Shown here one piece after another: positions 1 through 64,000 of a DNA stretch of 64,000 nt. This DNA is from Kordiimonas laminariae. Its GTDB lineage: Bacteria; Pseudomonadota; Alphaproteobacteria; Sphingomonadales; Kordiimonadaceae. The first letter of the stretch is position 1; every line of letters begins with the position of its first letter. The notes under the pieces were generated by a model. It saw only the letters and a program-made list of their open reading frames with translations, had not been told where the DNA came from and made no database searches. The position numbers were made by a program, and so were the translations under genes. The stretch is taken from the NCBI RefSeq assembly GCF_023008165.1, contig NZ_JAKQZA010000002.1, positions 372,001 through 436,000 on the forward strand, read 5' to 3'.

Positions 1-90
1 CATTGCCTGCACTCCCCCTGACGCAACGTCTTAAACCGTACAAAAAGCTAAGTAAGGCATCAAAGGAATTTTGCAAACTTTGTTAATAAA

Positions 91-112
91 AAAGCAGCCC
101 GAAGGCTGCTTT
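91..112 (-). terminator. Intrinsic terminator after scoB
   Basis: A 9-bp perfect stem (AAAGCAGCC / GGCTGCTTT) with a CGAA tetraloop lies 26 bp beyond the scoB stop. Read on the minus strand it is followed by a U-run, as expected for scoAB transcripts. Bases 1-90 hold no gene that I can support. A CAT at 1-3 preceded on the minus strand by GGGGGAG could be the start codon of a gene running off the left edge. Confidence 0.85.
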
Positions 113-137
113 CTTCATTCAGAAACATATTACAAAG

Positions 138-764
138 TTAAATGATAGTCGCTTCGGTCGCGGCTTTAACTTCATCCAGCGTTACTTCTGGAGCAAGCTC
201 AACAACTTTAAGGCCACCTTCAACCACATCAAAGACACCAAAGTTTGTAATAATACGGTCTACAACACCTGTACCTGTGAGCGGCAGTGAACATGCCTTC
301 AGCAGTTTGGTTTCACCTTTTTTGTTGGTGTGATCCATAATCACAACAACACGCTTCACACCGGCAACAAGATCCATGGCACCACCCATGCCCTTCACCA
401 TTTTGCCAGGGATCATCCAATTTGCGAGATCGCCATTTTCAGCAACTTCCATCGCACCAAGGATAGAAAGGTCGATATGGCCACCGCGGATCATTGCAAA
501 ACTATCCGCAGATGAAAAATAACTGGACGTATCAAGCTCGGTAATTGTTTGCTTCCCTGCGTTAATCAGGTCGGCATCCACTTCATCTTCATATGGGAAT
601 GGCCCCATACCCAGCATACCGTTTTCCGACTGAAGCGTTACATTCACACCTTCGGGAATATAGTTCGCTACGAGCGTTGGAATACCAATACCGAGGTTCA
701 CATAATAGCCGTCCTGCAGTTCCAGTGCAGCCCGAGCAGCCATTTGGTTACGATCCCAAGCCAT
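138..764 (-). CDS. scoB: 3-oxoacid CoA-transferase, subunit B
   Basis: This is the beta subunit of a succinyl-CoA:3-ketoacid CoA transferase (CoA_trans family I), which moves CoA from succinyl-CoA to acetoacetate in the cytoplasm. At 208 aa it has normal subunit-B length. The SENG motif at residues 46-49 carries the family's catalytic Glu (Glu47), and the glycine-rich NLGIGIPT segment lies near residues 23-30. Its start overlaps the scoA stop by one base (TAATG), so the subunits are translationally coupled. The family also contains AtoDA and PcaIJ; with no beta-ketoadipate genes nearby, the ketone-body/acetoacetate role is the best inference. Confidence 0.93.
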
Positions 765-1468
765 TATGCTGTCTCCCTCTCGCGAACGGTACGCTGTTCA
801 ATACGCTTTTCGTGGTTCCCCTTGATAAGACGCTGCACGTAAATACCCGGCGTGTGGATATGATCCGGGTCAAGTTCACCAGCTTCCACAATCTCTTCCA
901 CTTCCACCACCGTGATTTTACCAGCTGTTGCCATCATCGGGTTAAAGTTACGCGCCGTTTTACGGTAAACAAGGTTACCTTCAGTATCTGCTTTCCAGGC
1001 CTTCACAATAGAAACATCGGCAACAAGGCCTGTTTCCATGATGAATGTTTCGCCATCAAAATCCCGGTGATCTTTGCCTTCAGCAATCACAGTACCGACA
1101 CCCGTTTTTGTATAAAAACCAGGGATGCCTGCACCGCCAGCACGAATACGTTCTGCAAGCGTACCTTGCGGGTTAAACTCAAGCTCAAGTTCACCTTCCA
1201 GATACTGGCGTTCAAACTCTTTGTTTTCGCCCACATACGAACTGATCATTTTTTTGATCTGCTTGGCATCAAGCAACACGCCAAGACCAAAACCATCCAC
1301 ACCACAGTTGTTTGAAATAACTGTAAGATCTTTGGCACCATCATTATGAATTGCCGTTATCAGGTTTTCCGGAATACCGCACAGGCCAAAACCACCTGCC
1401 ATTATAGTCATGTCATCAAAAAGCAGACCTTCAAGTGCACTTTCTGCACTATCGTAAATCTTCCGCAT
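764..1468 (-). CDS. scoA: 3-oxoacid CoA-transferase, subunit A
   Basis: This is the alpha subunit of the same CoA transferase, 234 aa, as usual for the family. The hallmark [13 protein letters not shown] segment sits at about residues 25-37 and a glycine-rich stretch ([12 protein letters not shown]) near 109-120. It is first gene of a two-gene operon with scoB. The promoter lies in 1469-1668, where an 18-bp near-palindrome of MarR-operator style is present. Subunit A of PcaI type is the alternative name; the fold and reaction class are certain, the preferred substrate is not. Confidence 0.93.
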
Positions 1469-1536
1469 TGGTGTCTCCCAATCAAATGAGCCGAAAACAC
1501 ACGCTCACACGCGCTGAAGGTTGAAATATCGATTAA

Positions 1537-1554
1537 TAGTTACATATGCAACTA
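1537..1554. promoter_or_regulatory. 18-bp near-palindrome upstream of scoAB
   Basis: TAGTTACATATGCAACTA has perfect outer arms (TAGTT/AACTA) around CATATG, with a single mismatched base pair inside. It lies about 70 bp upstream of the scoA start in the divergent region between scoA and the small membrane protein gene. Palindromes of the form GTTGC-ATAT-GCAAC are typical MarR-family operators, so a repressor of scoAB may bind here. No MarR gene is visible in the window. Confidence 0.4.
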
Positions 1555-1668
1555 ATATTTCTGTGTTCGATATAGATTACCTTTTATGTTGCCCTGTTGA
1601 AGCCACAATATGTGCATACTATATATAGAAGATATCTATAATAAAATGACTGCGACAGGAGAAACCTC

Positions 1669-1938
1669 ATGATGCGCATTATATGCCGAATAATCGGTGG
1701 AGCGCTCTGCTTTTTCGGTGTGATTGGTATGTTAACACCAATCCCGTTTGGTTTGATTTTATTTGTTATCGGTCTGATGTTCCTGATCCCGAGCACCCCC
1801 TCTGCTGCACGCGGTGTTCGCTGGGCACGCACAAAAGTGGGCATCTTTGACCGCGCGATGACTGCGATCACTAATCGAGCGCCTATGCCGTATCGCCGGG
1901 TTCTTCGCCAAACAGAAATCAATAGCTACGATTGGTAG
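1669..1938 (+). CDS. Small two-helix membrane protein, PGPGW-like
   Basis: An 89-aa protein with two hydrophobic segments (about residues 5-20 and 25-42) separated by a proline/glycine turn (TPIPFGL), then a basic cytoplasmic tail. This matches the layout of the short PGPGW transmembrane family, whose function is unknown. The ATG has a good ribosome site (AGGAG about 8 bases upstream). It stands alone, convergent with the esterase gene. A second protein of the same plan is encoded at 10694-10987, so the two look like paralogues. Confidence 0.7.
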   Translation: MMRIICRIIGGALCFFGVIGMLTPIPFGLILFVIGLMFLIPSTPSAARGVRWARTKVGIFDRAMTAITNRAPMPYRRVLRQTEINSYDW

Positions 1939-1960
1939 CCCAATTCCGGACTACCAGAAT

Positions 1961-3235
1961 TTACTTAAGAGCTGCCAGCTTTTCTTGCAGTTCGTTTAAA
2001 CGTTCGTCTTTTTTATCTTTAGCCAGATCAACTGCACGCTCATACATTTTCTTTGCCTGTCCTGTGCGCTCAGCTGCGGCATAGGCCTCCCCTAAACCAG
2101 CATAAGCGCCAACTGAAGATGGGAAGCGTGCAACAAGCCTTTCATACATTTTCACAGCAGCTCTAGCTTTGCCGTGTTTCAGATAAAATTGTGCATAGGC
2201 ATTGATCCAATACGCTCGTTGGCGCGCAAAATACCGATCAAAGTTCGCACGCAGGCGGTCCATCAAAGCTACATCATCATTCTGCATAGCAATACGTGCC
2301 ATCCAGAAAATTCCATCCTCTGACACGTCTTTTGAAACGCCGTATTTGTCGCCACGAGCTCGGTAGAAACGTTTCACTCCCTCAAGGCCACCGAATGCCT
2401 TAAACTCTTCCATGGTTTTAAAAATAGGGTCGCCATAATCAGCAAAGCGCTTTCTAAGGCCAGAATATAAAAGCACATGCGGCGTTGTGATGTGCTCTTC
2501 TCCTGTCGTTTCGGTAAAGTGCCATTCAAGATTTGAAGGTGCACTCTCTTCCAAAACTCCAGCAAGAGCTTGAGTGCCTTCAATCACAGGGCTTTCAGTC
2601 GTATCCGCACCAAACGAAAGGAATTTCTTTTGCTCAAATGCTTCAAGTTCAGCAAGTAATTGAGCCGAAGTTTTACCTGTATAAGATTCGTAATTTGCCA
2701 CAGGGAACGGGCTTGAGGTAATCGCTGCCTCAAAGGTATCAGGTGCCTTAAGGAGGGCATGAATGGCAAAGCCACCTGTATAAGCCCATCCTGCGAGCGT
2801 GTTACCGCCTCGTGTTCGGTAATTACTTTCCACATAGGGAACCGCCGTTTCTTTCAAAAAAGCCAGAACGTTTTCTGAAGTTTCTGAGCCTGCATAATAA
2901 CGGCTGTTTTGCTGATCTGAATGCGGCACACCTACAATAATAAGCTCAGGAATAAACCCCTTTGAAGAAAGCCTGTTTACAAAACTTACGGCGTGCTGGA
3001 ACTGCCACTGCCCATCAAGCACATAGAGTACAGGATAGCTTCTTTCTTCTTCCTGCTTATAACTAGCTGGTAGGGCAATTTGCAAAGCCTGCTCTTTTTC
3101 AAGATGCGGTGACTGAAACATATATTGCTGCCCAATCACAATATCCTGTGCTGTTACACCAGCAGTCTCCTGCGCTTGTGCTCCACACGTCATGAACGCC
3201 ACCGCACACACTGCGCTTTTAAGACAGAATTTCAT
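1961..3235 (-). CDS. Exported alpha/beta-hydrolase (esterase D/IroE type) with C-terminal TPR, nucleophile missing
   Basis: This 424-aa protein has a Sec signal peptide (cut after AQA near residue 22), an esterase/Fes-IroE-type alpha/beta-hydrolase domain (about 40-270), and TPR-like helices near 345-415 ending in a charged tail. The family signature YPVLYVLDG is present. Where the family has GHSxGG, this protein reads AGWAYTGGFA: the nucleophilic Ser aligns with Ala. I checked the codons (GGA TGG GCT TAT ACA GGT GGC). It is therefore either non-catalytic or uses another residue. It is a single gene with a strong GGGGGAG ribosome site; its substrate or partner is unknown. Confidence 0.8.
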   Translation of the reverse strand: MKFCLKSAVCAVAFMTCGAQAQETAGVTAQDIVIGQQYMFQSPHLEKEQALQIALPASYKQEEERSYPVLYVLDGQWQFQHAVSFVNRLSSKGFIPELIIVGVPHSDQQNSRYYAGSETSENVLAFLKETAVPYVESNYRTRGGNTLAGWAYTGGFAIHALLKAPDTFEAAITSSPFPVANYESYTGKTSAQLLAELEAFEQKKFLSFGADTTESPVIEGTQALAGVLEESAPSNLEWHFTETTGEEHITTPHVLLYSGLRKRFADYGDPIFKTMEEFKAFGGLEGVKRFYRARGDKYGVSKDVSEDGIFWMARIAMQNDDVALMDRLRANFDRYFARQRAYWINAYAQFYLKHGKARAAVKMYERLVARFPSSVGAYAGLGEAYAAAERTGQAKKMYERAVDLAKDKKDERLNELQEKLAALK

Positions 3236-3431
3236 CGGTTTCTCCCCCTAAAGAATGGGAAGGAACCTATGATATCCTCCTGAGTACCGCAATTAATCTG
3301 CGGCAAAATGAATAAACGCACGTTTCACCGCAATATATACCTATCGTTTAAGGGCATAAACCATGCCTATACTGACATTTTTTGTCATCTTCACGTTTTA
3401 TGACATAGTGCATCAAGGCGAGGAGACGACA

Positions 3432-4154
3432 ATGACTGACAAACTAACATTACTGCAATTTCGAACCACCGAAGAGGTACCAAACTTCAGTCCATTCTGC
3501 GTAAAAGCGGAAGTACTGCTAAAAATGGCAGGAATATCATACAATATTGAAGATATTGATGATCCGCGCGGCATGCCAAAAGGCAAAGCTCCTGTGGTAC
3601 GAGATGGAAACGAACTGATTGCTGATTCCGAATTCATTAAAGGTCATATAGAAACAGCTAAAGGCTTTACTTTTGACGCGCACCTAAGCGCCGAAGAAAA
3701 GGCTCAGTGCCATGCCTTCACCAAGCTAATTGATGAACGACTTTACTGGGCGCTGGTATATGATCGCTGGATCGATGAAAATAATTGGCCCCACACCAAA
3801 GAATTCTGGTTCGGAAGCATGCCGTTCCCACTTAAACATATTGTACCAGGCGTTGCCCTTAAATCCGTAAAGCAGAACTTAAACGGCCATGGGATTGGCC
3901 GCCATACCCATGACGAAATTCATGCACTCGCAAAATCCGATCTTGATGCGATAGCAGCACAGCTTGGTGACAAACCTTTCTTGTTTGGGGATAAACCTTC
4001 AACAGCTGACGCTTCTGCCTATGGTGTACTGGTAAATTTAGCTCAAACCACAGCACTGCCAGCCAAGTTAGCCGATACGATCAAGGAATATCCATCACTT
4101 CTGGAATATGTAAAGCGGTGCAACGAGCACTGGTACCCCGGCAAATACCACTAA
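3432..4154 (+). CDS. Glutathione S-transferase-fold protein (Faxc/metaxin-like)
   Basis: 240 aa from the ATG at 3432, chosen because AGGAG lies 6 bases upstream; an in-frame ATG at 3363 has no such site. The N-terminal thioredoxin-like half contains NFSPFCVKAEVLLKM, the Ser/Cys-bearing helix typical of the failed-axon-connections/metaxin branch of the GST superfamily. The C-terminal helical half includes the GDKPSTADASAYG motif (N-capping box region) of GST folds. It is a single gene ending in a bidirectional terminator shared with ppa. The substrate is unknown; bacterial relatives are usually annotated only as GST-like. Confidence 0.8.
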   Translation: MTDKLTLLQFRTTEEVPNFSPFCVKAEVLLKMAGISYNIEDIDDPRGMPKGKAPVVRDGNELIADSEFIKGHIETAKGFTFDAHLSAEEKAQCHAFTKLIDERLYWALVYDRWIDENNWPHTKEFWFGSMPFPLKHIVPGVALKSVKQNLNGHGIGRHTHDEIHALAKSDLDAIAAQLGDKPFLFGDKPSTADASAYGVLVNLAQTTALPAKLADTIKEYPSLLEYVKRCNEHWYPGKYH

Positions 4155-4159
4155 ACAAA

Positions 4160-4184
4160 AAAGGGCCTCGATCTGAGGCCCTTT
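4160..4184. terminator. Bidirectional terminator between GST-like gene and ppa
   Basis: A 10-bp perfect stem (AAAGGGCCTC / GAGGCCCTTT) with a 5-base loop lies between two convergent stop codons, with A and T runs on both sides. Confidence 0.85.
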
Positions 4185-4209
4185 CCGTATTCTTAATGGC
4201 GAAAGAAAC

Positions 4210-4737
4210 TTACTTCTTCGCAGCTTCAATAGATTTTGTGATTAGCTCAGCCGCTTTTTCCGGGCCATCCCAACCAACAATCTTTACCCATTTGCCTTTT
4301 TCAAGGTCTTTATAGTGCTCAAAGAAGTGGCCAATCTGGTCCAGGAAGATCTTTGGAAGTTCTTCATAGCTTTGAACATCGCTGTGGAATGGGTGCAGCT
4401 TATCAACAGGAACCATAAGAAGCTTTTCATCCATACCAGCTTCATCTTCCATAATCAGCACGCCAAGTGGGCGACAACGTACAACAGCGCCAGGCATAAT
4501 TGGTGTGTGGTTCGCAAGGATTACATCTGCAGGGTCACCATCATCAGCAAGTGTGTGAGGAATAAAGCCATAGTTACACGGGTAACGCATGGATGTGTGC
4601 ATAATACGGTCTACAAACAGCGCACCGGAATCTTTATCCAGCTCATATTTCACTGGCTCTGTGCCAGCAGGTACTTCGATAATTACGTTAACGTCCCACG
4701 GAGCGTTTTCGCCAATAGAAATCTTGCTGATATCCAT
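4210..4737 (-). CDS. ppa: Inorganic pyrophosphatase (family I)
   Basis: This cytoplasmic enzyme hydrolyses pyrophosphate to phosphate and pulls biosynthetic reactions forward. At 175 aa it has the normal length for the bacterial hexameric family. The metal-binding signature DDGDPADV (residues 65-72) supplies the catalytic aspartates, and the RYPCNYGFIPHT segment precedes it. It is a single gene between a convergent terminator and ubiA, which begins 33 bp downstream on the same strand side of the next unit. Confidence 0.97.
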   Translation of the reverse strand: MDISKISIGENAPWDVNVIIEVPAGTEPVKYELDKDSGALFVDRIMHTSMRYPCNYGFIPHTLADDGDPADVILANHTPIMPGAVVRCRPLGVLIMEDEAGMDEKLLMVPVDKLHPFHSDVQSYEELPKIFLDQIGHFFEHYKDLEKGKWVKIVGWDGPEKAAELITKSIEAAKK

Positions 4738-4770
4738 AAGGAAAATCCTAAGAAAAATTAATTACACCAA

Positions 4771-5733
4771 TCACCCGAGAATTTCCTGAAAGCGCGGTAG
4801 AAACTGTCCCGCAAGCAGGCTGACAAACACGATCCAGCCAAAAGAAATATTCGAACGAAAAACTTCAAGACAAACATCCGGGGCATTTATATCCACGCGA
4901 ACAATCTGCCTCCAAAGCTGCACAGCAGCAAAGGTGATGCCGATGTAATAGAATTCTCCAAGGTTTGCAAGGTATCCCGCAGCTATTAACGCAAAAATAA
5001 AAATACTGTAAAAAACCTTAAGGGCAGAGCCAGTTTTCTCGCCAAGCGCCAGAGCTGTAGATTTCACACCTACAAGAGCATCATCCTCCCTGTCCTGATG
5101 CGCATAAATGGTATCGTAACCCAGTGTCCAGAAAATGGTACCTGCATACATAACTATTGGTGCGGCGGTCAGGTTTCCCTGCATAGCGGCCCAACCAACA
5201 AGCGCTCCCCAATTAAAAGTGAGCCCGAGCCAAGCTTGCGGCCAATAGGTAATCCGTTTCATGAATGGATACCCTGCCACAAGAAGAAGAGATGAAACAC
5301 CAACAACAATTGCGAAGCTGTTTAACTGCAGCAGTACAAGCAAACCAAGTACGCACTGGAACCCCAGAAAGGCCGCCGCCTGCTTCATACTTACTTCACC
5401 CGCTGGAATTGGACGGCTTTTAGTTCGGTCGACCTGAGCATCAAAATCACGATCCACCATATCATTATATGTACACCCAGCCCCACGCATAGCGAGCGCA
5501 CCGATAGCAAAAAGCACCATATAATAAAAAGGTTTTACACGCAGTTCACCACCAAGTGCTAAAGCCACTGACCACCAGCAAGGCCATAATAGAAGCCATG
5601 TACCAACAGGCCGATCCATACGAGCAAGCTTAAGGTATGGCCGCATCCAATTTGGTGCGTTTCTGTAAACCCAACTACCTTCTATGGCATCTGCGGTTAC
5701 AACAACATCTGGTGTATTTGGTTTCTGTGTCAT
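4771..5733 (-). CDS. ubiA: 4-hydroxybenzoate polyprenyltransferase
   Basis: This membrane enzyme attaches the polyprenyl tail to 4-hydroxybenzoate in ubiquinone synthesis. It is 320 aa with about eight or nine hydrophobic segments. Both Asp-rich motifs are intact: NDMVDRDFDAQVDRTKSRP at about 90-108 and GYDTIYAHQDREDD at about 205-218. It is transcribed divergently from rsmE, a pairing common in alphaproteobacteria. It has no frameshift or truncation. Confidence 0.96.
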   Translation of the reverse strand: MTQKPNTPDVVVTADAIEGSWVYRNAPNWMRPYLKLARMDRPVGTWLLLWPCWWSVALALGGELRVKPFYYMVLFAIGALAMRGAGCTYNDMVDRDFDAQVDRTKSRPIPAGEVSMKQAAAFLGFQCVLGLLVLLQLNSFAIVVGVSSLLLVAGYPFMKRITYWPQAWLGLTFNWGALVGWAAMQGNLTAAPIVMYAGTIFWTLGYDTIYAHQDREDDALVGVKSTALALGEKTGSALKVFYSIFIFALIAAGYLANLGEFYYIGITFAAVQLWRQIVRVDINAPDVCLEVFRSNISFGWIVFVSLLAGQFLPRFQEILG

Positions 5734-5762
5734 GTCCTGTCGCTACGATGGTCCTGCCATAG

Positions 5763-5781
5763 TGTCAAGGAATGCTTGACA
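5763..5781. promoter_or_regulatory. Inverted repeat in ubiA/rsmE divergent promoter
   Basis: TGTCAAG-gaatg-CTTGACA is a perfect 7-bp inverted repeat. Each arm contains a TTGACA-type -35 hexamer, one pointing to ubiA and one to rsmE. The simplest reading is back-to-back promoters; a dimeric repressor site is possible. No matching -10 box is convincing on either side. Confidence 0.4.
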
Positions 5782-5825
5782 GAAGTTCTACTTGTCGCGA
5801 TTTTCACCACAATCGGAGATGCAGA

Positions 5826-6566
5826 ATGCGCAACAAAATTGATATCAGATTGTTTATTGAAACAAGCCTTCCTGGTGATGGTTTTATCACGCTTGAGCAA
5901 GATCAAAGCCATTATCTTGCTAATGTTATGCGCTTAAAGGCAGGTGCGGGTCTCGCGCTATTCAACGGGAAAGACGGTGAATGGGCTGCAGAAATATCCG
6001 ACGTTAAAAAACGTGCCGTTACTGTCCGCATTACTGAGAGGGTGAAAGAACAAATAGAAGAGCCTGATGTATGGCTGGTATTCGCACCTATTAAAAAAGC
6101 GCGTATCGATTTTATCGCCCAAAAAGCAACCGAACTAGGTGCAGGACATCTACATCCAGTCTATACACGCCGCACGATTGTAGACCGTGTAAAAACTGAA
6201 CGCCTGCACGCTAATGCCGTGGAAGCAGCAGAACAGTGTGAACGCCTAACTGTACCAACGGTTGCTGAACCGGAAAAACTGGACAAACTACTCGATAATT
6301 GGCCGGAAGACCGCCGCATCATGTTCTGTGATGAAGACTTGAGCGGCAGATCAGCACACCAAGCTCTCGCAGCACAAAGCAATACTACAAATGAACCATG
6401 GGCAATTATTATTGGGCCAGAAGGTGGCTTCGATGAAAACGAGCGTAACCGCATCAAATCAATGCCCCAAACAACAGTCGTCTCTCTCGGCCCCCGAGTG
6501 CTTAGAGCAGATACAGCTGCAATGGCTGCCCTGACACTTTGGCAATCTGCACTTGGCGATTGGTAG
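5826..6566 (+). CDS. rsmE: 16S rRNA m3U1498 methyltransferase
   Basis: A SPOUT-fold methyltransferase that N3-methylates U1498 of 16S rRNA in the assembled 30S subunit. The start at 5826 (246 aa) is preferred because GGAG lies 7 bases upstream and the family begins with an RLF-type strand; the longer reading frame adds an unlikely basic tail. The C-terminal SAM knot motifs IIGPEGGF and LGPRVLRADTAAMAAL are intact. The ubiA-rsmE-gshA order is typical of alphaproteobacteria, here interrupted by an oppositely oriented MscS gene. Confidence 0.94.
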   Translation: MRNKIDIRLFIETSLPGDGFITLEQDQSHYLANVMRLKAGAGLALFNGKDGEWAAEISDVKKRAVTVRITERVKEQIEEPDVWLVFAPIKKARIDFIAQKATELGAGHLHPVYTRRTIVDRVKTERLHANAVEAAEQCERLTVPTVAEPEKLDKLLDNWPEDRRIMFCDEDLSGRSAHQALAAQSNTTNEPWAIIIGPEGGFDENERNRIKSMPQTTVVSLGPRVLRADTAAMAALTLWQSALGDW

Positions 6567-6576
6567 GCAAGGTAGA

Positions 6577-6602
6577 GCCCCAAACATCTTTGTGTATGGG
6601 GC
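6577..6602. terminator. Possible terminator hairpin between rsmE and mscS-like gene
   Basis: GCCCCA-A-ACA pairs with TGT-A-TGGGGC around a short loop between two convergent stop codons. No clear U-run follows on either strand, so this may be only a bidirectional stem-loop. Confidence 0.45.
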
Positions 6603-6610
6603 CCGATATT

Positions 6611-7441
6611 CTATTCGTCGCCTTTAAATAATATCACTTTACGGTGCGGGAACGGAATCTCAATTTCAGCTGCATCAAGGGCCTTTTTTACTTGTTCAGG
6701 CACGGAATAGCGCACATCAAAATAATGCTCACCTTTACAAAACGGCCTCACAATAAAATCGACTGAGGAATCATTAAGCGTCTCCACCTCAAGAAACCAT
6801 GCAGGGTCTTTCAACACGTGCGGGTGCTCCTCAAGCACTTTTTCAATAACACCGCGCGCTTTGTCGATATCCTCATCATAAGCAATACCAAAATTCATAT
6901 CCACACCACGCACCTCATAGTGGCTATGATTAATGATCTGCTGCCCCCAAATCTGACTATTTGGGATAATAATCTGTTGATTATCAAAGGTTTGCAGGAT
7001 GGTTGTGAATAGATCAATCTCAGTTACGTTACCAAACTTCCCCGCTGCATCGATAAAGTCCCCGACCTTGTATGGGCGGAAAATCATCAACAAAACGCCT
7101 GCCGAAAGATTAGACAAAGCCCCCTGAAGCGCTAAACCAACAGCCAATCCAGCCGCACCTAACAAGGCAACAACAGAGGCAGTTTCAATGCCGAATTGGT
7201 TCAATACTGCAATAAAAACCATCGCAAGTATTACATACTTTGCTATGCTTCCAAAAAATCGAAATAGTGAGATATCTAATTTTTCATGCTTCTCACCAAG
7301 CCCACCAATGAAAGAAGATATTCTACCTGCAAACCAATATCCAATGATCAATATAAGGATGGCGAGTAAAATATTTGTCCCCCACGCTATGCTGCTACTT
7401 ATCAGAGCATTAACATCGACGCTTTCGAGATATTCCATCAT
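6611..7441 (-). CDS. Small-conductance mechanosensitive channel (MscS family)
   Basis: This inner-membrane channel opens under membrane tension and releases solutes during osmotic downshock. It is 276 aa with three hydrophobic segments and the compact MscS layout. The pore helix GLALQGALSNLSAGVLLMIF (101-120) is followed by RPYKVGDFI, the start of the cytoplasmic beta domain, and an IIPNSQI motif follows. The first of two tandem ATGs (7441) is better spaced from AGGA. It is a single gene inserted between rsmE and gshA on the opposite strand. Confidence 0.93.
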   Translation of the reverse strand: MMEYLESVDVNALISSSIAWGTNILLAILILIIGYWFAGRISSFIGGLGEKHEKLDISLFRFFGSIAKYVILAMVFIAVLNQFGIETASVVALLGAAGLAVGLALQGALSNLSAGVLLMIFRPYKVGDFIDAAGKFGNVTEIDLFTTILQTFDNQQIIIPNSQIWGQQIINHSHYEVRGVDMNFGIAYDEDIDKARGVIEKVLEEHPHVLKDPAWFLEVETLNDSSVDFIVRPFCKGEHYFDVRYSVPEQVKKALDAAEIEIPFPHRKVILFKGDE

Positions 7442-7715
7442 GATTAATTCCTAACATGCTGATCACTTGCCGCCCAATCATTGGAGCATATTTACCATAA
7501 GTAGTACTATCTAAATTCATAGTTTTTCACAAATTGTATTTTGTATATGGTGTGATTTCCCATACCCATAAAACCACAGTTAAGGTTTGGTAATTCTGCC
7601 AACTTTAGTAGGAAAAATGCTCACTTACGCGTGAAGCTAATTTACTTTTCTTGAAACAACGCTATCCAGCACCTAAATTCTGGACTTGCTTAAGGTTTTA
7701 GGGAACCATTTATTT

Positions 7716-9080
7716 ATGTCTTCTTCACAGAAAGTTATCACGGCGAAAGCTGATCTTGTTGAGTATCTGGAAACAGGTTCAAAGCCTGATCGGTCCACAT
7801 GGCGGATTGGTTCAGAACATGAGAAGTTTATCTTTTATCGCCCGGATAACAGCCCCCTTGCTTATGAAGCACAAGGCGATAAACCGGGCATCAAAGATGT
7901 TATTCAGGCCTTTATTGACCATGGCTGGGCACCCTACGAAGAAAATGGTTACCTAATTGCTGCCAAGAAAGATGGCGCATCAATCACATTGGAACCCGGC
8001 GGACAATTTGAGCTGTCAGGCGCTCCGCTTGAAACTATTCACCAAACCTGCAACGAAACATCTTCTCATTTGAAGTGCACACAAGAGATTGGCGAAAAAC
8101 TAAACATTGGCTTCCTCGGACTGGGTTTTCACCCCACCCTGAAGCGTGAAGAAATCCCGGTAATGCCAAAAGCACGGTATGACATTATGCGTGCTTATAT
8201 GCCAACGGTTGGTACCATGGGCTTGGATATGATGCTACGCACATGCACGGTACAGGTGAACCTTGATTTCGCTAGCGAAGCAGACATGATCGAAAAGTTC
8301 CGTATCAGCCTGGCTTTACAGCCGCTTGCAACAGCGCTGTTTGCCAACTCCCCTATGAAAGAAGGCAAACTGAACGGCTTCAAGAGCCTTCGCAGCCACG
8401 TGTGGACAGACACCGACCCTGACCGCTGCGGCATGCTGCCATTTGTTTTTGAAGACGGCATGGGCTTTGAGCGCTGGGCAGATCACCTACTTGATACGCC
8501 TATGTATTTCGTACGCCGCGGCGATAAATATATTAATGCAGCAGGCCAATCTTTCCGTGATTTCATGAAAGGTGAGCTTCCTGCTCTGCCCGGTGAGCTT
8601 CCAACTATGGAAGATTTTGAAGATCACATGACTACCCTGTTCCCAGAAGTACGCCTTAAGACATTCCTTGAGATGCGCGGCGCTGATGGCGGTCCATGGT
8701 CTCGCCTGTGTGCTCTCCCTGCATTCTGGGTTGGCCTTCTGTATGATAGAGAAGCACAATCGGCTGCATGGGATCTTGTTAAAAATTGGTCTATCGAAGA
8801 AATGGCGGCTATGCGCGATAATGCACCACAGCATGGCCTGCAAACTGAAGTAAATGGACGCACGTTCCAAGATCTAGCTAAGGAAGTTTTGAAAATTTCA
8901 GACCTTGGTCTTAAGAACCGTGCTCGCTTCTCCACCAGCGGTGAAACCGAGCAAGGTTTCCTCAAATCACTCTGGGATAGCGCCGATTCTGGCAAAACAC
9001 CTGCCGACAACATCAAAGATATGTTGGAAGGTGATTGGCAGGGCAACACGGCTAAGCTCTTCACAGAATTGAGTTATTAA
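7716..9080 (+). CDS. gshA: Glutamate-cysteine ligase, plant/alphaproteobacterial type
   Basis: This is the first step of glutathione synthesis, joining glutamate and cysteine with ATP. It is 454 aa from the ATG at 7716; the longer frame would need a TTG at 7686. The N-terminal GSEHEKF motif and EPGGQFELSGAP segment (about residues 35-105) are hallmarks of this class, which differs from the enterobacterial enzyme. The 274-bp gap upstream (7442-7715) is AT-rich promoter DNA in which I see no distinct operator. Confidence 0.95.
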   Translation: MSSSQKVITAKADLVEYLETGSKPDRSTWRIGSEHEKFIFYRPDNSPLAYEAQGDKPGIKDVIQAFIDHGWAPYEENGYLIAAKKDGASITLEPGGQFELSGAPLETIHQTCNETSSHLKCTQEIGEKLNIGFLGLGFHPTLKREEIPVMPKARYDIMRAYMPTVGTMGLDMMLRTCTVQVNLDFASEADMIEKFRISLALQPLATALFANSPMKEGKLNGFKSLRSHVWTDTDPDRCGMLPFVFEDGMGFERWADHLLDTPMYFVRRGDKYINAAGQSFRDFMKGELPALPGELPTMEDFEDHMTTLFPEVRLKTFLEMRGADGGPWSRLCALPAFWVGLLYDREAQSAAWDLVKNWSIEEMAAMRDNAPQHGLQTEVNGRTFQDLAKEVLKISDLGLKNRARFSTSGETEQGFLKSLWDSADSGKTPADNIKDMLEGDWQGNTAKLFTELSY

Positions 9081-9120
9081 TCTTTTACGATTATTTACAA
9101 ACCTAAAGATTGATTCTTAT

Positions 9121-9178
9121 CCCCGCTTCTGTTCAACTCTTCGCGCAAATAGTAGCGCTATTTGAGCATGAAGCGGGG
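9121..9178 (+). promoter_or_regulatory. Hairpin leader that sequesters the STAS gene ribosome site
   Basis: CCCCGCTTC (9121-9129) is fully complementary to GAAGCGGGG (9170-9178), and an inner stem CAAATAG/CTATTTG (9146-9152, 9158-9164) sits inside. The right outer arm contains most of the GGGGGA Shine-Dalgarno sequence for the ATG at 9186. If folded, the ribosome site is paired, which suggests a thermosensor-like or protein-opened translational switch. No U-run follows, so a terminator is less likely. Confidence 0.55.
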
Positions 9179-9185
9179 GAATATC

Positions 9186-9464
9186 ATGGATTTTAAAGTC
9201 GAGACTATCGACAAGGAAACCCACATCCATCTGGAGGGGGACCTTACATTCGATTACCATCTTGGTTTTCGAAAAGTTCTGGAAGCCATTACTCCCAATA
9301 CACCCCACACCACAATCTCTCTGAAAGATTTACAGTCGATGGACTCAACAGGTGTCGGCATGCTCAAACTTGCGCAAGATCAAGCCCGCAAGGTTGGAAG
9401 CGAATTACACATCACCAACATCCCGGATGACCTACAGGTGTTTGTAAAGCTACTTAAAGAATAA
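9186..9464 (+). CDS. STAS-domain protein (anti-sigma-factor antagonist type)
   Basis: A 92-aa single-domain STAS protein resembling SpoIIAA/RsbV. The DSTGVGML motif (about 57-64) carries the Ser/Thr pair that partner kinases phosphorylate in this family. The ATG at 9186 is chosen for its GGGGGA site 5 bases upstream; a further upstream ATG (9162) lies inside the leader hairpin. No HPK/RsbW-type kinase or PP2C phosphatase gene is in the window, so the partner is elsewhere. A second STAS protein is encoded at 48258-48560. The stop is one base from the convergent neighbour's stop. Confidence 0.88.
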   Translation: MDFKVETIDKETHIHLEGDLTFDYHLGFRKVLEAITPNTPHTTISLKDLQSMDSTGVGMLKLAQDQARKVGSELHITNIPDDLQVFVKLLKE

Positions 9465-9465
9465 G

Positions 9466-9981
9466 CTAAAGCCACCGTAGCCAATCAATAACCATATAGA
9501 GCGCAATGGAAAAGCCACCGAGTGCACCACCCCATGCAAACGCAATCGGCATACCAGAAAAACGAGAACGCTCTTCCCTGTAATGGCTATCACACTGTAA
9601 GCAGTGAAACCATTTGTCCGTTTTTTTTGCTGCTATCCTAATTCCGGGAATAAAGGTTGGCACTTCCCCTTCAAAAGGGTGAACGCGCACAGAACCACAG
9701 TGTTTACATGCATATTCTTCGCCGTCATCATCACGCCTTATAGGAATAGCACAACGGGGCATAGTGACGATCTTTTCAAGAAGCTTAGAAGCTTCAGCAT
9801 GATCAGTCGATTTAACCATCACATCTACGACCGAGCGGTACCCCGCTGCACGCATACCATTATCTGATACAAAAGCCTGGATACTCTCACCTTCCAACAC
9901 AGATTTCAGTAAATCTGCATCACTAGGATCAAGGCCTGATCTAAGCATTACCAACTGGTCAATGTTGCTCTGCTGCTGCAC
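9466..9981 (-). CDS. DUF2007-like domain plus zinc ribbon, membrane anchored
   Basis: 171 aa starting at a GTG with AGG upstream. The N-terminal 75 residues (RSGLDPSDADLLKSVLEGE onward) have the alpha/beta plan of DUF2007, a putative signal-transducing domain. A CKHCGS...CLQCDSHY zinc ribbon follows (about 91-133), then one hydrophobic helix at the C-terminus (about 147-168). The sensor-like domain, metal ribbon and anchor suggest an inner-membrane regulatory or quality-control role, but the function is unknown. It is a separate unit 14 bp downstream of the oxidase-like gene on the same strand. Confidence 0.65.
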   Translation of the reverse strand: MQQQSNIDQLVMLRSGLDPSDADLLKSVLEGESIQAFVSDNGMRAAGYRSVVDVMVKSTDHAEASKLLEKIVTMPRCAIPIRRDDDGEEYACKHCGSVRVHPFEGEVPTFIPGIRIAAKKTDKWFHCLQCDSHYREERSRFSGMPIAFAWGGALGGFSIALYMVIDWLRWL

Positions 9982-9995
9982 AATAAACCTTCATT

Positions 9996-10538
9996 CTAAT
10001 CATTCAGTCCAGTATCCAAACCATCTATGGATACAACATTCTTTTCCTGCTGATAGGCGAGGACACCTTCTTCACCCTTGCTTTCAGCCCACCGAACCAT
10101 TGTCGGACGTTCAGCCTTCACTTCCATTTCAGGCACACCGTAACCGCAACTGGTTTGAACGCTTTCTACTTCAATTAAAACAATCTGCCGTACACCAGGG
10201 ATTTCCGGGAATTCGGAAGCGTATGTCTGATATTCAGCACTACCAACCCGCGCGACCCGACCTCGCCCATATATGCGGTAGATCAAGGGATTACGAGTAA
10301 AGCTATTGAACATAATTGTGATACGCCCATCATGTTTTAGATGGGTACTGGTTTCATTACCGCTACCAGTTACATCCAGATACCCCACCAGATTAGGGGT
10401 AAGTACACGGAAACTATCCATACCCTTAGGGCTCAGATTAATGCGCCCCTCTGAACAGGCAGTAGCAGTAAAAAACATCGGTTGCTGTGCGATGAAATCC
10501 GCATGTTTATCGAGAATATGATCAAAAAAATCGGCCAT
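9996..10538 (-). CDS. Pyridoxamine 5'-phosphate oxidase-fold protein
   Basis: This 180-aa protein has the split-barrel FMN-binding fold of the pyridoxamine-phosphate-oxidase superfamily. Supporting segments are the N-terminal MFFTATA-x9-LSPKGMDSFRVL region and RITIMFNSFTRNPLIYRIYGRGRV. The C-terminal SCGYGVPEME element is common in the uncharacterised subgroup often annotated only by fold. It likely binds FMN or a related cofactor such as F420 or heme; the substrate is unknown. It probably forms an operon with the DUF2007 gene 14 bp downstream. Confidence 0.82.
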   Translation of the reverse strand: MADFFDHILDKHADFIAQQPMFFTATACSEGRINLSPKGMDSFRVLTPNLVGYLDVTGSGNETSTHLKHDGRITIMFNSFTRNPLIYRIYGRGRVARVGSAEYQTYASEFPEIPGVRQIVLIEVESVQTSCGYGVPEMEVKAERPTMVRWAESKGEEGVLAYQQEKNVVSIDGLDTGLND

Positions 10539-10693
10539 CTAAACGTTCACTTTCATTAACAGCAAATTGATAAGAAGTCTCAGGCTATACTAACCATATA
10601 AGCATAAGAATGCCCCAATAGTTTCACAAAATTGTGGCAATTGGTTTTTATATGTATGTGCTTAACTCAAGAATATAAGGCTAAGATCTTTTT

Positions 10694-10987
10694 GTGACAC
10701 GGCAACCAATAAAGAAATTACTTCGGTGGGCTGCGTTGCCCGTGGGTGGCTTGGTTTTTATCGTCGGCGCAATTACATTCCCACTACCACTACCAACGGG
10801 GCTGATCTTAATGGTGGTAGGCATTGCGATCGCCTGTATAAATCCGCTTGTTTTGCGCTGGGTAAAACGCAAACGTAAAAACTTTCCCGAAACCAATGAA
10901 AAACTACGTAAAGCAGAACCTCATCTTCCCGCTTTTTTAAGACGCTTCTTAAGGCGCACAGATACCCGAAACAAAAGGGATGTCTAA
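10694..10987 (+). CDS. Small two-helix membrane protein, PGPGW-like (paralogue)
   Basis: 97 aa from a GTG start; the ribosome site is poor (AAGG about 14 bases upstream). Two hydrophobic helices (about 12-30 and 35-53) are joined by the proline turn PLPLPTGL, and a strongly basic tail follows (KRKRKNFPE, LRRFLRRTD). The plan and the GLIL core match the protein at 1669-1938. Its stop codon overlaps the convergent MmcQ-like gene's stop. Function unknown. Confidence 0.6.
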   Translation: MTRQPIKKLLRWAALPVGGLVFIVGAITFPLPLPTGLILMVVGIAIACINPLVLRWVKRKRKNFPETNEKLRKAEPHLPAFLRRFLRRTDTRNKRDV

Positions 10988-11337
10988 AACCCTAATTCTG
11001 TCCGCAACTTTTTAGTAAGCTTACCCGCAATAATCTCATGGGCATCTTCGATGTAACTTTTTATATCATCATCAGACAGAGCGCCCTCTTCTTGCACCTG
11101 CACCCATTTAGCGCGGGCCAGATACGGCGCTGGTACAACGCCCTCCAATTCACAGAGTATCTGGTAACTGAGCTCACTACATTTGAAGCTTACCTTGGTA
11201 TGCGCACCCTCGCCCCAAATACCAGCAATGGCAAATATCTTGCCGCCCACTTTCCAGACAGAACTATCGCCCCACTGGATTACATTAGTGGTTGCTTTCA
11301 GTGATGCGCAAAAAACATCGAATTCATCGCGTGTCAT
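10984..11337 (-). CDS. MmcQ/YjbR family protein
   Basis: 117 aa, the normal length for this cyclophilin-like/CyaY-like fold family, sometimes called DNA-binding. Family hallmarks are the N-terminal MTRDEFDVFCASLKATT, the WKVGGKIFAIAG strand pair and the C-terminal DDIKSYIEDAHEIIAGKL helix. The start has GGGGGA upstream. It lies 9 bp downstream of uvrB on the same strand and is probably cotranscribed with it. The biochemical role is not established. Confidence 0.88.
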   Translation of the reverse strand: MTRDEFDVFCASLKATTNVIQWGDSSVWKVGGKIFAIAGIWGEGAHTKVSFKCSELSYQILCELEGVVPAPYLARAKWVQVQEEGALSDDDIKSYIEDAHEIIAGKLTKKLRTELGF

Positions 11338-11346
11338 GCATTCCCC

Positions 11347-13491
11347 CTAATACATTTTCCGGTGGCTTTTAGCTTTCTTGGTACGTGTTCCCGGTTTGCC
11401 GCCCAAGGAGCGCCCTTTTGGCTTACCGTGAGACGTTCCAATGCCCAGCTCGCCAGCCTCAAGTTTTTTCACTTCATCCCGCAGACGTGCAGCTTCTTCA
11501 AACTCAAGGTTCTCAGCAGCCTCTTTCATTTTCGCCATAAGCGTTTCGATATGCTTCTTAAGGTTAGAGCCAACCAAATGCTCGGCATCATCGCCAATAT
11601 CCACGGTCACGTAATCGCCCGATGAAACATGTTCGAGAATATCGCCTACATTCTTCTTCACCGTGGTTGGTGTAATGCCGTGCTCAATATTATATTCAGT
11701 TTGTTTCTTACGCCTGCGTTCGGTCTCTGCAATCGCCTTTTCAAGCGAGCCTGTGATCTTATCAGCATACAGAATAACACGGCCCTCTGCGTTCCGCGCC
11801 GCGCGACCAATGGTTTGAACAAGCGATCGTTCAGAACGGAGGAACCCTTCTTTGTCTGCATCTAAGATAGCCACAAGCCCACATTCTGGAATATCCAGCC
11901 CCTCACGCAGAAGATTAATCCCCACGAGTACATCAAAAGCACCAAGGCGAAGATCACGAATAATTTCAATCCGCTCAAGCGTATCAATATCAGAGTGCAT
12001 ATAACGCACCTTGATACCGTTTTCATGGAGATATTCCGTAAGATCTTCCGCCATGCGTTTGGTTAGTGTCGTTGCCAGTACCCGCAGGCCTTTCTCCGCC
12101 ATCTTGCGGGCTTCATGCATCAGGTCATCCACCTGACTTTCCACCGGACGCACGTCAATTTCAGGGTCGGTCAGACCAGTAGGCCGAATAACTTGCTCCG
12201 CGAACACGCCATCTGTGCGTTCAAGCTCCCAATCACCCGGTGTCGCAGATACATAAACCGTTTGCGGGCGCATCGCGTCCCACTCATCAAACTTAAGCGG
12301 TCGGTTATCCACACAGCTCGGTAAGCGGAAACCAAATTCTGCAAGTGTGCCTTTTCGTTTAGCATCTCCGCGGCTCATACCATTGATCTGTCCTACAGCT
12401 ACATGGCTTTCATCCACAAACAGCAGTGCATTTTCAGGGATATATTCAAACAGCGTTGGTGGCGGATCACCTGGATTACGACCTGTTAAATAACGGCTAT
12501 AGTTCTCAATACCCGCACAGGCGCCTGTTGCTTCCATCATCTCCAGATCAAAGGTGGTTCGCTGATCAATCCGCTGGGCCTCAAGGAAACGGTCGTGGTC
12601 CTGATAATATTTCAATCGCTCTTTAAGCTCTGACTTAATTCCCTTAATAGCCTGATCAAGGGTTGGGCGCGGGGTTACATAGTGGCTGTTCGCGTATATC
12701 TTAATTGCTTCTAGCGACTGCATCTTCTCGCCAGTGAGCGGGTCAAACTCAACAATCTCCTCCACCTCATCTCCAAACATCATGAGGCGCCATGCTCTGT
12801 CTTCATAGTGACTTGGGAAGATATCTATAGTGTCGCCACGTACACGGAACGTACCCCGCTGGAACGCCGCATCATTGCGGGTATACTGCATGGCTACAAG
12901 ACGGCGCAGCAAATCACGGTTATCAATCTCATCACCAGCTTTGATACCAAAGGTCATCGCGGTATAGGTTTCAACCGAACCAATACCGTAAATGCAGGAA
13001 ACTGATGCCACGATGATCACGTCATCTCGCTCGAGGATTGCCCGCGTCGCTGAGTGGCGCATCCGGTCAATCTGCTCATTAATCGTAGCTTCTTTTTCTA
13101 CGAATGTATCGGTGCGCGGCACATAGGCCTCTGGCTGATAATAATCATAGTAAGAAACGAAATATTCCACAGCATTGTTTGGGAAGAAGCTTTTAAACTC
13201 CCCATAAAGCTGTGCAGCCAGTGTTTTATTGGGGGCCAAAATAAGTGCTGGGCGCTGAGTTTCTTCAATAATCTTTGCAACTGTAAAGGTTTTACCTGAC
13301 CCAGTTACACCAAGCAGCACCTGATCCTGCTCCCCTTCTTTAATACCATCTACCAATTCACCGATTGCTGTGGGCTGATCACCCGCAGGCGTGAACTCAG
13401 AAACCACCTCAAACCGCCTGCCACCTTCGGTTTTTTCGGGGCGTTCAGGACGGTGCGGAACAAAAATATTCTGGTTCACAGGCTGCGACAT
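11347..13491 (-). CDS. uvrB: Excinuclease ABC subunit B
   Basis: This is the damage-verification helicase of nucleotide excision repair, working with UvrA and UvrC. It is 714 aa from the ATG at 13491 (GGAAAG upstream); the TTG four codons earlier is unlikely. Visible are Walker [10 protein letters not shown] (61-69), the beta-hairpin [12 protein letters not shown], the DESH Walker B box, motif [11 protein letters not shown], and a C-terminal UVR domain ([20 protein letters not shown]). No SOS box was recognised upstream. The 288-bp gap up to the porin gene is the AT-rich porin promoter region. Confidence 0.97.
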
Positions 13492-13732
13492 AAAGCTTTC
13501 CAAACAGGTACAGAGAGAATCGTTTCCACAATGTGCCTTGTTCGCTTTTTGTTTTCAAGAAAGGCGCCTGCATATCAGACACACTTACTGACAGAAAGTG
13601 TCATTTAAAACTTTATTACCTTAAATGCTCGTAATTTAATCAATGATTATTATTTATGCACTTTTAAATCACTGAAATTACTCTATTTAAAAATTATCTT
13701 TTAATATCAATTGCTTATTTGTTTAAAAAAAC

Positions 13733-13748
13733 TGGCACACCCCATGCA
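13733..13748 (+). promoter_or_regulatory. Sigma-54-type promoter of the TorF porin gene
   Basis: TGGCAC-ACCCC-ATGCA has the invariant GG and GC at the exact spacing of a -24/-12 RpoN promoter; 14 of 16 positions fit TGGCACG-N4-TTGCW. Predicted transcription starts near 13759, about 20 bases before the ATG, and ACGGAG supplies the ribosome site. The preceding 110 bp are very AT-rich, as expected for an enhancer-dependent promoter. No clear NtrC-type enhancer pair was recognised. Confidence 0.7.
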
Positions 13749-13779
13749 AAGAAAGAGGCAATAATAACGGAGAAACTAA

Positions 13780-14496
13780 ATGTCCATCAGGAAACGTTCA
13801 CTTAAAGGCGCCGCTTTTTTTAGCGCCAGTTTATTTATTACTACCGCACTATTCTCAGTAGAAGCCGGCGCACAAGATACCTCTTCCCCTTTTAGCTTTT
13901 CAGGCAGCGCTACTTTGACAAGTGATTACCGTTTCCGAGGCCTTTCCCTTTCCGACAAAGATTTCGCCATTCAAGGTGGCTTTAACCTCAACCACGAAAG
14001 CGGCTTTTATTTGAGTACATGGGGTTCCTCAATTGAAAGCTTCAATGGTTCTGAACTTGAGCTAGACCTGTATGGCGGGTATGCGGGTAACATTAACAGC
14101 AATTTATCCTACAACGTTGGCTTCATCGCCTATCTCTATCCCGGCTCGTCCGGTGGTACTGATTACTACGAAACATACGCTTCCATAAGCGGGTCCGCTG
14201 ACAAGCTCAGCTGGACATTAGGGACCGCTTACGCGTTTGATCAGGATAATATTGGCGGCACCGATAATATCTACATATACGGCAATGCCAGTTACCCGCT
14301 CACCAATTCACTCTCCGCTTCAGCCAGCCTTGGCTTTGAAGATGGGGCATTTGGTAACGAAAAATGGGATTGGTCTTTAGGCCTTTCTTACAGTTTCAGC
14401 AAATACTCACTATCCGTAAGTTATATCGACACAGCAAATTCGGGCTCGAACTTGGGCGATGCGGGAGTGATCGCGAGCCTGTCAGCATCATTTTAA
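13780..14496 (+). CDS. TorF-family outer-membrane porin-like protein
   Basis: 238 aa with a signal peptide cut near AGA|QD (about residue 31), then an all-beta protein rich in Gly, Ser and aromatic residues that ends in SASF, the C-terminal Phe of outer-membrane barrels. The SATLTSDYRFRGLSLSDKDFAIQGG start of the mature part is the signature of the TIGR02001/TorF (Gcw_chp) family. Members are often near ammonium-transport or PII genes; a sigma-54-type promoter here fits nitrogen or stress control. It is a single gene. Confidence 0.88.
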   Translation: MSIRKRSLKGAAFFSASLFITTALFSVEAGAQDTSSPFSFSGSATLTSDYRFRGLSLSDKDFAIQGGFNLNHESGFYLSTWGSSIESFNGSELELDLYGGYAGNINSNLSYNVGFIAYLYPGSSGGTDYYETYASISGSADKLSWTLGTAYAFDQDNIGGTDNIYIYGNASYPLTNSLSASASLGFEDGAFGNEKWDWSLGLSYSFSKYSLSVSYIDTANSGSNLGDAGVIASLSASF

Positions 14497-14530
14497 GGAG
14501 AATATATGGGCACATAAACTCTTAGTGGCT

Positions 14531-14550
14531 ACCTGATAAATTCAGGTTTT
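14531..14550 (+). terminator. Weak terminator after the porin gene
   Basis: ACCTGA-TAAAT-TCAGGT followed by TTT lies 35 bp past the porin stop. The rest of the 333-bp gap (14497-14829) holds a 10-bp inverted repeat ATATCAGCAA/TTGCTGATAT at 14569-14578 and 14595-14604, and the aatA promoter. I see no supported gene there. Confidence 0.5.
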
Positions 14551-14769
14551 ACCTTCCTGGGTAATATCATATCAGCAACCAACCCTCCCCGGTTTTGCTG
14601 ATATACAAAGGGTAGACTTCACCCTCCCGAAGCCTATCCACCTTCCTTCCAGGTATTCCGGTTGCACTGGCCACAGCAACCGGAGTGCCAATCCCACCTA
14701 AACGAACGAAATAATATTTCAAACCCACAAGATAAAATACATTTTTCTTACCAACTAAGCATTGCCTGA

Positions 14770-16032
<1,263 letters not shown>

Positions 16033-16042
16033 AGGAAAAATA

Positions 16043-16990
16043 ATGAGACATATTTTGGGGGTATTGTTCTCAATTATCGCAGTAACCGGTAATGCAAGAG
16101 GCGTCGATTTTGACGCCTCAATGCTTTCGCAGTGTCTGGCGCTCGCAAATGACCCAACGAATGCAGAACTTCGAGAAAAGTTTGAGGTACATCCAAACAA
16201 CGTGCTGATGAAAGAAGGCCTGCCTGATCGTTTCCAAATATCATATGAACAAATCAGCCAACAGCGCGAACGCTTGCAGAACTATTCTGATATACTGCCC
16301 GCTCTGAAAAAGCAGTTGGCAACACTATCTGCCGAAGCAACTGAATTTCTAGGCCCTAACGCCATACCAGAAAATTTCAGCATCCGCATTGTATGCGGCG
16401 CACGTTATGATGGGTTTGGCTTTGCGAGCGACGGTAAACAATATTTGTTTATGAACCTTCCCGTGATTTCCGCTGACTTCTTTCCGCATCTATTACGCCA
16501 CGAACTCTGGCATGTGGGATACCGTAATCAAAATGAAGAAACAGCAAAAGTTTATGAAGGTTCGTCCAGTTCCCTTAAAAACCTAAGCTATATTATGCTT
16601 AATGAGGGGGTTGGGCATTATTACTCCCTACGCCGCAGGTTGGAGCCCAAAATCGTTTATGATAACTGGCCTGAACGCACAAAAGCTTTATTCACTAAGT
16701 TTCACGACAAATTCGATCAACTGGTAAACGCCGAAGATACAGAAACGAAAGATGAGCTTCTGTGGACATCTACAGCCGGAGGGCGTTTTTGGGATAAATG
16801 GGGAGCAGTTACCGGCGCCGTAATTACCTACCGCCTAAAACAGAAACTGGGCGTAGAGGTTCTACGCTCACTAATAACTTCCGGCCCTTGTGATTTTTTA
16901 AGTAAATATCATGAAGAGGCTAAACAGATAGAAAATTGGGAGAACATTCCCGATACTCTTGTACAAACAACCTGTTCGGTCTCAAATTAA
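16043..16990 (+). CDS. Exported HExxH metallopeptidase-like protein
   Basis: 315 aa with an N-terminal signal sequence (cleavage near ARG, residue 20). HELWH at 153-157 is a zinc-binding HExxH motif, and LNEG with Glu188, about 30 residues on, is well placed as the third zinc ligand of a gluzincin-like peptidase. The rest is mostly helical with an N-terminal coiled stretch (ISQQRERLQNYSDI). It resembles DUF2268/DUF5700-type putative peptidases in layout, but I cannot assign a family. It is cotranscribed with aatA (10 bp) and the DMT transporter (0 bp). Confidence 0.6.
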   Translation: MRHILGVLFSIIAVTGNARGVDFDASMLSQCLALANDPTNAELREKFEVHPNNVLMKEGLPDRFQISYEQISQQRERLQNYSDILPALKKQLATLSAEATEFLGPNAIPENFSIRIVCGARYDGFGFASDGKQYLFMNLPVISADFFPHLLRHELWHVGYRNQNEETAKVYEGSSSSLKNLSYIMLNEGVGHYYSLRRRLEPKIVYDNWPERTKALFTKFHDKFDQLVNAEDTETKDELLWTSTAGGRFWDKWGAVTGAVITYRLKQKLGVEVLRSLITSGPCDFLSKYHEEAKQIENWENIPDTLVQTTCSVSN

Positions 16991-17848
16991 ATGGCGGCTT
17001 CAGATTTCTGGGCTGATCATTTTTCAACTATATTAATCCTGATCTCTGCCCTGTTTCATGCAGGGTGGAGTGCTGCGGTTAAATCAACACCCGACAAATT
17101 CTCCATCACCTTTATGATGTGCGCCGGAGGCGGTATTCTCTGCCTCCCACTAACGTTTTTTGTACCTTTCCCAACTTCTGAACTGTGGTTTTGGTTAATC
17201 ATCTCGCTCATCCTTCATGGAGGATATCAAGCAGCACTCCTTAAAACGCTTGAGGCAGGGGACCTAACGCATGTTTACCCAATTGCCCGCGGTACGGGAC
17301 CACTTTTTGTAGCTTTTATAAGTTTCTTCCTGCTTGCCGAAAAACTGACGCTGCCAGAATATTTAGCCATCACCATCATTGTTGGAGGAATATTTCTAAC
17401 CGGCAGTTTTCGCTTTACCCCGGAAACTCGCAAAGCCACCATGCTTGCACTAATCACCGGAATTTTTATCGCAGGCTATTCAGTAATTGATGCAATAGGT
17501 GTTAAAACTGCCGACAACCCATTTAGTTTCATTATTTGGTCGAATGTTATTTTTGCCCCTGTCTTCATTGCCGCAGGTCTTAAATCGAGAGGCATAAGAA
17601 TATTCCAAGACACACTTACCAACTGGCATATAGGGGTGCCTGTCATGATTATCGCTTATACAGGTTATGCACTAGCCCTTCTTGCATATAGACATGGCTC
17701 TATTGCCGAAGTTGCCGCCCTTAGAGAAACAAGCATCATATTTGCGACCCTGATCGGATTGATTGTCCTTAAAGAATCCTTTTCAAAAAGACGTACCCTC
17801 GCTGCAATAATTATTGCCTTTGGTGCCATCATTCTGAAAATTAATTAA
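16991..17848 (+). CDS. EamA/DMT-family transporter
   Basis: 285 aa with ten hydrophobic segments in two five-helix EamA repeats. The hallmark YPIARGTGPLFVAFISFFLLAE lies near the end of the first repeat and ALRETSIIFATLIGLIVLKE near the end of the second. Members export small metabolites such as amino acids at the inner membrane. The ATG follows the upstream stop directly, so it belongs to the aatA run. The substrate is not predictable. Confidence 0.88.
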   Translation: MAASDFWADHFSTILILISALFHAGWSAAVKSTPDKFSITFMMCAGGGILCLPLTFFVPFPTSELWFWLIISLILHGGYQAALLKTLEAGDLTHVYPIARGTGPLFVAFISFFLLAEKLTLPEYLAITIIVGGIFLTGSFRFTPETRKATMLALITGIFIAGYSVIDAIGVKTADNPFSFIIWSNVIFAPVFIAAGLKSRGIRIFQDTLTNWHIGVPVMIIAYTGYALALLAYRHGSIAEVAALRETSIIFATLIGLIVLKESFSKRRTLAAIIIAFGAIILKIN

Positions 17849-17858
17849 TAGCGTATCC

Positions 17859-17887
17859 TTGACATTTTGATCCACGCTCATTATTTC
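17859..17887 (+). promoter_or_regulatory. sdpR-sdpI promoter
   Basis: TTGACA (17859-17864), a 17-bp spacer and TATTTC (17882-17887) form a plausible sigma-70 promoter. The -10 lies inside the palindromic operator. Confidence 0.6.
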
Positions 17888-17904
17888 GTTTATTAGCGAA
17901 ATAA
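17881..17904. promoter_or_regulatory. Palindromic operator, probably for SdpR
   Basis: TTATTTCG-TTTATTAG-CGAAATAA is a perfect 8-bp inverted repeat that covers the -10 box, 20 bp before the sdpR start. ArsR-type repressors of SdpR kind bind such sites and repress their own operon. Confidence 0.65.
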
Positions 17905-17923
17905 CAAATTATAGGCATACAAT

Positions 17924-18205
17924 ATGTCAGACGTATTCAATGCACTTTCCTCTCCTGTTCGCAGGGAAATACTGGAAATGCTAAAGGCCCAAGACATGAC
18001 AGCGGGCGAAATTGCAGACCAATTGGATGTTGGAAAATCAACCTTATCCGGCCATTTCAATGTGCTGAAAGCCGCAGACTTGGTTTCCACATCTCGTAGC
18101 GGGACCACCATCACCTACAGCCTCAACACAAGCGTGGTGGAGGATTTACTCACATCTATCGTTGGCCTGCTTTCAAAGAACAAAGAGGGGAAAGAAAATG
18201 CTTAA
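17924..18205 (+). CDS. sdpR: ArsR/SdpR-type winged-helix repressor
   Basis: A 93-aa winged-helix regulator. FNALSSPVRREILEML and the recognition helix in VGKSTLSGHFNVLKAADL are typical of SdpR/ArsR proteins; no metal-binding cysteines are present, which excludes a metal sensor. It overlaps sdpI by 8 bp. In Bacillus, SdpR represses sdpRI and is held at the membrane by SdpI when toxin is present. No sdpABC toxin genes are in the window, so the inducing signal is unknown. Confidence 0.88.
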   Translation: MSDVFNALSSPVRREILEMLKAQDMTAGEIADQLDVGKSTLSGHFNVLKAADLVSTSRSGTTITYSLNTSVVEDLLTSIVGLLSKNKEGKENA

Positions 18206-18857
18206 ATTACTTAAATGGCCATGGGCAATTGCTATCATCACACTGGCTGTAGGCCTCTATAGCTATTTCCAACTAGATCCATCAATTGAAATTCCGGTCC
18301 ACTGGAACATCAATGGAGAAGTTGACCGTACAGCAAGCCCCCTTGGCGCTCTTCTCGGTGTACCGGGCACCTTCATCATTGTTTTGCTAATTCTTTCCTT
18401 CCTGAAACAGCTTGAGCCCAGAAGAGAGCATCTGGAACAATCTGGCAAAGCCTTTCAGGCCATTACTATTGGCGTTTCAATCGTTATTCTTATTGCTCAA
18501 GGTATGATTATCAGTGCAGCCTTTGGATACGCGACGATCACCATCAATACACTGGTAGGCGGTATCGGCCTGATGTTTGCTGTAATGGGCAATTATCTGG
18601 GCAAATTGAAATCAACCTTCTTTGTCGGGATCAGAACACCTTGGACCCTGTCCAGTGAAACGGTGTGGAAGAAAACCCACCGCCTTGCAGGTAAGCTCTA
18701 TGTAGTTATCGGGCTTATCATTATCGCTCTATCCTTCTTAGTATCTGCCAAGGATCTAAGTTATGTACTTATCGCCGTACTCATGCCAGCGGCCTTCTTC
18801 CCACTTGGTTATAGCTGGTACATCTGGAAACAAGAGCAAAATGAATTAATCGAGTAA
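18198..18857 (+). CDS. sdpI: SdpI-family membrane protein
   Basis: 219 aa with about six transmembrane segments. The N-terminal DUF1648 element (IPVHWNINGEVDRTAS, near 36-51) and the SdpI signature GIRTPWTLSSETVWKKTHRLAGK (about 149-171) are intact. The ATG at 18198 has AAGAAA/GGGG upstream and lies inside the end of sdpR. Family members act as immunity proteins and signal receptors against the SDP peptide; in proteobacteria the role is unproven. Confidence 0.9.
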   Translation: MLKLLKWPWAIAIITLAVGLYSYFQLDPSIEIPVHWNINGEVDRTASPLGALLGVPGTFIIVLLILSFLKQLEPRREHLEQSGKAFQAITIGVSIVILIAQGMIISAAFGYATITINTLVGGIGLMFAVMGNYLGKLKSTFFVGIRTPWTLSSETVWKKTHRLAGKLYVVIGLIIIALSFLVSAKDLSYVLIAVLMPAAFFPLGYSWYIWKQEQNELIE

Positions 18858-18947
18858 GACGATTAATTTCACAAAAATATGTAATTTTACAGATATGTTG
18901 GTAGTGGCTATATTTATTTTCAAGGAAACAACGCCGAGGAAATTGAT

Positions 18948-19394
18948 ATGACAAACGCTACCAACATTATCGCAGATGCACTAAAGCCAGTTCTCGCAGA
19001 ATCTGTACAGCTTTATGTTTTAACCCAGAATGTGCACTGGAACGTTGTAGGCCCACTATTCCAACCGGTTCATGCCCTAACAGAAGAACAGTATCTTGAG
19101 TTAGCGCCAGCCATTGATGAAATCGCAGAACGTATCAGAACTCTTGGCTCAAAAGCACCAGCGGGCCTTGCTGCTTTCCAAAGCCTTGGTGATATCGCGG
19201 ATGGCGACGAAAATGCCGCAGCGGAAGCAATGGTAAAAACACTTTCAGCGGCGCACCACCAACTTGCAGAACGTATTCGCCCAATCATTGGTCAAGCTGC
19301 TGAAGCTGGTGATGAAGTATCTGCTGGCCTCTTAACAGACCGCCTGACAGTACATGAAAAAGCTCAGTGGATGCTGAACGCAATGGTCGCCTAA
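18948..19394 (+). CDS. dps: Dps-family ferritin-like protein
   Basis: 148 aa, a Dps dodecamer subunit that oxidises iron with peroxide and stores it, protecting DNA. Ferroxidase ligands are in QNVHWNVVGPLFQPVHALTEE (about 28-48) and in the helix with AIDEIAERI. It lacks a long basic N-terminal tail, so DNA binding may be weak. It has a GAGGAA ribosome site and is closed by a strong terminator; single gene. No OxyR or Fur site was recognised. Confidence 0.9.
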   Translation: MTNATNIIADALKPVLAESVQLYVLTQNVHWNVVGPLFQPVHALTEEQYLELAPAIDEIAERIRTLGSKAPAGLAAFQSLGDIADGDENAAAEAMVKTLSAAHHQLAERIRPIIGQAAEAGDEVSAGLLTDRLTVHEKAQWMLNAMVA

Positions 19395-19424
19395 ACTAAT
19401 TCCCCTCCCTAACTCCCTAGCCCT

Positions 19425-19453
19425 AAGCCGCCTCTCCCCAAGGCGGCTTTTTC
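19425..19453 (+). terminator. Terminator after dps
   Basis: AAGCCGCCT / AGGCGGCTT (9-bp stem, 7-base loop) followed by a T-run. Confidence 0.9.
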
Positions 19454-19530
19454 TTTGCTAAGTCTTGCGAGCGCCACATTTATCAGGTAGCGATAAAGGC
19501 AATCAAATTCAGTTCTAGGGGGAGCTTACT

Positions 19531-20733
19531 ATGAAAGCCTTAGTAGCAGGCGTTTCAATGCTTGCACTTGCCGCATGTGGCGGAAGCGAGACATCAGGAC
19601 AAAATCAAAAAACAGAAGCCAAACGGATCGCATTGGAAACTATCGTTATTGATACACATATTGATGTGCCCTATCGCCTTGATAGAAAATGGGAAGACGT
19701 ATCCTATAGCACCCATGGTGGAGATTTCGACTACAATCGGGCGGTAGAAGGCGGCTTAAACGCACCTTTCATGTCAATCTATACACCCGCAGCCCATGAC
19801 GGTACTCCAAAAGCCAAAGAACATGCTCTTGAGATGATCGCAATCGTGAACCGCATGGTGTCAGAAGCCCCTGAAAAATATATTGTTGCCAAAACCGTTG
19901 CCGATGTAGAGCAGGCCTTCAAAGATGGTAAAATTGCTCTGCCACTCGGTATGGAAAACGGCTCTCCAGTGTCAGGAGACCTGAATAACCTAGATTATTT
20001 CTATGAACTTGGCATTCGTTACATCACACTGGCTCATTCGAAAGCTAATCATATCTCGGATAGCTCTTATGACGTAAACCGCCCAAACGATGGTCTTTCA
20101 GATTTTGGTAAAGATGCAGTAAACCGCATGAATGAATTAGGTATTATGGTGGATATAAGTCATGTATCTGACAAAGCATTTTGGGATGTAATGGAGATTA
20201 CGAAAACTCCTGTAATTGCTTCACATTCTTCAGCACGGAAATTCACGCCTGGCTTCGAGCGCAACATGAACGATGAGATGATCAAAGCGCTAACTACAAA
20301 CGGCAGTGTTATCATGATCAATTATGGATCCGCCTTCATCACCGAGGAAGCCAATCAATACGGCCCTAAGCGCACTGAGGCATACACAAAATATCTATCA
20401 GAGAACGGTATGACTGCTTCATCTGACCTTCAGGCCGAATTCAATAAAAAGTATGCCGAGGACAATCCGTATCCGTTCGCCACACTTGATGATGTACTTG
20501 ATCATATCGATCATGTAGTTGAAATCGCAGGCATTGATTATGTAGGTATTGGCTCTGATTATGACGGTGTAGGTGATAGCCTGCCAGAAGGTCTCAAAGA
20601 TGTTTCTACCTATCCAAACTTGGTCGAAGGCCTACTAAAGCGCGGCTACACAGAAGAAAACATCAAGAAAATCCTGTCTGGTAACCTTCTTCGTGTTTGG
20701 CGCACTGTAGAAGCATACGCTGCAGCTAACTAA
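19531..20733 (+). CDS. Membrane dipeptidase (M19), lipoprotein
   Basis: A 400-aa zinc peptidase of the renal-dipeptidase family. A lipobox LALAAC gives Cys16 as lipidated residue, so it is anchored in the envelope. Zinc ligands are visible in DTHID (41-45), in DISHVSDKAFWD and SHSSARKF, and in GIGSDYDG near the C-terminus. It probably cleaves dipeptides, including D-containing ones, in the periplasm. It has GGGGGAG upstream of the ATG. The next gene starts 24 bp downstream and may be cotranscribed. Confidence 0.92.
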   Translation: MKALVAGVSMLALAACGGSETSGQNQKTEAKRIALETIVIDTHIDVPYRLDRKWEDVSYSTHGGDFDYNRAVEGGLNAPFMSIYTPAAHDGTPKAKEHALEMIAIVNRMVSEAPEKYIVAKTVADVEQAFKDGKIALPLGMENGSPVSGDLNNLDYFYELGIRYITLAHSKANHISDSSYDVNRPNDGLSDFGKDAVNRMNELGIMVDISHVSDKAFWDVMEITKTPVIASHSSARKFTPGFERNMNDEMIKALTTNGSVIMINYGSAFITEEANQYGPKRTEAYTKYLSENGMTASSDLQAEFNKKYAEDNPYPFATLDDVLDHIDHVVEIAGIDYVGIGSDYDGVGDSLPEGLKDVSTYPNLVEGLLKRGYTEENIKKILSGNLLRVWRTVEAYAAAN

Positions 20734-20757
20734 AACATATTAAGTAAGGGCGAGTAA

Positions 20758-21186
20758 TTGTTTTTTATCTTTGACTTAGATGGCACCCTCGCCCTTATTG
20801 AACACCGCAGGCATTATGTAGAAGGTAAAAAGAAAAACTGGCCCGCCTTCTTTCGCGCCTGCATCCACGATGCGCCCAACGATCCGGTTATTGCTACCTT
20901 TAAAGCCTTGGTTACTGCTGGCCACCGCGTAGAAATATGGTCCGGTAGATCGGATATAGTCCGCACCGAAACTGAAGCATGGTTGGAGAAACACGGCATC
21001 AAAGCGTCCTTCCTCAAACACATGCGCGAGGATAAAGATTACACCCCAGATGATATTCTCAAGCGAAACTGGCTTTTAGCAGAACATGAAAAGCCAGCCG
21101 CTATTTTTGACGATCGCAATAAAGTGGTAAGTATGTGGCGCGAGGAAGGCCTACCTTGCTTTCAAGTAGCGCCTGGCAGCTTCTAA
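20758..21186 (+). CDS. HAD phosphatase, polynucleotide 3'-phosphatase-like
   Basis: 142 aa from a TTG start. That start is required: an in-frame TAA directly precedes it, AAGGGCGAG lies upstream, and the catalytic FDLDGTL box begins at residue 5. The remaining HAD motifs are IWSGRSD (motif II) and AIFDDRNKVVSMWREEG (motif IV). The arrangement matches the 3'-phosphatase domain of T4 polynucleotide kinase without the kinase. It may repair 3'-phosphate nucleic-acid ends or act on small phosphates. Such stand-alone domains are common in phages, but no phage genes surround it. Confidence 0.75.
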   Translation: MFFIFDLDGTLALIEHRRHYVEGKKKNWPAFFRACIHDAPNDPVIATFKALVTAGHRVEIWSGRSDIVRTETEAWLEKHGIKASFLKHMREDKDYTPDDILKRNWLLAEHEKPAAIFDDRNKVVSMWREEGLPCFQVAPGSF

Positions 21187-21275
21187 ATTACTAAGCCATA
21201 GTTTAGGTACATAGTATCTAGCATCTCACCATAGAATTGATAAGGTACTCCCCTAAAATAAGGTAAGGGGATGCT

Positions 21276-24200
21276 ATGAAAACGCATATTTCAAAGGCAC
21301 TGCTAGTTGCCGGGCTTCTTGGATGTACAAGCCTCAGCGCGACAGCGGCACCAAATAACGATTGGTTTCCGCAAGCGTCAATTTCGCCAGACGGAAAAAC
21401 CATTCTGTTTACGTATCAGGGGGATATCTACAAAACATCGGTAAAAGGCGGCACTGCCGTTCCTCTTACGGTGAACGAAGCTTGGGAAGGCTATCCAATC
21501 TGGTCAAACGACGGCAAAACAATTGCTTTCGCTTCTACCCGCAATGGCGGCTATGATATTTATACAATGCCAGCTTCTGGCGGTACAGCAAAGCGCCTGA
21601 CGTTCCATAGTTCAGGTGATGTACCAATGGATTTTGCACCTGATGATGAATCCATCACATTCCGCTCAACACGTACAGATGCTGCAAGCAGCAGCTTGTT
21701 CCCGCGCGGTTCACTCAGTGAAGTTTATACTGTTTCAGTAAATGGTGGCACACCTGAGATGGTACTGACAACTCCTGCTTCTGAAGCGCAGTGGAACAAA
21801 GACGGTTCTAAACTCTTGTACCGTGAAGAAAAATCACTTGAGAGCGATCTTCGTAAACATGATGTATCTGCATTCGCACGTGATATTTGGGTGTACGACG
21901 CCAAATCTGGCGCGCATACGCAGCTGACTGATTTCGTTGGCGGTGATCACAACCCAGTTTGGGGTAAAGGTGGTAAGGTTTATTTCACCTCTGAAGCTAA
22001 TGACAGCACTTTCAATATCTGGAGCATGAATGAAGATGGCTCTAACAAAAAAGCTGTTACAAATTTCAAACAGCACCCCGTTCGCAGCCTAAGCATCGCT
22101 AAAGATGGTACAATGGCCTTTGTGCACCATGGTTCTGTGTACACAGTAAAAGATGGCAAAAGCCCTAAGCGAGTAAAAATTAATATCGCAACTGATGGCC
22201 ATGGCCGAGATACAGAAACAATCACAGTTTCAAATCGTATCAACGGCTTTTCTCCATCACCGAACAGTAAAGAAGTAGCGTTTGTTGCTCGCGGCGAAGT
22301 CTTTGTAACATCGACAGACTTCCGCACCACCAAACGCATTACCAACACACCGGCGCAAGAACGTTCGGTTGATTTCCACCCGGATGGCAAGAAGCTTGTG
22401 TATGCGGCTGAGCGTGACGGCAAGTGGAAACTTGTTGAAGCTTCAATTGCTTCTGAAGATGAGAAATACTTCTTCGCCAGCACAACTATTGACGAAAAAG
22501 TATTATTCGATAGCGATAATGAAGCCTTCCAACCGCAGTATTCACCTGATGGTAAAAAGGTTGCTTTCATTTCAGACCGTGATGCTGTGAAAGTGCTGGA
22601 TATAGAATCTGGTGAAGCTGTTACTGTGCTTAGCGCAGAGCATAACTATAGCTACGCTGACGGTGATATCACATTCGCATGGTCACCAGACAGTAAATGG
22701 CTAACAGTTGATTTCGCAGCCCGCAACCGCATCTTCGTAACCAACATCGCCGTGGTTCCAGCCGATGGCTCTGCAGCACCGCGTGATATCAGTCTTTCAG
22801 GTTATCAAGACGGCAGCCCTAGCTGGCACTCAGGCGGTAATGCTGTTCTTTGGTATTCAGCACGCTACGGTCAGCGCGACCATGGTAGCTGGGGCCGTGA
22901 ATTTGACATTATGGCAGCTTTCCTGAACCAGGATGCTTACGACAAATTCACCATGTCCAAAGAAGAATATGAGCTAATGAAAGAGCTCGATAAGGATAAG
23001 AAGAAAAAAGAAGATAAAAAGAAGAAAGAGGAAAAAGAAAAAGCTAAATCTGAAGCGAAAGATGGCGATAAAGCCAAAGCTGCAGATAAAAAAGACGAGA
23101 AGAAAAAAGATAAAAAAGACGATGTTAAACCAATTGAAATCGATTGGGATGGCATCGAAGATCGCACACTACGCCTGACAGTACATTCAAGCGATCTGGC
23201 AGATGCTGTTCTTACAAAAGACGGCAGCAAGCTTTATTATCTCTCTCGCTTTGAAAAAGGCTTTGATCTTTGGCTTCATGATTTCCGTGAACGTTCAACA
23301 AAGCTAATAACCAAACTTGGTGCGGGGAACGCTTCTATTGAGCTATCGAAAGATGAAAAATCTCTCTTCGTTCTAGCAAATGGTAGCCTCGCTAAGTTCA
23401 GCCTGAATGGTGGCGGCACAAAACGCAAAGGCATCAGCCTGAACGCAACCATGGAACTGAAAGGCGATAAAGAGCGCGAATATTTCTTCGAGCATATCTG
23501 GCGTCAGGTTAAGGGTAAATTCTATAACCCGAACATGCACGGCGTTGATTGGGATACAATGAAGGAAGAGTATGCTGCCAAGCTATCGAGCATTGGCAAC
23601 AACAAAGACTTCGCTCGCATGATGGAAGAATTGCTCGGTGAGCTAAACGCTTCTCACACAGGTGCTTATTATCGTGGTCGTACCGACAATGCAGATAATT
23701 CAGCTACACTCGGTCTACTCTTTGATATGACAGATACATCTGGTGCATTGAAGATCACTGAAGTGCTTGAAAAAGGTCCATTTGCAAAAGCATCGAGCGA
23801 TGTAGAAACAGGCATGAGCCTTTCTGCGATTAATGGTGTAGCCCTAGGTAATGGTGAAAACCTTCATGAACTACTCAACCATAAATCTGGTGAGCGCGTA
23901 CGCCTAACATTTACCAAGGCTGACGGTTCAAGCTTTGATGAGGTCGTTAAACCAATTCAACGCTGGCAAGAAAACGAACTGATGTATCAACGCTGGACTA
24001 AAAAGCGCGCTGCTCTTGTTGAAGAATTATCCGGCGGCCGTCTTGGCTACGTGCATGTCCGTGGCATGAATGATCCTAGCTTCCGTGAAGTATATTCCAA
24101 TGTACTTGGCAAAAATTTCGACAAAGAAGCAATCATCGTTGATACCCGCTGGAATGGTGGCGGCTGGCTCCATAATGATCTGGCTAAATTCCTGTCTGGC

Positions 24201-24599
24201 AAGCAGTATCTGAAGATGAAACCACGCGGCAACAAAGTTTGGGAAGGTGACCCACTTGATCAGTGGTTCAAGCCATCCATTGTTGTTATGGGCGAAGGTA
24301 ACTATTCTGATGCTCACGCATTCCCATATACATACAAAGCTCTGGATATTGGTGAAACTGTTGGTATGCCAGTACCAGGCACCATGACAGCGGTATGGTG
24401 GGAAACACTGCATTCTGGCGATATCACCTTTGGTATCCCTCAGGTTGGTCAGCTTGACCTCAACGGTAATTACCTTGAGAACCAGCAGCTTGAGCCTGAT
24501 CATAAAGTGAAGAATGACCCCGTTTCTTCAGCAAACGGTAAAGACCTGCAGATTGAAAAAGCTGTAGAAGTTATGTTGAAGCAACTGGATGCCAAATAG
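21276..24599 (+). CDS. Exported tricorn-like S41 protease with WD40-type propeller
   Basis: 1107 aa with a signal peptide (SLSATAA, near residue 25). Order: TolB/PD40-like beta-propeller repeats (about 30-560, repeated FSPDGK-type motifs); a Lys/Asp/Glu-rich linker at about 571-617; a second propeller part; a helical C1 region; PDZ (about 800-880); and an S41 domain. In that domain DTRWNGGG precedes the catalytic Ser in GNYSDAHAFPY (about 1010). Tricorn homologues degrade oligopeptides; with a signal peptide this one acts outside the cytoplasm. The charged linker is unusual in length and purity. Single gene with its own terminator. Confidence 0.92.
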   Translation: MKTHISKALLVAGLLGCTSLSATAAPNNDWFPQASISPDGKTILFTYQGDIYKTSVKGGTAVPLTVNEAWEGYPIWSNDGKTIAFASTRNGGYDIYTMPASGGTAKRLTFHSSGDVPMDFAPDDESITFRSTRTDAASSSLFPRGSLSEVYTVSVNGGTPEMVLTTPASEAQWNKDGSKLLYREEKSLESDLRKHDVSAFARDIWVYDAKSGAHTQLTDFVGGDHNPVWGKGGKVYFTSEANDSTFNIWSMNEDGSNKKAVTNFKQHPVRSLSIAKDGTMAFVHHGSVYTVKDGKSPKRVKINIATDGHGRDTETITVSNRINGFSPSPNSKEVAFVARGEVFVTSTDFRTTKRITNTPAQERSVDFHPDGKKLVYAAERDGKWKLVEASIASEDEKYFFASTTIDEKVLFDSDNEAFQPQYSPDGKKVAFISDRDAVKVLDIESGEAVTVLSAEHNYSYADGDITFAWSPDSKWLTVDFAARNRIFVTNIAVVPADGSAAPRDISLSGYQDGSPSWHSGGNAVLWYSARYGQRDHGSWGREFDIMAAFLNQDAYDKFTMSKEEYELMKELDKDKKKKEDKKKKEEKEKAKSEAKDGDKAKAADKKDEKKKDKKDDVKPIEIDWDGIEDRTLRLTVHSSDLADAVLTKDGSKLYYLSRFEKGFDLWLHDFRERSTKLITKLGAGNASIELSKDEKSLFVLANGSLAKFSLNGGGTKRKGISLNATMELKGDKEREYFFEHIWRQVKGKFYNPNMHGVDWDTMKEEYAAKLSSIGNNKDFARMMEELLGELNASHTGAYYRGRTDNADNSATLGLLFDMTDTSGALKITEVLEKGPFAKASSDVETGMSLSAINGVALGNGENLHELLNHKSGERVRLTFTKADGSSFDEVVKPIQRWQENELMYQRWTKKRAALVEELSGGRLGYVHVRGMNDPSFREVYSNVLGKNFDKEAIIVDTRWNGGGWLHNDLAKFLSGKQYLKMKPRGNKVWEGDPLDQWFKPSIVVMGEGNYSDAHAFPYTYKALDIGETVGMPVPGTMTAVWWETLHSGDITFGIPQVGQLDLNGNYLENQQLEPDHKVKNDPVSSANGKDLQIEKAVEVMLKQLDAK

Positions 24600-24620
24600 G
24601 TATCAATCAAGGTAACAACA

Positions 24621-24650
24621 AAGGCGTCCGCTCATGCTGGCGCCTTTTTT
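24621..24650 (+). terminator. Terminator after the tricorn-like gene
   Basis: AAGGCGTC pairs with GGCGCCTT (one G-U pair) around a 10-base loop and is followed by TTTTTT. Confidence 0.88.
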
Positions 24651-24759
24651 ATTGCCGCTACGGCTGCTTATTTCTTGCCTGCATGAAGAAAGGCCCTATC
24701 GTCACTTAAAGCCTGGGGAGGCATAGAACTGCATTTGTGCAGCTATGATGGGAGGATTT

Positions 24760-26112
24760 ATGTCGGACACGACTGCAAGCTCACAGCCGAAGATGCTGTC
24801 GAGCCGGATGAAATATTATACACTGGCCATTCTTACGATTGTCTATGCTTTCAACTTTATTGACCGACAAATTCTCGTCATCTTACAACCTCTTATTAAA
24901 GCAGATCTTGATCTGTCCGATACACAACTTGGTCTTCTTTCAGGCATCGCATTTGCCGCTTTTTACACATTTATGGGCATCCCTATTGCTCGACTGGCCG
25001 ACAAGAAAAACCGCCGAAATATCATCGCGATTTCCTTAACTATCTGGAGCGGGATGACCGCTATTTCGGGTCTTGCACAGAATTATATGCAGCTTCTGCT
25101 AGCGCGCCTTGGCGTTGGTATTGGTGAAGCAGGTGGCAGCCCACCAGCACATTCCATGATCAGCGATATGTTCAGCCCCAAGAAGCGCGCAACAGCGCTC
25201 GCAATATATTCTGCGGGGCTCTACCTCGGCGTAGTAATTGGTTACTCGTTCGGAGGTGTTTTAGGTGTAACGTACGGCTGGCGCACAACTTTCATGATTG
25301 TTGGCCTGCCTGGTATTCTCTTGGCACTTATTCTTTGGATAACAGTTAAAGAACCTCCTAGAGGACAATATGACAAAATAGGCGCAGAAGCCCCGCCTTC
25401 CTTTATCAATACTCTCCGTTTTGTATTGAAACTAAAAGCTTTTCCATATTTAGCAGTAGGAAGCGCGCTATCTGCTTTTGTCAGCTACGGTGTAAGCAAC
25501 TTTATGCCAAGCTTTTTATTCCGTTACCACCTATCCGACCTAGCTGCTATGGGTTCTTCCCTTGGTTTCAGTGGTAGCTCAGAGTACGAGGTAGCCTATT
25601 CCATGATAGGTATTACCCTTGGCCTCGTGGGTGGTGGCGCTGGCATTATTGGTACTTTCCTTGGTGGATACCTCACCGATAAAATCGGGCAAAATGATGC
25701 ACGCTGGTATATGTGGCTTCCAGGATTAACGGCTGTATGCGCTATCCCATTTGCCATCTATGCATTTCACACAAGCAGTGTAGAACTCGTTCTAATCCTA
25801 ATCTTCATTGTAAACGTTCTGGGTACTCTCTACCTACCACCTGCTATTGCTGTTACCCACCGGTTGGTTACACCAAGAATGCGCGCCCTAAGTTCTGCTA
25901 TACTCTTCTTCATTCTAAATCTTATCGGCTTAGGCCTTGGGCCGCTGTTCATCGGTATGATGTCTGATTTTCTTACGAAGATTAACGGTTATGAAAGCCT
26001 TCACTGGGCAATGACCATCGGTGCCTGCATCGCTCTCATCAAAGGATTATTATTCTGGATTGCCGGCAGAAATCTCAAACATGACCTACAACGCATAGAA
26101 GGTGGAACTTAA
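24760..26112 (+). CDS. MFS transporter, spinster/glycerol-3-phosphate-like subfamily
   Basis: 450 aa with twelve hydrophobic segments. The ATG at 24760 is preferred because GGAGG lies 4 bases upstream; two earlier ATGs lack a site. TILTIVYAFNFIDRQILVILQPLIKADLDLSDTQLG-type first-helix sequence is typical of the Spns-like MFS group common in alphaproteobacteria, followed by the GRLADKKNRR-type A-motif (ARLADKKNRRN). Its substrate is unknown; relatives lie beside TonB receptors and degradative genes. Single gene. Confidence 0.88.
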   Translation: MSDTTASSQPKMLSSRMKYYTLAILTIVYAFNFIDRQILVILQPLIKADLDLSDTQLGLLSGIAFAAFYTFMGIPIARLADKKNRRNIIAISLTIWSGMTAISGLAQNYMQLLLARLGVGIGEAGGSPPAHSMISDMFSPKKRATALAIYSAGLYLGVVIGYSFGGVLGVTYGWRTTFMIVGLPGILLALILWITVKEPPRGQYDKIGAEAPPSFINTLRFVLKLKAFPYLAVGSALSAFVSYGVSNFMPSFLFRYHLSDLAAMGSSLGFSGSSEYEVAYSMIGITLGLVGGGAGIIGTFLGGYLTDKIGQNDARWYMWLPGLTAVCAIPFAIYAFHTSSVELVLILIFIVNVLGTLYLPPAIAVTHRLVTPRMRALSSAILFFILNLIGLGLGPLFIGMMSDFLTKINGYESLHWAMTIGACIALIKGLLFWIAGRNLKHDLQRIEGGT

Positions 26113-26209
26113 AGATAGCTTCGGAAATACAGGTTGACGTATTCTTCAACTAGGGGCAAAGCTTTTATAGAACAATAAATTAGCAGTTAGCCTCTGGTTT
26201 AGGATTATT

Positions 26210-27883
26210 ATGCCGCGTGAGAAAAGACAACACAGCTACTTTGAATTTATCATCATTAGCTTGTTGATTTTCATTGCCTCAATGCAAGCCTTTGAATGGT
26301 CACTTGCGGGAATAATACCTATTCTCCACGCCGTGTTTTTATTATCAAGCTACCTGCTCGTGCGGCTTGTATTAGGCCGTCTTCATCCCGTTATAGGCTC
26401 AAGTATTTTTGCTGTCTCTGTATTGCTTCTCATCACTGAGATATCAATCTATCAGTTCACAGGTTTGCATCTAAACAGGTTTGTTCTGTCACTCTTGTTT
26501 CAACCCGATGCCAGCAATCAAACCGGCATTTCAGGAAACTTACTCTTTTTAGGAATTTCCGTCGTTTTCCTGATATGCCTTTGGCTCAGTCGAAAACTAC
26601 TTACACCAGCATTTATTCTGAAAGGCCGATTACTAGCAATATCTGCTGTAATTTCTCTGACGTCCGCTCAGTTTACTTTTGGCATTTTGTTTTTCCATGG
26701 ACAATCCGACGCTATGGAGGTTAAACGGGAACTCCCTTTTTTCGCGGTCAGCCCTTCTTATTACACTAAGAAATTCTTTAGTTTGTTTTGGGCACAAACA
26801 CCCGAAACCCCGTTCGGTTACAAGCCGCAGAATTTCGCGAGACAAGATAATTCGACTAACACATCAGTCACATTCAAACGCCATAAGAACATCCTCTTAA
26901 TAGTGACTGATAGCCTTCGTGCTAAAGACATTAAGCAAGACCCGACCCTAACACCAAACCTTAACCACTTCTTTGAAAATGGCTTCACTTCCTATGACCA
27001 TCTAGCAACTGCAAACTGCACCCATTTCAGTTTCTACAGTATGCTATCTGGGAAACTTGCTACCAGCTTTGGCAACGCCAGACGGAGTGGTGGATCAAAC
27101 AGCCTCATCAAAACTTTCGCAAACAACGGTTATAAAACCTCATCTAGTGAAGCCACTTCGCTTGATTGGTATGATGTTTCTTCCATTATATTCGCGAAGA
27201 ATACCAGCAGGGTAACTTGGGGTGAAGATACTGATCATCTACGTAACGACACTCAGGTTACCAAGAACACGATAAAAACGCTGAAGGAATATGCGAAAGA
27301 CAATACACCCTTCTTTCATCTCGCCTATTACTACGGCAATCATTTTCCTTATCTTAGTGAAACAGACACTACAGATTTAACGCTCAAGGAACGTTACCTC
27401 GCCAGCATCCGGACATTTGATACTCAGATAGCTGAGATACTCTCATATATAAACACCAGCGGGCTCGCAGATGACACTATAGTTATTGTTACTTCTGACC
27501 ATGGGGAAGAGTTACAGGAAGGTGGTATTATGGGGCATTCCGGACGTCTGTCGGACGAACAGGTTTATGTACCATTTTGGCTCTTTGGCTTACCTCAAAT
27601 CTACTTTCAAAATATCAGGAGTCACATTGACCTTCCCTCTATTATTTTAGCTTTCATGGAAGGTAGAGGCGCCACAGTGAACAACAGCCCAATCATACTC
27701 ACCAACTGTGATTATGATTTCCCAAGCGCTTTCGCGGTATTACGTAAAAATAGCCGCAATGATTTCCTGTATGACCACGGGTACCTTAGCCCGATGCAGG
27801 AAAGAAACACTGAAACAACAAAAAAGCAACAGATTGAAGATGCCAATCTGTTGCTTGGAATAATTAAAAACTCAAAAAGCTAG
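26210..27883 (+). CDS. Membrane-anchored alkaline-phosphatase-superfamily (sulfatase-fold) enzyme
   Basis: 557 aa: four to five N-terminal transmembrane helices (up to about 165), then a periplasmic sulfatase-fold domain. Metal and nucleophile signatures are ILLIVTDSLRAKD (Asp234) and NCTHFSFYSML, where Thr271 takes the nucleophile position of phosphotransferase members such as EptA/LtaS/YejM. IVTSDHGEE and GHSG follow. It therefore more likely transfers or cleaves phospho-groups, or acts in lipid homeostasis like YejM, than hydrolyses sulfate. The start has AGGA 5 bases upstream. Its stop overlaps the convergent rutR stop. Confidence 0.82.
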   Translation: MPREKRQHSYFEFIIISLLIFIASMQAFEWSLAGIIPILHAVFLLSSYLLVRLVLGRLHPVIGSSIFAVSVLLLITEISIYQFTGLHLNRFVLSLLFQPDASNQTGISGNLLFLGISVVFLICLWLSRKLLTPAFILKGRLLAISAVISLTSAQFTFGILFFHGQSDAMEVKRELPFFAVSPSYYTKKFFSLFWAQTPETPFGYKPQNFARQDNSTNTSVTFKRHKNILLIVTDSLRAKDIKQDPTLTPNLNHFFENGFTSYDHLATANCTHFSFYSMLSGKLATSFGNARRSGGSNSLIKTFANNGYKTSSSEATSLDWYDVSSIIFAKNTSRVTWGEDTDHLRNDTQVTKNTIKTLKEYAKDNTPFFHLAYYYGNHFPYLSETDTTDLTLKERYLASIRTFDTQIAEILSYINTSGLADDTIVIVTSDHGEELQEGGIMGHSGRLSDEQVYVPFWLFGLPQIYFQNIRSHIDLPSIILAFMEGRGATVNNSPIILTNCDYDFPSAFAVLRKNSRNDFLYDHGYLSPMQERNTETTKKQQIEDANLLLGIIKNSKS

Positions 27884-28521
27884 CTAACAACTTTTAAGCT
27901 GTTGGCCACAATAGAGATAACTGTTTTTTTAGCGTCTTCGAACATATCATCTGCAAGAGGCTCTCCATCATTCATTGCATTAATTTGCGCTTCGAAATCT
28001 GCATAATGCTGGGTACTTCCCCAAATCATAAAGAATAAATATCTTGCATTAATGGACGCCATTTTACCTTCTGCTATCCAGTTTTGGATAATGCTTTCCC
28101 GGCTATCCAACCAAGGTTTCACCGTATTGGTCAAATAATCCTGCAAGAAAGGCGCTCCACTTGCCATTTCAATAGCAAACAACCGAGACCCATGAGGTCG
28201 TTTTCTGGCCAGATCCATTTTAGATGAAATATATTTTTCAAAAGCTACCAAAGGTTCTACTTCTTCATCAAATAAATCAGCAGCATGAAGCCATATAGAG
28301 CACACTTCTTCAATAACCCGCCGGTAAAGATCTTCTTTTGCGCCAAAATAGTAGTAGATGTTTGGTTTTGGTACCCCGGCCCGCTCCGCAATCAAGCCAA
28401 CACTTGCACCCTTAAATCCCTTTTCAGCAAACACCGTTTCTGCAGCGGCTAAAATTTTTGCTTCGTTTTCTCTGCGAATATTCGCTTTATGGCCTGTCCC
28501 TTGGCCTTTTTTAACACTCAT
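27880..28521 (-). CDS. rutR: RutR-family TetR-type regulator
   Basis: 213 aa from the ATG at 28521 (AGGA upstream; the longer frame is unlikely). The N-terminal TetR helix-turn-helix has GLIAERAGVPKPNIYYYFGAK. The ligand-binding half carries SRLFAIEMASGAPFLQDYL and RYLFFMIWGSTQHYADF, which align closely with E. coli RutR, the uracil/thymine-responsive regulator of pyrimidine use. It lies downstream of the TonB receptor on the same strand, separated by a hairpin, so read-through could couple them. Five RutR-box-like sites occur before nucleoside genes in this window. The effector is inferred, not shown. Confidence 0.88.
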   Translation of the reverse strand: MSVKKGQGTGHKANIRRENEAKILAAAETVFAEKGFKGASVGLIAERAGVPKPNIYYYFGAKEDLYRRVIEEVCSIWLHAADLFDEEVEPLVAFEKYISSKMDLARKRPHGSRLFAIEMASGAPFLQDYLTNTVKPWLDSRESIIQNWIAEGKMASINARYLFFMIWGSTQHYADFEAQINAMNDGEPLADDMFEDAKKTVISIVANSLKVVS

Positions 28522-28579
28522 ATCGTCCTCTCGCCGTATCCCTTCGGCATTCGGTAACTGATGTTTCCCCAAAACAAGC

Positions 28580-28605
28580 GCGCCCGAGACCGTAATCTCG
28601 GGCGC
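28580..28605. terminator. Strong hairpin between the TonB receptor gene and rutR
   Basis: GCGCCCGAGA / TCTCGGGCGC is a perfect 10-bp GC-rich stem with a 6-base loop, 30 bp after the receptor stop. An 8-T run lies on the plus-strand side; on the minus strand only CTTGTTTT follows, so termination of receptor transcripts may be partial, allowing read-through into rutR. Confidence 0.75.
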
Positions 28606-28634
28606 ACGTTTTTTTTACTGGCTACAAGTTCAAC

Positions 28635-31600
28635 TTAGAACTTGTATTTAATGCCTAGCTGGATGCGCCATAGTGTATCGTTCACATCAGCAAACTCGCC
28701 TGGAGCTGTGAAGTCACTGTATACATACTGGCCCTGATCATTGATTTCAGCAGCAACAAGTGGTGTTGCCTCACCAACGTCACCTGTGCGTACGAAGCGC
28801 TGAACGCCAGTACCGCTACCAATGAAGTTCAGGAAGTTTTCGAAGTTAGCAAACAGTTCAAACTTGTCTGAACCGAAGAAACCTGGAAGTTCCTGAGAGA
28901 TACGTAGATCAAGGTCTGCAGCCCACGGCTGTGAGAACGCACTACGATCGATGATTGAACCACCAAACTCTGTAAGACCTTCAGCTTCGATGAAGTTCAA
29001 GAATGCAGTTTGTGTAGCTGTATCAGCGAATGTTACTAGTGGATCATCAGCGCCAGTTGGGATGTAAAGCAGGCTACGTGCTTCAGCATCAGAGTCACCG
29101 AATGTACCGCGAGAAGTATTTGCATCGAACACGTAAGATAGTGGACGACCAGAACGTACGCGGAAGAATGCGCCAACTTTAGTCTGCAGATCTTCGAAGA
29201 ACTCGTTTGCGTATGTCGCGCGGATCACGAAGTTATGCTTGTTGTTGTTCACAGATGTACCCAGGCCAACGTTGTTGAAGTTAGAAGTAGCAACTTCCTC
29301 AAAGTTTGAACCTGCAGTAGATGAACCACCAGCGTTACCAACAACAGAGTCGTTGTATGCGTAACCAAAGCGGAAATCTAGAGTAGAACGGTCTGTAAGG
29401 TCGAATGTCTTACCGAACTGAGCAGAGATAGAGAAGCTATGACCGCCACCGTTCACTGCATTTGTCAGAAGAATGTTCTGGAAGTCACTTGAAGGACGAC
29501 CAACGAAACATGCATCGCTAGTGTTTGTGAAACCTTCGCGGATACCAGCGAATGTCGCGTTACAGCCATCAGGTAGACCAGCGCCGCTTAGATCAAGCTG
29601 AGAGAAGATCGGACGACCGTCTGGAGCTGTACCTGTTTCCACAAGAGATAGGTCAACGAAGTCAACACCGTTTACGATATCGCTGTAGATCGCATCAAGT
29701 TGGATTGTCCAGTCATCAAAGAAATCTGAACCAGTGTTTTCTGTAACGTGAGTAACACCAACACTAAAACGGTTCTGAGTAGGTAGTTTGAAGTCTGGGT
29801 CCACTGCTGCAACAGCACCTAGGTTCTGCTGTGCTTGAGCCTGCGCATCATTAAGCACACACTGTGGAATACCTGAGAAAGAACCACCAGAAAGAACGTT
29901 CAGATCAGCAGCTGTACAGCTTCCTAGATCATCAAGCTCTGCTTCACCAATACCGATTGCACCACCAAAGTTCTGGAATGAGTTAGCAAACCATACGGTT
30001 GGATCACCACCAGAGAATTTAGCAAAGCCACCAGTAATTGTTGTGTTGCCAAAGCCCTCAGGTGTCCATGTGAAGCCAATACGTGGCTGTAGTACATCAA
30101 GACCACCAAACGCCTGGGTATTTGCAAAACCGAAACGGTCTTGGAATTCAGGGTTCAGGTTAGGCGCGTCATCTGATTTGTAGAAGTCGTAACGTAGACC
30201 CGCTACAAGTTCAAAGTTGCTGTTTACCTGCCACTTATCTTGAAGATAGAAAGTGTGAATATTACGTGTAAATTCAGCGGCCGCATCTGTTGGGTTACCA
30301 GTGAATGAAGAAGCCGAACGGATCAGGCGAGCCTGACCAGCTTCTAGCGCATCGATATCTTCAAAGAATACTGTACCAGTCGCATTGATAATGAAGAGGT
30401 TAAAAATGTCTAGATTATCAAGCTCGTACCCAGCGGTAATCAGGTGATCACCAGCTACATAGTCAGCTTTAAATTTGATCTGATCAATACGTACGTCAAG
30501 CTGGTTAGCTGAACGGAATACGCCAGGGCCAGAAGCAAAGTCTTGACCGAAGAATTCGTTACCGAAGCCACCAATTGCAATACGTGGAGTATTTTCAGCT
30601 TGTGCTTCACCACCGAATACTGGATCCTGAATATCGTTGATCTCGTTACGAGACATACGGAATTCAGTAGATAGGTTATCGGACCAGTCAGAGAATACGC
30701 GTAGAGCGTATGTATCAGACTTGGAACCACGGTTATGGAAGTTATCCTGGAAAGTGAACTCACCACGGCCTGAACCGAAGTCATCACCAGAAAGACGGTT
30801 TTCTTCCAGACGACCGTATGTAGCTTCTAGACGGTGATCATCATTGATGTTCCAGTCAATACGACCGAAGAAACGACGGCTTGTATTTGGTAGTGTTGAA
30901 ACAACGTCACCTAGTGTGCGGCCGTACTGACCTTCAAGGATACCACGAACACGGTCAATGCTTGCTGTGTTCAGATCGTTGATTGTGTCGCCGTCGATGA
31001 ACTGACCGCTAACACCACCGTAGTTAGGGATATCGCCTTCGTCTGTTTCTTCATAAGAGCCGTAGAAGAAAAGCTTATCTTCGATGATTGGGCCACCTAG
31101 TTCAGCACCCCAGTTGTAACGGTCAAACTGAGCATTACCGTCGGCGTTTTCGCCGTCGATGTTTGAACCAGTGATTGAATCACCGTTATATAGGAAGAAT
31201 GCAGAGCCGTGGAATTCGTTAGAACCAGATTTTGTAACAACGTTAATGTTACAGCCAGTGAACTGACCATATTCAACGTCTACCGGAGAGAATTCTACAG
31301 AAGCAGCTGCAATTGTATCGAATGGAATTGGGAACGTGCTACGAGCAAGGTTACCTGAAGAGTTCAGGCCAAATGCATCAGCTGCGCGTACACCGTCAAT
31401 TGTAAAGGAGTTCACACGTGGAGAACCACCGTTACAAGAAATACCAAAACCACCACCGTTGTTTGAACGACCAATGTTTACACGTGGGTCAACACGGATG
31501 ATGTCACGAACCTGACGGCTGATTGAAGGTGCTGTTTCAATATCAGTCAGTGTGAAAGAAGAGCTTGGGCCAACTGCTACTGCAGAGCTTACAATTGCTG

Positions 31601-31982
31601 AAGCTGTAATTACGATTTCTTCAACACCAGCTTGGTCTTCTTGAAGCTGGATGGGGAAGTTAGATGAAGTACCAAGCTTCGTGATCACATCTGTGATAAC
31701 CGCATCTTGATACTGACCACCTGAAACACGAATGGTGTAAGGTCCACCAATTTGCAGTGAGCGAACGTTGAACGCACCGCTTGCATTGGTAGTAGTCGTG
31801 CTTACATTGCCCGTACGTGTGTCAGTAATGGTAACAGTAATACCAGATAGTGTGTCACCAGCTGGTGAGTAAACAGTACCGCGGATACCCGCAGTAATTT
31901 CCTGCGATACCGCAGGAACACTTGCGGCCAATGCGGCAAGTGCAACGCTGCTACAAAGAGCAGTCTTAAATAGGCGATTCAT
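28635..31982 (-). CDS. TonB-dependent receptor, Oar-like, with CarboxypepD_reg N-terminus
   Basis: 1115 aa outer-membrane receptor: signal peptide (about 1-27), a carboxypeptidase-regulatory-like beta-sandwich (about 30-115), a plug (about 140-265), then a 22-strand-type barrel ending LGIKYKF. There is no STN domain, so it does not feed a FecR/sigma relay. The substrate is usually a large or scarce molecule. Context suggests nucleic-acid fragments, nucleosides or bases: rutR is adjacent, two RutR-box-like sites sit upstream, and a secreted S1/P1 nuclease and a nucleoside importer follow. That substrate is inference; Oar-like receptors elsewhere handle peptides or proteins. Confidence 0.92.
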   Translation of the reverse strand: MNRLFKTALCSSVALAALAASVPAVSQEITAGIRGTVYSPAGDTLSGITVTITDTRTGNVSTTTTNASGAFNVRSLQIGGPYTIRVSGGQYQDAVITDVITKLGTSSNFPIQLQEDQAGVEEIVITASAIVSSAVAVGPSSSFTLTDIETAPSISRQVRDIIRVDPRVNIGRSNNGGGFGISCNGGSPRVNSFTIDGVRAADAFGLNSSGNLARSTFPIPFDTIAAASVEFSPVDVEYGQFTGCNINVVTKSGSNEFHGSAFFLYNGDSITGSNIDGENADGNAQFDRYNWGAELGGPIIEDKLFFYGSYEETDEGDIPNYGGVSGQFIDGDTINDLNTASIDRVRGILEGQYGRTLGDVVSTLPNTSRRFFGRIDWNINDDHRLEATYGRLEENRLSGDDFGSGRGEFTFQDNFHNRGSKSDTYALRVFSDWSDNLSTEFRMSRNEINDIQDPVFGGEAQAENTPRIAIGGFGNEFFGQDFASGPGVFRSANQLDVRIDQIKFKADYVAGDHLITAGYELDNLDIFNLFIINATGTVFFEDIDALEAGQARLIRSASSFTGNPTDAAAEFTRNIHTFYLQDKWQVNSNFELVAGLRYDFYKSDDAPNLNPEFQDRFGFANTQAFGGLDVLQPRIGFTWTPEGFGNTTITGGFAKFSGGDPTVWFANSFQNFGGAIGIGEAELDDLGSCTAADLNVLSGGSFSGIPQCVLNDAQAQAQQNLGAVAAVDPDFKLPTQNRFSVGVTHVTENTGSDFFDDWTIQLDAIYSDIVNGVDFVDLSLVETGTAPDGRPIFSQLDLSGAGLPDGCNATFAGIREGFTNTSDACFVGRPSSDFQNILLTNAVNGGGHSFSISAQFGKTFDLTDRSTLDFRFGYAYNDSVVGNAGGSSTAGSNFEEVATSNFNNVGLGTSVNNNKHNFVIRATYANEFFEDLQTKVGAFFRVRSGRPLSYVFDANTSRGTFGDSDAEARSLLYIPTGADDPLVTFADTATQTAFLNFIEAEGLTEFGGSIIDRSAFSQPWAADLDLRISQELPGFFGSDKFELFANFENFLNFIGSGTGVQRFVRTGDVGEATPLVAAEINDQGQYVYSDFTAPGEFADVNDTLWRIQLGIKYKF

Positions 31983-32101
31983 TCCCTAAGCTCCATTAAG
32001 TACGAACACCCATTTTACAATACCCAAGGGTGTCCTCTTGGACTTCCGTCCATTCGTACAAAAAGTTTCCCACACAAAACTAGGCGTAAGAAAACCAAAA
32101 A

Positions 32102-32117
32102 TTGACCATTTAGTCAA
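32102..32117. promoter_or_regulatory. RutR-box-like site 1, upstream of TonB receptor
   Basis: TTGACCATTTAGTCAA matches 13 of the 14 defined positions of the E. coli RutR box as I recall it (TTGACCA-NN-TGGTCAA). Its centre is 127 bp before the receptor start. The 462-bp gap 31983-32444 holds this site, site 2, the receptor promoter and the nuclease terminator; I see no gene in it. Confidence 0.7.
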
Positions 32118-32180
32118 ATTGGTAAAAGAAACACCTACCTCATGCGTGAGGCTCTTTTATGCGCCGTTTCTTTCAGTTTT

Positions 32181-32196
32181 TTGACGAAAGTGTCAA
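32181..32196. promoter_or_regulatory. RutR-box-like site 2, upstream of TonB receptor
   Basis: TTGAC-GAAAGT-GTCAA has the exact outer half-sites (11 of 14 positions of the RutR box), 79 bp centre-to-centre from site 1. Confidence 0.55.
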
Positions 32197-32388
32197 CAAT
32201 CATGATTAGAAGATAAAATATCAGTGGATAACTTATTTTTCCGATAGTGCCTCTTTTACAACACAAGTCCTGAAAACAGCCTAAAGCCGTTGATTTACAA
32301 GCCTTACAGCTCTCAAAAAGAGCAACACGCCCTCTTCACAAAGGGCTGAAAACTGCCGTGTTACAAAAAACACACAGTTAGGAAATAA

Positions 32389-32422
32389 GAAAAAAGGGAT
32401 TCGCTCTTTCGAACGAATCCCT
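32389..32422 (-). terminator. Terminator of the nucleoside-uptake operon
   Basis: AGGGATTCG / CGAATCCCT (9-bp stem) is followed by a U-rich run on the minus strand, 23 bp beyond the nuclease stop. It closes the eight-gene operon that begins with the BMP gene. Confidence 0.88.
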
Positions 32423-32444
32423 CCTCTAAAAGCTGTCTTAACGA

Positions 32445-33227
32445 CTATTTTTTGAACATTTCGTTCAAATAACCAGCCAAACGAATCCCCCCCTTGGAAA
32501 GTTGGCTTTTTACAAGCGGTGTATATTTGTAAACATAGTCCCAAGAAAGAATACCATTTTCGGCACTTTTATAAATATCGCTACGATAAGAGATCAGCTC
32601 ACGCACCCAGTCAATCGGTTGAGACTGTTGCCATTCTGCGATGTGGTTAGCTTTAATTTTAGGATCCAGGAAATTCGTCCATTCAGTGAACGATAAATCT
32701 TTGTGATCGATCAAATCCTCATCCCATACTTTGTGAAGATTAGACATCTCACCAAACCAAGCTACATCAATACGGTTTCCGCCACGGTCTTCTGAACGTC
32801 CAGCATGCAGCGGCTGATGTAGATCACCAACGATGTGGATAATGAACCTAAGAGCGAGCGCTTTATCTTCCTTCGAAGCATTCTCGTCTTTCACTACCTT
32901 GGTAAAATTTTCAAGAGCTGTAAGGGCATCACCGCCTGGATTCTTTTCGCTTTCTTCGTAAGTCACGCCATCAGGCAAATTGATATAGTGATATACATTT
33001 GCGGTACGGCGGAAAAACTCCTCCGGGCTTGAACGCATTTCATCTGGCCATGTTGACGCCTCTGCCATCAATTCATCACCAAGAATAGCTTCAACTGCAG
33101 CTCTTGCTTCAGGTGACAAATGGCGAAATGCAAGTTCAGCAATCACTCTGTGCCCTGTTGGGCCATAGGCAGTCGCCGCAGATGTTATCAACATTAGCGC
33201 TGCGAAAATTCCGGTAAATAGACGCAT
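32445..33227 (-). CDS. Secreted S1/P1-family nuclease
   Basis: 260 aa from the ATG at 33227 (GAGAGGGG upstream). A signal peptide ends SAATA|YGPTGH; then come the trinuclear-zinc motifs of S1/P1 nucleases: GHRVIAELA, STWPDE, VYHYINLP, IHIVGDLHQPLHAG and NLHKVWDEDLI. The family cleaves single-stranded DNA and RNA to 5'-nucleotides and removes 3'-phosphates. The mature first residue, a zinc-ligating Trp in characterised members, is predicted to be Tyr here. As last gene of the importer/salvage operon (37 bp after deoB) it probably makes substrate for the uptake genes. Confidence 0.92.
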   Translation of the reverse strand: MRLFTGIFAALMLITSAATAYGPTGHRVIAELAFRHLSPEARAAVEAILGDELMAEASTWPDEMRSSPEEFFRRTANVYHYINLPDGVTYEESEKNPGGDALTALENFTKVVKDENASKEDKALALRFIIHIVGDLHQPLHAGRSEDRGGNRIDVAWFGEMSNLHKVWDEDLIDHKDLSFTEWTNFLDPKIKANHIAEWQQSQPIDWVRELISYRSDIYKSAENGILSWDYVYKYTPLVKSQLSKGGIRLAGYLNEMFKK

Positions 33228-33264
33228 AATCCCCTCTCTGATTACCTTAGTAAAAAAGCGCGAA

Positions 33265-34482
33265 CTAAATCGCGCTTTCACCATCCTCAAGTGCCGCTAT
33301 GCCAAGGTGTGTTGCAATCGTTTGCCCGATATCGGCAAATGAACGGCGCACTCCTGCACTACCAGCTTTTAACTTCGGCCCATAAGCGACAAACGGCACA
33401 TGCTCACGTGTATGATCTGTCCCCGGCCATGTTGGGTCACAGCCGTGGTCCGCTGTCAGGATAACAATATCATCCTCTTGCATGCGGCCAGTGAACTCTG
33501 GCAAGCGTTGGTCGAAATACTCAAGCGCGGCCGCATAACCACCCACATTACGGCGGTGCCCGTATGTCTGGTCAAAGTCCACAAAGTTCACAAATGTGAG
33601 CGAACCGTCTTCGGCTTCATCTTGCATCTTCATGGAAAGGTCAAACAAGCCTTCAAGGCCGTTTGCTTTCACCTTTTTAGTCAATCCTTTATGAGCAAAG
33701 ATATCAGCGATTTTGCCAACACTAATCACTTCGCGGCCTTCTGCTTCCAGTTTTTCAAGAAGTGTAGGCTTGTGTGGTGGCGTTGCATAATCGCGTCGGT
33801 TCCCTGTACGCTCAAAGCTACCCTCATCACCAAGAAATGGACGCGCAATTACCCGGCCAATTTCATATTTATCCACAAGCTCACGGGCCACTTCACACAC
33901 CTCGTAAAGACGCTCGAGACCGAAAGTCTCTTCATGAGCAGCCACCTGGAACACGCTGTCAGCTGATGTGTAAACAATCGGCTTACCGCTCTGCATGTGC
34001 TCTTTCCCAAGTTCATCAAGCACTACAGTGCCAGATGCCGCTTTATTACCCAGCACACCTGGAAGATTACAGCGCTCACAAAGCTCATTAATTAGCTCTT
34101 CCGGGAAGCTTGGGAATTCTTGTGGAAAATACCCCCAATCAAACATCACCGGTACACCAGCCATTTCCCAGTGGCCCGACGGCGTATCTTTACCAAATGA
34201 AAGTTCTTCACACGCGGCATACATGCCAGTGATATCACCGCTAAATTCTAGCCCGGCTGGTTCTTTACCTGTAGCCAATTCCGCAGCTTTGCCAAGGCCA
34301 AGCTGCGCCATATTTGGAAGATTCAGTTTACCCGCAGCCGGGCGGTCATCAGATGTATTACCAGCCGCACACCAATCAGCGATATGGCCCAGAGTGTCTG
34401 AGCCTACATCCCCAAATTTATCAGCATCTGGTGCAGCGCCAATACCAAAACTATCTAGAACAAGAATAAACGCACGTGCCAT
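33265..34482 (-). CDS. deoB: Phosphopentomutase
   Basis: Converts (deoxy)ribose-1-phosphate to the 5-phosphate, linking nucleoside phosphorolysis to DeoC. It is 405 aa, the normal length. The alkaline-phosphatase-superfamily metal motifs [22 protein letters not shown] and [20 protein letters not shown] are intact. It lies 4 bp after deoA in the operon. DeoB products are split by DeoC, encoded 20 kb away in this window. Confidence 0.96.
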
Positions 34483-34486
34483 GTCT

Positions 34487-35830
34487 CTACCCCTGAATGA
34501 TTTCAGCTGTCACAGGTGTGATTGCAGGCGCATTATCTGCAATTTCAATAGAAGCCTGAACCTGTGCAATTGCAGCATCTGCCGCTGCTTCTGTTTGAGC
34601 ATACACCATCGCAAGCGGTTGGTCTTTCTCAATACGGTCGCCAAGTTGACAAATTTCAGTGAGGCCGACTGAATGATCTACCTTTGCGGCAGGGTCTGTA
34701 CGTCCCCCACCAAGGGCAACAACAGCCATACCAACTTCACGAGCATCCATTTTAGATACAAAACCAGATGCTGTTGTCGGCACAGGTTTTACAACTGGTG
34801 CATATGAAAGATATTTTCCGTGGTTTTCCACGATATCAGCCGGGCCGCCATGTGCAGCTGCCATTTTACCAAATATCTCAGCTGCTTTGCCGTTATTCAG
34901 CGCTTCTTCAGATTTCGTACGTGCTGTCGCTACATCTGGTTGCGCACCTGAAATCGCAAGCATATGAGCTGCCAAATCAAGTGTCACATCAAGAAGGCGC
35001 TGGTCTGCATTCGCAGGATCTGTCAAAAACTCGATTGTTTCCAACACCTCAACTGCATTACCAGCTGTGCGGCCAAGAACCTGGTTCATATCTGTAAGCA
35101 GCGCTGTTGTTGGTGTATCAGCCGCTCCCGCTACGCGCACGATGTTCTCAGCCAGAACTTTCGCTTTATCAAAGCTATCCATGAAAGCGCCAGAACCAAA
35201 CTTCACATCCATCACGAGCGAACCAAGGCCAGCTGATAATTTCTTCGATAAAATAGACGCGGTGATGAGCGGTACAGATTCAACAGTCGATGTTACATCC
35301 CGGATACCGTAAAAACGTTTATCAGCAGGCGCTAAATCACCCGTTTGACCAATGATGGAACAACCAACTGTTTTCACAATCTCAGCAAAACGGTCAATAC
35401 TTGGGTACGGATCATAACCCGGGATAGCTTCAAACTTATCAAGCGTACCGCCGGTGTGGCCAAGACCACGGCCGGAAATCATCGGCACCAAACCACCACA
35501 CGCAGCCACTATTGGCGCAAGCATCAAACTTACCTTATCGCCAACACCGCCCGTAGAGTGCTTATCAGTGATTGGAGCATCCGCATCAAAACCGAACTTC
35601 TGCCAATCAATCACATCACCGCTATCACGCATAGCAAGAGTAAGAGCTGCACCTTCTTTTGGTGTCATACCGTTAAAGAAAACAGCCATGCCAAGTGCTG
35701 CGATCTGGCCCTCTGTTACAGCACCACTTGTAATACCAGCTACAAATGCTTTGATATCATTTTCAGAAATTTCACCACCATCACGCTTAACGCGGATTGC
35801 TTCCTGGGGCAGGAACACGCTTTCAGTCAT
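34487..35830 (-). CDS. deoA: Thymidine phosphorylase
   Basis: Cleaves thymidine/deoxyuridine with phosphate to the base and deoxyribose-1-phosphate in the cytoplasm. It is 447 aa; the family signature [19 protein letters not shown] (phosphate/thymine site) and [20 protein letters not shown] are present. It sits 3 bp after cdd and 4 bp before deoB, so it is strongly coupled. A pyrimidine-nucleoside phosphorylase of broader range is possible, but the length and motifs favour DeoA. Confidence 0.95.
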
Positions 35831-35833
35831 CTG

Positions 35834-36256
35834 TTAGCCTTTTACTTTATCAATATTTTCTGGACCAAACGAATGCGGCAACAAATCCGCACTGTGTGTT
35901 TCCAACAAGATGTTCCCCCGATTATCGCATATGGTTACAGGCGCCCCCGTTTGGCCTGCAAACTCACGAATTTTCTGGCGGCACCCACCACACGGCGTGC
36001 ACTCGTGCACGCCCGGGCCAACCACCACAACATGTTTGATGGTATTGCTACCACCCCCAAGTACCATGTTGCCAATTGCTGTTGCTTCAGCACATTGTCC
36101 TAATGGGTATGCTGCATTTTCAACATTACAGCCCGCATAAATTTTACCATCACCAGTTAGAAGCGCAGCTCCTACCGGATGGTTTGAATATGGAGCATAA
36201 GCTTTTTGAAGCGCACCAACGGCTGCTTCAATAAGGTCTGCTTTTACGTCAGACAT
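35834..36256 (-). CDS. cdd: Cytidine deaminase
   Basis: Deaminates cytidine and deoxycytidine to uridine forms, feeding DeoA. It is 140 aa, the tetrameric short type. Zinc motifs are CNVENAAYPLGQCAEATAI (Cys-Ala-Glu) and TPCGGCRQ. The start at 36256 is chosen because it follows the upstream stop by one base and has AGGATCACTAGG before it; the earlier ATG lies inside the permease gene. Confidence 0.96.
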   Translation of the reverse strand: MSDVKADLIEAAVGALQKAYAPYSNHPVGAALLTGDGKIYAGCNVENAAYPLGQCAEATAIGNMVLGGGSNTIKHVVVVGPGVHECTPCGGCRQKIREFAGQTGAPVTICDNRGNILLETHSADLLPHSFGPENIDKVKG

Positions 36257-36257
36257 C

Positions 36258-37229
36258 CTAGTGATCCTTCTCATAAGGAATACCGCTTGCTCTTGGCGCC
36301 TGAATTTTCCCTACAAAACCCGCAAGGATAATAACAGTCAGCACATAAGGTAGCATAATTGTAAATTGAACAGGGATCTCACCAATGAGCGGTAAAGCAA
36401 CACCCTGTAGGCGGCCCTGAAGGGCATCAACAAAACCAAAGAGTAAGCAGGCAAGAAGTGTTGGAACAGGTTTCCATTTTCCGAAGATCATTGCCGCGAG
36501 TGCTAAATAGCCCTTACCCGCTGACATATCACGAATAAAACCAGCACCAAGTCCCGTTGAAAGCACCGTACCAGCAAGGCCACATAATACACCAGCAATC
36601 ACCATCGCCTGATAGCGAAGAAGAGTTACTGATATACCAGCCGTATCAACTGCCTCTGGGTTTTCACCCACCGCACGAAGACGAAGGCCAAAGCGCGTTT
36701 TATAAAGCATCCACGCCACGAGCGGCACGATCACTATCGTCATATATGTAATGATATTGTGACCAGAGAGAATCTCGCTATAGAGCGCACCAATTACAGG
36801 CACATCAGCCAAACTTTCAGCAAATGGGAAAGTAATAGTACTGAAACGCGCTTCATCTCCTAAAAGTGGCGTCTGCCCACCTTTTTGAAACCAGAAATTT
36901 GCAAGAGTTGGCGCAAGACCAGCCACAGCAATATTTATCGCCATACCAGATACAATCTGATTACCGCGCTGGCTGATGGAAACATAACCGTGGAGCAGTG
37001 CGAGAAGAATGGAAGCACCAATGCCCGCAGCCATACCAGCCCAAGGTGACCCAGTTACTGCCGCGGAAGCTGCCGCCGCGAATGCAGATGCAAGCATCTT
37101 GCCTTCAAGACCAATATCAACCACACCACCGCGTTCACAAACAAGGCCAGCAAGAGCTGTCAAAACAAGAGGGGTTGCAATACGGAACGTAGAATCCGTG
37201 AGCAGCACTAAATCAGCGAAAAATTCCAT
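36258..37229 (-). CDS. Nucleoside ABC transporter permease 2 (NupQ/BmpC-type)
   Basis: 323 aa, eight to nine hydrophobic segments, of the BPD_transp_2 family. The VCERGGVVDIGLEGKML and GENPEAVDTAGISV motifs identify the second permease of BMP-type nucleoside importers (Bacillus NupQ, Streptococcus homologues). It starts by overlapping the other permease's stop (TAATG), and cdd follows immediately, in line with nucleoside rather than sugar transport. Confidence 0.92.
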   Translation of the reverse strand: MEFFADLVLLTDSTFRIATPLVLTALAGLVCERGGVVDIGLEGKMLASAFAAAASAAVTGSPWAGMAAGIGASILLALLHGYVSISQRGNQIVSGMAINIAVAGLAPTLANFWFQKGGQTPLLGDEARFSTITFPFAESLADVPVIGALYSEILSGHNIITYMTIVIVPLVAWMLYKTRFGLRLRAVGENPEAVDTAGISVTLLRYQAMVIAGVLCGLAGTVLSTGLGAGFIRDMSAGKGYLALAAMIFGKWKPVPTLLACLLFGFVDALQGRLQGVALPLIGEIPVQFTIMLPYVLTVIILAGFVGKIQAPRASGIPYEKDH

Positions 37230-38344
37230 TAGGCTGCTCCCTCTTTTGTAGTTTGAATTTTAGTGAAAATCTTGGTCACCGGATCACGGAACAGATGCTC
37301 GAGCGCGCCAGCGAACAAAATTACCAAGCCCTGGATCATGATGATAAGGTCACGTGTAATCGTTGGCATCTCAAACGCCAGTTCTGCACCACCTTGATAA
37401 AGAGCACCAAATAGAAGCGCCGCAAGGATAATACCTACAGGATGGTTCCGCCCCATAAAGGCGACGGCAATACCAACAAAGCCGTACCCAAGCGTGAAGC
37501 CACCAAGAAGACGGTGCTGCTGACCTAGAAGTTCATTAAGCCCCATCATGCCAGCAAGCGCGCCTGAAATCATCATGGCAATGATTGTCATCTTCGACAC
37601 TGAAACACCCGCAAACGCTGCCGCGTTTGGGTTTTGGCCAACCACTCGAAGTTCATAGCCAAAGCGCGTACGCCACAGAAGGAACCAAACTCCAACAGCA
37701 CATAGAAGTGCGATGATAAGCGATACGTTCATTGGTCCATCTTCAAATGTCTTACCAAACATGCCGAAGATTTCGTGAAGCGGCATTAAGCTCGCACCTT
37801 CAGGAAAATCCGCACTTTCTGGCATCTGGCCACCTGGGCGCTGAAGCGGCCCAACAAGCAGATATGCTAGCAGCGAAGATGCGATAAAATTGAACATGAT
37901 CGTCGTAATCACAATGTGGCTACCACGCTTCGCTTGAAGATAAGCAGGGACATAAGCCCATGCGGCACCAAACAGTGCTGCACCTATAATTGCCATAATC
38001 ACAGCAAGGAACGGTGACAAACCAGAGAACAGGAACACCGCAAGCGTAAGCCCAAGCCCGCCAAGCATTGCCTGCCCTTCACCGCCAATATTAAAATGGC
38101 CAGCGTGGAACGCAATCGATACGGCAAGACCCGTGAAGATAAAGTTGGTTGCATAATAGAAGGTATAACTAATGGCTTCTTCAAAGCCAAAAGCACCATC
38201 AATCAACAGCGATAGCGCAAGGAAGGGATCTTCACCCAGCGCCCAAATAACAATTCCAGAAACCAAAAACGCCGCCAGCAGATTCAGTGCCGGAAGCAAA
38301 ATAGCATCTGCCCAAAATGGTAATTTCTTTGCGCCTGCAGCCAT
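37229..38344 (-). CDS. Nucleoside ABC transporter permease 1 (NupP-type)
   Basis: 371 aa, the longer permease of the pair, with an AFHAGHFNIGGEGQAMLG motif and VVGQNPNAAAFAGVSV coupling-loop region. It forms the inner-membrane channel with the second permease. Both ends overlap neighbours by a single base (TAATG), implying coupled translation and fixed stoichiometry. Confidence 0.92.
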   Translation of the reverse strand: MAAGAKKLPFWADAILLPALNLLAAFLVSGIVIWALGEDPFLALSLLIDGAFGFEEAISYTFYYATNFIFTGLAVSIAFHAGHFNIGGEGQAMLGGLGLTLAVFLFSGLSPFLAVIMAIIGAALFGAAWAYVPAYLQAKRGSHIVITTIMFNFIASSLLAYLLVGPLQRPGGQMPESADFPEGASLMPLHEIFGMFGKTFEDGPMNVSLIIALLCAVGVWFLLWRTRFGYELRVVGQNPNAAAFAGVSVSKMTIIAMMISGALAGMMGLNELLGQQHRLLGGFTLGYGFVGIAVAFMGRNHPVGIILAALLFGALYQGGAELAFEMPTITRDLIIMIQGLVILFAGALEHLFRDPVTKIFTKIQTTKEGAA

Positions 38345-39897
38345 TATTCTTCTTCCTTTGCAGTCACATTATCCAGAGAACCACCCGCCATCAGGAGGCC
38401 GAGAGTTTTCTCGTCAGCGTCTTCCACCGGAAGCACACCCGTAATTTCACCTTCGCACATCACTGCAATACGGTCAGAAATCGCTAGAAGTTCATCGAGA
38501 TCAGCAGACACTACAAGCATCGCTTTTCCAGCATTTCTAAGCTCGGTGATCTGATCATGAATCTTCGTTACGGCACCGATATCAACACCACGTGTAGGCT
38601 GGCCAATAACCATCAACTGCGGATCACGTGCAATTTCACGCGCGATCACGACTTTCTGCTGGTTACCACCAGAGAAGGAACCAATTTCCAAGTTAGGATT
38701 ACGCGGGCGCACATCCTGACTTTCAAAATAGTCAGCTGCTTTTTGTGCAATATGCTTTAGCTTTAAAACACCACGAGAAACAAAATCAGGTTCACGCTGA
38801 TAACCAAGGATAATGTTTTCCTTGGCTGACATGCTTTCAACTACACCTGTTTTCAGGCGGTCTTCAGCTACATGTGCCATACCCATGCGGCGCAGTGTGA
38901 TTGGATCAGTAGTGATACTGTCCGTCGCTACAACATCACCGGAAAAACTAATGCTACCTGAGGCGATACCGCGAAGCCCGGTTACCACTTCAAGAAGCTC
39001 AGTCTGGCCGTTTCCTGCTACACCAGCAATTCCCAGTACTTCACCATCATGTACATCAAGAGAAACATTCTTTAGCGCGGCATGCCCTTGGTCATTACAA
39101 GCATTAACCTGATGGAGCGAAAGGCGAGCAGCAGTTGCGCCGTGGCTTTCTCGAGCCACTTCCCGCACCACTTTCGCGCCAACCATCAATTCCGCCAGTT
39201 CTTCACAGGATGTTTCTGATGTTTTACGACGCGCGACAACCTTACCGGCCCGAATAACGGTTACATCATCAGTTGTTGCCATAATTTCGTGTAGCTTATG
39301 AGTTACGAAAAGAACGGTTTTACCCTGCTCTCTGAGAAGTTTCACAAGCTCAAACAATTGCTCACATTCTTGAGGAGTAAGTACTGCTGTTGGCTCATCT
39401 AGAATGAGGATTTCCGCGCCTTTATAAAGAGCCTTCAAAATCTCAGCGCGCTGGCGCACACCCACAGCCAAATTCTCAACAGGTTCATCCAGCGGCAGGT
39501 CAAAGCCGAATTTTTCTTCCAGTTCTATAAGAGCTTTACGGGCATCTTCCTTCGCTTCATCAAGCTTGCTGGAAGTCTCAGCACCCAGAATAATATTCTC
39601 TAGCACCGTAAATGGTTCAACCAACATAAAATGCTGATGTACCATACCTACGCCCCGTGCCATGGCATCAGCCGGGTTTACGAAACTTACGTGCTCCCCT
39701 TGCACCAAAACATCACCAGAGTCTGGTGTGTAAAATCCAAACAGCATTTTAAGCAGTGTCGATTTACCAGCGCCGTTTTCCCCCACAATACCGTGGACAG
39801 TGCCTTTACCAACCTGCAAGCTAATACCATCATTCGCGCGAACTGCTCCAAAACGCTTGGAAAGCTCGCGCGTTTCAATTGCTAAAACTTCAGACAT
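38344..39897 (-). CDS. Nucleoside ABC transporter ATP-binding protein (NupO-type)
   Basis: 517 aa with two fused nucleotide-binding domains, as in NupO/MglA/RbsA. The first half has Walker A GENGAGKSTLLKML (about 38-51), LAVGVRQRAEILKAL and LILDEPTAVL. The second half has the degenerate Walker A GVAGNGQTELLEV lacking Lys, normal for this family, with a clear SGGNQQK signature. It powers import of nucleosides bound by the BMP lipoprotein-like protein upstream. Confidence 0.94.
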   Translation of the reverse strand: MSEVLAIETRELSKRFGAVRANDGISLQVGKGTVHGIVGENGAGKSTLLKMLFGFYTPDSGDVLVQGEHVSFVNPADAMARGVGMVHQHFMLVEPFTVLENIILGAETSSKLDEAKEDARKALIELEEKFGFDLPLDEPVENLAVGVRQRAEILKALYKGAEILILDEPTAVLTPQECEQLFELVKLLREQGKTVLFVTHKLHEIMATTDDVTVIRAGKVVARRKTSETSCEELAELMVGAKVVREVARESHGATAARLSLHQVNACNDQGHAALKNVSLDVHDGEVLGIAGVAGNGQTELLEVVTGLRGIASGSISFSGDVVATDSITTDPITLRRMGMAHVAEDRLKTGVVESMSAKENIILGYQREPDFVSRGVLKLKHIAQKAADYFESQDVRPRNPNLEIGSFSGGNQQKVVIAREIARDPQLMVIGQPTRGVDIGAVTKIHDQITELRNAGKAMLVVSADLDELLAISDRIAVMCEGEITGVLPVEDADEKTLGLLMAGGSLDNVTAKEEE

Positions 39898-39928
39898 ACT
39901 GTTTTCAGTATCCCGCTTTCACTTCTTC

Positions 39929-40930
39929 TTAGTGACCAGAGTTGCTGCCAGCAACATCACCTACAACGATTTCACCGCTGATGATTTTGCTTTTAGCGTC
40001 TTCAAGCTTCGTTTTCATGTCAGCCGTAATAAGGCCGTCATTATGCTCATCAAGAGCAAAATCAACGCCGCCTTCTTTAAGCCCCATTACACGGTGCCCA
40101 GATTTCCAGTTACCTTCTTTTGCTTCTTTCATCGCTTGATAAACGGCTAAATCAACGCGTTTCATCATGCTTGTAAGTACACTGCCCGGAGCAACATGGT
40201 TCTGATTACTGTCCACACCAATCGCCAGCTTACCGTTATCTTTCGCGGCCTGAATAACACCAAGGCCTGATGGGCCAGCAGCTGAGAAGATAACATCTAC
40301 ACCACGTGAATATTGCGAGCGCGCCATTTCAGAGGCTTTAATTGGGTCATTCCATGCAGCTGGTGTTGTACCCACATAGTTTTCAACGAAGTTCAAATCA
40401 TCGCGAATATATTTCGCGCCTTCTACATATCCCTGTTCGAAACGACGAATCAGTGGAATATCCATACCGCCAATGAAACCAATATTCTTTGATTCGGTCT
40501 TCATTGCGGCAATCATGCCTACCAGAAACGAACCTTCGTTTTCCTTGAATGTAATCGACTGAACATTCGGCAAATCAATGATGGCATCAATCACCGTGAA
40601 CTTCACATTCGGATATCTTTTAGCTACATTTTTCACAGCTACAGAATAGCCAACGCCTACCGCTACGATTACGTCCGCTTTACGGCGCGCAAAACGCTTC
40701 AACGCTTGCTCATACTGGGTTTCGCTATTTGGCTCAAAGTCGCGGTACGCATCGCCAAATTCGTTTTTGAATTGCTCAGCGCCGTTATGCGCAGCTTCAT
40801 TGAATGACTTATCGAATTTACCGCCAATATCGTAAAGAAGAACTGGCTTAAAATCCTGTGCTGCAGCTACAGCCGTCGCTGTTACAGTAAGGGCGAGGGC
40901 AACACCCATCTGCTTCAAAATTTTTTTCAT
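39929..40930 (-). CDS. BMP-family nucleoside-binding protein of the ABC importer
   Basis: 333 aa from the ATG at 40930 (GGAG 9 bases upstream). It has a signal peptide ending TAVAAA|QDF and no lipobox, so it is a soluble periplasmic protein. The Bmp/PnrA motifs KSFNEAAHNGAEQF, VGVGYSVAVKNVA and FIGGMDIPLI are present; PnrA-type members bind purine and pyrimidine nucleosides. It is the first gene of the eight-gene operon running to 32445. The promoter lies in the 150-bp divergent region with two RutR-box-like sites. Confidence 0.93.
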   Translation of the reverse strand: MKKILKQMGVALALTVTATAVAAAQDFKPVLLYDIGGKFDKSFNEAAHNGAEQFKNEFGDAYRDFEPNSETQYEQALKRFARRKADVIVAVGVGYSVAVKNVAKRYPNVKFTVIDAIIDLPNVQSITFKENEGSFLVGMIAAMKTESKNIGFIGGMDIPLIRRFEQGYVEGAKYIRDDLNFVENYVGTTPAAWNDPIKASEMARSQYSRGVDVIFSAAGPSGLGVIQAAKDNGKLAIGVDSNQNHVAPGSVLTSMMKRVDLAVYQAMKEAKEGNWKSGHRVMGLKEGGVDFALDEHNDGLITADMKTKLEDAKSKIISGEIVVGDVAGSNSGH

Positions 40931-41012
40931 GACTTTTAACTCCGCGGAGGCACAATATTGTATATGGTTATATATGCCCCGAAATCGATCGAAGGCGCAA
41001 GGGAACCAGAGC

Positions 41013-41028
41013 AAGACCGCTTGGTCAA
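41013..41028. promoter_or_regulatory. RutR-box-like site 3 (importer/upp divergent promoter)
   Basis: AAGACCGCTTGGTCAA has the palindromic core GACC-GCTT-GGTC and fits 11 of 14 RutR-box positions; the left outer TT is AA. Its centre is exactly 22 bp, two helical turns, from site 4. Confidence 0.5.
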
Positions 41029-41034
41029 CCATTT

Positions 41035-41050
41035 TTGACACAACTGTCAA
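41035..41050. promoter_or_regulatory. RutR-box-like site 4 (importer/upp divergent promoter)
   Basis: TTGACA-CAAC-TGTCAA is a perfect 6-bp inverted repeat with the TTGAC-N6-GTCAA frame (10 of 14 RutR-box positions). Its left arm could also be the -35 element toward upp. Confidence 0.6.
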
Positions 41051-41081
41051 GATTCAGTCGACAATTGGAGGCGAAAGTCTT

Positions 41082-41123
41082 ATGAACGGTGCAATTTCAG
41101 TTCCAACGAGGTTCACACTATGA
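41082..41123 (+). CDS. 13-codon upstream ORF overlapping upp
   Basis: ATG at 41082 with GGAGG 10 bases upstream opens [13 protein letters not shown], and its TGA overlaps the upp ATG (ATGA). The ribosome site of this ORF is stronger than that of upp (GAGG). Termination-reinitiation or a regulatory leader peptide are the likely purposes. No codon run of one amino acid and no obvious attenuator hairpin were seen, so simple translational coupling is favoured. Confidence 0.5.
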
Positions 41124-41758
41124 CCGAACAAGTAACAGTAGTTGACCATCCGCTTGTTCAGCACAAGCTAACATTGTTGCGCCGTAAAGAGGCCAGCACA
41201 TCCGAATTCCGCAAACTCCTGCGTGAGATTGGCCTGTTCCTTGGCTATGAAGCCCTGCGCGACCTGCCACTTGGTAAAATCCAGATTGAAACGCCAGTTT
41301 GCCCAACAGAAGCACCAGTTCTTGCAGGTAAGAAACTTACCTTCATCTCTGTGCTTCGCGCCGGTGATGGCCTGCTTGGCCCTATGCTGGACCTAGTTCC
41401 TTCTGCGCGTGTTGGCCAAATTGGCTTGGCCCGTGATGAAGAAACTCTTCAGCCAACCAAATATTTCTTCAAAGTCCCAAAGGACACAAGCTCTCGCGTA
41501 AATGTGGTGCTTGATCCAATGCTTGCGACTGGCCACTCAGCAGTGCGTGCCGTGCAAGAGATGAAAGACATTGGCGCGAAAGACATTCGTTTTGTTTGCT
41601 TGCTGGCTGCTCCAGAAGGCATTAAAACTTTTGTTGAAGCGCATCCTGACGTGCCTGTAATTACTGCAAGCATTGATGAGCGTCTGGACGAAAATGCGTA
41701 CATTGTGCCGGGTCTTGGCGACGCTGGCGACAGACTATTTGGAACTAAAGGGGCCTAA
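41120..41758 (+). CDS. upp: Uracil phosphoribosyltransferase
   Basis: Salvages uracil to UMP with PRPP in the cytoplasm. It is 212 aa, the normal length. The PRPP loop [12 protein letters not shown] and the C-terminal uracil-binding region ([15 protein letters not shown]) are intact. It is the first main gene of upp-gpt-pnp, divergent from the nucleoside importer. It captures uracil released from uridine and deoxyuridine. Confidence 0.96.
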
Positions 41759-41763
41759 GCCAA

Positions 41764-42318
41764 ATGAGTGTTGTAAAAAAATATGTAACTGCGCAGGAAC
41801 TGTTGGACGATTCGTTCCAGCTAGGTCTGCAAATTCTGAAGAGTGATTTCCGTCCAAAATTTATCGTTGGTGTTTGGCGTGGCGGAACCCCAACAGGGAT
41901 CGCTGTTCAAGAGATCCTAGATTACTACGGTGTGGATACAGATCATATCGCCATCCGTACTTCCAGCTACATTGGCATGCAGCAACAAAAAGAAGTAAAG
42001 GTACACGGCCTTGAATATATCATTGCCAACATCAATCATGATGACAGCCTTCTAATCGTTGACGATGTATTTGATAGTGGTCGCTCTATTGATGCTATTA
42101 TCAAGCACCTGCACGAAAAATGTCGCCGCAACACACCAGAGACAATCAAGATTGCCACTGTGTTCTATAAGCCAGCACGTAATGTGACTGAGCTGACACC
42201 TGATTTCTACTGCCATGAAACAGATGATTGGCTCGTGTTCCCACACGAACTGTCTGACATGTCAAAAGACGAAATCCGTGAACATAAAGGCATCGATCTT
42301 CCTGAGATTGACGTTTAA
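41764..42318 (+). CDS. Hypoxanthine/guanine-type phosphoribosyltransferase
   Basis: A 184-aa type I phosphoribosyltransferase with PRPP motif LLIVDDVFDSGRSI and VGVWRGGTPTG. It lies 5 bp after upp and just before purine nucleoside phosphorylase, so it most likely converts the purine base released by that enzyme to a nucleotide. It is not a typical E. coli Hpt or Gpt in sequence; xanthine or other purine specificity cannot be told from the motifs. Confidence 0.82.
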   Translation: MSVVKKYVTAQELLDDSFQLGLQILKSDFRPKFIVGVWRGGTPTGIAVQEILDYYGVDTDHIAIRTSSYIGMQQQKEVKVHGLEYIIANINHDDSLLIVDDVFDSGRSIDAIIKHLHEKCRRNTPETIKIATVFYKPARNVTELTPDFYCHETDDWLVFPHELSDMSKDEIREHKGIDLPEIDV

Positions 42319-42359
42319 CCCATTGACCATTTGTGTCTGAGATATAGCGAGAATCCCCC

Positions 42360-43181
42360 ATGAGCTACGAAGACGTACAAACCTGTGCTTCCTTTATCCG
42401 TGAAAAACTGGATGGCGCTGTGCCAACAGTTGCCATGGTTCTAGGTAGCGGCCTAAATGATCTGGCAGACAGCATCGAAAACCCAACTATCCTTTCGTAT
42501 GCAGACCTTCCCGGTTTCCCGAAGCCAACAGTGGAAGGCCACGCTGGTCGCATGCTTATTGGCAAGCTAGGCGGAAAAGGTGTGATCTGCATGCAGGGGC
42601 GTGCTCATGCCTACGAAGGCCACGATAATTATAAGCTTGCGTTTTCAACGCGTGTTCTATGGGCGCTTGGAGTGGAAATCCTTGTTCTTACAAACGCTGC
42701 TGGTAGCCTAGATGAAGAAGCAGGCCCAGGTAGCTTGATGGCGATTACTGATCACATCAACTTCTCAGGCGTTAACCCACTTGTTGGTATCAATGATGAA
42801 CGCTTCGGCCCTCGTTTCAGCGACATGACTGCTGCATGGGACAAGGAACTTACAGATGATCTGCGCAAATGTGCAGAACAACTGAGCATAAAGCTTCATG
42901 AAGGTACATACCTGATGGCAAAAGGCCCTAACTTTGAAACACCGGCAGAAATCAAGGCCTTCCGTGTTTGGGGTGCAAATGCTGTTGGCATGTCTACTGT
43001 TCCTGAATGTCTCGTTGCACGCCACTGTGGTATGCGTGTGTGCGGTGTAAGCTCTATCACCAACTATGCTGCTGGCATGACAGGTAATGAACTGACACAC
43101 GATGAAACAATGGAATTCGGCGCAATTGCTGCTGTAAACTTAGGCAAACTACTGAAGGCATTTGCTGAAAAAGTAGCGTAA
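42360..43181 (+). CDS. punA: Purine nucleoside phosphorylase (trimeric type)
   Basis: Cleaves inosine, guanosine and their deoxy forms with phosphate to base and (deoxy)ribose-1-phosphate. 273 aa, PNP family II. Motifs: VLGSGLNDLAD (phosphate loop), HAGRMLIGKLGG, QGRAHAYEGH, and the purine-site segment TYLMAKGPNFETPAEI with GMSTVPE. It is last in the upp run and is closed by a strong terminator. Its sugar product enters DeoB. Confidence 0.94.
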   Translation: MSYEDVQTCASFIREKLDGAVPTVAMVLGSGLNDLADSIENPTILSYADLPGFPKPTVEGHAGRMLIGKLGGKGVICMQGRAHAYEGHDNYKLAFSTRVLWALGVEILVLTNAAGSLDEEAGPGSLMAITDHINFSGVNPLVGINDERFGPRFSDMTAAWDKELTDDLRKCAEQLSIKLHEGTYLMAKGPNFETPAEIKAFRVWGANAVGMSTVPECLVARHCGMRVCGVSSITNYAAGMTGNELTHDETMEFGAIAAVNLGKLLKAFAEKVA

Positions 43182-43203
43182 CATCGTATTCAAACTGTTT
43201 TAG

Positions 43204-43234
43204 AAGGGAAGCTCAATCGGGCTTCCCTTTTTTT
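43204..43234 (+). terminator. Terminator of the upp operon
   Basis: AAGGGAAGC / GCTTCCCTT (9-bp stem, 8-base loop) followed by a T-run. Confidence 0.93.
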
Positions 43235-43280
43235 ATGCCTTGTTCCATAACTATGCCTCAGACTGGTTTGGGAGGGCTTT

Positions 43281-44192
43281 ATGAAATCAATCGCAATTAG
43301 CTCAATGTTTTTATTGAGTACTGCGCTATCTGCATCGGCACATGCAGATATGACAGTTGTTTTACTAGGCACTGGCACCCCAAACCCTGTTCCTGAACGC
43401 GCTGGTGCTGCAACCGCTGTGATTGTTGGCGGAAAACCCTGGATCATTGATGCAGGGCCTGGTGTTGTAAGGCGCATATCCGCCGCAGAGCGAAACGGTA
43501 TAAAAGCGCTGGCGCAGCCGAATTTATCCCGAGCCCTGCTCACTCACTTGCACTCTGATCATACACTCGGTTTGCCCGATCTTATCTATTCACCATGGAC
43601 GTTAGAGCGTACAGAACCGCTTAAAATTTATGGCCCCAAGGGCACAGTCCAAATGGTAGATTTTATCCAAAAGGCATACAGTGAAGATGTTAACATTCGT
43701 ATTGAGGGAACTGAACCAGCAAACACGACTGGGTGGCAAGTAGATGCTTCAGATGCCACACTTGGTATTATATATAAAGACGATGCTCTTACGATAGAGG
43801 CTATCCCTGTTTGCCACGGTGATTGGAAGGAAGCGTACGGCTTCAAATTTACTCATGAAGGAAAATCAGTCGTTATTTCTGGCGACACTACTTATTGCCC
43901 TGCTCTTGAAGAAGCAGCAAAAGATGCAGACCTGTTGATTCATGAAGTATATGATGCTGAGGCGCTCGCCAAACGCACCGAGGATTGGCAAGCATACCAC
44001 AAAGCCGCTCATACCTCTGGCCCAGACGTGGGAAAACTCGCGAGCAACGCCAACGTTAAGCATTTAGTGCTTCATCACCAGTTGGTTTGGAGTGGCAGCA
44101 AAGATGCTGTGATAAATCAGATACGGCAAACCTATGGTGGTGACCTGACATGGGGGGAAGATTTAATGGTGTTTAAACTCGGGAAGGAATAA
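43281..44192 (+). CDS. Exported metallo-beta-lactamase-fold hydrolase (RNase Z-like)
   Basis: 303 aa with a signal peptide (SASAHA, near residue 22). The MBL zinc motif is THLHSDHTLGLPD, with further ligands in SGDTTYC and HLVLHHQ. The N-terminal VVLLGTGTPNPVPERAGAA is typical of the RNase Z/arylsulfatase-like MBL branch; with a signal peptide it acts in the periplasm, so tRNA is not the substrate. It might cleave phosphodiesters or esters. Single gene whose stop codon lies inside its terminator. Confidence 0.85.
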   Translation: MKSIAISSMFLLSTALSASAHADMTVVLLGTGTPNPVPERAGAATAVIVGGKPWIIDAGPGVVRRISAAERNGIKALAQPNLSRALLTHLHSDHTLGLPDLIYSPWTLERTEPLKIYGPKGTVQMVDFIQKAYSEDVNIRIEGTEPANTTGWQVDASDATLGIIYKDDALTIEAIPVCHGDWKEAYGFKFTHEGKSVVISGDTTYCPALEEAAKDADLLIHEVYDAEALAKRTEDWQAYHKAAHTSGPDVGKLASNANVKHLVLHHQLVWSGSKDAVINQIRQTYGGDLTWGEDLMVFKLGKE

Positions 44193-44211
44193 GCGGCCAA
44201 AGCCGCTTATT
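44188..44211. terminator. Bidirectional terminator after the MBL gene
   Basis: AATAAGCGGC-CAAA-GCCGCTTATT is a perfect 10-bp stem with a tetraloop. It contains the MBL stop codon and abuts the convergent orphan gene's stop. Confidence 0.88.
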
Positions 44212-44212
44212 A

Positions 44213-44701
44213 TCAAGCCGCCTGATAAAATCGCCTTTCAGGGCTATAGGACAAGCAGTCATTTTTACCAAACTCAAACAGCATGAACAGATCATCAGTC
44301 GGTTCAAAACCATAGAAATCTGGATCAATATTTAGGTGAAAACCACTTGTGAAGTGCAGTTCAAAACAGTCATCGTGTTCATCATACTCAAAGGCCGTTA
44401 AATACTCACCTTCAAGCTGGCTGAGAACTGCGCCGGCCAATGCGTTATCACTTTCCCGGCGCCACAGAATACGTGATCCATTTTTGTGCAAGTCCCAATC
44501 ACACATATATATCCAGAAGTGCCAATCGAATTGGGCTTGCTCAGTAATCGCGTCCTTACCTCGAACGTTTCCAAGATCAAGAGTAATAAAACCACCAACG
44601 CCTCTGCGAGCTTGTGCTACCTTTTGCGGCAGTACAGCTTTAAAGGCCTCATAACGGTCCAGCGCTCGGGCTGGAGTAGGTAAGTAATGGATCGCACTCA
44701 T
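44213..44701 (-). CDS. Protein of unknown function beside NADAR gene
   Basis: 162 aa, soluble, acidic, with no signal peptide or membrane segment. It is rich in aromatic and acidic residues (FDWHFWIYMCDWDLHK; AFEYDEHDDCFELHF; GFEPTDDLFMLFEF). No family recognised. It starts at an ATG with a weak AGGA site, 28 bp after the NADAR gene stop on the same strand, so the two probably form an operon. A link to ADP-ribose chemistry would be guesswork. Confidence 0.65.
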   Translation of the reverse strand: MSAIHYLPTPARALDRYEAFKAVLPQKVAQARRGVGGFITLDLGNVRGKDAITEQAQFDWHFWIYMCDWDLHKNGSRILWRRESDNALAGAVLSQLEGEYLTAFEYDEHDDCFELHFTSGFHLNIDPDFYGFEPTDDLFMLFEFGKNDCLSYSPERRFYQAA

Positions 44702-44729
44702 GGCTATATCCTACACTAAATCTCTTCGA

Positions 44730-45185
44730 CTATCCACCGAGCGAGGGTAACGGTTCCCTAAGCTCATCACGGATTTTCATCAATATTTCACCAAGCCTAT
44801 TACGGCCCAAACCATCGGCACCAGCACCCCAATAACGGCTCATAGGGGAGGCTTCGATCAGTTCCTCATCTTCGGTTTCTTTCAGCTTTTCAGCCAACTG
44901 CTTGTGCTTTGAAAACTTTGCACGATTTGCGATCTCCATGATCTCATCGCGCACATCTTCCCAATCATGCCTTAAGGCGTCAGGGCGTGTACGCGCTAGG
45001 GATTTTGCTTCGAACGCATAGTCAGCTGTTCTGATTTTTTCACGCGTTGTTTCACATTTAAATCGCTGTGCCTGAACATAATGTTCAACGCTGCGCCAAT
45101 GTGTACCATCCAATTCAACAGCATGCTCTGAAGTTGTTCTAAAACCTTCGTAACTGTCTAAACGCGTATTGAAAAAGATTGCCAT
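44730..45185 (-). CDS. NADAR-family (YbiA-like) protein
   Basis: 151 aa. The family core is present: WRSVEHYVQAQRF (about 31-43), RPDALRHDWEDVRDEIM and the C-terminal YWGAGADGLGRNRLGEILMKIRDEL. NADAR proteins act on ADP-ribose-type N-glycosides: E. coli YbiA in riboflavin-intermediate metabolism, others in removing ADP-ribose from guanine. Good AGGAGG site. It is the first gene of a pair with an unknown 162-aa protein. The exact reaction here cannot be told. Confidence 0.88.
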   Translation of the reverse strand: MAIFFNTRLDSYEGFRTTSEHAVELDGTHWRSVEHYVQAQRFKCETTREKIRTADYAFEAKSLARTRPDALRHDWEDVRDEIMEIANRAKFSKHKQLAEKLKETEDEELIEASPMSRYWGAGADGLGRNRLGEILMKIRDELREPLPSLGG

Positions 45186-45322
45186 TTTTTCCTCCTATTC
45201 CTTCGGCAAATGAGAAACTCTGCTTTGCAATGATCGTGAACATAATTTTGTATTCACATTTTATATCGCCCGTAGGCATGGTAAAATTTTGTTCAGTATG
45301 TGCCCCTTTTAGGGCGGTTAAA

Positions 45323-45374
45323 GTGGTGAGCAGATTGAGCATGATTCCGACGTCAATATCATTCTGCTCACCAC
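45323..45374. terminator. Perfect 12-bp inverted repeat after the 69-aa ORF
   Basis: GTGGTGAGCAGA (45323-45334) and TCTGCTCACCAC (45363-45374) enclose a 28-base loop, 21 bp beyond the 69-aa ORF stop on the minus strand. Only TTTAAC follows, so it is a weak intrinsic terminator or an RNA-stabilising stem. Confidence 0.5.
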
Positions 45375-45394
45375 ACTGGAGCCTGTAGCTCCGC

Positions 45395-45604
45395 CTATCC
45401 TCTTGTATACTCGGGCTGCTGTTTTTCAGAGAGCGCCGCAAGCCCGGCCATCAGGCCACCAGTTCCCATGGCCGCCCGGTAGCGGGCTGAGATATCAGCG
45501 ACCATACCGCCAAAATCTGCAGCCAGCTTGGGGGAGCGCACACCATTCTCGCCAAAAAATGGGTGCCTAGGGGAAAACTGATTTTCAAAAACTTGCGCGT
45601 TCAT
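45395..45604 (-). CDS. Small protein of unknown function behind an attenuator
   Basis: 69 aa, no membrane segment; N-terminal polar/aromatic part (FSPRHPFFGENGVRSPK) and a small-residue helix (MGTGGLMAGLAAL) near the C-terminus. Not recognised. A GAGAAG site precedes the ATG. Its reality is supported by its surroundings: a sigma-70-type promoter, a leader ORF and a terminator/antiterminator upstream, and a 12-bp stem just downstream, all on the same strand. Confidence 0.5.
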   Translation of the reverse strand: MNAQVFENQFSPRHPFFGENGVRSPKLAADFGGMVADISARYRAAMGTGGLMAGLAALSEKQQPEYTRG

Positions 45605-45694
45605 TTTGCTTCTCGCTTCTTTTGCAGGGTTCCTATTCCTGCGGTCATTAATTCTGGTTGCGTTAGAGGTTAATTTCTGGGCTCAGGTAACAAA

Positions 45695-45729
45695 AAACCC
45701 TCTGGGACTTATCTGGTCCGAGAGGGTTT
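45695..45729 (-). terminator. Attenuator-type terminator upstream of the 69-aa ORF
   Basis: AAACCCTCTGGGAC and GTCCGAGAGGGTTT form a 14-bp stem with one G-G mismatch and a 7-base loop; on the minus strand a TTTTTT run follows. The promoter-proximal arm can instead pair with GTCCGAGGAGGG (45775-45786 on the minus strand; 11 bp, one bulged G), which would prevent termination. Confidence 0.75.
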
Positions 45730-45765
45730 CAATTCATTTCAGCTATTTTAACTTTTCACCAAGTT

Positions 45766-45906
45766 TTAGCTGTTCCCTCCTCGGACACACGTAATGACTA
45801 GTGCTGAGCGCATAAAGGCCTGCGCGCACTTTGTCAGTTGTGGTTTATATGTCCAAGTATGGGTCATTAATTCAAATCCGTTTACGGCATCTTTAGCCCG
45901 CACCAT
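45766..45906 (-). CDS. 46-codon leader ORF
   Basis: ATG at 45906 (minus) with AAAGGAA 5-8 bases upstream; TAA at 45766-45768. The peptide begins MVRAKDAVNGFELMTHTW and ends VITCVRGGNS. It shows no run of one amino acid. Its last codons contain the antiterminator arm, so a ribosome at the stop would mask that arm and favour the downstream terminator. It could be a regulatory leader peptide or a genuine small protein. Confidence 0.5.
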   Translation of the reverse strand: MVRAKDAVNGFELMTHTWTYKPQLTKCAQAFMRSALVITCVRGGNS

Positions 45907-45931
45907 GCGAGTTCCTTTGCCGAATGATTGC

Positions 45932-45961
45932 TGTATAGGCTGAAGCTGATCCAGCTGTCAA
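45932..45961 (-). promoter_or_regulatory. Sigma-70-type promoter of the leader/69-aa unit
   Basis: On the minus strand TTGACA (45956-45961), an 18-bp spacer and TATACA (45932-45937) give a start near 45925, about 20 bases before the leader ORF. The remainder of the gap 45962-46147 holds AAACTTT-cat-AAAGTTT (45973-45989 region), an alternating GC/CG stretch near 46034-46067 and no gene that I can support. Confidence 0.6.
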
Positions 45962-46147
45962 CACCCTTCATGAAACTTTCATAAAGTTTTTTAGTTACAA
46001 AGAAAACTTTTATTTCAAGCATAATATTGAACGGGTGCACATGCAGGCATGCGCGCGCTCACGCGGGTATTATATATACTCGCATAACACTGCATTATTC
46101 GACGGCCAGGTAAACTTCGAGTTTGGTGAAGGTCAATCGAATCAAAA

Positions 46148-46181
46148 AAAGAAGGAGATACCACAAGGCATCTCCTTCTTT
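46148..46181 (-). terminator. Terminator after the chemotaxis receptor gene
   Basis: AAAGAAGGAGAT / ATCTCCTTCTTT is a perfect 12-bp stem with a 10-base loop; a T-run follows on the minus strand, 22 bp after the stop. Confidence 0.92.
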
Positions 46182-46202
46182 CGAATACTCTAAGGACAAA
46201 TT

Positions 46203-47744
46203 CTACGCACGAATGGTGGCGATAAATTCATCCGCTTTTTGCGATAATTGTTCGGTTTTTTCAGAAAGAGTATGAACAGCATTCACCGTGGTTTCAGCTA
46301 CCACAGAAATCCGTCCACCAACCTCACTAAGGCGTTTCACGCTATGGTTAGCCTCACTTGTTTCACCTGCCGCCGCTTGAGCTGCACGAGCGATTTCTTC
46401 CGTCGCGGCTGATTGTTCTTCGACAGCAGCTGCGATACCTGCAGAGTTTTCGCTTATCTCACCAACAACAGATACGATTTTCTGATTTACCGATACCGCT
46501 TCCTCAGTGGCATCACGAATACCAGCAAGTAGATTTCCAATTTCCTCTGTGGCATTAGCTGATTGATTTGCAAGTGATTTCACTTCACTTGCCACAACAG
46601 CAAAACCCTTACCCGCATCACCAGCACGCGCCGCCTCAATCGTAGCGTTCAGAGCCAGCAAGTTGGTTTGCTCCGCGATATCGCCGATCATCTTCAATGC
46701 TTCGTTGATACGGTTTGCTCGCTCAGAAAGTGTAGAGATGGTTTTCTCACTCTGGTTAGCGTAGGTAAGGGCCTGATCAGCCACTGTTGAACTACCACTA
46801 ACCTGACGGGCAATTTCATTCACAGATGCTGACATTTCTTCCGAACTGGATGCTACTGAGTTCACATTACCTGAAACATTTTCTGTGGCACGCGATGCTG
46901 CACTCATCGACTCGCCTGTTTCAGATGATATTTGGTTAAGGCTTTCAGCCTCACTTTCAAGTTGGGTCATAACCACAGACAATTCTTGCAGCATACCAGA
47001 AAGGCTTTGATCAAATTCTTCCGCCAGTTGTATTCGCGCTTCGGCAGCCTGCCTTTCCATTTGCTCACGTTGATGAGCATTTTCTTCTGCCATCTTTTCA
47101 ATCTCTGCCTGCGCTTCTTTCGCGACAGCCATATTCGCCTCAGCTGTTTCAGTTGCTTCCTCAGCTGCTACAGCCTTTTCTTTCGCAACCTCCGCTTCCT
47201 CAGAAGCTCTTTTTTCAGCTTGTTCAGCCCCCTCGAAAGCTGCAGCGATCTGAACTGCAAGCCATGTTAAAACAGCAGTTTCAAAGACCACAATAACAGC
47301 ATGGAGAACTACTCGCCCGAAATCACCACCTTCTGGGAAAACCCAGCTTGGGATAACCGTGTTAAAGAGCAAATGATGTACCGCAATGACAGCGGCCGAA
47401 ACGAGGATAGCCCTTGCATCACAAAGCGCAGCCAACATCGCTAGTACTGCAAAAAAGTACATGTGAATATCAATTTGCCAAGGGTGCCCCCTGAAGACAA
47501 AGACGAGAATAGCCGCCATCAAAACAAGAGAGACAGCAACAAGCGATCGTTGCATTTCTACCGCCACTCCCATGCGCATTGCTACCGTAGGAACGGCTGC
47601 AACAACCACAGTTAAGATAGTTGTGGTAACAAGGCTTTCCTGCCCAATCATCAGTACTGCAATCAGCACTACAGGGATATGCACCCACAAAGCCATAGAG
47701 AGATATCTGGTAACAGATAGCTGAATATTTTCGAGATGGTTCAT
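46203..47744 (-). CDS. Methyl-accepting chemotaxis protein with six-helix membrane sensor
   Basis: 513 aa. The N-terminal 185 residues form about six membrane helices with almost no periplasmic loop, and contain His residues in HPWQIDIHMYFFA and VIAVHHLLFN that could bind a cofactor. An Ala/Glu-rich coiled coil (about 190-260) leads to the signalling domain, whose tip IAEQTNLLALNATIEAARAG and AGKGFAVVASEVKSLA are standard. There is no HAMP domain. It probably senses a membrane or redox signal and talks to CheA/CheW encoded elsewhere. It lies 9 bp after the 115-aa gene. Confidence 0.93.
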   Translation of the reverse strand: MNHLENIQLSVTRYLSMALWVHIPVVLIAVLMIGQESLVTTTILTVVVAAVPTVAMRMGVAVEMQRSLVAVSLVLMAAILVFVFRGHPWQIDIHMYFFAVLAMLAALCDARAILVSAAVIAVHHLLFNTVIPSWVFPEGGDFGRVVLHAVIVVFETAVLTWLAVQIAAAFEGAEQAEKRASEEAEVAKEKAVAAEEATETAEANMAVAKEAQAEIEKMAEENAHQREQMERQAAEARIQLAEEFDQSLSGMLQELSVVMTQLESEAESLNQISSETGESMSAASRATENVSGNVNSVASSSEEMSASVNEIARQVSGSSTVADQALTYANQSEKTISTLSERANRINEALKMIGDIAEQTNLLALNATIEAARAGDAGKGFAVVASEVKSLANQSANATEEIGNLLAGIRDATEEAVSVNQKIVSVVGEISENSAGIAAAVEEQSAATEEIARAAQAAAGETSEANHSVKRLSEVGGRISVVAETTVNAVHTLSEKTEQLSQKADEFIATIRA

Positions 47745-47753
47745 GAATTTCCC

Positions 47754-48101
47754 CTATTTTTTGGAAAGCGTTGCCGCAAATGCCATATCAGCTTTGGAAC
47801 GTGGTTGCTCCTTTGCTCCGCACCCATAAATGGGAGCAGCATTTAACACCAGAAACGCGCCATTCTGGTATAGCTTGCTAACCAATCTGTTGCCTGTATT
47901 TTCGATAATATATCTATGATCAGAGACCTTGGAGATAAGGCGGGCATCTGTGCCATCTAAAATCCCATAAATATTTGTGCCTGTGGATTTTGACGGCGTA
48001 ATAATCATCAATTTATCAGATGACCCTGGCACCATTAGAATGGCGATCAAAGTAAGAAAAACGAATCCTACATATAGAGAAATATCTAGTATAGATTTCA
48101 A
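47754..48101 (-). CDS. Small exported or anchored protein cotranscribed with the chemotaxis receptor
   Basis: 115 aa with a TTG start (AGGTGG upstream) and one N-terminal hydrophobic helix (about 6-26) ending MVPGSSDK, then a mainly beta periplasmic part (MIITPSKSTGTNIYGILDGTDARLISKVSDHRYIIENT). Not recognised. Its stop is 9 bp before the receptor start, so it may modulate that receptor. The TTG start leaves some doubt about the exact N-terminus. Confidence 0.6.
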   Translation of the reverse strand: MKSILDISLYVGFVFLTLIAILMVPGSSDKLMIITPSKSTGTNIYGILDGTDARLISKVSDHRYIIENTGNRLVSKLYQNGAFLVLNAAPIYGCGAKEQPRSKADMAFAATLSKK

Positions 48102-48257
48102 AATGCACCCACCTAATAGCGAAAGAAAATCACCAAGTCTCGGTCTAGATACGATTAAAATCTAAAATGGTTTCGAAATGTTAAAGATATATAATTTACG
48201 AACTCTTTTTACTGACAGAAAGGCCATCTAAGATATAAAAATACCACTTCATAACGG

Positions 48258-48560
48258 CTACGCAATGATCCAATCTTCAAACTTTGCCAAGCGTATCATA
48301 TTCCCAGACACACTTTCATCCGCCAGTTTAATACCTACTGTTTTCTGCTTCCCCTCTGCCCAGTCCCGCATATTCAACATCATGCCAAGACCTGCAGAAT
48401 CTATAGATTCCAGAGCCGTAAGGTCTAAAACATACCCCGCGACATCAATCTTGAGTACTGCTTCCACTAACTTGCGCCACTCCCTGCAATCTTCAAAGGA
48501 AAGTGAACCGGAAACGATCATATTCACGACGTCTCCATCCCGCTTGGTTTCAAAACGCAT
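48258..48560 (-). CDS. STAS-domain protein (second copy)
   Basis: 100 aa single STAS domain. LTALESIDSAGLGMML (about 48-63) holds the DSAG motif with the phosphorylatable Ser. GGGGCAAAGAG precedes the ATG. It lies upstream of the small anchored protein and chemotaxis receptor on the same strand, 156 bp apart, so it could belong to the same signalling set. Partners (kinase/phosphatase) are not in the window. Confidence 0.88.
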   Translation of the reverse strand: MRFETKRDGDVVNMIVSGSLSFEDCREWRKLVEAVLKIDVAGYVLDLTALESIDSAGLGMMLNMRDWAEGKQKTVGIKLADESVSGNMIRLAKFEDWIIA

Positions 48561-48630
48561 CTCTTTGCCCCATTATCCCCATAAAGAGAGTAATGCATAC
48601 AAATGATGACAGGTATCATTATGGTGTAAG

Positions 48631-48679
48631 TTCAGGGTTTTACTTAAACCTTATATATAGAATTTATCTAAAACCTGAA
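48631..48679. repeat. Imperfect inverted repeat in a 464-bp gap
   Basis: TTCAGGGTTTTA (48631-48642) and TAAAACCTGAA (48669-48679) pair over 11 bp with one bulge. The gap 48561-49024 is AT-rich; besides this repeat and the PadR-type promoter palindrome at its right end I see no gene in it. Confidence 0.35.
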
Positions 48680-48963
48680 ATATTCACTATTCGAGCGGGT
48701 TTTTATTTTATTTATTACCATTTTTGTCACATTTATACTGTGCATTACTATATTTTTCACCGCGGAGACTAAGCGATCATTTCGCCATATTTCAAGAAGA
48801 AAACCTTGATTTCTTTAAGTTGTGATTAGCCACATCACATATATATTGAACACTTTCATGCTTCCGCCTTATCCAATGAAGATATCAACCATTTGTTTTC
48901 ATTGGTAAAACCATGGCGTTCTGCCGATTAAACCACCTAAAACTTCAATGAAATTCATCGCCA

Positions 48964-48992
48964 TTGAATTTCTATATTTTTTACTATATAAA
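48964..48992 (+). promoter_or_regulatory. Promoter of the membrane protein-padR operon
   Basis: TTGAAT (48964-48969), 17-bp spacer, TATAAA (48987-48992). The -10 box lies inside a perfect 20-bp palindrome. Confidence 0.65.
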
Positions 48993-49003
48993 TATTTATA
49001 TAG
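48984..49003. promoter_or_regulatory. Perfect 20-bp AT-rich palindrome, candidate PadR operator
   Basis: CTATATAAAT and its exact complement ATTTATATAG meet without a spacer and cover the -10 region of the operon whose second gene is a PadR-type repressor. Autoregulation through this site is the simplest reading. Confidence 0.6.
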
Positions 49004-49024
49004 ATATTTAATGGGAGCAAAAAA

Positions 49025-49786
49025 ATGACACCACTAATGATTGAAAGCTTAAGGTGGATACATATCCTTGCTGGTGGTGTCGGGCTTATCGCATTCTGGA
49101 TACCAGTCTTCCTAAAGAAGGGTTCTATCAACCATAAAAAGATAGGTAAGATATTCGTAAATGCAGGATATGTGGTGGTGATCGCGGGATCGCTGGTTCT
49201 GCTTCTTAAACTCACCGCACTTTACGGAAACGGCAACAGTTTTCAGGAAAACAAAAACTCAATCGCCCTTGTTATGTTTCTTGGCTATCTATGCCTAACC
49301 ACCGCAGCCATCCTCAGGCACGGCATGCTTGTGCTATCACATAAAAAAGAACAAACGATACACGGTACTCTTCTCAATTATATATTCAGCTATGGTTGTC
49401 TGATAGCAAGCGCAGTGTTGGTACTGTTTGGGTTAGCTGCCCAACCTGATAGCTCCATTCTACTTTATGCAATGTCACCAGTTGGCATTGCAACCTATCT
49501 GCAAATCAACGCTTATATCTCAGGAAAAAAAAGGTCCAAACAACAGTGGTGGTATGAACATCTATCAGCCATGCTTATCGCAGGCATTGCTTTCCATACA
49601 GCCTTTCTGGTTTTCGGGTCAGCTCGATTTATTGATTTGGGTTTATCTGGCATGCTTGCTATTGTGCCTTGGCTTGCTCCAACCTTCATCGGCGTTCCAG
49701 CGATCGCTATCTGGGAGCGACACTACCGAAAGAAATTTAACGACCCACTTCCCCCAAGGAAGCCTAAAACTGAAGCAACTTTATGA
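49025..49786 (+). CDS. Polytopic membrane protein, DUF2306-like
   Basis: 253 aa with seven hydrophobic segments and the opening SLRWIHILAGGVGLIAFWIPVFLKK followed by INHKKIGKIFV, a His-containing layout similar to DUF2306-type predicted membrane proteins. GGGAG lies upstream of the ATG. Its stop overlaps the padR start (ATGA). It may be the target or effector of the PadR regulator; function unknown. Confidence 0.65.
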   Translation: MTPLMIESLRWIHILAGGVGLIAFWIPVFLKKGSINHKKIGKIFVNAGYVVVIAGSLVLLLKLTALYGNGNSFQENKNSIALVMFLGYLCLTTAAILRHGMLVLSHKKEQTIHGTLLNYIFSYGCLIASAVLVLFGLAAQPDSSILLYAMSPVGIATYLQINAYISGKKRSKQQWWYEHLSAMLIAGIAFHTAFLVFGSARFIDLGLSGMLAIVPWLAPTFIGVPAIAIWERHYRKKFNDPLPPRKPKTEATL

Positions 49787-50340
49787 GCCTGCCGCATATT
49801 TTACTTGGACTAACCGCAACACCAACCAGTGGCTACGAACTAAAACAAAAATTCGACACCACCCTTAGGCACTTCTGGTTTGCGGAGCTTTCGCAACTAT
49901 ATCCTGCGCTAAAAAAACTCGTAAAAGAAGGCTTGGCGGAAGTAGAAACAATGCCTTCTGAGAAAGGGCCGGACAAAAAGCTTTATCTCCGAACCGCAGC
50001 AGGCCGGGAAGAGCTTTTGAAGTGGTTATCAACTGGCCCTGGTACAGCTCCTCTACGCCACCCATATCTTGCTCAGGTCTTTTTTCTGAATGAACATCAA
50101 AGCCATGAACAAGCTATCAAGTTCATGGAAGATTTGCTTACTCGCATTAAAGGAACCTGCCAAACACTTCAAGCTATTGAAGATGGATGGAAAGACGAGG
50201 ACGGTGGTTATCCCAATCAACTAAATGATGATGACTTCTTCACCCAGCTCACCCTCGATGCTGGACTAAGGGTAAACAAAGCGTACATTGAATGGTGCGA
50301 AACATCTCTAGAGAGACTAAAAGCCAGAGCCGAGAAATAG
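49783..50340 (+). CDS. PadR-family transcriptional regulator
   Basis: 185 aa. The winged-helix N-terminus (HILLGLTATPTSGYELKQKFDTTLRHFWFAELSQLYPALKKLVKEG) is diagnostic of PadR. The C-terminal Vir-like helical domain (about 90-185) mediates dimerisation. It overlaps the membrane protein gene by 4 bp, and its stop directly abuts the stop of the convergent MFS gene. It probably represses its own operon through the 20-bp palindrome at 48984-49003. Confidence 0.92.
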   Translation: MSLPHILLGLTATPTSGYELKQKFDTTLRHFWFAELSQLYPALKKLVKEGLAEVETMPSEKGPDKKLYLRTAAGREELLKWLSTGPGTAPLRHPYLAQVFFLNEHQSHEQAIKFMEDLLTRIKGTCQTLQAIEDGWKDEDGGYPNQLNDDDFFTQLTLDAGLRVNKAYIEWCETSLERLKARAEK

Positions 50341-51537
50341 TTAAACAGCTACCTTGCGCCCTATTCTTCTAATCCGCTGTACTTGCACAACACCTATGAT
50401 GGCAGCAATTGCGCCCAAGCCGTATGTGATACTCAGGCTATATGTTGCGACATACCCACCCAGTACACTGATTACAGCCTGAGACATACAGAAACTGGAT
50501 GTCAGGCTACCCATCACAGCCCCCTGCTCCAGGTCTTGCGTCTCCCGGCTCATAAAAGCAGGAATAGCTGCATTCAAGATGCTTACAGCCACACCAATTA
50601 CCGTGGCGATTACAATTGCCATCACATAGTTCTCCGACAACAAGATCACCATCATAAAGATCGCCAATACAGTGCCAGCAATGATGAGGTTATGACCAAG
50701 GGTCATCATTTTCTCAATCTTCGGCACGCCCACGAACGCAAATAAAATCATCGTTCCAGTGAAGAAGGCATTGATAAACGCAATTTCTTCAGGCCCTGCA
50801 CCCCAGCGGGTGTTCAGAAGCAGTGGATAGAACTGGTAAAAAGTATTGATACACATAGTAAGCATGAACTGTGCAAACAGTAACTGCCTGAACATTGCAT
50901 GAGAGGCCAGCATTTTGATCACACCGGGGCGTTTAGCTGTTTTATTTACGCCAAACTGCAATACCTGCTCATTAGTTTCAGGCAACCACAGAACAGCCAT
51001 AACAAAGGCAATACCACTGGCGATACCAGCCACAAGAAATGGCATATCGTTTGAGTATGTAGCAAGCAATCCGCCTAGCACGGGACCAAACAAATAACCG
51101 CCATAGCCACCGATACTCAAAAAGGCGAAAGATGAGGCTTTAGCACCATCTTTTTCTCGATCAATAAGCATGGCACGAGCAATACTACTGTTGGCTTCAA
51201 AGTATCCTGTTACCATGCGGCTTATCACTAACTGCCAGAAATCTTCCTGAATAATAGCGAAGCCGGACCAAACAGTTCCAAGCGTGGTTAAAAAGAGTGA
51301 CCCAAGTAAAACCGGACGCCGACCATATTTATCCGAGAGTGAACCGAGTGTACCGCCACCAAAGAAAAGCCCCAATGGGTATACGGCAAGAGCAATTCCG
51401 AGTGCAACCTCAGGAGAAAGCCCACTTTCAATATGACCATCCAAAAATAAAGGAGTAAAAACAGGATACGGCAGTGCAATTCCCAAGAATGCGAGGAAAT
51501 ACACAAAAAACACTACTATTCTACTACGCCTATCCAT
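50341..51537 (-). CDS. MFS drug/multisubstrate efflux-type transporter
   Basis: 398 aa with twelve hydrophobic segments. The A-motif GSLSDKYGRRPVLLGS (about 64-79) and the ARAMLIDREKDGAKASSF loop are typical of DHA1-like drug:H+ antiporters. The convergent padR gene suggests drug- or phenolic-responsive export, but the two are not cotranscribed. Substrate unknown. Confidence 0.88.
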   Translation of the reverse strand: MDRRSRIVVFFVYFLAFLGIALPYPVFTPLFLDGHIESGLSPEVALGIALAVYPLGLFFGGGTLGSLSDKYGRRPVLLGSLFLTTLGTVWSGFAIIQEDFWQLVISRMVTGYFEANSSIARAMLIDREKDGAKASSFAFLSIGGYGGYLFGPVLGGLLATYSNDMPFLVAGIASGIAFVMAVLWLPETNEQVLQFGVNKTAKRPGVIKMLASHAMFRQLLFAQFMLTMCINTFYQFYPLLLNTRWGAGPEEIAFINAFFTGTMILFAFVGVPKIEKMMTLGHNLIIAGTVLAIFMMVILLSENYVMAIVIATVIGVAVSILNAAIPAFMSRETQDLEQGAVMGSLTSSFCMSQAVISVLGGYVATYSLSITYGLGAIAAIIGVVQVQRIRRIGRKVAV

Positions 51538-51666
51538 GGCTCTTCCCCACTACCAAACTATCTTTCTCACAATGTGTTCTTTGATTGTTATTTTTTCAAG
51601 TTTTTTCTTTATTTAAAAAAATCTATCACTCTGTATACTAAAATAAATCAGTCGATGGAGGGTTAG

Positions 51667-52215
51667 ATGACCACAGAACCTGCGACACTTATGGTAAGCA
51701 ATCTCGTACAGCCGGATAAAATTCCAGCCTTTGAGCAATGGCTTAAAGAGTTACATCAATTGATGCGCGGTCAACCTGATTTTATATCCGTCGATATCAT
51801 CAGGCACCTACAGCAGGAAAAGCCCGAATATATATCACTGATAAAATTCCGTACAGCTGAAGCTCTGGAAGCCTGGAATACCTCACCAGCGCTTGAGCAG
51901 CAATTGGAAGTACTTAAACCGCTTGTTATTCGCAAATCACTTAGAAAAGAAGCAATAGGCCTTGAGCAATGGTTTGATAGTGCCAATACTGTTGGCAACC
52001 GTGTTCCTCCGTACTGGAAACGTCTAATACTCAGTGTATCCGCAGTTTTCCCGCTACTCTACCTTATTCAAACACTGCTACCACCGGAAATCACCAGCCT
52101 ACCAAAGCCAATTGCTATGCTTATCGGAGTTATTATCCTCTCGAGCATTTTAACATGGCCAGTGATGCCCTATCTGAGCAAACTACTGAAGCCTTGGCTT
52201 TATAGAGGTTTATAG
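51667..52215 (+). CDS. ABM-domain protein with two membrane helices
   Basis: 182 aa: an N-terminal antibiotic-biosynthesis-monooxygenase-type ferredoxin-like domain (about 6-100; PDFISVDIIRHLQQEKPEYISLIKF) and two C-terminal transmembrane helices (about 119-137, 147-166). Bacterial ABM proteins of this fused form are uncharacterised; the fold binds small organic molecules or heme. GGAGGG precedes the ATG. It is divergent from the MFS gene across 129 bp. Confidence 0.82.
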   Translation: MTTEPATLMVSNLVQPDKIPAFEQWLKELHQLMRGQPDFISVDIIRHLQQEKPEYISLIKFRTAEALEAWNTSPALEQQLEVLKPLVIRKSLRKEAIGLEQWFDSANTVGNRVPPYWKRLILSVSAVFPLLYLIQTLLPPEITSLPKPIAMLIGVIILSSILTWPVMPYLSKLLKPWLYRGL

Positions 52216-52229
52216 AGATAGTAGAGCTA

Positions 52230-52323
52230 CCGTGTGCACCTCTTACGGGTAGAGTGCGATTGAAGAGGCACACACGGCTGTCTAACCAAGAGATCAGAAG
52301 CGGGAATGTTCCTTGGTTAGACA
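52230..52323. repeat. Two tandem stem-loops
   Basis: Stem A: CCGTGTGCACCTCTT (52230-52244) with AAGAGGCACACACGG (52263-52277), 13 of 15 paired. Stem B: TGTCTAACCAAG (52279-52290) with CTTGGTTAGACA (52312-52323), 12 of 12, and its loop holds GGAATGTTCC. They fill the start of the gap between the ABM gene and the ALDH terminator. There is no U-run; they could be a small RNA, an mRNA 3' end or a repeat element. Confidence 0.5.
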
Positions 52324-52427
52324 CCTACCATATAAGCGAGATTTCAGGATTTCAAAGTAAAAACCTTACTGATCGGTACACGTTCACGCACATGTGAAAC
52401 AGATCTGTCTACCTGAGGCAATTTTCC

Positions 52428-52456
52428 AAAAAAAAGGCTGAGAAAACTCAGCCCTT
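52428..52456 (-). terminator. Terminator of the deoC-aldehyde dehydrogenase operon
   Basis: GGCTGAG-AAAA-CTCAGCC; on the minus strand the 7-bp stem is followed by eight Us, 24 bp after the stop. Confidence 0.92.
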
Positions 52457-52479
52457 CCTAAAATTAATTCAGATAAATC

Positions 52480-54888
52480 TTAGTAAGATTTACCGCCTTC
52501 GTTAGCATCACCGTAAGGCACCCAAATATTCTTCACTTCAGTACCACGTTCCATCAACGCTTTCGGGTTCATATGATCGGTGTTTGTCCAGTCATACGCT
52601 TTACCGTAATTAAGCCATGTGCGCTTCATGTTGTCGGCTGCAAGCGCCTCAACATCTGCACAACCTTCACGGCTACCAAAGTACCAAATACCGTCGATAC
52701 CAAAGTGCTTGGCAAGCGGCGCAGCCATCGCATCACGCGGGCCTGTTACAATGTTCACAACGCCAGCTGGAACATCTGATGTTTCCAGAATTTGGTAGAA
52801 ATCAGTCGCAAGGAGCGGATAGCGCTCAGACGGAATAATCACGCTTGTATTGCCTGTTGCCATTGCAAATGCCATCAGCGTTACAAATGCTAGAAGCGGA
52901 CTTTCGTCTGGGCATACAATACCAAGTGTACCAACTGCTTCGTTCATTGCTAGTGCAACACCGCGCATTGGAGGCTCATGTACACGACCTTCGTGCTTAT
53001 CAGCATAAGCAGCAGCAGTGAAAAGACGCTGGATTGATAGCTCAACCTCTTTCTCAGCAGCTTTCTGTGTAACACCTGTTAGAGACACGAGGCGCTCTTC
53101 AAACTCAGTGGCACGAGAGCTTAGGTTCTCAGCGATATAGAAAAGTATCTGCGCACGCAGGTGGCTTGTCTTACCAGCCCAACCGGAAGCTTTAGTTGCC
53201 GCTTCAACAGCATTACGGATATCTTTGTAGTTACCCGCACTTACAAGGCCAGCATAAGCACCTTTGGACGTCGCAACAGCAACACTGTCACCGCCATCAG
53301 GACGCGCTTGTTTACCGCCAATATACATTTTCGCTGTTTGGTCGATACCGCTCAGCCCAGAACCAGCTTTCGGCTTCGCAACAGTTTCTGGCTTCGCAAT
53401 CGGCTTCCACTCTTTGAGGTTTTTCTCAAAGCGGTGCTTCATATATGCGAGCATACCTTCGCGGCCACCTTCACGTCCGAAGCCACTTTCGCGGTAACCA
53501 CCAAAGCCAACAGCTGCGTCCATCATGTTCGTGCCGTTAATCCATACGATACCTGATTTCAGCACTGGAGCCACCTCAAGAGCACGGCTAATGCTTTCAG
53601 ACCAAACTGTCGCTGCAAGCCCGTATCGTGAGTTGTTAGCAAGGCCAACAGCTTCTGATTGCGTACGGAAAGTCACGGCTGTTAGAACCGGTCCAAATAC
53701 TTCTTCGCGGTAAAGCGTGTTATCTGTACCAACGCCTGTTACGAGTGTTGGTGGGAAGAACACACCTTCAGTTGGCATAACACACGGTGCCTGATAAACT
53801 TCTGCACCTTCTTCTTCACCTTTTTTAATGAGCGCTTCGATACGGTCTTTCTGAACGCTATCAACAACAGCACCCATATCGATACATTTATCAAGGCTGT
53901 TACCAACACGAAGGTTGCCCATACGTGTTTTCAGCTTTGCAAAGAATCGGTCTGCAATACCTTCTTGCACAAGAAGGCGAGAACCAGCACAACATACCTG
54001 CCCCTGATTGAACCAGATGGCATCAACAACACCTTCGACAGCGCCGTCGATATCAGCATCTTCAAACACGATGAATGGGGATTTACCACCAAGCTCAAGT
54101 GTTAGTTTCTTGCCAGTCCCAGCAATTGCACGGCGAATAATCTTACCAACATCTGTCGAACCAGTGAACGCCACTTTGTCAACGTCAGCGTCCACAATCA
54201 TAGCGCCAACATCACCTTCACCGGTTACGATGTTTACAACACCTTTTGGAAGACCAGCTTCTTCACAAAGTTCAGCAAACTTAAGTGCCGTAAGAGATGT
54301 AAACTCAGCAGGCTTCAGAACAACTGTGTTACCAGCTGCAAGCGCTGGAGCTACCTTCCATGCCAGCATCAGGAACGGGAAGTTCCACGGAATAACCTGC
54401 CCTGCAACACCAACAGCTTCATATTCTGGAAACTCTTCATCCATAAGCTGAGCCCAGCCAGCATGGTGATAGAAATGGCGCGCAACAAGCGGCACATCAA
54501 TGTCACGGCTTTCACGGATTGGCTTACCGTTATCAAGGCTCTCAAGGACCGCTAAAACACGGGAGTGTTTCTGAACAAGGCGTGCAAGGGCATACATATA
54601 GCGCGCACGGCCGTGGCCCCCAAGTGCTGCCCACTTGCCTTGTGCTGTACGGGCTGCAAGAACCGCTGCATCAACATCTTCCTGGCGAGCCGCTGTAATA
54701 TCAGCAAGCTTTTCACCAGTGGATGGTGCGTATGTCGCAAATGTTTTAGCGCCCTCAGGCTTCACCCATTCGCCACCAATAAACATGCCAAAGGATTTCT
54801 CATTTTCCGCAAGCCAGCTATCCGCGGCAGAACGGCTTTCAAGTGCTGGAGCGTAATCCATGCTTTCAAACTTTTCTTTAACGTTCAT
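52480..54888 (-). CDS. Two-domain aldehyde dehydrogenase, ALDH16 type
   Basis: 802 aa. Domain 1 (about 1-500) is a full NAD-dependent aldehyde dehydrogenase with Glu265 in LELGGKSP and catalytic Cys299 in GQVCC. Domain 2 (about 525-802) is a second ALDH-like half that lacks the ELGGK and GQxC motifs and looks non-catalytic. This is the plan of bacterial ALDH16. It lies 12 bp after deoC, so it very probably oxidises the acetaldehyde released by DeoC to acetate, or acetaldehyde-like products. Ribosome site GGAAAG. Confidence 0.9.
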   Translation of the reverse strand: MNVKEKFESMDYAPALESRSAADSWLAENEKSFGMFIGGEWVKPEGAKTFATYAPSTGEKLADITAARQEDVDAAVLAARTAQGKWAALGGHGRARYMYALARLVQKHSRVLAVLESLDNGKPIRESRDIDVPLVARHFYHHAGWAQLMDEEFPEYEAVGVAGQVIPWNFPFLMLAWKVAPALAAGNTVVLKPAEFTSLTALKFAELCEEAGLPKGVVNIVTGEGDVGAMIVDADVDKVAFTGSTDVGKIIRRAIAGTGKKLTLELGGKSPFIVFEDADIDGAVEGVVDAIWFNQGQVCCAGSRLLVQEGIADRFFAKLKTRMGNLRVGNSLDKCIDMGAVVDSVQKDRIEALIKKGEEEGAEVYQAPCVMPTEGVFFPPTLVTGVGTDNTLYREEVFGPVLTAVTFRTQSEAVGLANNSRYGLAATVWSESISRALEVAPVLKSGIVWINGTNMMDAAVGFGGYRESGFGREGGREGMLAYMKHRFEKNLKEWKPIAKPETVAKPKAGSGLSGIDQTAKMYIGGKQARPDGGDSVAVATSKGAYAGLVSAGNYKDIRNAVEAATKASGWAGKTSHLRAQILFYIAENLSSRATEFEERLVSLTGVTQKAAEKEVELSIQRLFTAAAYADKHEGRVHEPPMRGVALAMNEAVGTLGIVCPDESPLLAFVTLMAFAMATGNTSVIIPSERYPLLATDFYQILETSDVPAGVVNIVTGPRDAMAAPLAKHFGIDGIWYFGSREGCADVEALAADNMKRTWLNYGKAYDWTNTDHMNPKALMERGTEVKNIWVPYGDANEGGKSY

Positions 54889-54900
54889 GATGACTTTCCC

Positions 54901-55860
54901 TTAACCCATTGGGTGACGATAAGAAGCAGAGTAACCACCTGTTGCATGATACTCTAATTGACGTTCAAGATCACCAAGAAGGCTTGATGCACCAAAGCGG
55001 AACAATTCTGGCTCCAGCCAGTCACGGCCAAGTTCTTCTTTAATCAGTGTAAGGTATGTCACAGCATCTTTCGCTGTTTTGATACCACCCGCTGGCTTGT
55101 AGCCAACTTTCTGGCCTGTACGCTCATAAAAATCACGGATCTGGCGGATCATCACGAGGGATACCGGAAGCGTTGCATTCACACCTTCCATACCAGTGGA
55201 TGTTTTGATGAAATCAGAACCAGCCATCATCGCAACCATAGAAGCTTTACCAACCTGTGTAAGGTTGCCGTGCTCGCCTGTCGCCAGAATAGTTTTCATC
55301 AGCGCCGGGCCACATGCTTCTTTAAACGCTTTCACTTCATCATAAAGAGCCTGCCAGTTCCCTGTAAGAACGTGTGCACGTGTTACTACGATATCAATCT
55401 CGCCAGCACCTGCTTCAACAGAACGGCGGATTTCCTCTAGCCTTGTTTCCATTGGCGCAAGACCAGCCGGAAAGCCTGTAGATACAGCAGCCACCGGAAC
55501 ACCGGAACCTTTAAGGCCTGCAACGGCTTCTGGCACCATTTCATGGTACACACACACAGCGCCAGTTGTGATACGCATATCGCCAACACCAAGTGCTTCC
55601 ATAATATCATGGCGCACTGGGCTTGCTGCCTTTTGTGCCAAACGTTTCACACGGCCCGGTGTGTCATCACCGGCTAGTGTGGTCAAATCAATACAGCTGA
55701 TTGCTTTCAGCATATATGCAATTTGAGAATCTTTCTTCACAGACCGGCGGGTACCGATTGTGCTCGTGCGGCGCTCAACAGCGCTTTTGTTCACACGGAT
55801 ACCTTCCAGCCACTCAGCGTGGAAGGCTGTTCCTCTATTTACAAGGCTCTCAGATGACAT
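54901..55860 (-). CDS. deoC: Deoxyribose-phosphate aldolase
   Basis: Splits 2-deoxyribose-5-phosphate to glyceraldehyde-3-phosphate and acetaldehyde. 319 aa from the ATG at 55860 (GGGA 6 bases upstream); this is the longer, eukaryote-like form. The Schiff-base lysine lies in DFIKTSTGMEG and the second lysine in VGYKPAGGIKTAKDA. First gene of the deoC-ALDH16 operon. A RutR-box-like site and a 20-bp palindrome sit in its 5' region. Confidence 0.95.
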   Translation of the reverse strand: MSSESLVNRGTAFHAEWLEGIRVNKSAVERRTSTIGTRRSVKKDSQIAYMLKAISCIDLTTLAGDDTPGRVKRLAQKAASPVRHDIMEALGVGDMRITTGAVCVYHEMVPEAVAGLKGSGVPVAAVSTGFPAGLAPMETRLEEIRRSVEAGAGEIDIVVTRAHVLTGNWQALYDEVKAFKEACGPALMKTILATGEHGNLTQVGKASMVAMMAGSDFIKTSTGMEGVNATLPVSLVMIRQIRDFYERTGQKVGYKPAGGIKTAKDAVTYLTLIKEELGRDWLEPELFRFGASSLLGDLERQLEYHATGGYSASYRHPMG

Positions 55861-55896
55861 GTTACGTCCCATGTTTGGTGGCCAAATTTATACATC

Positions 55897-55916
55897 CGCG
55901 CAAAACGGATTGCGCG
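55897..55916. promoter_or_regulatory. Palindrome in deoC 5' region
   Basis: CGCGCAA-AACGGA-TTGCGCG has perfect 7-bp arms, 36 bp before the deoC start, with an overlapping ATCCG/CGGAT repeat. It could be a second operator or an mRNA hairpin. Confidence 0.4.
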
Positions 55917-55930
55917 TAAAAAGCCAAATC

Positions 55931-55946
55931 TTGACCCGTTGGTCAA
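55931..55946. promoter_or_regulatory. RutR-box-like site 5, upstream of deoC
   Basis: TTGACC-CGTT-GGTCAA is a perfect 6-bp inverted repeat and matches 13 of 14 RutR-box positions. It lies about 78 bp before the deoC start and overlaps the last codons of the upstream permease gene. Confidence 0.7.
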
Positions 55947-57559
55947 GAAATGTTTGCTTTATCGTCGTTACTTTTCACTCGGCTAAACAGTAAAAGCATA
56001 ATACCAGCAATAAGATACCCTGTCGCTAGCCTATGCGGCAAAACCTCAAAACCACCCATTTCTGGGATAGCCCAAGGCAAATACATGCCCGCGGATGGTA
56101 AAACCGAGTGGATGATTCCAAATTCAGTAAACAGAGCCGCAGCAAATGCAGCACCTGCAGCACGTACCAGTTTACGGTCAACGACCCAAACCAGTAATGC
56201 CCCCCAAATCAAGCTCGTGAGAATATACCCACGTGCCATCACGCCAAGCAGCACAAAGCCAGGATACCAATCGGTCATCAAAGCTTGTTGGGCTGCTTCC
56301 CCAATACGTCCGTATAAATCATTAACCTTCGTATGCGCATAGTTCAGGATTGCCGGAACAATCGCAAACAATAGCCCCGGCGCATGAGCTACTGAACCAC
56401 CTGCGAAGGCAAGGCGCAAAATATCACTGGCAACAACTACAAGAATTGGCTTCAAAACCGCAGATGGGATCATCTGTGAAGCCAGTGCAATCAAGCCAAC
56501 AAAGCCGATAACAGTAAGAGCAATTGAAGCACCCAGCGCATAATTGGTGCGTGCGCCCATACGTTTGTATGTAGTGTGCCCGAAATACGGTGTTGTTTGC
56601 ACTATGCCTCCAAACAACGCAGAAATCGCTGTCGCGGCACTATCCATACGGATAACTTTAGCCGGATCATAATCATCGCCGACCACCTTCGCACCTGTTA
56701 CAACATTCACAGAGCTCGCTGCGATCAAAAGAGCAAACGGGAAGATGATACCAATATAATTGGTAACATCACCAAACACACCGCCAAAACCTGCGAATGT
56801 AATTGAAGGCAGCGTTACAGCGAGATCAGGTGCTTGCTTGATAACGTAATCGTCCCCAGCACCCACAACCGCCAGAACATAATAAAGGAAGGTACCAGCA
56901 ACAATCGCCAGAATAGCCCCCGGCATACCGAACGGCATACGGTGCCCCGCGATAAGTGAGAAAATCATGATGGAAAAGGCAACAATGCCAACTTCCGGCA
57001 ACTCGAAGATACCGTAGATAGCTTCTGCACCTAGCCACACTGTTGCAATACCAGCCATCGCACCAATAAGCGCCATTTGCGGCATCTGCGTTTGCATTGC
57101 ACGACTGAAGAAAGAAAGGACAAACTTGATAACAGCCATCCAGATTGTGCTGGCCATACCAACGACCCAGGCTTTATCGGCTGCCGCATCCACACCAAGC
57201 GCTTCTACGCTTCCAGCATATGTTGGCCCTACAATGAAGAAGCACATACCAAATACGGTCGGCAGATCCATACCAAGCGGAATACTGGTCAGCTTTTCAT
57301 TGCCGGTTTCTTTGGTTGTTTTCTTTGCAAGCCAGATAAACGCCAGATTACCAAGCAAAATACCTGTGATCGTGCCCGGGATAATTTTACCAAACATATG
57401 TTCAGCAGGAAAACCAAAGACCCCCATCAACACACCCGCGAGCACAAAAATATTCACAGATACATCTAGAAAGAATGCAACACCGGCATTCATATCACAT
57501 GCAAACTGCGAGGTAGATGCTGCACTTCCCCCGAGCACATTCGTATTTTCTTCAGCCAT
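55943..57559 (-). CDS. NCS2-family nucleobase permease
   Basis: 538 aa with 12-14 hydrophobic segments. The sequence resembles the AzgA-like branch of NCS2 (xanthine/uracil/adenine) transporters: SIPLGMDLPTVFGMCFFIVGPTY, SSVNVVTGAKVVGDDYDPAKVI and TTPYFGHTTYKRMGARTNYA. It lies 42 bp after the adenosine deaminase gene on the same strand, so purine uptake is the best guess. The C-terminus carries the deoC operator on its DNA. Confidence 0.85.
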   Translation of the reverse strand: MAEENTNVLGGSAASTSQFACDMNAGVAFFLDVSVNIFVLAGVLMGVFGFPAEHMFGKIIPGTITGILLGNLAFIWLAKKTTKETGNEKLTSIPLGMDLPTVFGMCFFIVGPTYAGSVEALGVDAAADKAWVVGMASTIWMAVIKFVLSFFSRAMQTQMPQMALIGAMAGIATVWLGAEAIYGIFELPEVGIVAFSIMIFSLIAGHRMPFGMPGAILAIVAGTFLYYVLAVVGAGDDYVIKQAPDLAVTLPSITFAGFGGVFGDVTNYIGIIFPFALLIAASSVNVVTGAKVVGDDYDPAKVIRMDSAATAISALFGGIVQTTPYFGHTTYKRMGARTNYALGASIALTVIGFVGLIALASQMIPSAVLKPILVVVASDILRLAFAGGSVAHAPGLLFAIVPAILNYAHTKVNDLYGRIGEAAQQALMTDWYPGFVLLGVMARGYILTSLIWGALLVWVVDRKLVRAAGAAFAAALFTEFGIIHSVLPSAGMYLPWAIPEMGGFEVLPHRLATGYLIAGIMLLLFSRVKSNDDKANIS

Positions 57560-57601
57560 ACTAAATCCTATGTCTCACCCATTCGGGGGATATTATAATT
57601 T

Positions 57602-59161
57602 TTATTGAAAGCTCGTTTTTCTGCGTTTTGGAATGCGAAGAGTTTTTTCATACTCTCTAAACCGCATCTCCAGCTCCCACTGCAGTTTTGCTTTCTTATT
57701 TTTTTCTATGAATGCTGCACATACATCATTGAGGGCACTTCCTGAAAGCACATTTTCACGACACGCCTCATTTTCCCACAAGCTTTCGCCAGGCAGGAAG
57801 CTGTATGTTAGTGAATTTCTGGATGCATGACGCAGTTCAAAATACGGCACATCATAATCCCTGAAATAGCGCATATACTCGTGTGTCAGATCGATACGGG
57901 ATACGCCTTCATCATCGGTACTTAGCGCATATGGTACTTCAAGGTCGCGGTACAGCACAATCGGATGGTCATTTCCTTTTACACCAAGGATTACATCATT
58001 ACTGGTGAGGTTAATCTCAACCATGATGCCTTCATCTTTCATGCGTTTAAGCAGTTCATCGCTGCCATCTTCAAACGCAATATCAATACCGTGGCCAATT
58101 CGCTTGGCATGGCCAATTTCGATTGCCTCACGAATATGGAATTTAAGCTGATGTGGACGTACAAGCCCGAGCGTGAGCTCCCCTGCATGCAGTGTTACAT
58201 TCTGCGCGCCTTTAGTACGGTATTGGTGATCAATCATTTTCATATGATAGCTATAGTCGCGAAGGGCCAGATAACCATCTTCCGGTGCAACAAGATTGAT
58301 ACCCACAACCTGAGGAACAGCCTTCATGACTTCCCAACCCAGAATAATCTGCGCGAACACCATGCTGGGCTCAAACTCGCGGATTACCTGGTGAATAAAC
58401 TGGACCTCAACATCACAGCCAACGCTCTCAGGGTTTTCACCGCAACCAAGCAATTTGTCTTTCCTAGCATAAGCCTCATCAAGCTGAGTTTGAACAGATT
58501 GAACCAGCTCAGGAATTTTTGCCCCAAACGGGCTGTCCATCAAGGTTTTATAATCCTGTTCAACATCACCAGAAAGCTCAAGCCCGGCAACGAGTGGGAA
58601 CAATTCAGGAAATACGATTGTTTCCATAAGCTCCAGATAGAGAATATTCTGGCTGCCCGCCCGTTCGGCCACTTCAGCGATTTGGTCGCCAAGCCTGTGC
58701 GGTGCTGCGGCTATATTGGCGAAAGTTTGGAAGAAATCATTATGGCCAGACCAATTATGCGTCGGCACATAGCTGCGCGTGCTCATAGCATTAATAAGTT
58801 CACGGCGGCTTTTTTCATTACCGCGTGCTGCTTCAGCGGTAATCCAACCACTGGCTTCACATGTTTCTTTTTCTTTAAACTTTAGTGATGGACCATAAAA
58901 TTCGTCACTCATATCGGCACAAAGCCCATCTTCCGCTGCCCAATCAATCCACGATTCGGCATAAACCGCGCCGCGAAGATGGCTATGAAGATCAGCGCCC
59001 TTTGGAAAAGCCTCCATAAACTGACGTAACCTACCGTGGCTGTCAGACCATGCGAGAGCCTCCCCTGCCATCCGCGCTTTCAGGTTATTATCCTGCGCTT
59101 CAGCGGCGCTAAACGGCGCCAACATAAAGGCTGCCAGTGTAAGCGATTTTAGATTACGCAT
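57602..59161 (-). CDS. Exported adenosine deaminase-like enzyme
   Basis: 519 aa from the ATG at 59161 (GGAGGAAG upstream). A signal peptide (FSAAEAQ, near residue 23) places it outside the cytoplasm. Zinc and catalytic motifs of the adenosine deaminase family follow: KGADLHSHLRG, VTLHAGELTLG, KRIGHGIDIAFEDG and STDDEGVSRIDLTHEY. It is much longer than cytosolic Add, with inserts as in ADGF-like enzymes. It likely converts extracytoplasmic (deoxy)adenosine to inosine before uptake. Operon with the NCS2 permease. Confidence 0.88.
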   Translation of the reverse strand: MRNLKSLTLAAFMLAPFSAAEAQDNNLKARMAGEALAWSDSHGRLRQFMEAFPKGADLHSHLRGAVYAESWIDWAAEDGLCADMSDEFYGPSLKFKEKETCEASGWITAEAARGNEKSRRELINAMSTRSYVPTHNWSGHNDFFQTFANIAAAPHRLGDQIAEVAERAGSQNILYLELMETIVFPELFPLVAGLELSGDVEQDYKTLMDSPFGAKIPELVQSVQTQLDEAYARKDKLLGCGENPESVGCDVEVQFIHQVIREFEPSMVFAQIILGWEVMKAVPQVVGINLVAPEDGYLALRDYSYHMKMIDHQYRTKGAQNVTLHAGELTLGLVRPHQLKFHIREAIEIGHAKRIGHGIDIAFEDGSDELLKRMKDEGIMVEINLTSNDVILGVKGNDHPIVLYRDLEVPYALSTDDEGVSRIDLTHEYMRYFRDYDVPYFELRHASRNSLTYSFLPGESLWENEACRENVLSGSALNDVCAAFIEKNKKAKLQWELEMRFREYEKTLRIPKRRKTSFQ

Positions 59162-59265
59162 GTTTTCTTCCTCCAAAGCTTGCCCCAACAGCGACAAGCG
59201 CCTAATCTCTGCCCACACCACAATAACAGGCTGATAATCAGCGACAAGTATAAGGCTTGGGGTAT

Positions 59266-59853
59266 ATGGCTAAACTTTACTTTTATTATTCCGCGATGAA
59301 CGCGGGTAAAACCACAACCCTTCTTCAATCAAGTTTCAACTATCAAGAACGCGGGATGAACACAATGTTGTTCACTGCTGCAATTGATGACCGCTATGAG
59401 AAGGCAGTAATTTCATCCAGAATTGGCTTGAAAGCTGATGCGCACATATTTGACGCTGATCTTGACCTATTTGTCAAGATTGCTGACGAACTGAAGAACA
59501 GGCCTGTTCACTGTATTCTGATTGATGAGGCACAGTTCCTTACCAGAGAACATGTAGAGCAATTGGGCGCTGTGGCAGATTCCTTAAAAATTCCTGTGCT
59601 TTGTTATGGCCTAAGAACAGACTTTCAGGCCAATTTATTCGAGGGCAGTAAATGGCTTCTCGCACTTGCTGATGAACTTAATGAGTTAAAAACCATCTGC
59701 ACTTGCGGCGCTAAAGCTACTATGAACCTTCGGATTGATGCCAAAGGCAACGCGGTGAATGAAGGCGACTCTATCGAAATTGGCGGAAATGACCGTTACA
59801 TCGCTTTGTGTCGCAAACACTTCAATGAAAAGCTGAAAGCAAGCGGGGTTTAA
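59266..59853 (+). CDS. tdk: Thymidine kinase
   Basis: Phosphorylates thymidine and deoxyuridine for salvage into dTTP. 195 aa from the ATG at 59266; the upstream start three codons earlier is a TTG. It has the P-loop [21 protein letters not shown] and lasso region, and zinc cysteines (CTCGAKA, CRKHF). It is divergent from the adenosine deaminase gene across 104 bp. An internal palindrome resembling a RutR box lies in codons 65-72. Confidence 0.95.
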
Positions 59854-59863
59854 TACCCCGCTT
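59841..59863. terminator. Bidirectional terminator after tdk
   Basis: AAGCGGGGT-TTAAT-ACCCCGCTT is a perfect 9-bp stem that includes the tdk stop codon; it also ends the convergent PepSY gene. Confidence 0.85.
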
Positions 59864-59867
59864 TCAC

Positions 59868-60581
59868 CTAGTTTACTTTCTTGCGTTTCAGGCCAAAATC
59901 ACGCCTGTGAAAACGGTAATAGATCATAAACAAACCGGTCACACTGAAAAGCGCAGCAGTTAACGCAAAAACCATCAAAAGTGGGTTATTAAAATCGTCC
60001 CGCTCATCATAATCCATAATATGCAACATCCAGAAGAAATCATAGAAACGCCAATAAGCGTTCCTGTGTGACATTACACGCCCACTTTTTGGATTAACAT
60101 AGATACGGGTATCGTCCGCATCATCCATCATGACTTGCCAAACCGGAAGCCCTCTGCGGTAATCTCCCGGCTCTACTGTTAGCAAAGCGGCGACTATATT
60201 ACCTGTTTCAGCAGTAAAATCTGCCTTAGCAATTTCCACCGCCATCTTCTCATCCACAGAGACCGACGAGAAATCACTCAACCATAAAACCTCGGTGGGT
60301 TTCCCTTTAAATTTCACGTCCACAACGGGTTTATCAGCAACGGTACGGGTTCTAAGCGATGCGAGTTCCAAGCCAGGATACCTATTAAGTAATTCAACAG
60401 CTTTTTCTGTAATTAAATACTGGGAAGAATGGGACCAGCGATTATGTTCGCCGCGCACAGTTTCGATGGGAATCCAGCTCATTACCACACCACCAACTGT
60501 CCAGAACAACATCTGTATCACAATAAGCAGGCCAACCCATTTGTGGATTTTACTGATTAAAACATGTTTGCTACTGGCCAT
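59868..60581 (-). CDS. PepSY-domain membrane protein
   Basis: 237 aa: an N-terminal transmembrane helix after HKWVGLLIVIQMLFWTVGGVVMSW, a periplasmic PepSY-like domain (about 50-170; IYVNPKSGRVMSHRNAYWRFYDFFWMLHIMDYDERDD) and a C-terminal helix (about 200-222) with a basic tail. The His-Lys-Trp start and LHIMDY region are typical of PepSY-TM proteins near iron or reductase genes. Function unknown. Single gene. Confidence 0.85.
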   Translation of the reverse strand: MASSKHVLISKIHKWVGLLIVIQMLFWTVGGVVMSWIPIETVRGEHNRWSHSSQYLITEKAVELLNRYPGLELASLRTRTVADKPVVDVKFKGKPTEVLWLSDFSSVSVDEKMAVEIAKADFTAETGNIVAALLTVEPGDYRRGLPVWQVMMDDADDTRIYVNPKSGRVMSHRNAYWRFYDFFWMLHIMDYDERDDFNNPLLMVFALTAALFSVTGLFMIYYRFHRRDFGLKRKKVN

Positions 60582-60608
60582 AATATACCCTTTGCACTGT
60601 CCCCATAA

Positions 60609-60639
60609 GAAAACCCGCTTCTAATCTAGAAACGGGTTT
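60609..60639. terminator. Stem-loop between PepSY and ALDH genes
   Basis: GAAACCCG...CGGGTTTC with an inner TTCTA/TAGAA stem; located 22 bp after the ALDH stop on the minus strand. The U-run is short (GGGTTTC), so termination strength is uncertain. Confidence 0.65.
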
Positions 60640-60660
60640 CGCTCAATCTGTTAAATTTGG

Positions 60661-62088
60661 TTAGGCATTATAGCCAAGCACTGATTTCACCTCCAGGAAA
60701 TCATGGAATGCATGATCTCCCCATTCACGGCCATTGCCTGATTGTTTATACCCACCAAACGGCGCTGAGATATCCCCCGGCGCACCATTGATATAAACCA
60801 TACCCGTGCGCAATTTACTGGCAACACGGCGGGCACGGTCAGCATCAGCGGACTGCACAGCACCTGACAGGCCGTATGGGCTATCGTTCGCGATACGAAT
60901 GGCTTCTTCTTCACTATCATACCCAATGATAGACAGAACCGGGCCAAACACTTCTTCACGGGCGATTGTCATATCCGGTGTTACATCCGCAAATACTGTC
61001 GGTTTCACGAAGTACCCTTCAGACAAACCTTCCGGGCGGCCGCTACCACCTGTTACAACACGCGCACCTTCTTTAGCCGCCACATCCATCAGTTCACCAA
61101 CCTTGCGGAATTGATCGCCGTGAGCGATCGGGCCCATATAGGTACCCTCATCGTTCGGATCACCAACTGTCACTGTTTCAGCTGCTTTCTTTGCGATTTC
61201 TGCTGCTTCATCCATGCGGTCAGCAGGCACAAGCATACGGCTCAAAAGCGTACAGGTTTGCCCCGTGTTACGCATTGCGGCCAAGGTTTCACGAGTAATG
61301 GCAGCTTCAAAATCTGCGTCATCAAGCAGAATGTTAGCTGATTTACCGCCCAATTCCTGCGTTACACGCTTAATAGTTTTTGCTGCATTTGCCTGTACGG
61401 CCGCGCCCATACGGGTTGAACCAGTCACCGAAACCATATCAATATCAGGATGACCCGAGATAGCTTCACCTACGGTTGGGCCTTCACCGTACACCACATT
61501 ATAAACACCAGCTGGCACACCAGCCGCATGCATAATTTCATTGAACAGTTCGCAGCTGTATGGCGCTACTTCACTAGGCTTCAATACCATCGTGCAGCCT
61601 GTCGCAATCGCTGGCGCAACTTTACAGGTGATTTGATTAATCGGCCAGTTCCACGGTGTAATCATTCCCACCACACCGATTGGTTCCTTAAGAATACGTG
61701 TTGGGCCGCGATCTTCATGGAAAGAAAAGTTTTTCAGCACTTCAACAGCCGTCATCAAATGCCCAAGGCCGGACGGTGCCTGCGCTGTGTTTGCAAGCTT
61801 CACAGGCGCACCCATTTCCTCAGTAATAACAGCTGCCATTTCCGGTAGGCGCTTTTTATACTCAGCAATGATATTACCAAGCAACTCGAGGCGTTCTTCG
61901 CGGGTAGAGAAAGCAAATGTTTCAAAAGCTTTTTGGGCAGCAGCCACTGCCATATCTACCTCAACGGAGGTACCCAAAATCATCTCGCCTGATTTTTTTT
62001 CGGTCGCCGGGTTAATGATATCACGCATATTCGCGCCATCAACTGATACCCATTCACCACCGATATAATGCTTATGCAGCTGCCGCAT
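60661..62088 (-). CDS. NAD(P)-dependent aldehyde dehydrogenase
   Basis: 475 aa, complete single-domain ALDH. Catalytic Cys is in NTGQTCT, Glu in TQELGGKSA, and the Rossmann motif TGSTRMGAAV is present. It is last of an operon hydrolase-SDR-ALDH. That set oxidises alcohol or ester-derived intermediates: ester cleavage, alcohol to aldehyde/ketone, aldehyde to acid. Relatives lie in cyclic-ketone and terpenoid degradation clusters. AAGGAGAG precedes the ATG. Confidence 0.93.
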   Translation of the reverse strand: MRQLHKHYIGGEWVSVDGANMRDIINPATEKKSGEMILGTSVEVDMAVAAAQKAFETFAFSTREERLELLGNIIAEYKKRLPEMAAVITEEMGAPVKLANTAQAPSGLGHLMTAVEVLKNFSFHEDRGPTRILKEPIGVVGMITPWNWPINQITCKVAPAIATGCTMVLKPSEVAPYSCELFNEIMHAAGVPAGVYNVVYGEGPTVGEAISGHPDIDMVSVTGSTRMGAAVQANAAKTIKRVTQELGGKSANILLDDADFEAAITRETLAAMRNTGQTCTLLSRMLVPADRMDEAAEIAKKAAETVTVGDPNDEGTYMGPIAHGDQFRKVGELMDVAAKEGARVVTGGSGRPEGLSEGYFVKPTVFADVTPDMTIAREEVFGPVLSIIGYDSEEEAIRIANDSPYGLSGAVQSADADRARRVASKLRTGMVYINGAPGDISAPFGGYKQSGNGREWGDHAFHDFLEVKSVLGYNA

Positions 62089-62153
62089 TGCTCTCTCCTT
62101 GAAACAAAACCTTTTCCTTTAAGTGGGGCAAACACGCCCCAGAGGCAAGGGCT

Positions 62154-62969
62154 TTAAAAAGCTGTGCTCTTTTTATCCATTTCCTTTTTGAAACGGTTAA
62201 TCCACAAGTTCGGGAACCAGCGCTGGAAACGGTCAATAAAGCGCGCATCTTTACCCACCAGAATACGGTAATCACCTCGGTCCATACCTTTCAGGATAAT
62301 CTCCGCGGCTTGATCAGGTGTGGTAATCGCCAGTGTTTTAAAATTCTTTTGAAGAGCATCCGCATCCACTTCACCGTCTACATTGTGGCGGTGCCTGCCG
62401 CCGGAGACGATCCCCGTATCAACACCACCCGGGTGCACAGAATGTACCTGCACATTTGTATCCTTCAGCTCGTACATGAGGGACTCGTTAAAACCCTTCA
62501 CCGCGTGCTTTGCCGCACAATATGCAGACTGGCTTGGGATACCGACATGCCCGAAGATACTGGATACGTTCACAATATGCCCGCTATTACGCTCCAGCAT
62601 TTTCGGCAAAAAAGCCTTGGTTCCGTGCACAACGCCCCAGAACACAATATCCATCAGCCATTCAAAATCATCATAGCTCATTTTCTCAACTGTATCTGAG
62701 AGCGAAACACCTGCATTATTGAAAGTAGCATCAATAGGGCCTAGGGTTTTCTCGGCTTCATCAGCCGCGGCAAAAACAGCATCTTTATCGGCCACATCAA
62801 GCTTGCGAGCCTGCACGTTCACTTGTTTCTGTTTCAGCTCTTCCTCAACCTTCTTGAGGTTATCTTCATTGATATCAGTGATGAAAACACCGTAACCCCG
62901 ATCCGCCAAAGCATGTGCGAGTGCACGCCCAATCCCTGAACCTGCGCCTGTAATGAAAGCGTTTTTCAT
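62154..62969 (-). CDS. Short-chain dehydrogenase/reductase
   Basis: 271 aa classical SDR. Cofactor motif TGAGSGIGRAL (about 7-17) with D31 in ITDINED favouring NAD(H); NNAGVSL; catalytic Ser in NVSSIFG and SAYCAAKH (Tyr-x3-Lys). It has an extended C-terminal tail (DRFQRWFPNLWINRFKKEMDKK) that looks amphipathic and may bind membranes. It lies 13 bp after the hydrolase gene. AAGGGGG precedes the ATG. Confidence 0.94.
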   Translation of the reverse strand: MKNAFITGAGSGIGRALAHALADRGYGVFITDINEDNLKKVEEELKQKQVNVQARKLDVADKDAVFAAADEAEKTLGPIDATFNNAGVSLSDTVEKMSYDDFEWLMDIVFWGVVHGTKAFLPKMLERNSGHIVNVSSIFGHVGIPSQSAYCAAKHAVKGFNESLMYELKDTNVQVHSVHPGGVDTGIVSGGRHRHNVDGEVDADALQKNFKTLAITTPDQAAEIILKGMDRGDYRILVGKDARFIDRFQRWFPNLWINRFKKEMDKKSTAF

Positions 62970-62982
62970 AAATCCCCCTTAA

Positions 62983-63891
62983 TTAACCCCAATATGGTTC
63001 AAAAAAATTGCCAATATCTTTAATAGCGCGCTTGCCTTCCGGAATAATCCTCGCGCTGAAATGCCAGACATGATGCACCTTCGGCCACACGTCCAGTTGT
63101 ACCGTGCCACCTTCCTTTTCCACCATTTCAGCAAGCCGCACGGCATCATCCCTGAGGATTTCATCTTGCCCCACCTGAAGGATCATAGGCGGCAACCCAG
63201 CCTGACTACCAAAATGCGGCGAACAGCGCGGGTCATCGACGGCACAGTCGCCACGGAACTGGTCTGCCGCAAAACTGATCCCACGCGGATCAAGCATGCT
63301 GTCTTTTTCAGCATTCTCTGTTGTGCTTTTCCCGGAACCTGTCAGGTCTGTCCAAGGTGCAATCATTGCAAGAGCTACAAGCTGCTTGCGTTCGCTATCC
63401 CTAATGGCGTGCGCCATGGAAAGCGTTAATCCGCCTCCCGCAGAATCGCCGCCCATGGTGATAGAAGCCTCAGGCTTTTTCGCTACAACATAATCATATG
63501 CCGCAAGGCCTTCTTCTAACTGTTGTGGGCACTTCGCTTCAGGCGAAAGGCCATAATCAAGAAGGAATACGACTGATTTAGAAGCAGCCGAAAAACGGTA
63601 AGCCAACTCACGGTATGCCTTGGGGCTACCCCACGCATAACCACCACCATGATTATAAAAGAAGATGCGATCCTCTCGAGCACCGGGTGCGCTTAGCCAT
63701 TCACCTTTAACACCATTTTCATCCACCTTTTCGATTTTAACATCTTTAGGCGGCGGTGGCAGGAGCTTTTCCATCCCGCCAAGAACTTCAATAAAATGAT
63801 TACCAAGCATCTCAGGTGAAGCATCTTTATGCTCCTTCGGCCTGAAAGCCTTCCTAATCTGGCGTCTTACTAACCATGCACGAAGTGACAT
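62983..63891 (-). CDS. Alpha/beta-hydrolase, hormone-sensitive-lipase family
   Basis: 302 aa from the ATG at 63891, chosen for GGGGAG 5 bases upstream; the longer frame has no such site. Oxyanion motif HGGGYAWG and nucleophile GDSAGGG are intact, with Asp in QVGQDEIL and His in KVHHVWH. It hydrolyses short esters or lactones. First gene of the hydrolase-SDR-ALDH operon. Confidence 0.93.
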   Translation of the reverse strand: MSLRAWLVRRQIRKAFRPKEHKDASPEMLGNHFIEVLGGMEKLLPPPPKDVKIEKVDENGVKGEWLSAPGAREDRIFFYNHGGGYAWGSPKAYRELAYRFSAASKSVVFLLDYGLSPEAKCPQQLEEGLAAYDYVVAKKPEASITMGGDSAGGGLTLSMAHAIRDSERKQLVALAMIAPWTDLTGSGKSTTENAEKDSMLDPRGISFAADQFRGDCAVDDPRCSPHFGSQAGLPPMILQVGQDEILRDDAVRLAEMVEKEGGTVQLDVWPKVHHVWHFSARIIPEGKRAIKDIGNFFEPYWG

Positions 63892-63992
63892 ATGGCTCCC
63901 CTTCCAAATCACAACTTCTTCAGGTGCCTTGACACCTTCACAGCGAGCCATATTAATGACAATCATTACATAGTCAATGACCGGAGCTACAT

Positions 63993-64000
63993 ATGACCAA
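63993..64000 (+). CDS. Possible start of a divergent gene cut by the window edge
   Basis: ATG at 63993 with GGAG 6 bases upstream begins an open frame on the plus strand (first codons ATG ACC). Only the start is visible. Regulators or oxygenases often lie divergent to such catabolic operons, but nothing in the sequence identifies it. Confidence 0.35.

Follow-up and report, generated by a model that had tools for sequence, protein, structure and literature searches.

A likely ribosome-mediated attenuator with a conserved leader ORF ahead of a 162-aa gene of Kordiimonas

Introduction

The locus described here raises a simple question: what is the role of a short open reading frame, placed between a promoter and a transcription terminator, whose last codons can pair with the first arm of that terminator, and which downstream gene would such an arrangement control? 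The locus lies in a stretch of 64,000 nucleotides from Kordiimonas laminariae (G000:C20:372001-436000, genome of 3.65 Mb), which we call the window; all coordinates are positions in it. An earlier note on this DNA had proposed translation-coupled attenuation of a 69-aa gene. The logic of that proposal stands, with a conserved ORF, a terminator and a covarying antiterminator arm, but the start codon of the leader, the target gene and the number of pairing segments had to be revised. We consider it likely that a ribosome-mediated transcription attenuator is located ahead of a 162-aa gene, i.e. the leader ORF and the conserved RNA switch probably act so that this gene is turned on when protein synthesis is slow. 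In general terms, this is a known kind of switch that is attached to a new kind of gene.

Promoter and leader ORF

The elements follow each other on the minus strand in the order promoter, leader, terminator, 69-aa ORF, NADAR gene and 162-aa gene. The predicted promoter, TTGACA-N18-TATACA, is present as the earlier note described it, on the minus strand at 45961-45932 (-35 element at 45961-45956, -10 element at 45937-45932), and a TTGACA is found 77-107 nt 5' of the leader start in 18/18 genomes. A simple consensus scan missed both the promoter and the terminator, since TATACA breaks the rule that asks for T at position 6 and the terminator stem has a mismatch. Upstream of the locus there is a chemotaxis-receptor gene with a strong terminator-like hairpin on its 3' side (46182-46147), and because of this hairpin readthrough from that gene is unlikely.

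A leader ORF of 46 codons, as originally proposed, does exist at 45906-45766 (minus strand), but its start is not conserved: the frame is closed by an in-frame stop at most 30 nt 5' of an inner ATG in 7 of the 18 genomes. Comparison of the leaders places the conserved start at this inner ATG, at 45867, which gives a putative coding region of 33 codons plus stop (MTHTWTYKPQLTKCAQAFMRSALVITCVRGGNS, 45867-45766, minus strand; 17 peptides aligned). In the near-twin G013, as in the window, the frame from the 46-codon start is open and its ribosome site looks the better one, so this start may also be used.

A short conserved ORF between promoter and terminator is present in every one of the 18 genomes that hold the 162-aa gene, so that the leader ORF proved conserved when this was checked. 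The predicted peptides are 30-37 aa long across the genomes and diverge strongly, the identity to the peptide of the window being 25-55% for the 17 aligned leaders, in which Met1 and Trp5 are the only invariant residues. Each leader contains exactly one Trp and no run of codons for one amino acid, in agreement with the earlier note, which had seen no such run in the peptide of the window.

Linkage to the 162-aa gene

A first DNA search of 59 genomes matched 11, nearly all of them Kordiimonas, where the promoter, the middle part and the terminator each matched separately. A sequence-only leader model, built from 8 leaders, found one copy each in 17 of the 19 Kordiimonas genomes. The 18th leader (G011) was recognised by eye upstream of its 162-aa gene, and in the 19th genome (G002, 76% complete) neither leader nor 162-aa gene was found. 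Across the 296 genomes of the order the model returned the 17 known leaders and two weak partial matches, in G204 and G152 (E 0.004 and 0.01, respectively).

The conserved downstream partner of the leader is the 162-aa gene, an immunity-like candidate (44701-44213, minus strand). The leader lies upstream of it on the same strand in 18/18 Kordiimonas genomes that hold the gene, at a distance of 212-1332 nt between terminator and gene (17 genomes measured), and the 162-aa protein is highly conserved, with 56-67% identity to that of the window. In five genomes (G001, G005, G007, G011 and G012) the gap is just 212-291 nt and contains no convincing ORF. Because the leader is linked to the 162-aa gene throughout, the short gaps hold no convincing ORF and the place of the 69-aa ORF evolves fast, we conclude that the switch goes with the 162-aa gene, which replaces the 69-aa gene, the target originally proposed, as the genus-wide target.

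The 69-aa ORF itself (45604-45395, minus strand) has no match in Pfam or NCBIfam. It was considered as the target and set aside: a protein search of the genome contigs gave 112 pattern matches, none of which was confirmed as a relative. Between the window's genome and G013 the 69-aa ORF differs at 6 nt and 3 aa; for the 162-aa gene the figures are 17 nt and 1 aa, for the NADAR gene 13 nt and 1 aa. In 12 of 17 genomes the ORFs at this place were translated (G013 apart), and 11 of them end, as judged by eye, in a C-terminal AR[HYQ] motif like that of the 69-aa ORF; the N-termini vary by clade.

The NADAR gene (151 aa, 45185-44730, minus strand) is clearly assigned by PF08719 (116.4 bits, cut-off 35.1) and TIGR02464 (104.8, cut-off 73.7), and it lies between the leader and the 162-aa gene in 5 of 18 genomes (G000, G013, G008, G009 and G004). 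It also matches the PADLOC model PDC-M42C (E 7e-12), and the NCBIfam anti-phage NADAR model scores below its cut-off. Members of the NADAR class remove ADP-ribose from guanosine in nucleic acids. In vitro, NADAR enzymes are described to reverse guanosine ADP-ribosylation on RNA (PMC11833690). This activity would suit a repair or immunity role in the five genomes that have the gene. The genes downstream of the leader are thus the NADAR gene and the unassigned 162-aa gene, and there is no amino-acid biosynthesis operon among them.

Pairing segments and covariation

Four pairing segments were found (1:2, 2:3 and 3:4, all on the minus strand), as in trp-type attenuators. The three segments of the earlier note were therefore incomplete, the first one, TTGGACATAT, which is the partner of the antiterminator arm, having been missed. 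Segment 1 (ACTTGGACATATA, 45846-45858) extends over leader codons 4-8 and has segment 2 as its partner. Segment 2 (GTGTGTCCGAGGAGGGA, 45774-45790) is the antiterminator arm and lies in the last leader codons. Pairing and the consensus fold define segment 3 (CCCTCTCGGAC, 45716-45726) as the 5' arm of the terminator and segment 4 (GTCCCAGAGGG followed by T6, 45692-45708) as its 3' arm and U-run. The consensus fold contains in addition a hairpin within the leader ORF (45805-45828) with both-side changes.

The pairing between the last leader codons and the first terminator arm, already pointed out in the earlier note, was recovered as GTCCGAGGAGGG at the leader end with CCCTCTCGGAC (-21.0 kcal/mol, one bulge). 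As for the terminator, the U-run (T6) ending at 45692 is as described, but the predicted stem consists of 6+4 bp with one C.C mismatch instead of a clean 14 bp. The 256-nt leader folds at z = -4.0 (0/200 shuffles as low). For the 1:2 and 2:3 duplexes of the window, comparison with dinucleotide shuffles gave p = 0.002 and 0/500, respectively. Segments 1, 2, 3 and 4 are recognisable in each leader, segment 1 around codons 4-8 and segment 2 in the last codons. When the end of the ORF was shuffled with its dinucleotides kept, p was <= 0.05 for 1:2 in 13/17 genomes (not in G001, G004, G012 and G014) and for 2:3 in 12/17 (not in G004, G009, G010, G015 and G016). No Rfam family reached its gathering score in the window or in the loci of five relatives; the best bacterial leader was His_leader, with 17.7 bits as opposed to a gathering score of 49.

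The pairing segments covary, and this holds for the terminator, the antiterminator, the 1:2 helix and the hairpin within the ORF alike. In the fold composed of 1:2, the hairpin and 3:4, 93.0% of the cells are paired on 17 rows and 8 of 23 pairs are changed on both sides, as compared to 2.7 in shuffles (0/500 reach 8); sliding the fold by 1-3 columns leaves at most 2 such changes. For the antiterminator 2:3 the corresponding values are 86.0% paired and 5 of 9 pairs changed on both sides, versus 2.2 in shuffles (8/500 reach 5), and at most 3 upon sliding. The mutually exclusive antiterminator and terminator of the original proposal are thus borne out, as the arm in the last ORF codons and the terminator 3' arm compete for the terminator 5' arm and the antiterminator pairing covaries. 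Unconstrained RNAalifold predicted the hairpin and the terminator, and it did not predict the long-range 1:2 helix.

The clearest coupled change is that of the window's own lineage, where columns 90/160/178 carry A/T/A as against G/C/G in all 16 other rows, so that 2:3 and 3:4 are both maintained. Another one, which involves columns 86, 164 and 174, is common to G001 and G012. When the two-sided changes are placed on a tree of the 162-aa gene, most of them arose once, within one lineage, so counts over sequences overstate their independence.

Another line of evidence comes from the reading frame. In 4 of 17 genomes (G004, G007, G011 and G012) segment 2 is in another frame and still matches segment 1, the segment 2 cores for this comparison having been chosen with the help of the pairing analysis; coding for the peptide alone is therefore not a sufficient explanation. 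A swap test of the segments gave p values of 0/20,000 for 1:2, 0.0003 for 2:3 and 0.00005 for 3:4. The control pairs gave p = 0.78 (segments 1 and 3) and p = 0.0026 (segments 2 and 4), and since the latter pair is not expected to interact, relatedness of the genomes inflates this test.

Modelled effect of the ribosome and possible signals

The effect of ribosome position was modelled by equilibrium folding, with an assumed footprint that reaches 14 nt upstream and 16 nt downstream from the first P-site base. Without a ribosome, the 2:3 fraction of the nascent RNA before segment 4 is at least 0.5 in 14/17 genomes. With a ribosome at the leader stop this fraction is at most 0.05 in 10/17 and reduced in the other 7, as would be expected if such a ribosome masks the antiterminator arm, which the earlier note had suggested. 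The leader stop is located well downstream of segment 2 in approximately 7 genomes, and this fits the smaller reduction there. In most genomes the outcome with a ribosome at Trp5 or at the start is nearly that obtained with no ribosome. In the full-length RNA without a ribosome, the terminator wins in 15/17 genomes, the exceptions being G014 and G018. In view of this outcome and of the small effect of a ribosome at Trp5, the switch would have to be kinetic; and as the antiterminator is lost or weakened in the model when a ribosome occupies the stop, readthrough is expected to be favoured if the leader is translated slowly or not at all.

The mechanism that we propose is the following. Transcription would begin upstream of the leader ORF of 30-37 codons, and segment 2 of the RNA could pair either with segment 1, in the early codons around Trp5, or with segment 3, which could alternatively pair with segment 4. 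With quick translation of the leader, a ribosome at the stop would cover segment 2, the 3:4 terminator would form and the transcript would end at about 45692. Ribosomes that are slowed or held in the first codons, or that arrive late, would allow 2:3 to form during the passage of RNA polymerase, and transcription would continue into the downstream genes, most notably the 162-aa gene. We infer translation of the leader and termination in vivo, as well as the signal, which may be a general slowing of translation or scarce charged tRNA-Trp.

The second of these signals would make the system a Trp-specific attenuator, in which low levels of charged tRNA-Trp stall the ribosome at the single invariant Trp5 codon and free segment 2. 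In favour of it, Trp5 is the sole invariant residue besides Met1 in the 17 leaders, it is the one Trp of each leader, its codon lies within segment 1, and TGG is kept in G015 even where the partner base no longer pairs. However, there is one such codon only, and according to theory a single regulatory codon results in weak, hyperbolic control (PMC1183508). The base on either side of the codon (columns 12 and 16) never varies, which points to a constraint on the RNA as well, no search identified the controlled gene as a tryptophan gene, and the trpE gene of the window's genome has, by eye, no leader in approximately 400 nt upstream. The folding model, which in most genomes responds little to a ribosome at Trp5, also speaks against this reading. 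We thus regard Trp-specific control as possible though rather unlikely, and charged tRNA-Trp is kept as a candidate signal because the invariant codon lies in segment 1.

One might also suppose that the product is mainly a terminated small RNA, or a small-protein gene, of about 240 nt and that readthrough is incidental. The terminator is indeed highly conserved in sequence and structure, and there is one copy per genome. This is improbable, however, in view of the strict linkage to the 162-aa gene (18/18), of an antiterminator arm that covaries against the terminator, and of a peptide just 25-55% identical to that of the window which follows the RNA pairing. An ordinary terminator with chance complementarities and no regulation would explain why a simple scan found neither promoter nor terminator at the locus and why 1:2 or 2:3 is weak in a few genomes, but the covariation with its controls, the conservation across leaders down to 25% identity and the co-occurrence with the 162-aa gene make it very improbable.

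The 162-aa protein family

What the likely attenuator would control is a protein with few recognisable relatives. The family has no Pfam match at a useful score (16 members), no NCBIfam or PADLOC match (two members), and no PDB match by sequence. Its profile matches 19/296 genomes of the order, 1/385 of the class sample and 4/398 of the phylum sample. The AlphaFold2 model is confident (pLDDT 86, pTM 0.81). Foldseek returned no PDB entry at an E value of 0.001 or better, and the best rows in VIA-align were NFACT-type domains tied with the immunity protein PIM7 (8owu_E, Z 6.3), where a Z below 8 may reflect a mere common arrangement. A literature search for PIM7 gave no match.

Two confident relatives occur outside the genus, in G023 (same family) and in G909 (same phylum). 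In G023 (locus L083) the distant relative begins some 42 nt past a fragment whose C-terminal end is of the PT-HINT type (E 6e-6; at 26.9 bits slightly short of the Pfam cut-off, 27.7); the 1.6 kb inspected there contains no such leader. The G909 relative is located on a 4.2-kb contig that also carries, 1.9 kb downstream and on the same strand, an RHS-repeat ORF (E 1e-39); the genome is marked as 8% contaminated. Because both confident outside relatives lie near HINT/RHS polymorphic-toxin genes, the 162-aa family is probably immunity-like in origin. In the flanks listed, no toxin gene was seen next to the 162-aa gene of Kordiimonas. A plasmid collection contained no DNA match and none for the G023 protein; one weak match was found there, in Paraburkholderia (E 2e-3), in a sequence without annotated genes that was viewed as ORFs only.

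We speculate that the system might serve self-protection by sensing damage: a toxin, incoming or internal, or another insult would slow translation, the terminator would not form, and the orphan immunity-like protein, in some species together with the NADAR enzyme, would be made. We regard this as doubtful. If true, it would mean that an immunity gene is induced by the effect of a toxin instead of sitting beside the toxin gene.

Comparison with known systems

It is instructive to compare the Kordiimonas leader with known attenuators. The trp and his leaders of enterobacteria have four segments that pair as 1:2, 2:3 and 3:4. The Kordiimonas leader is similar in as much as it has four segments, a leader ORF over segment 1 and a terminator with a U-run. 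As far as the enterobacterial leaders have been considered here, the differences are that the Kordiimonas leader has one Trp and no run of regulatory codons, that its ORF extends through segment 2, and that no amino-acid biosynthesis gene lies downstream.

A further parallel is the bmrB leader of B. subtilis bmrCD, where ribosome-mediated attenuation without an amino-acid run senses slowed translation (PMC4191407). It belongs to another phylum and controls a drug-efflux gene, and its effect was measured (PMC4191407), whereas that in Kordiimonas is deduced from sequence. The kinetic reading, in which quick translation terminates and slow or missing translation reads through, follows the logic of bmrB (PMC4191407) and partly that of toiL (PMC12121999).

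Among the matches listed in the literature on leader peptides with immunity or toxin-antitoxin genes, the nearest was toiL, a uORF that precedes the topAI-yjhQ toxin-antitoxin operon of E. coli (PMC12121999). Like the Kordiimonas leader, toiL is a short uORF without an amino-acid run; ribosome stalls in it, including those at the start codon, rearrange the leader RNA and switch on conflict-type genes (PMC12121999). The toiL uORF acts via the ribosome-binding site and Rho termination (PMC12121999), in contrast to the predicted intrinsic terminator and four-segment antiterminator of Kordiimonas, and the gene controlled there is unrelated to the 162-aa gene.

The 162-aa protein may be akin to the immunity proteins of RHS/HINT polymorphic toxins, as its two confident outside relatives lie near a HINT or RHS gene and its fold has a weak likeness to PIM7. 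It differs in that the Kordiimonas flanks listed showed no toxin gene next to it. No paper joining Kordiimonas with attenuation or leader peptides was among the matches listed, and none on Kordiimonas and NADAR was found in the literature search, which in neither case proves absence from print; one paper mentions both Kordiimonas and small RNA.

If the proposed attenuator is real, ribosome-mediated attenuation would extend from amino-acid and drug-resistance genes to a genus-wide immunity-like gene, with translation speed as the cue, and a protein family without Pfam, NCBIfam or PADLOC match would gain a first functional handle. Given the alignment and the three-way coupled changes, the switch lends itself to direct study with a reporter.

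Surroundings of the locus

Two minor features of the surrounding DNA should be mentioned. An alternating purine-pyrimidine tract (GCGCGCGCATGC..., 46067-46031) is located 5' of the promoter, and a similar tract is found 5' of the leader of G004 (L008). Between the 69-aa ORF and the NADAR gene there is a 12-bp perfect inverted repeat, noticed by eye (GTGGTGAGCAGA / TCTGCTCACCAC, 45374-45363 / 45334-45323, minus strand), and just three T follow this repeat (45374-45323).
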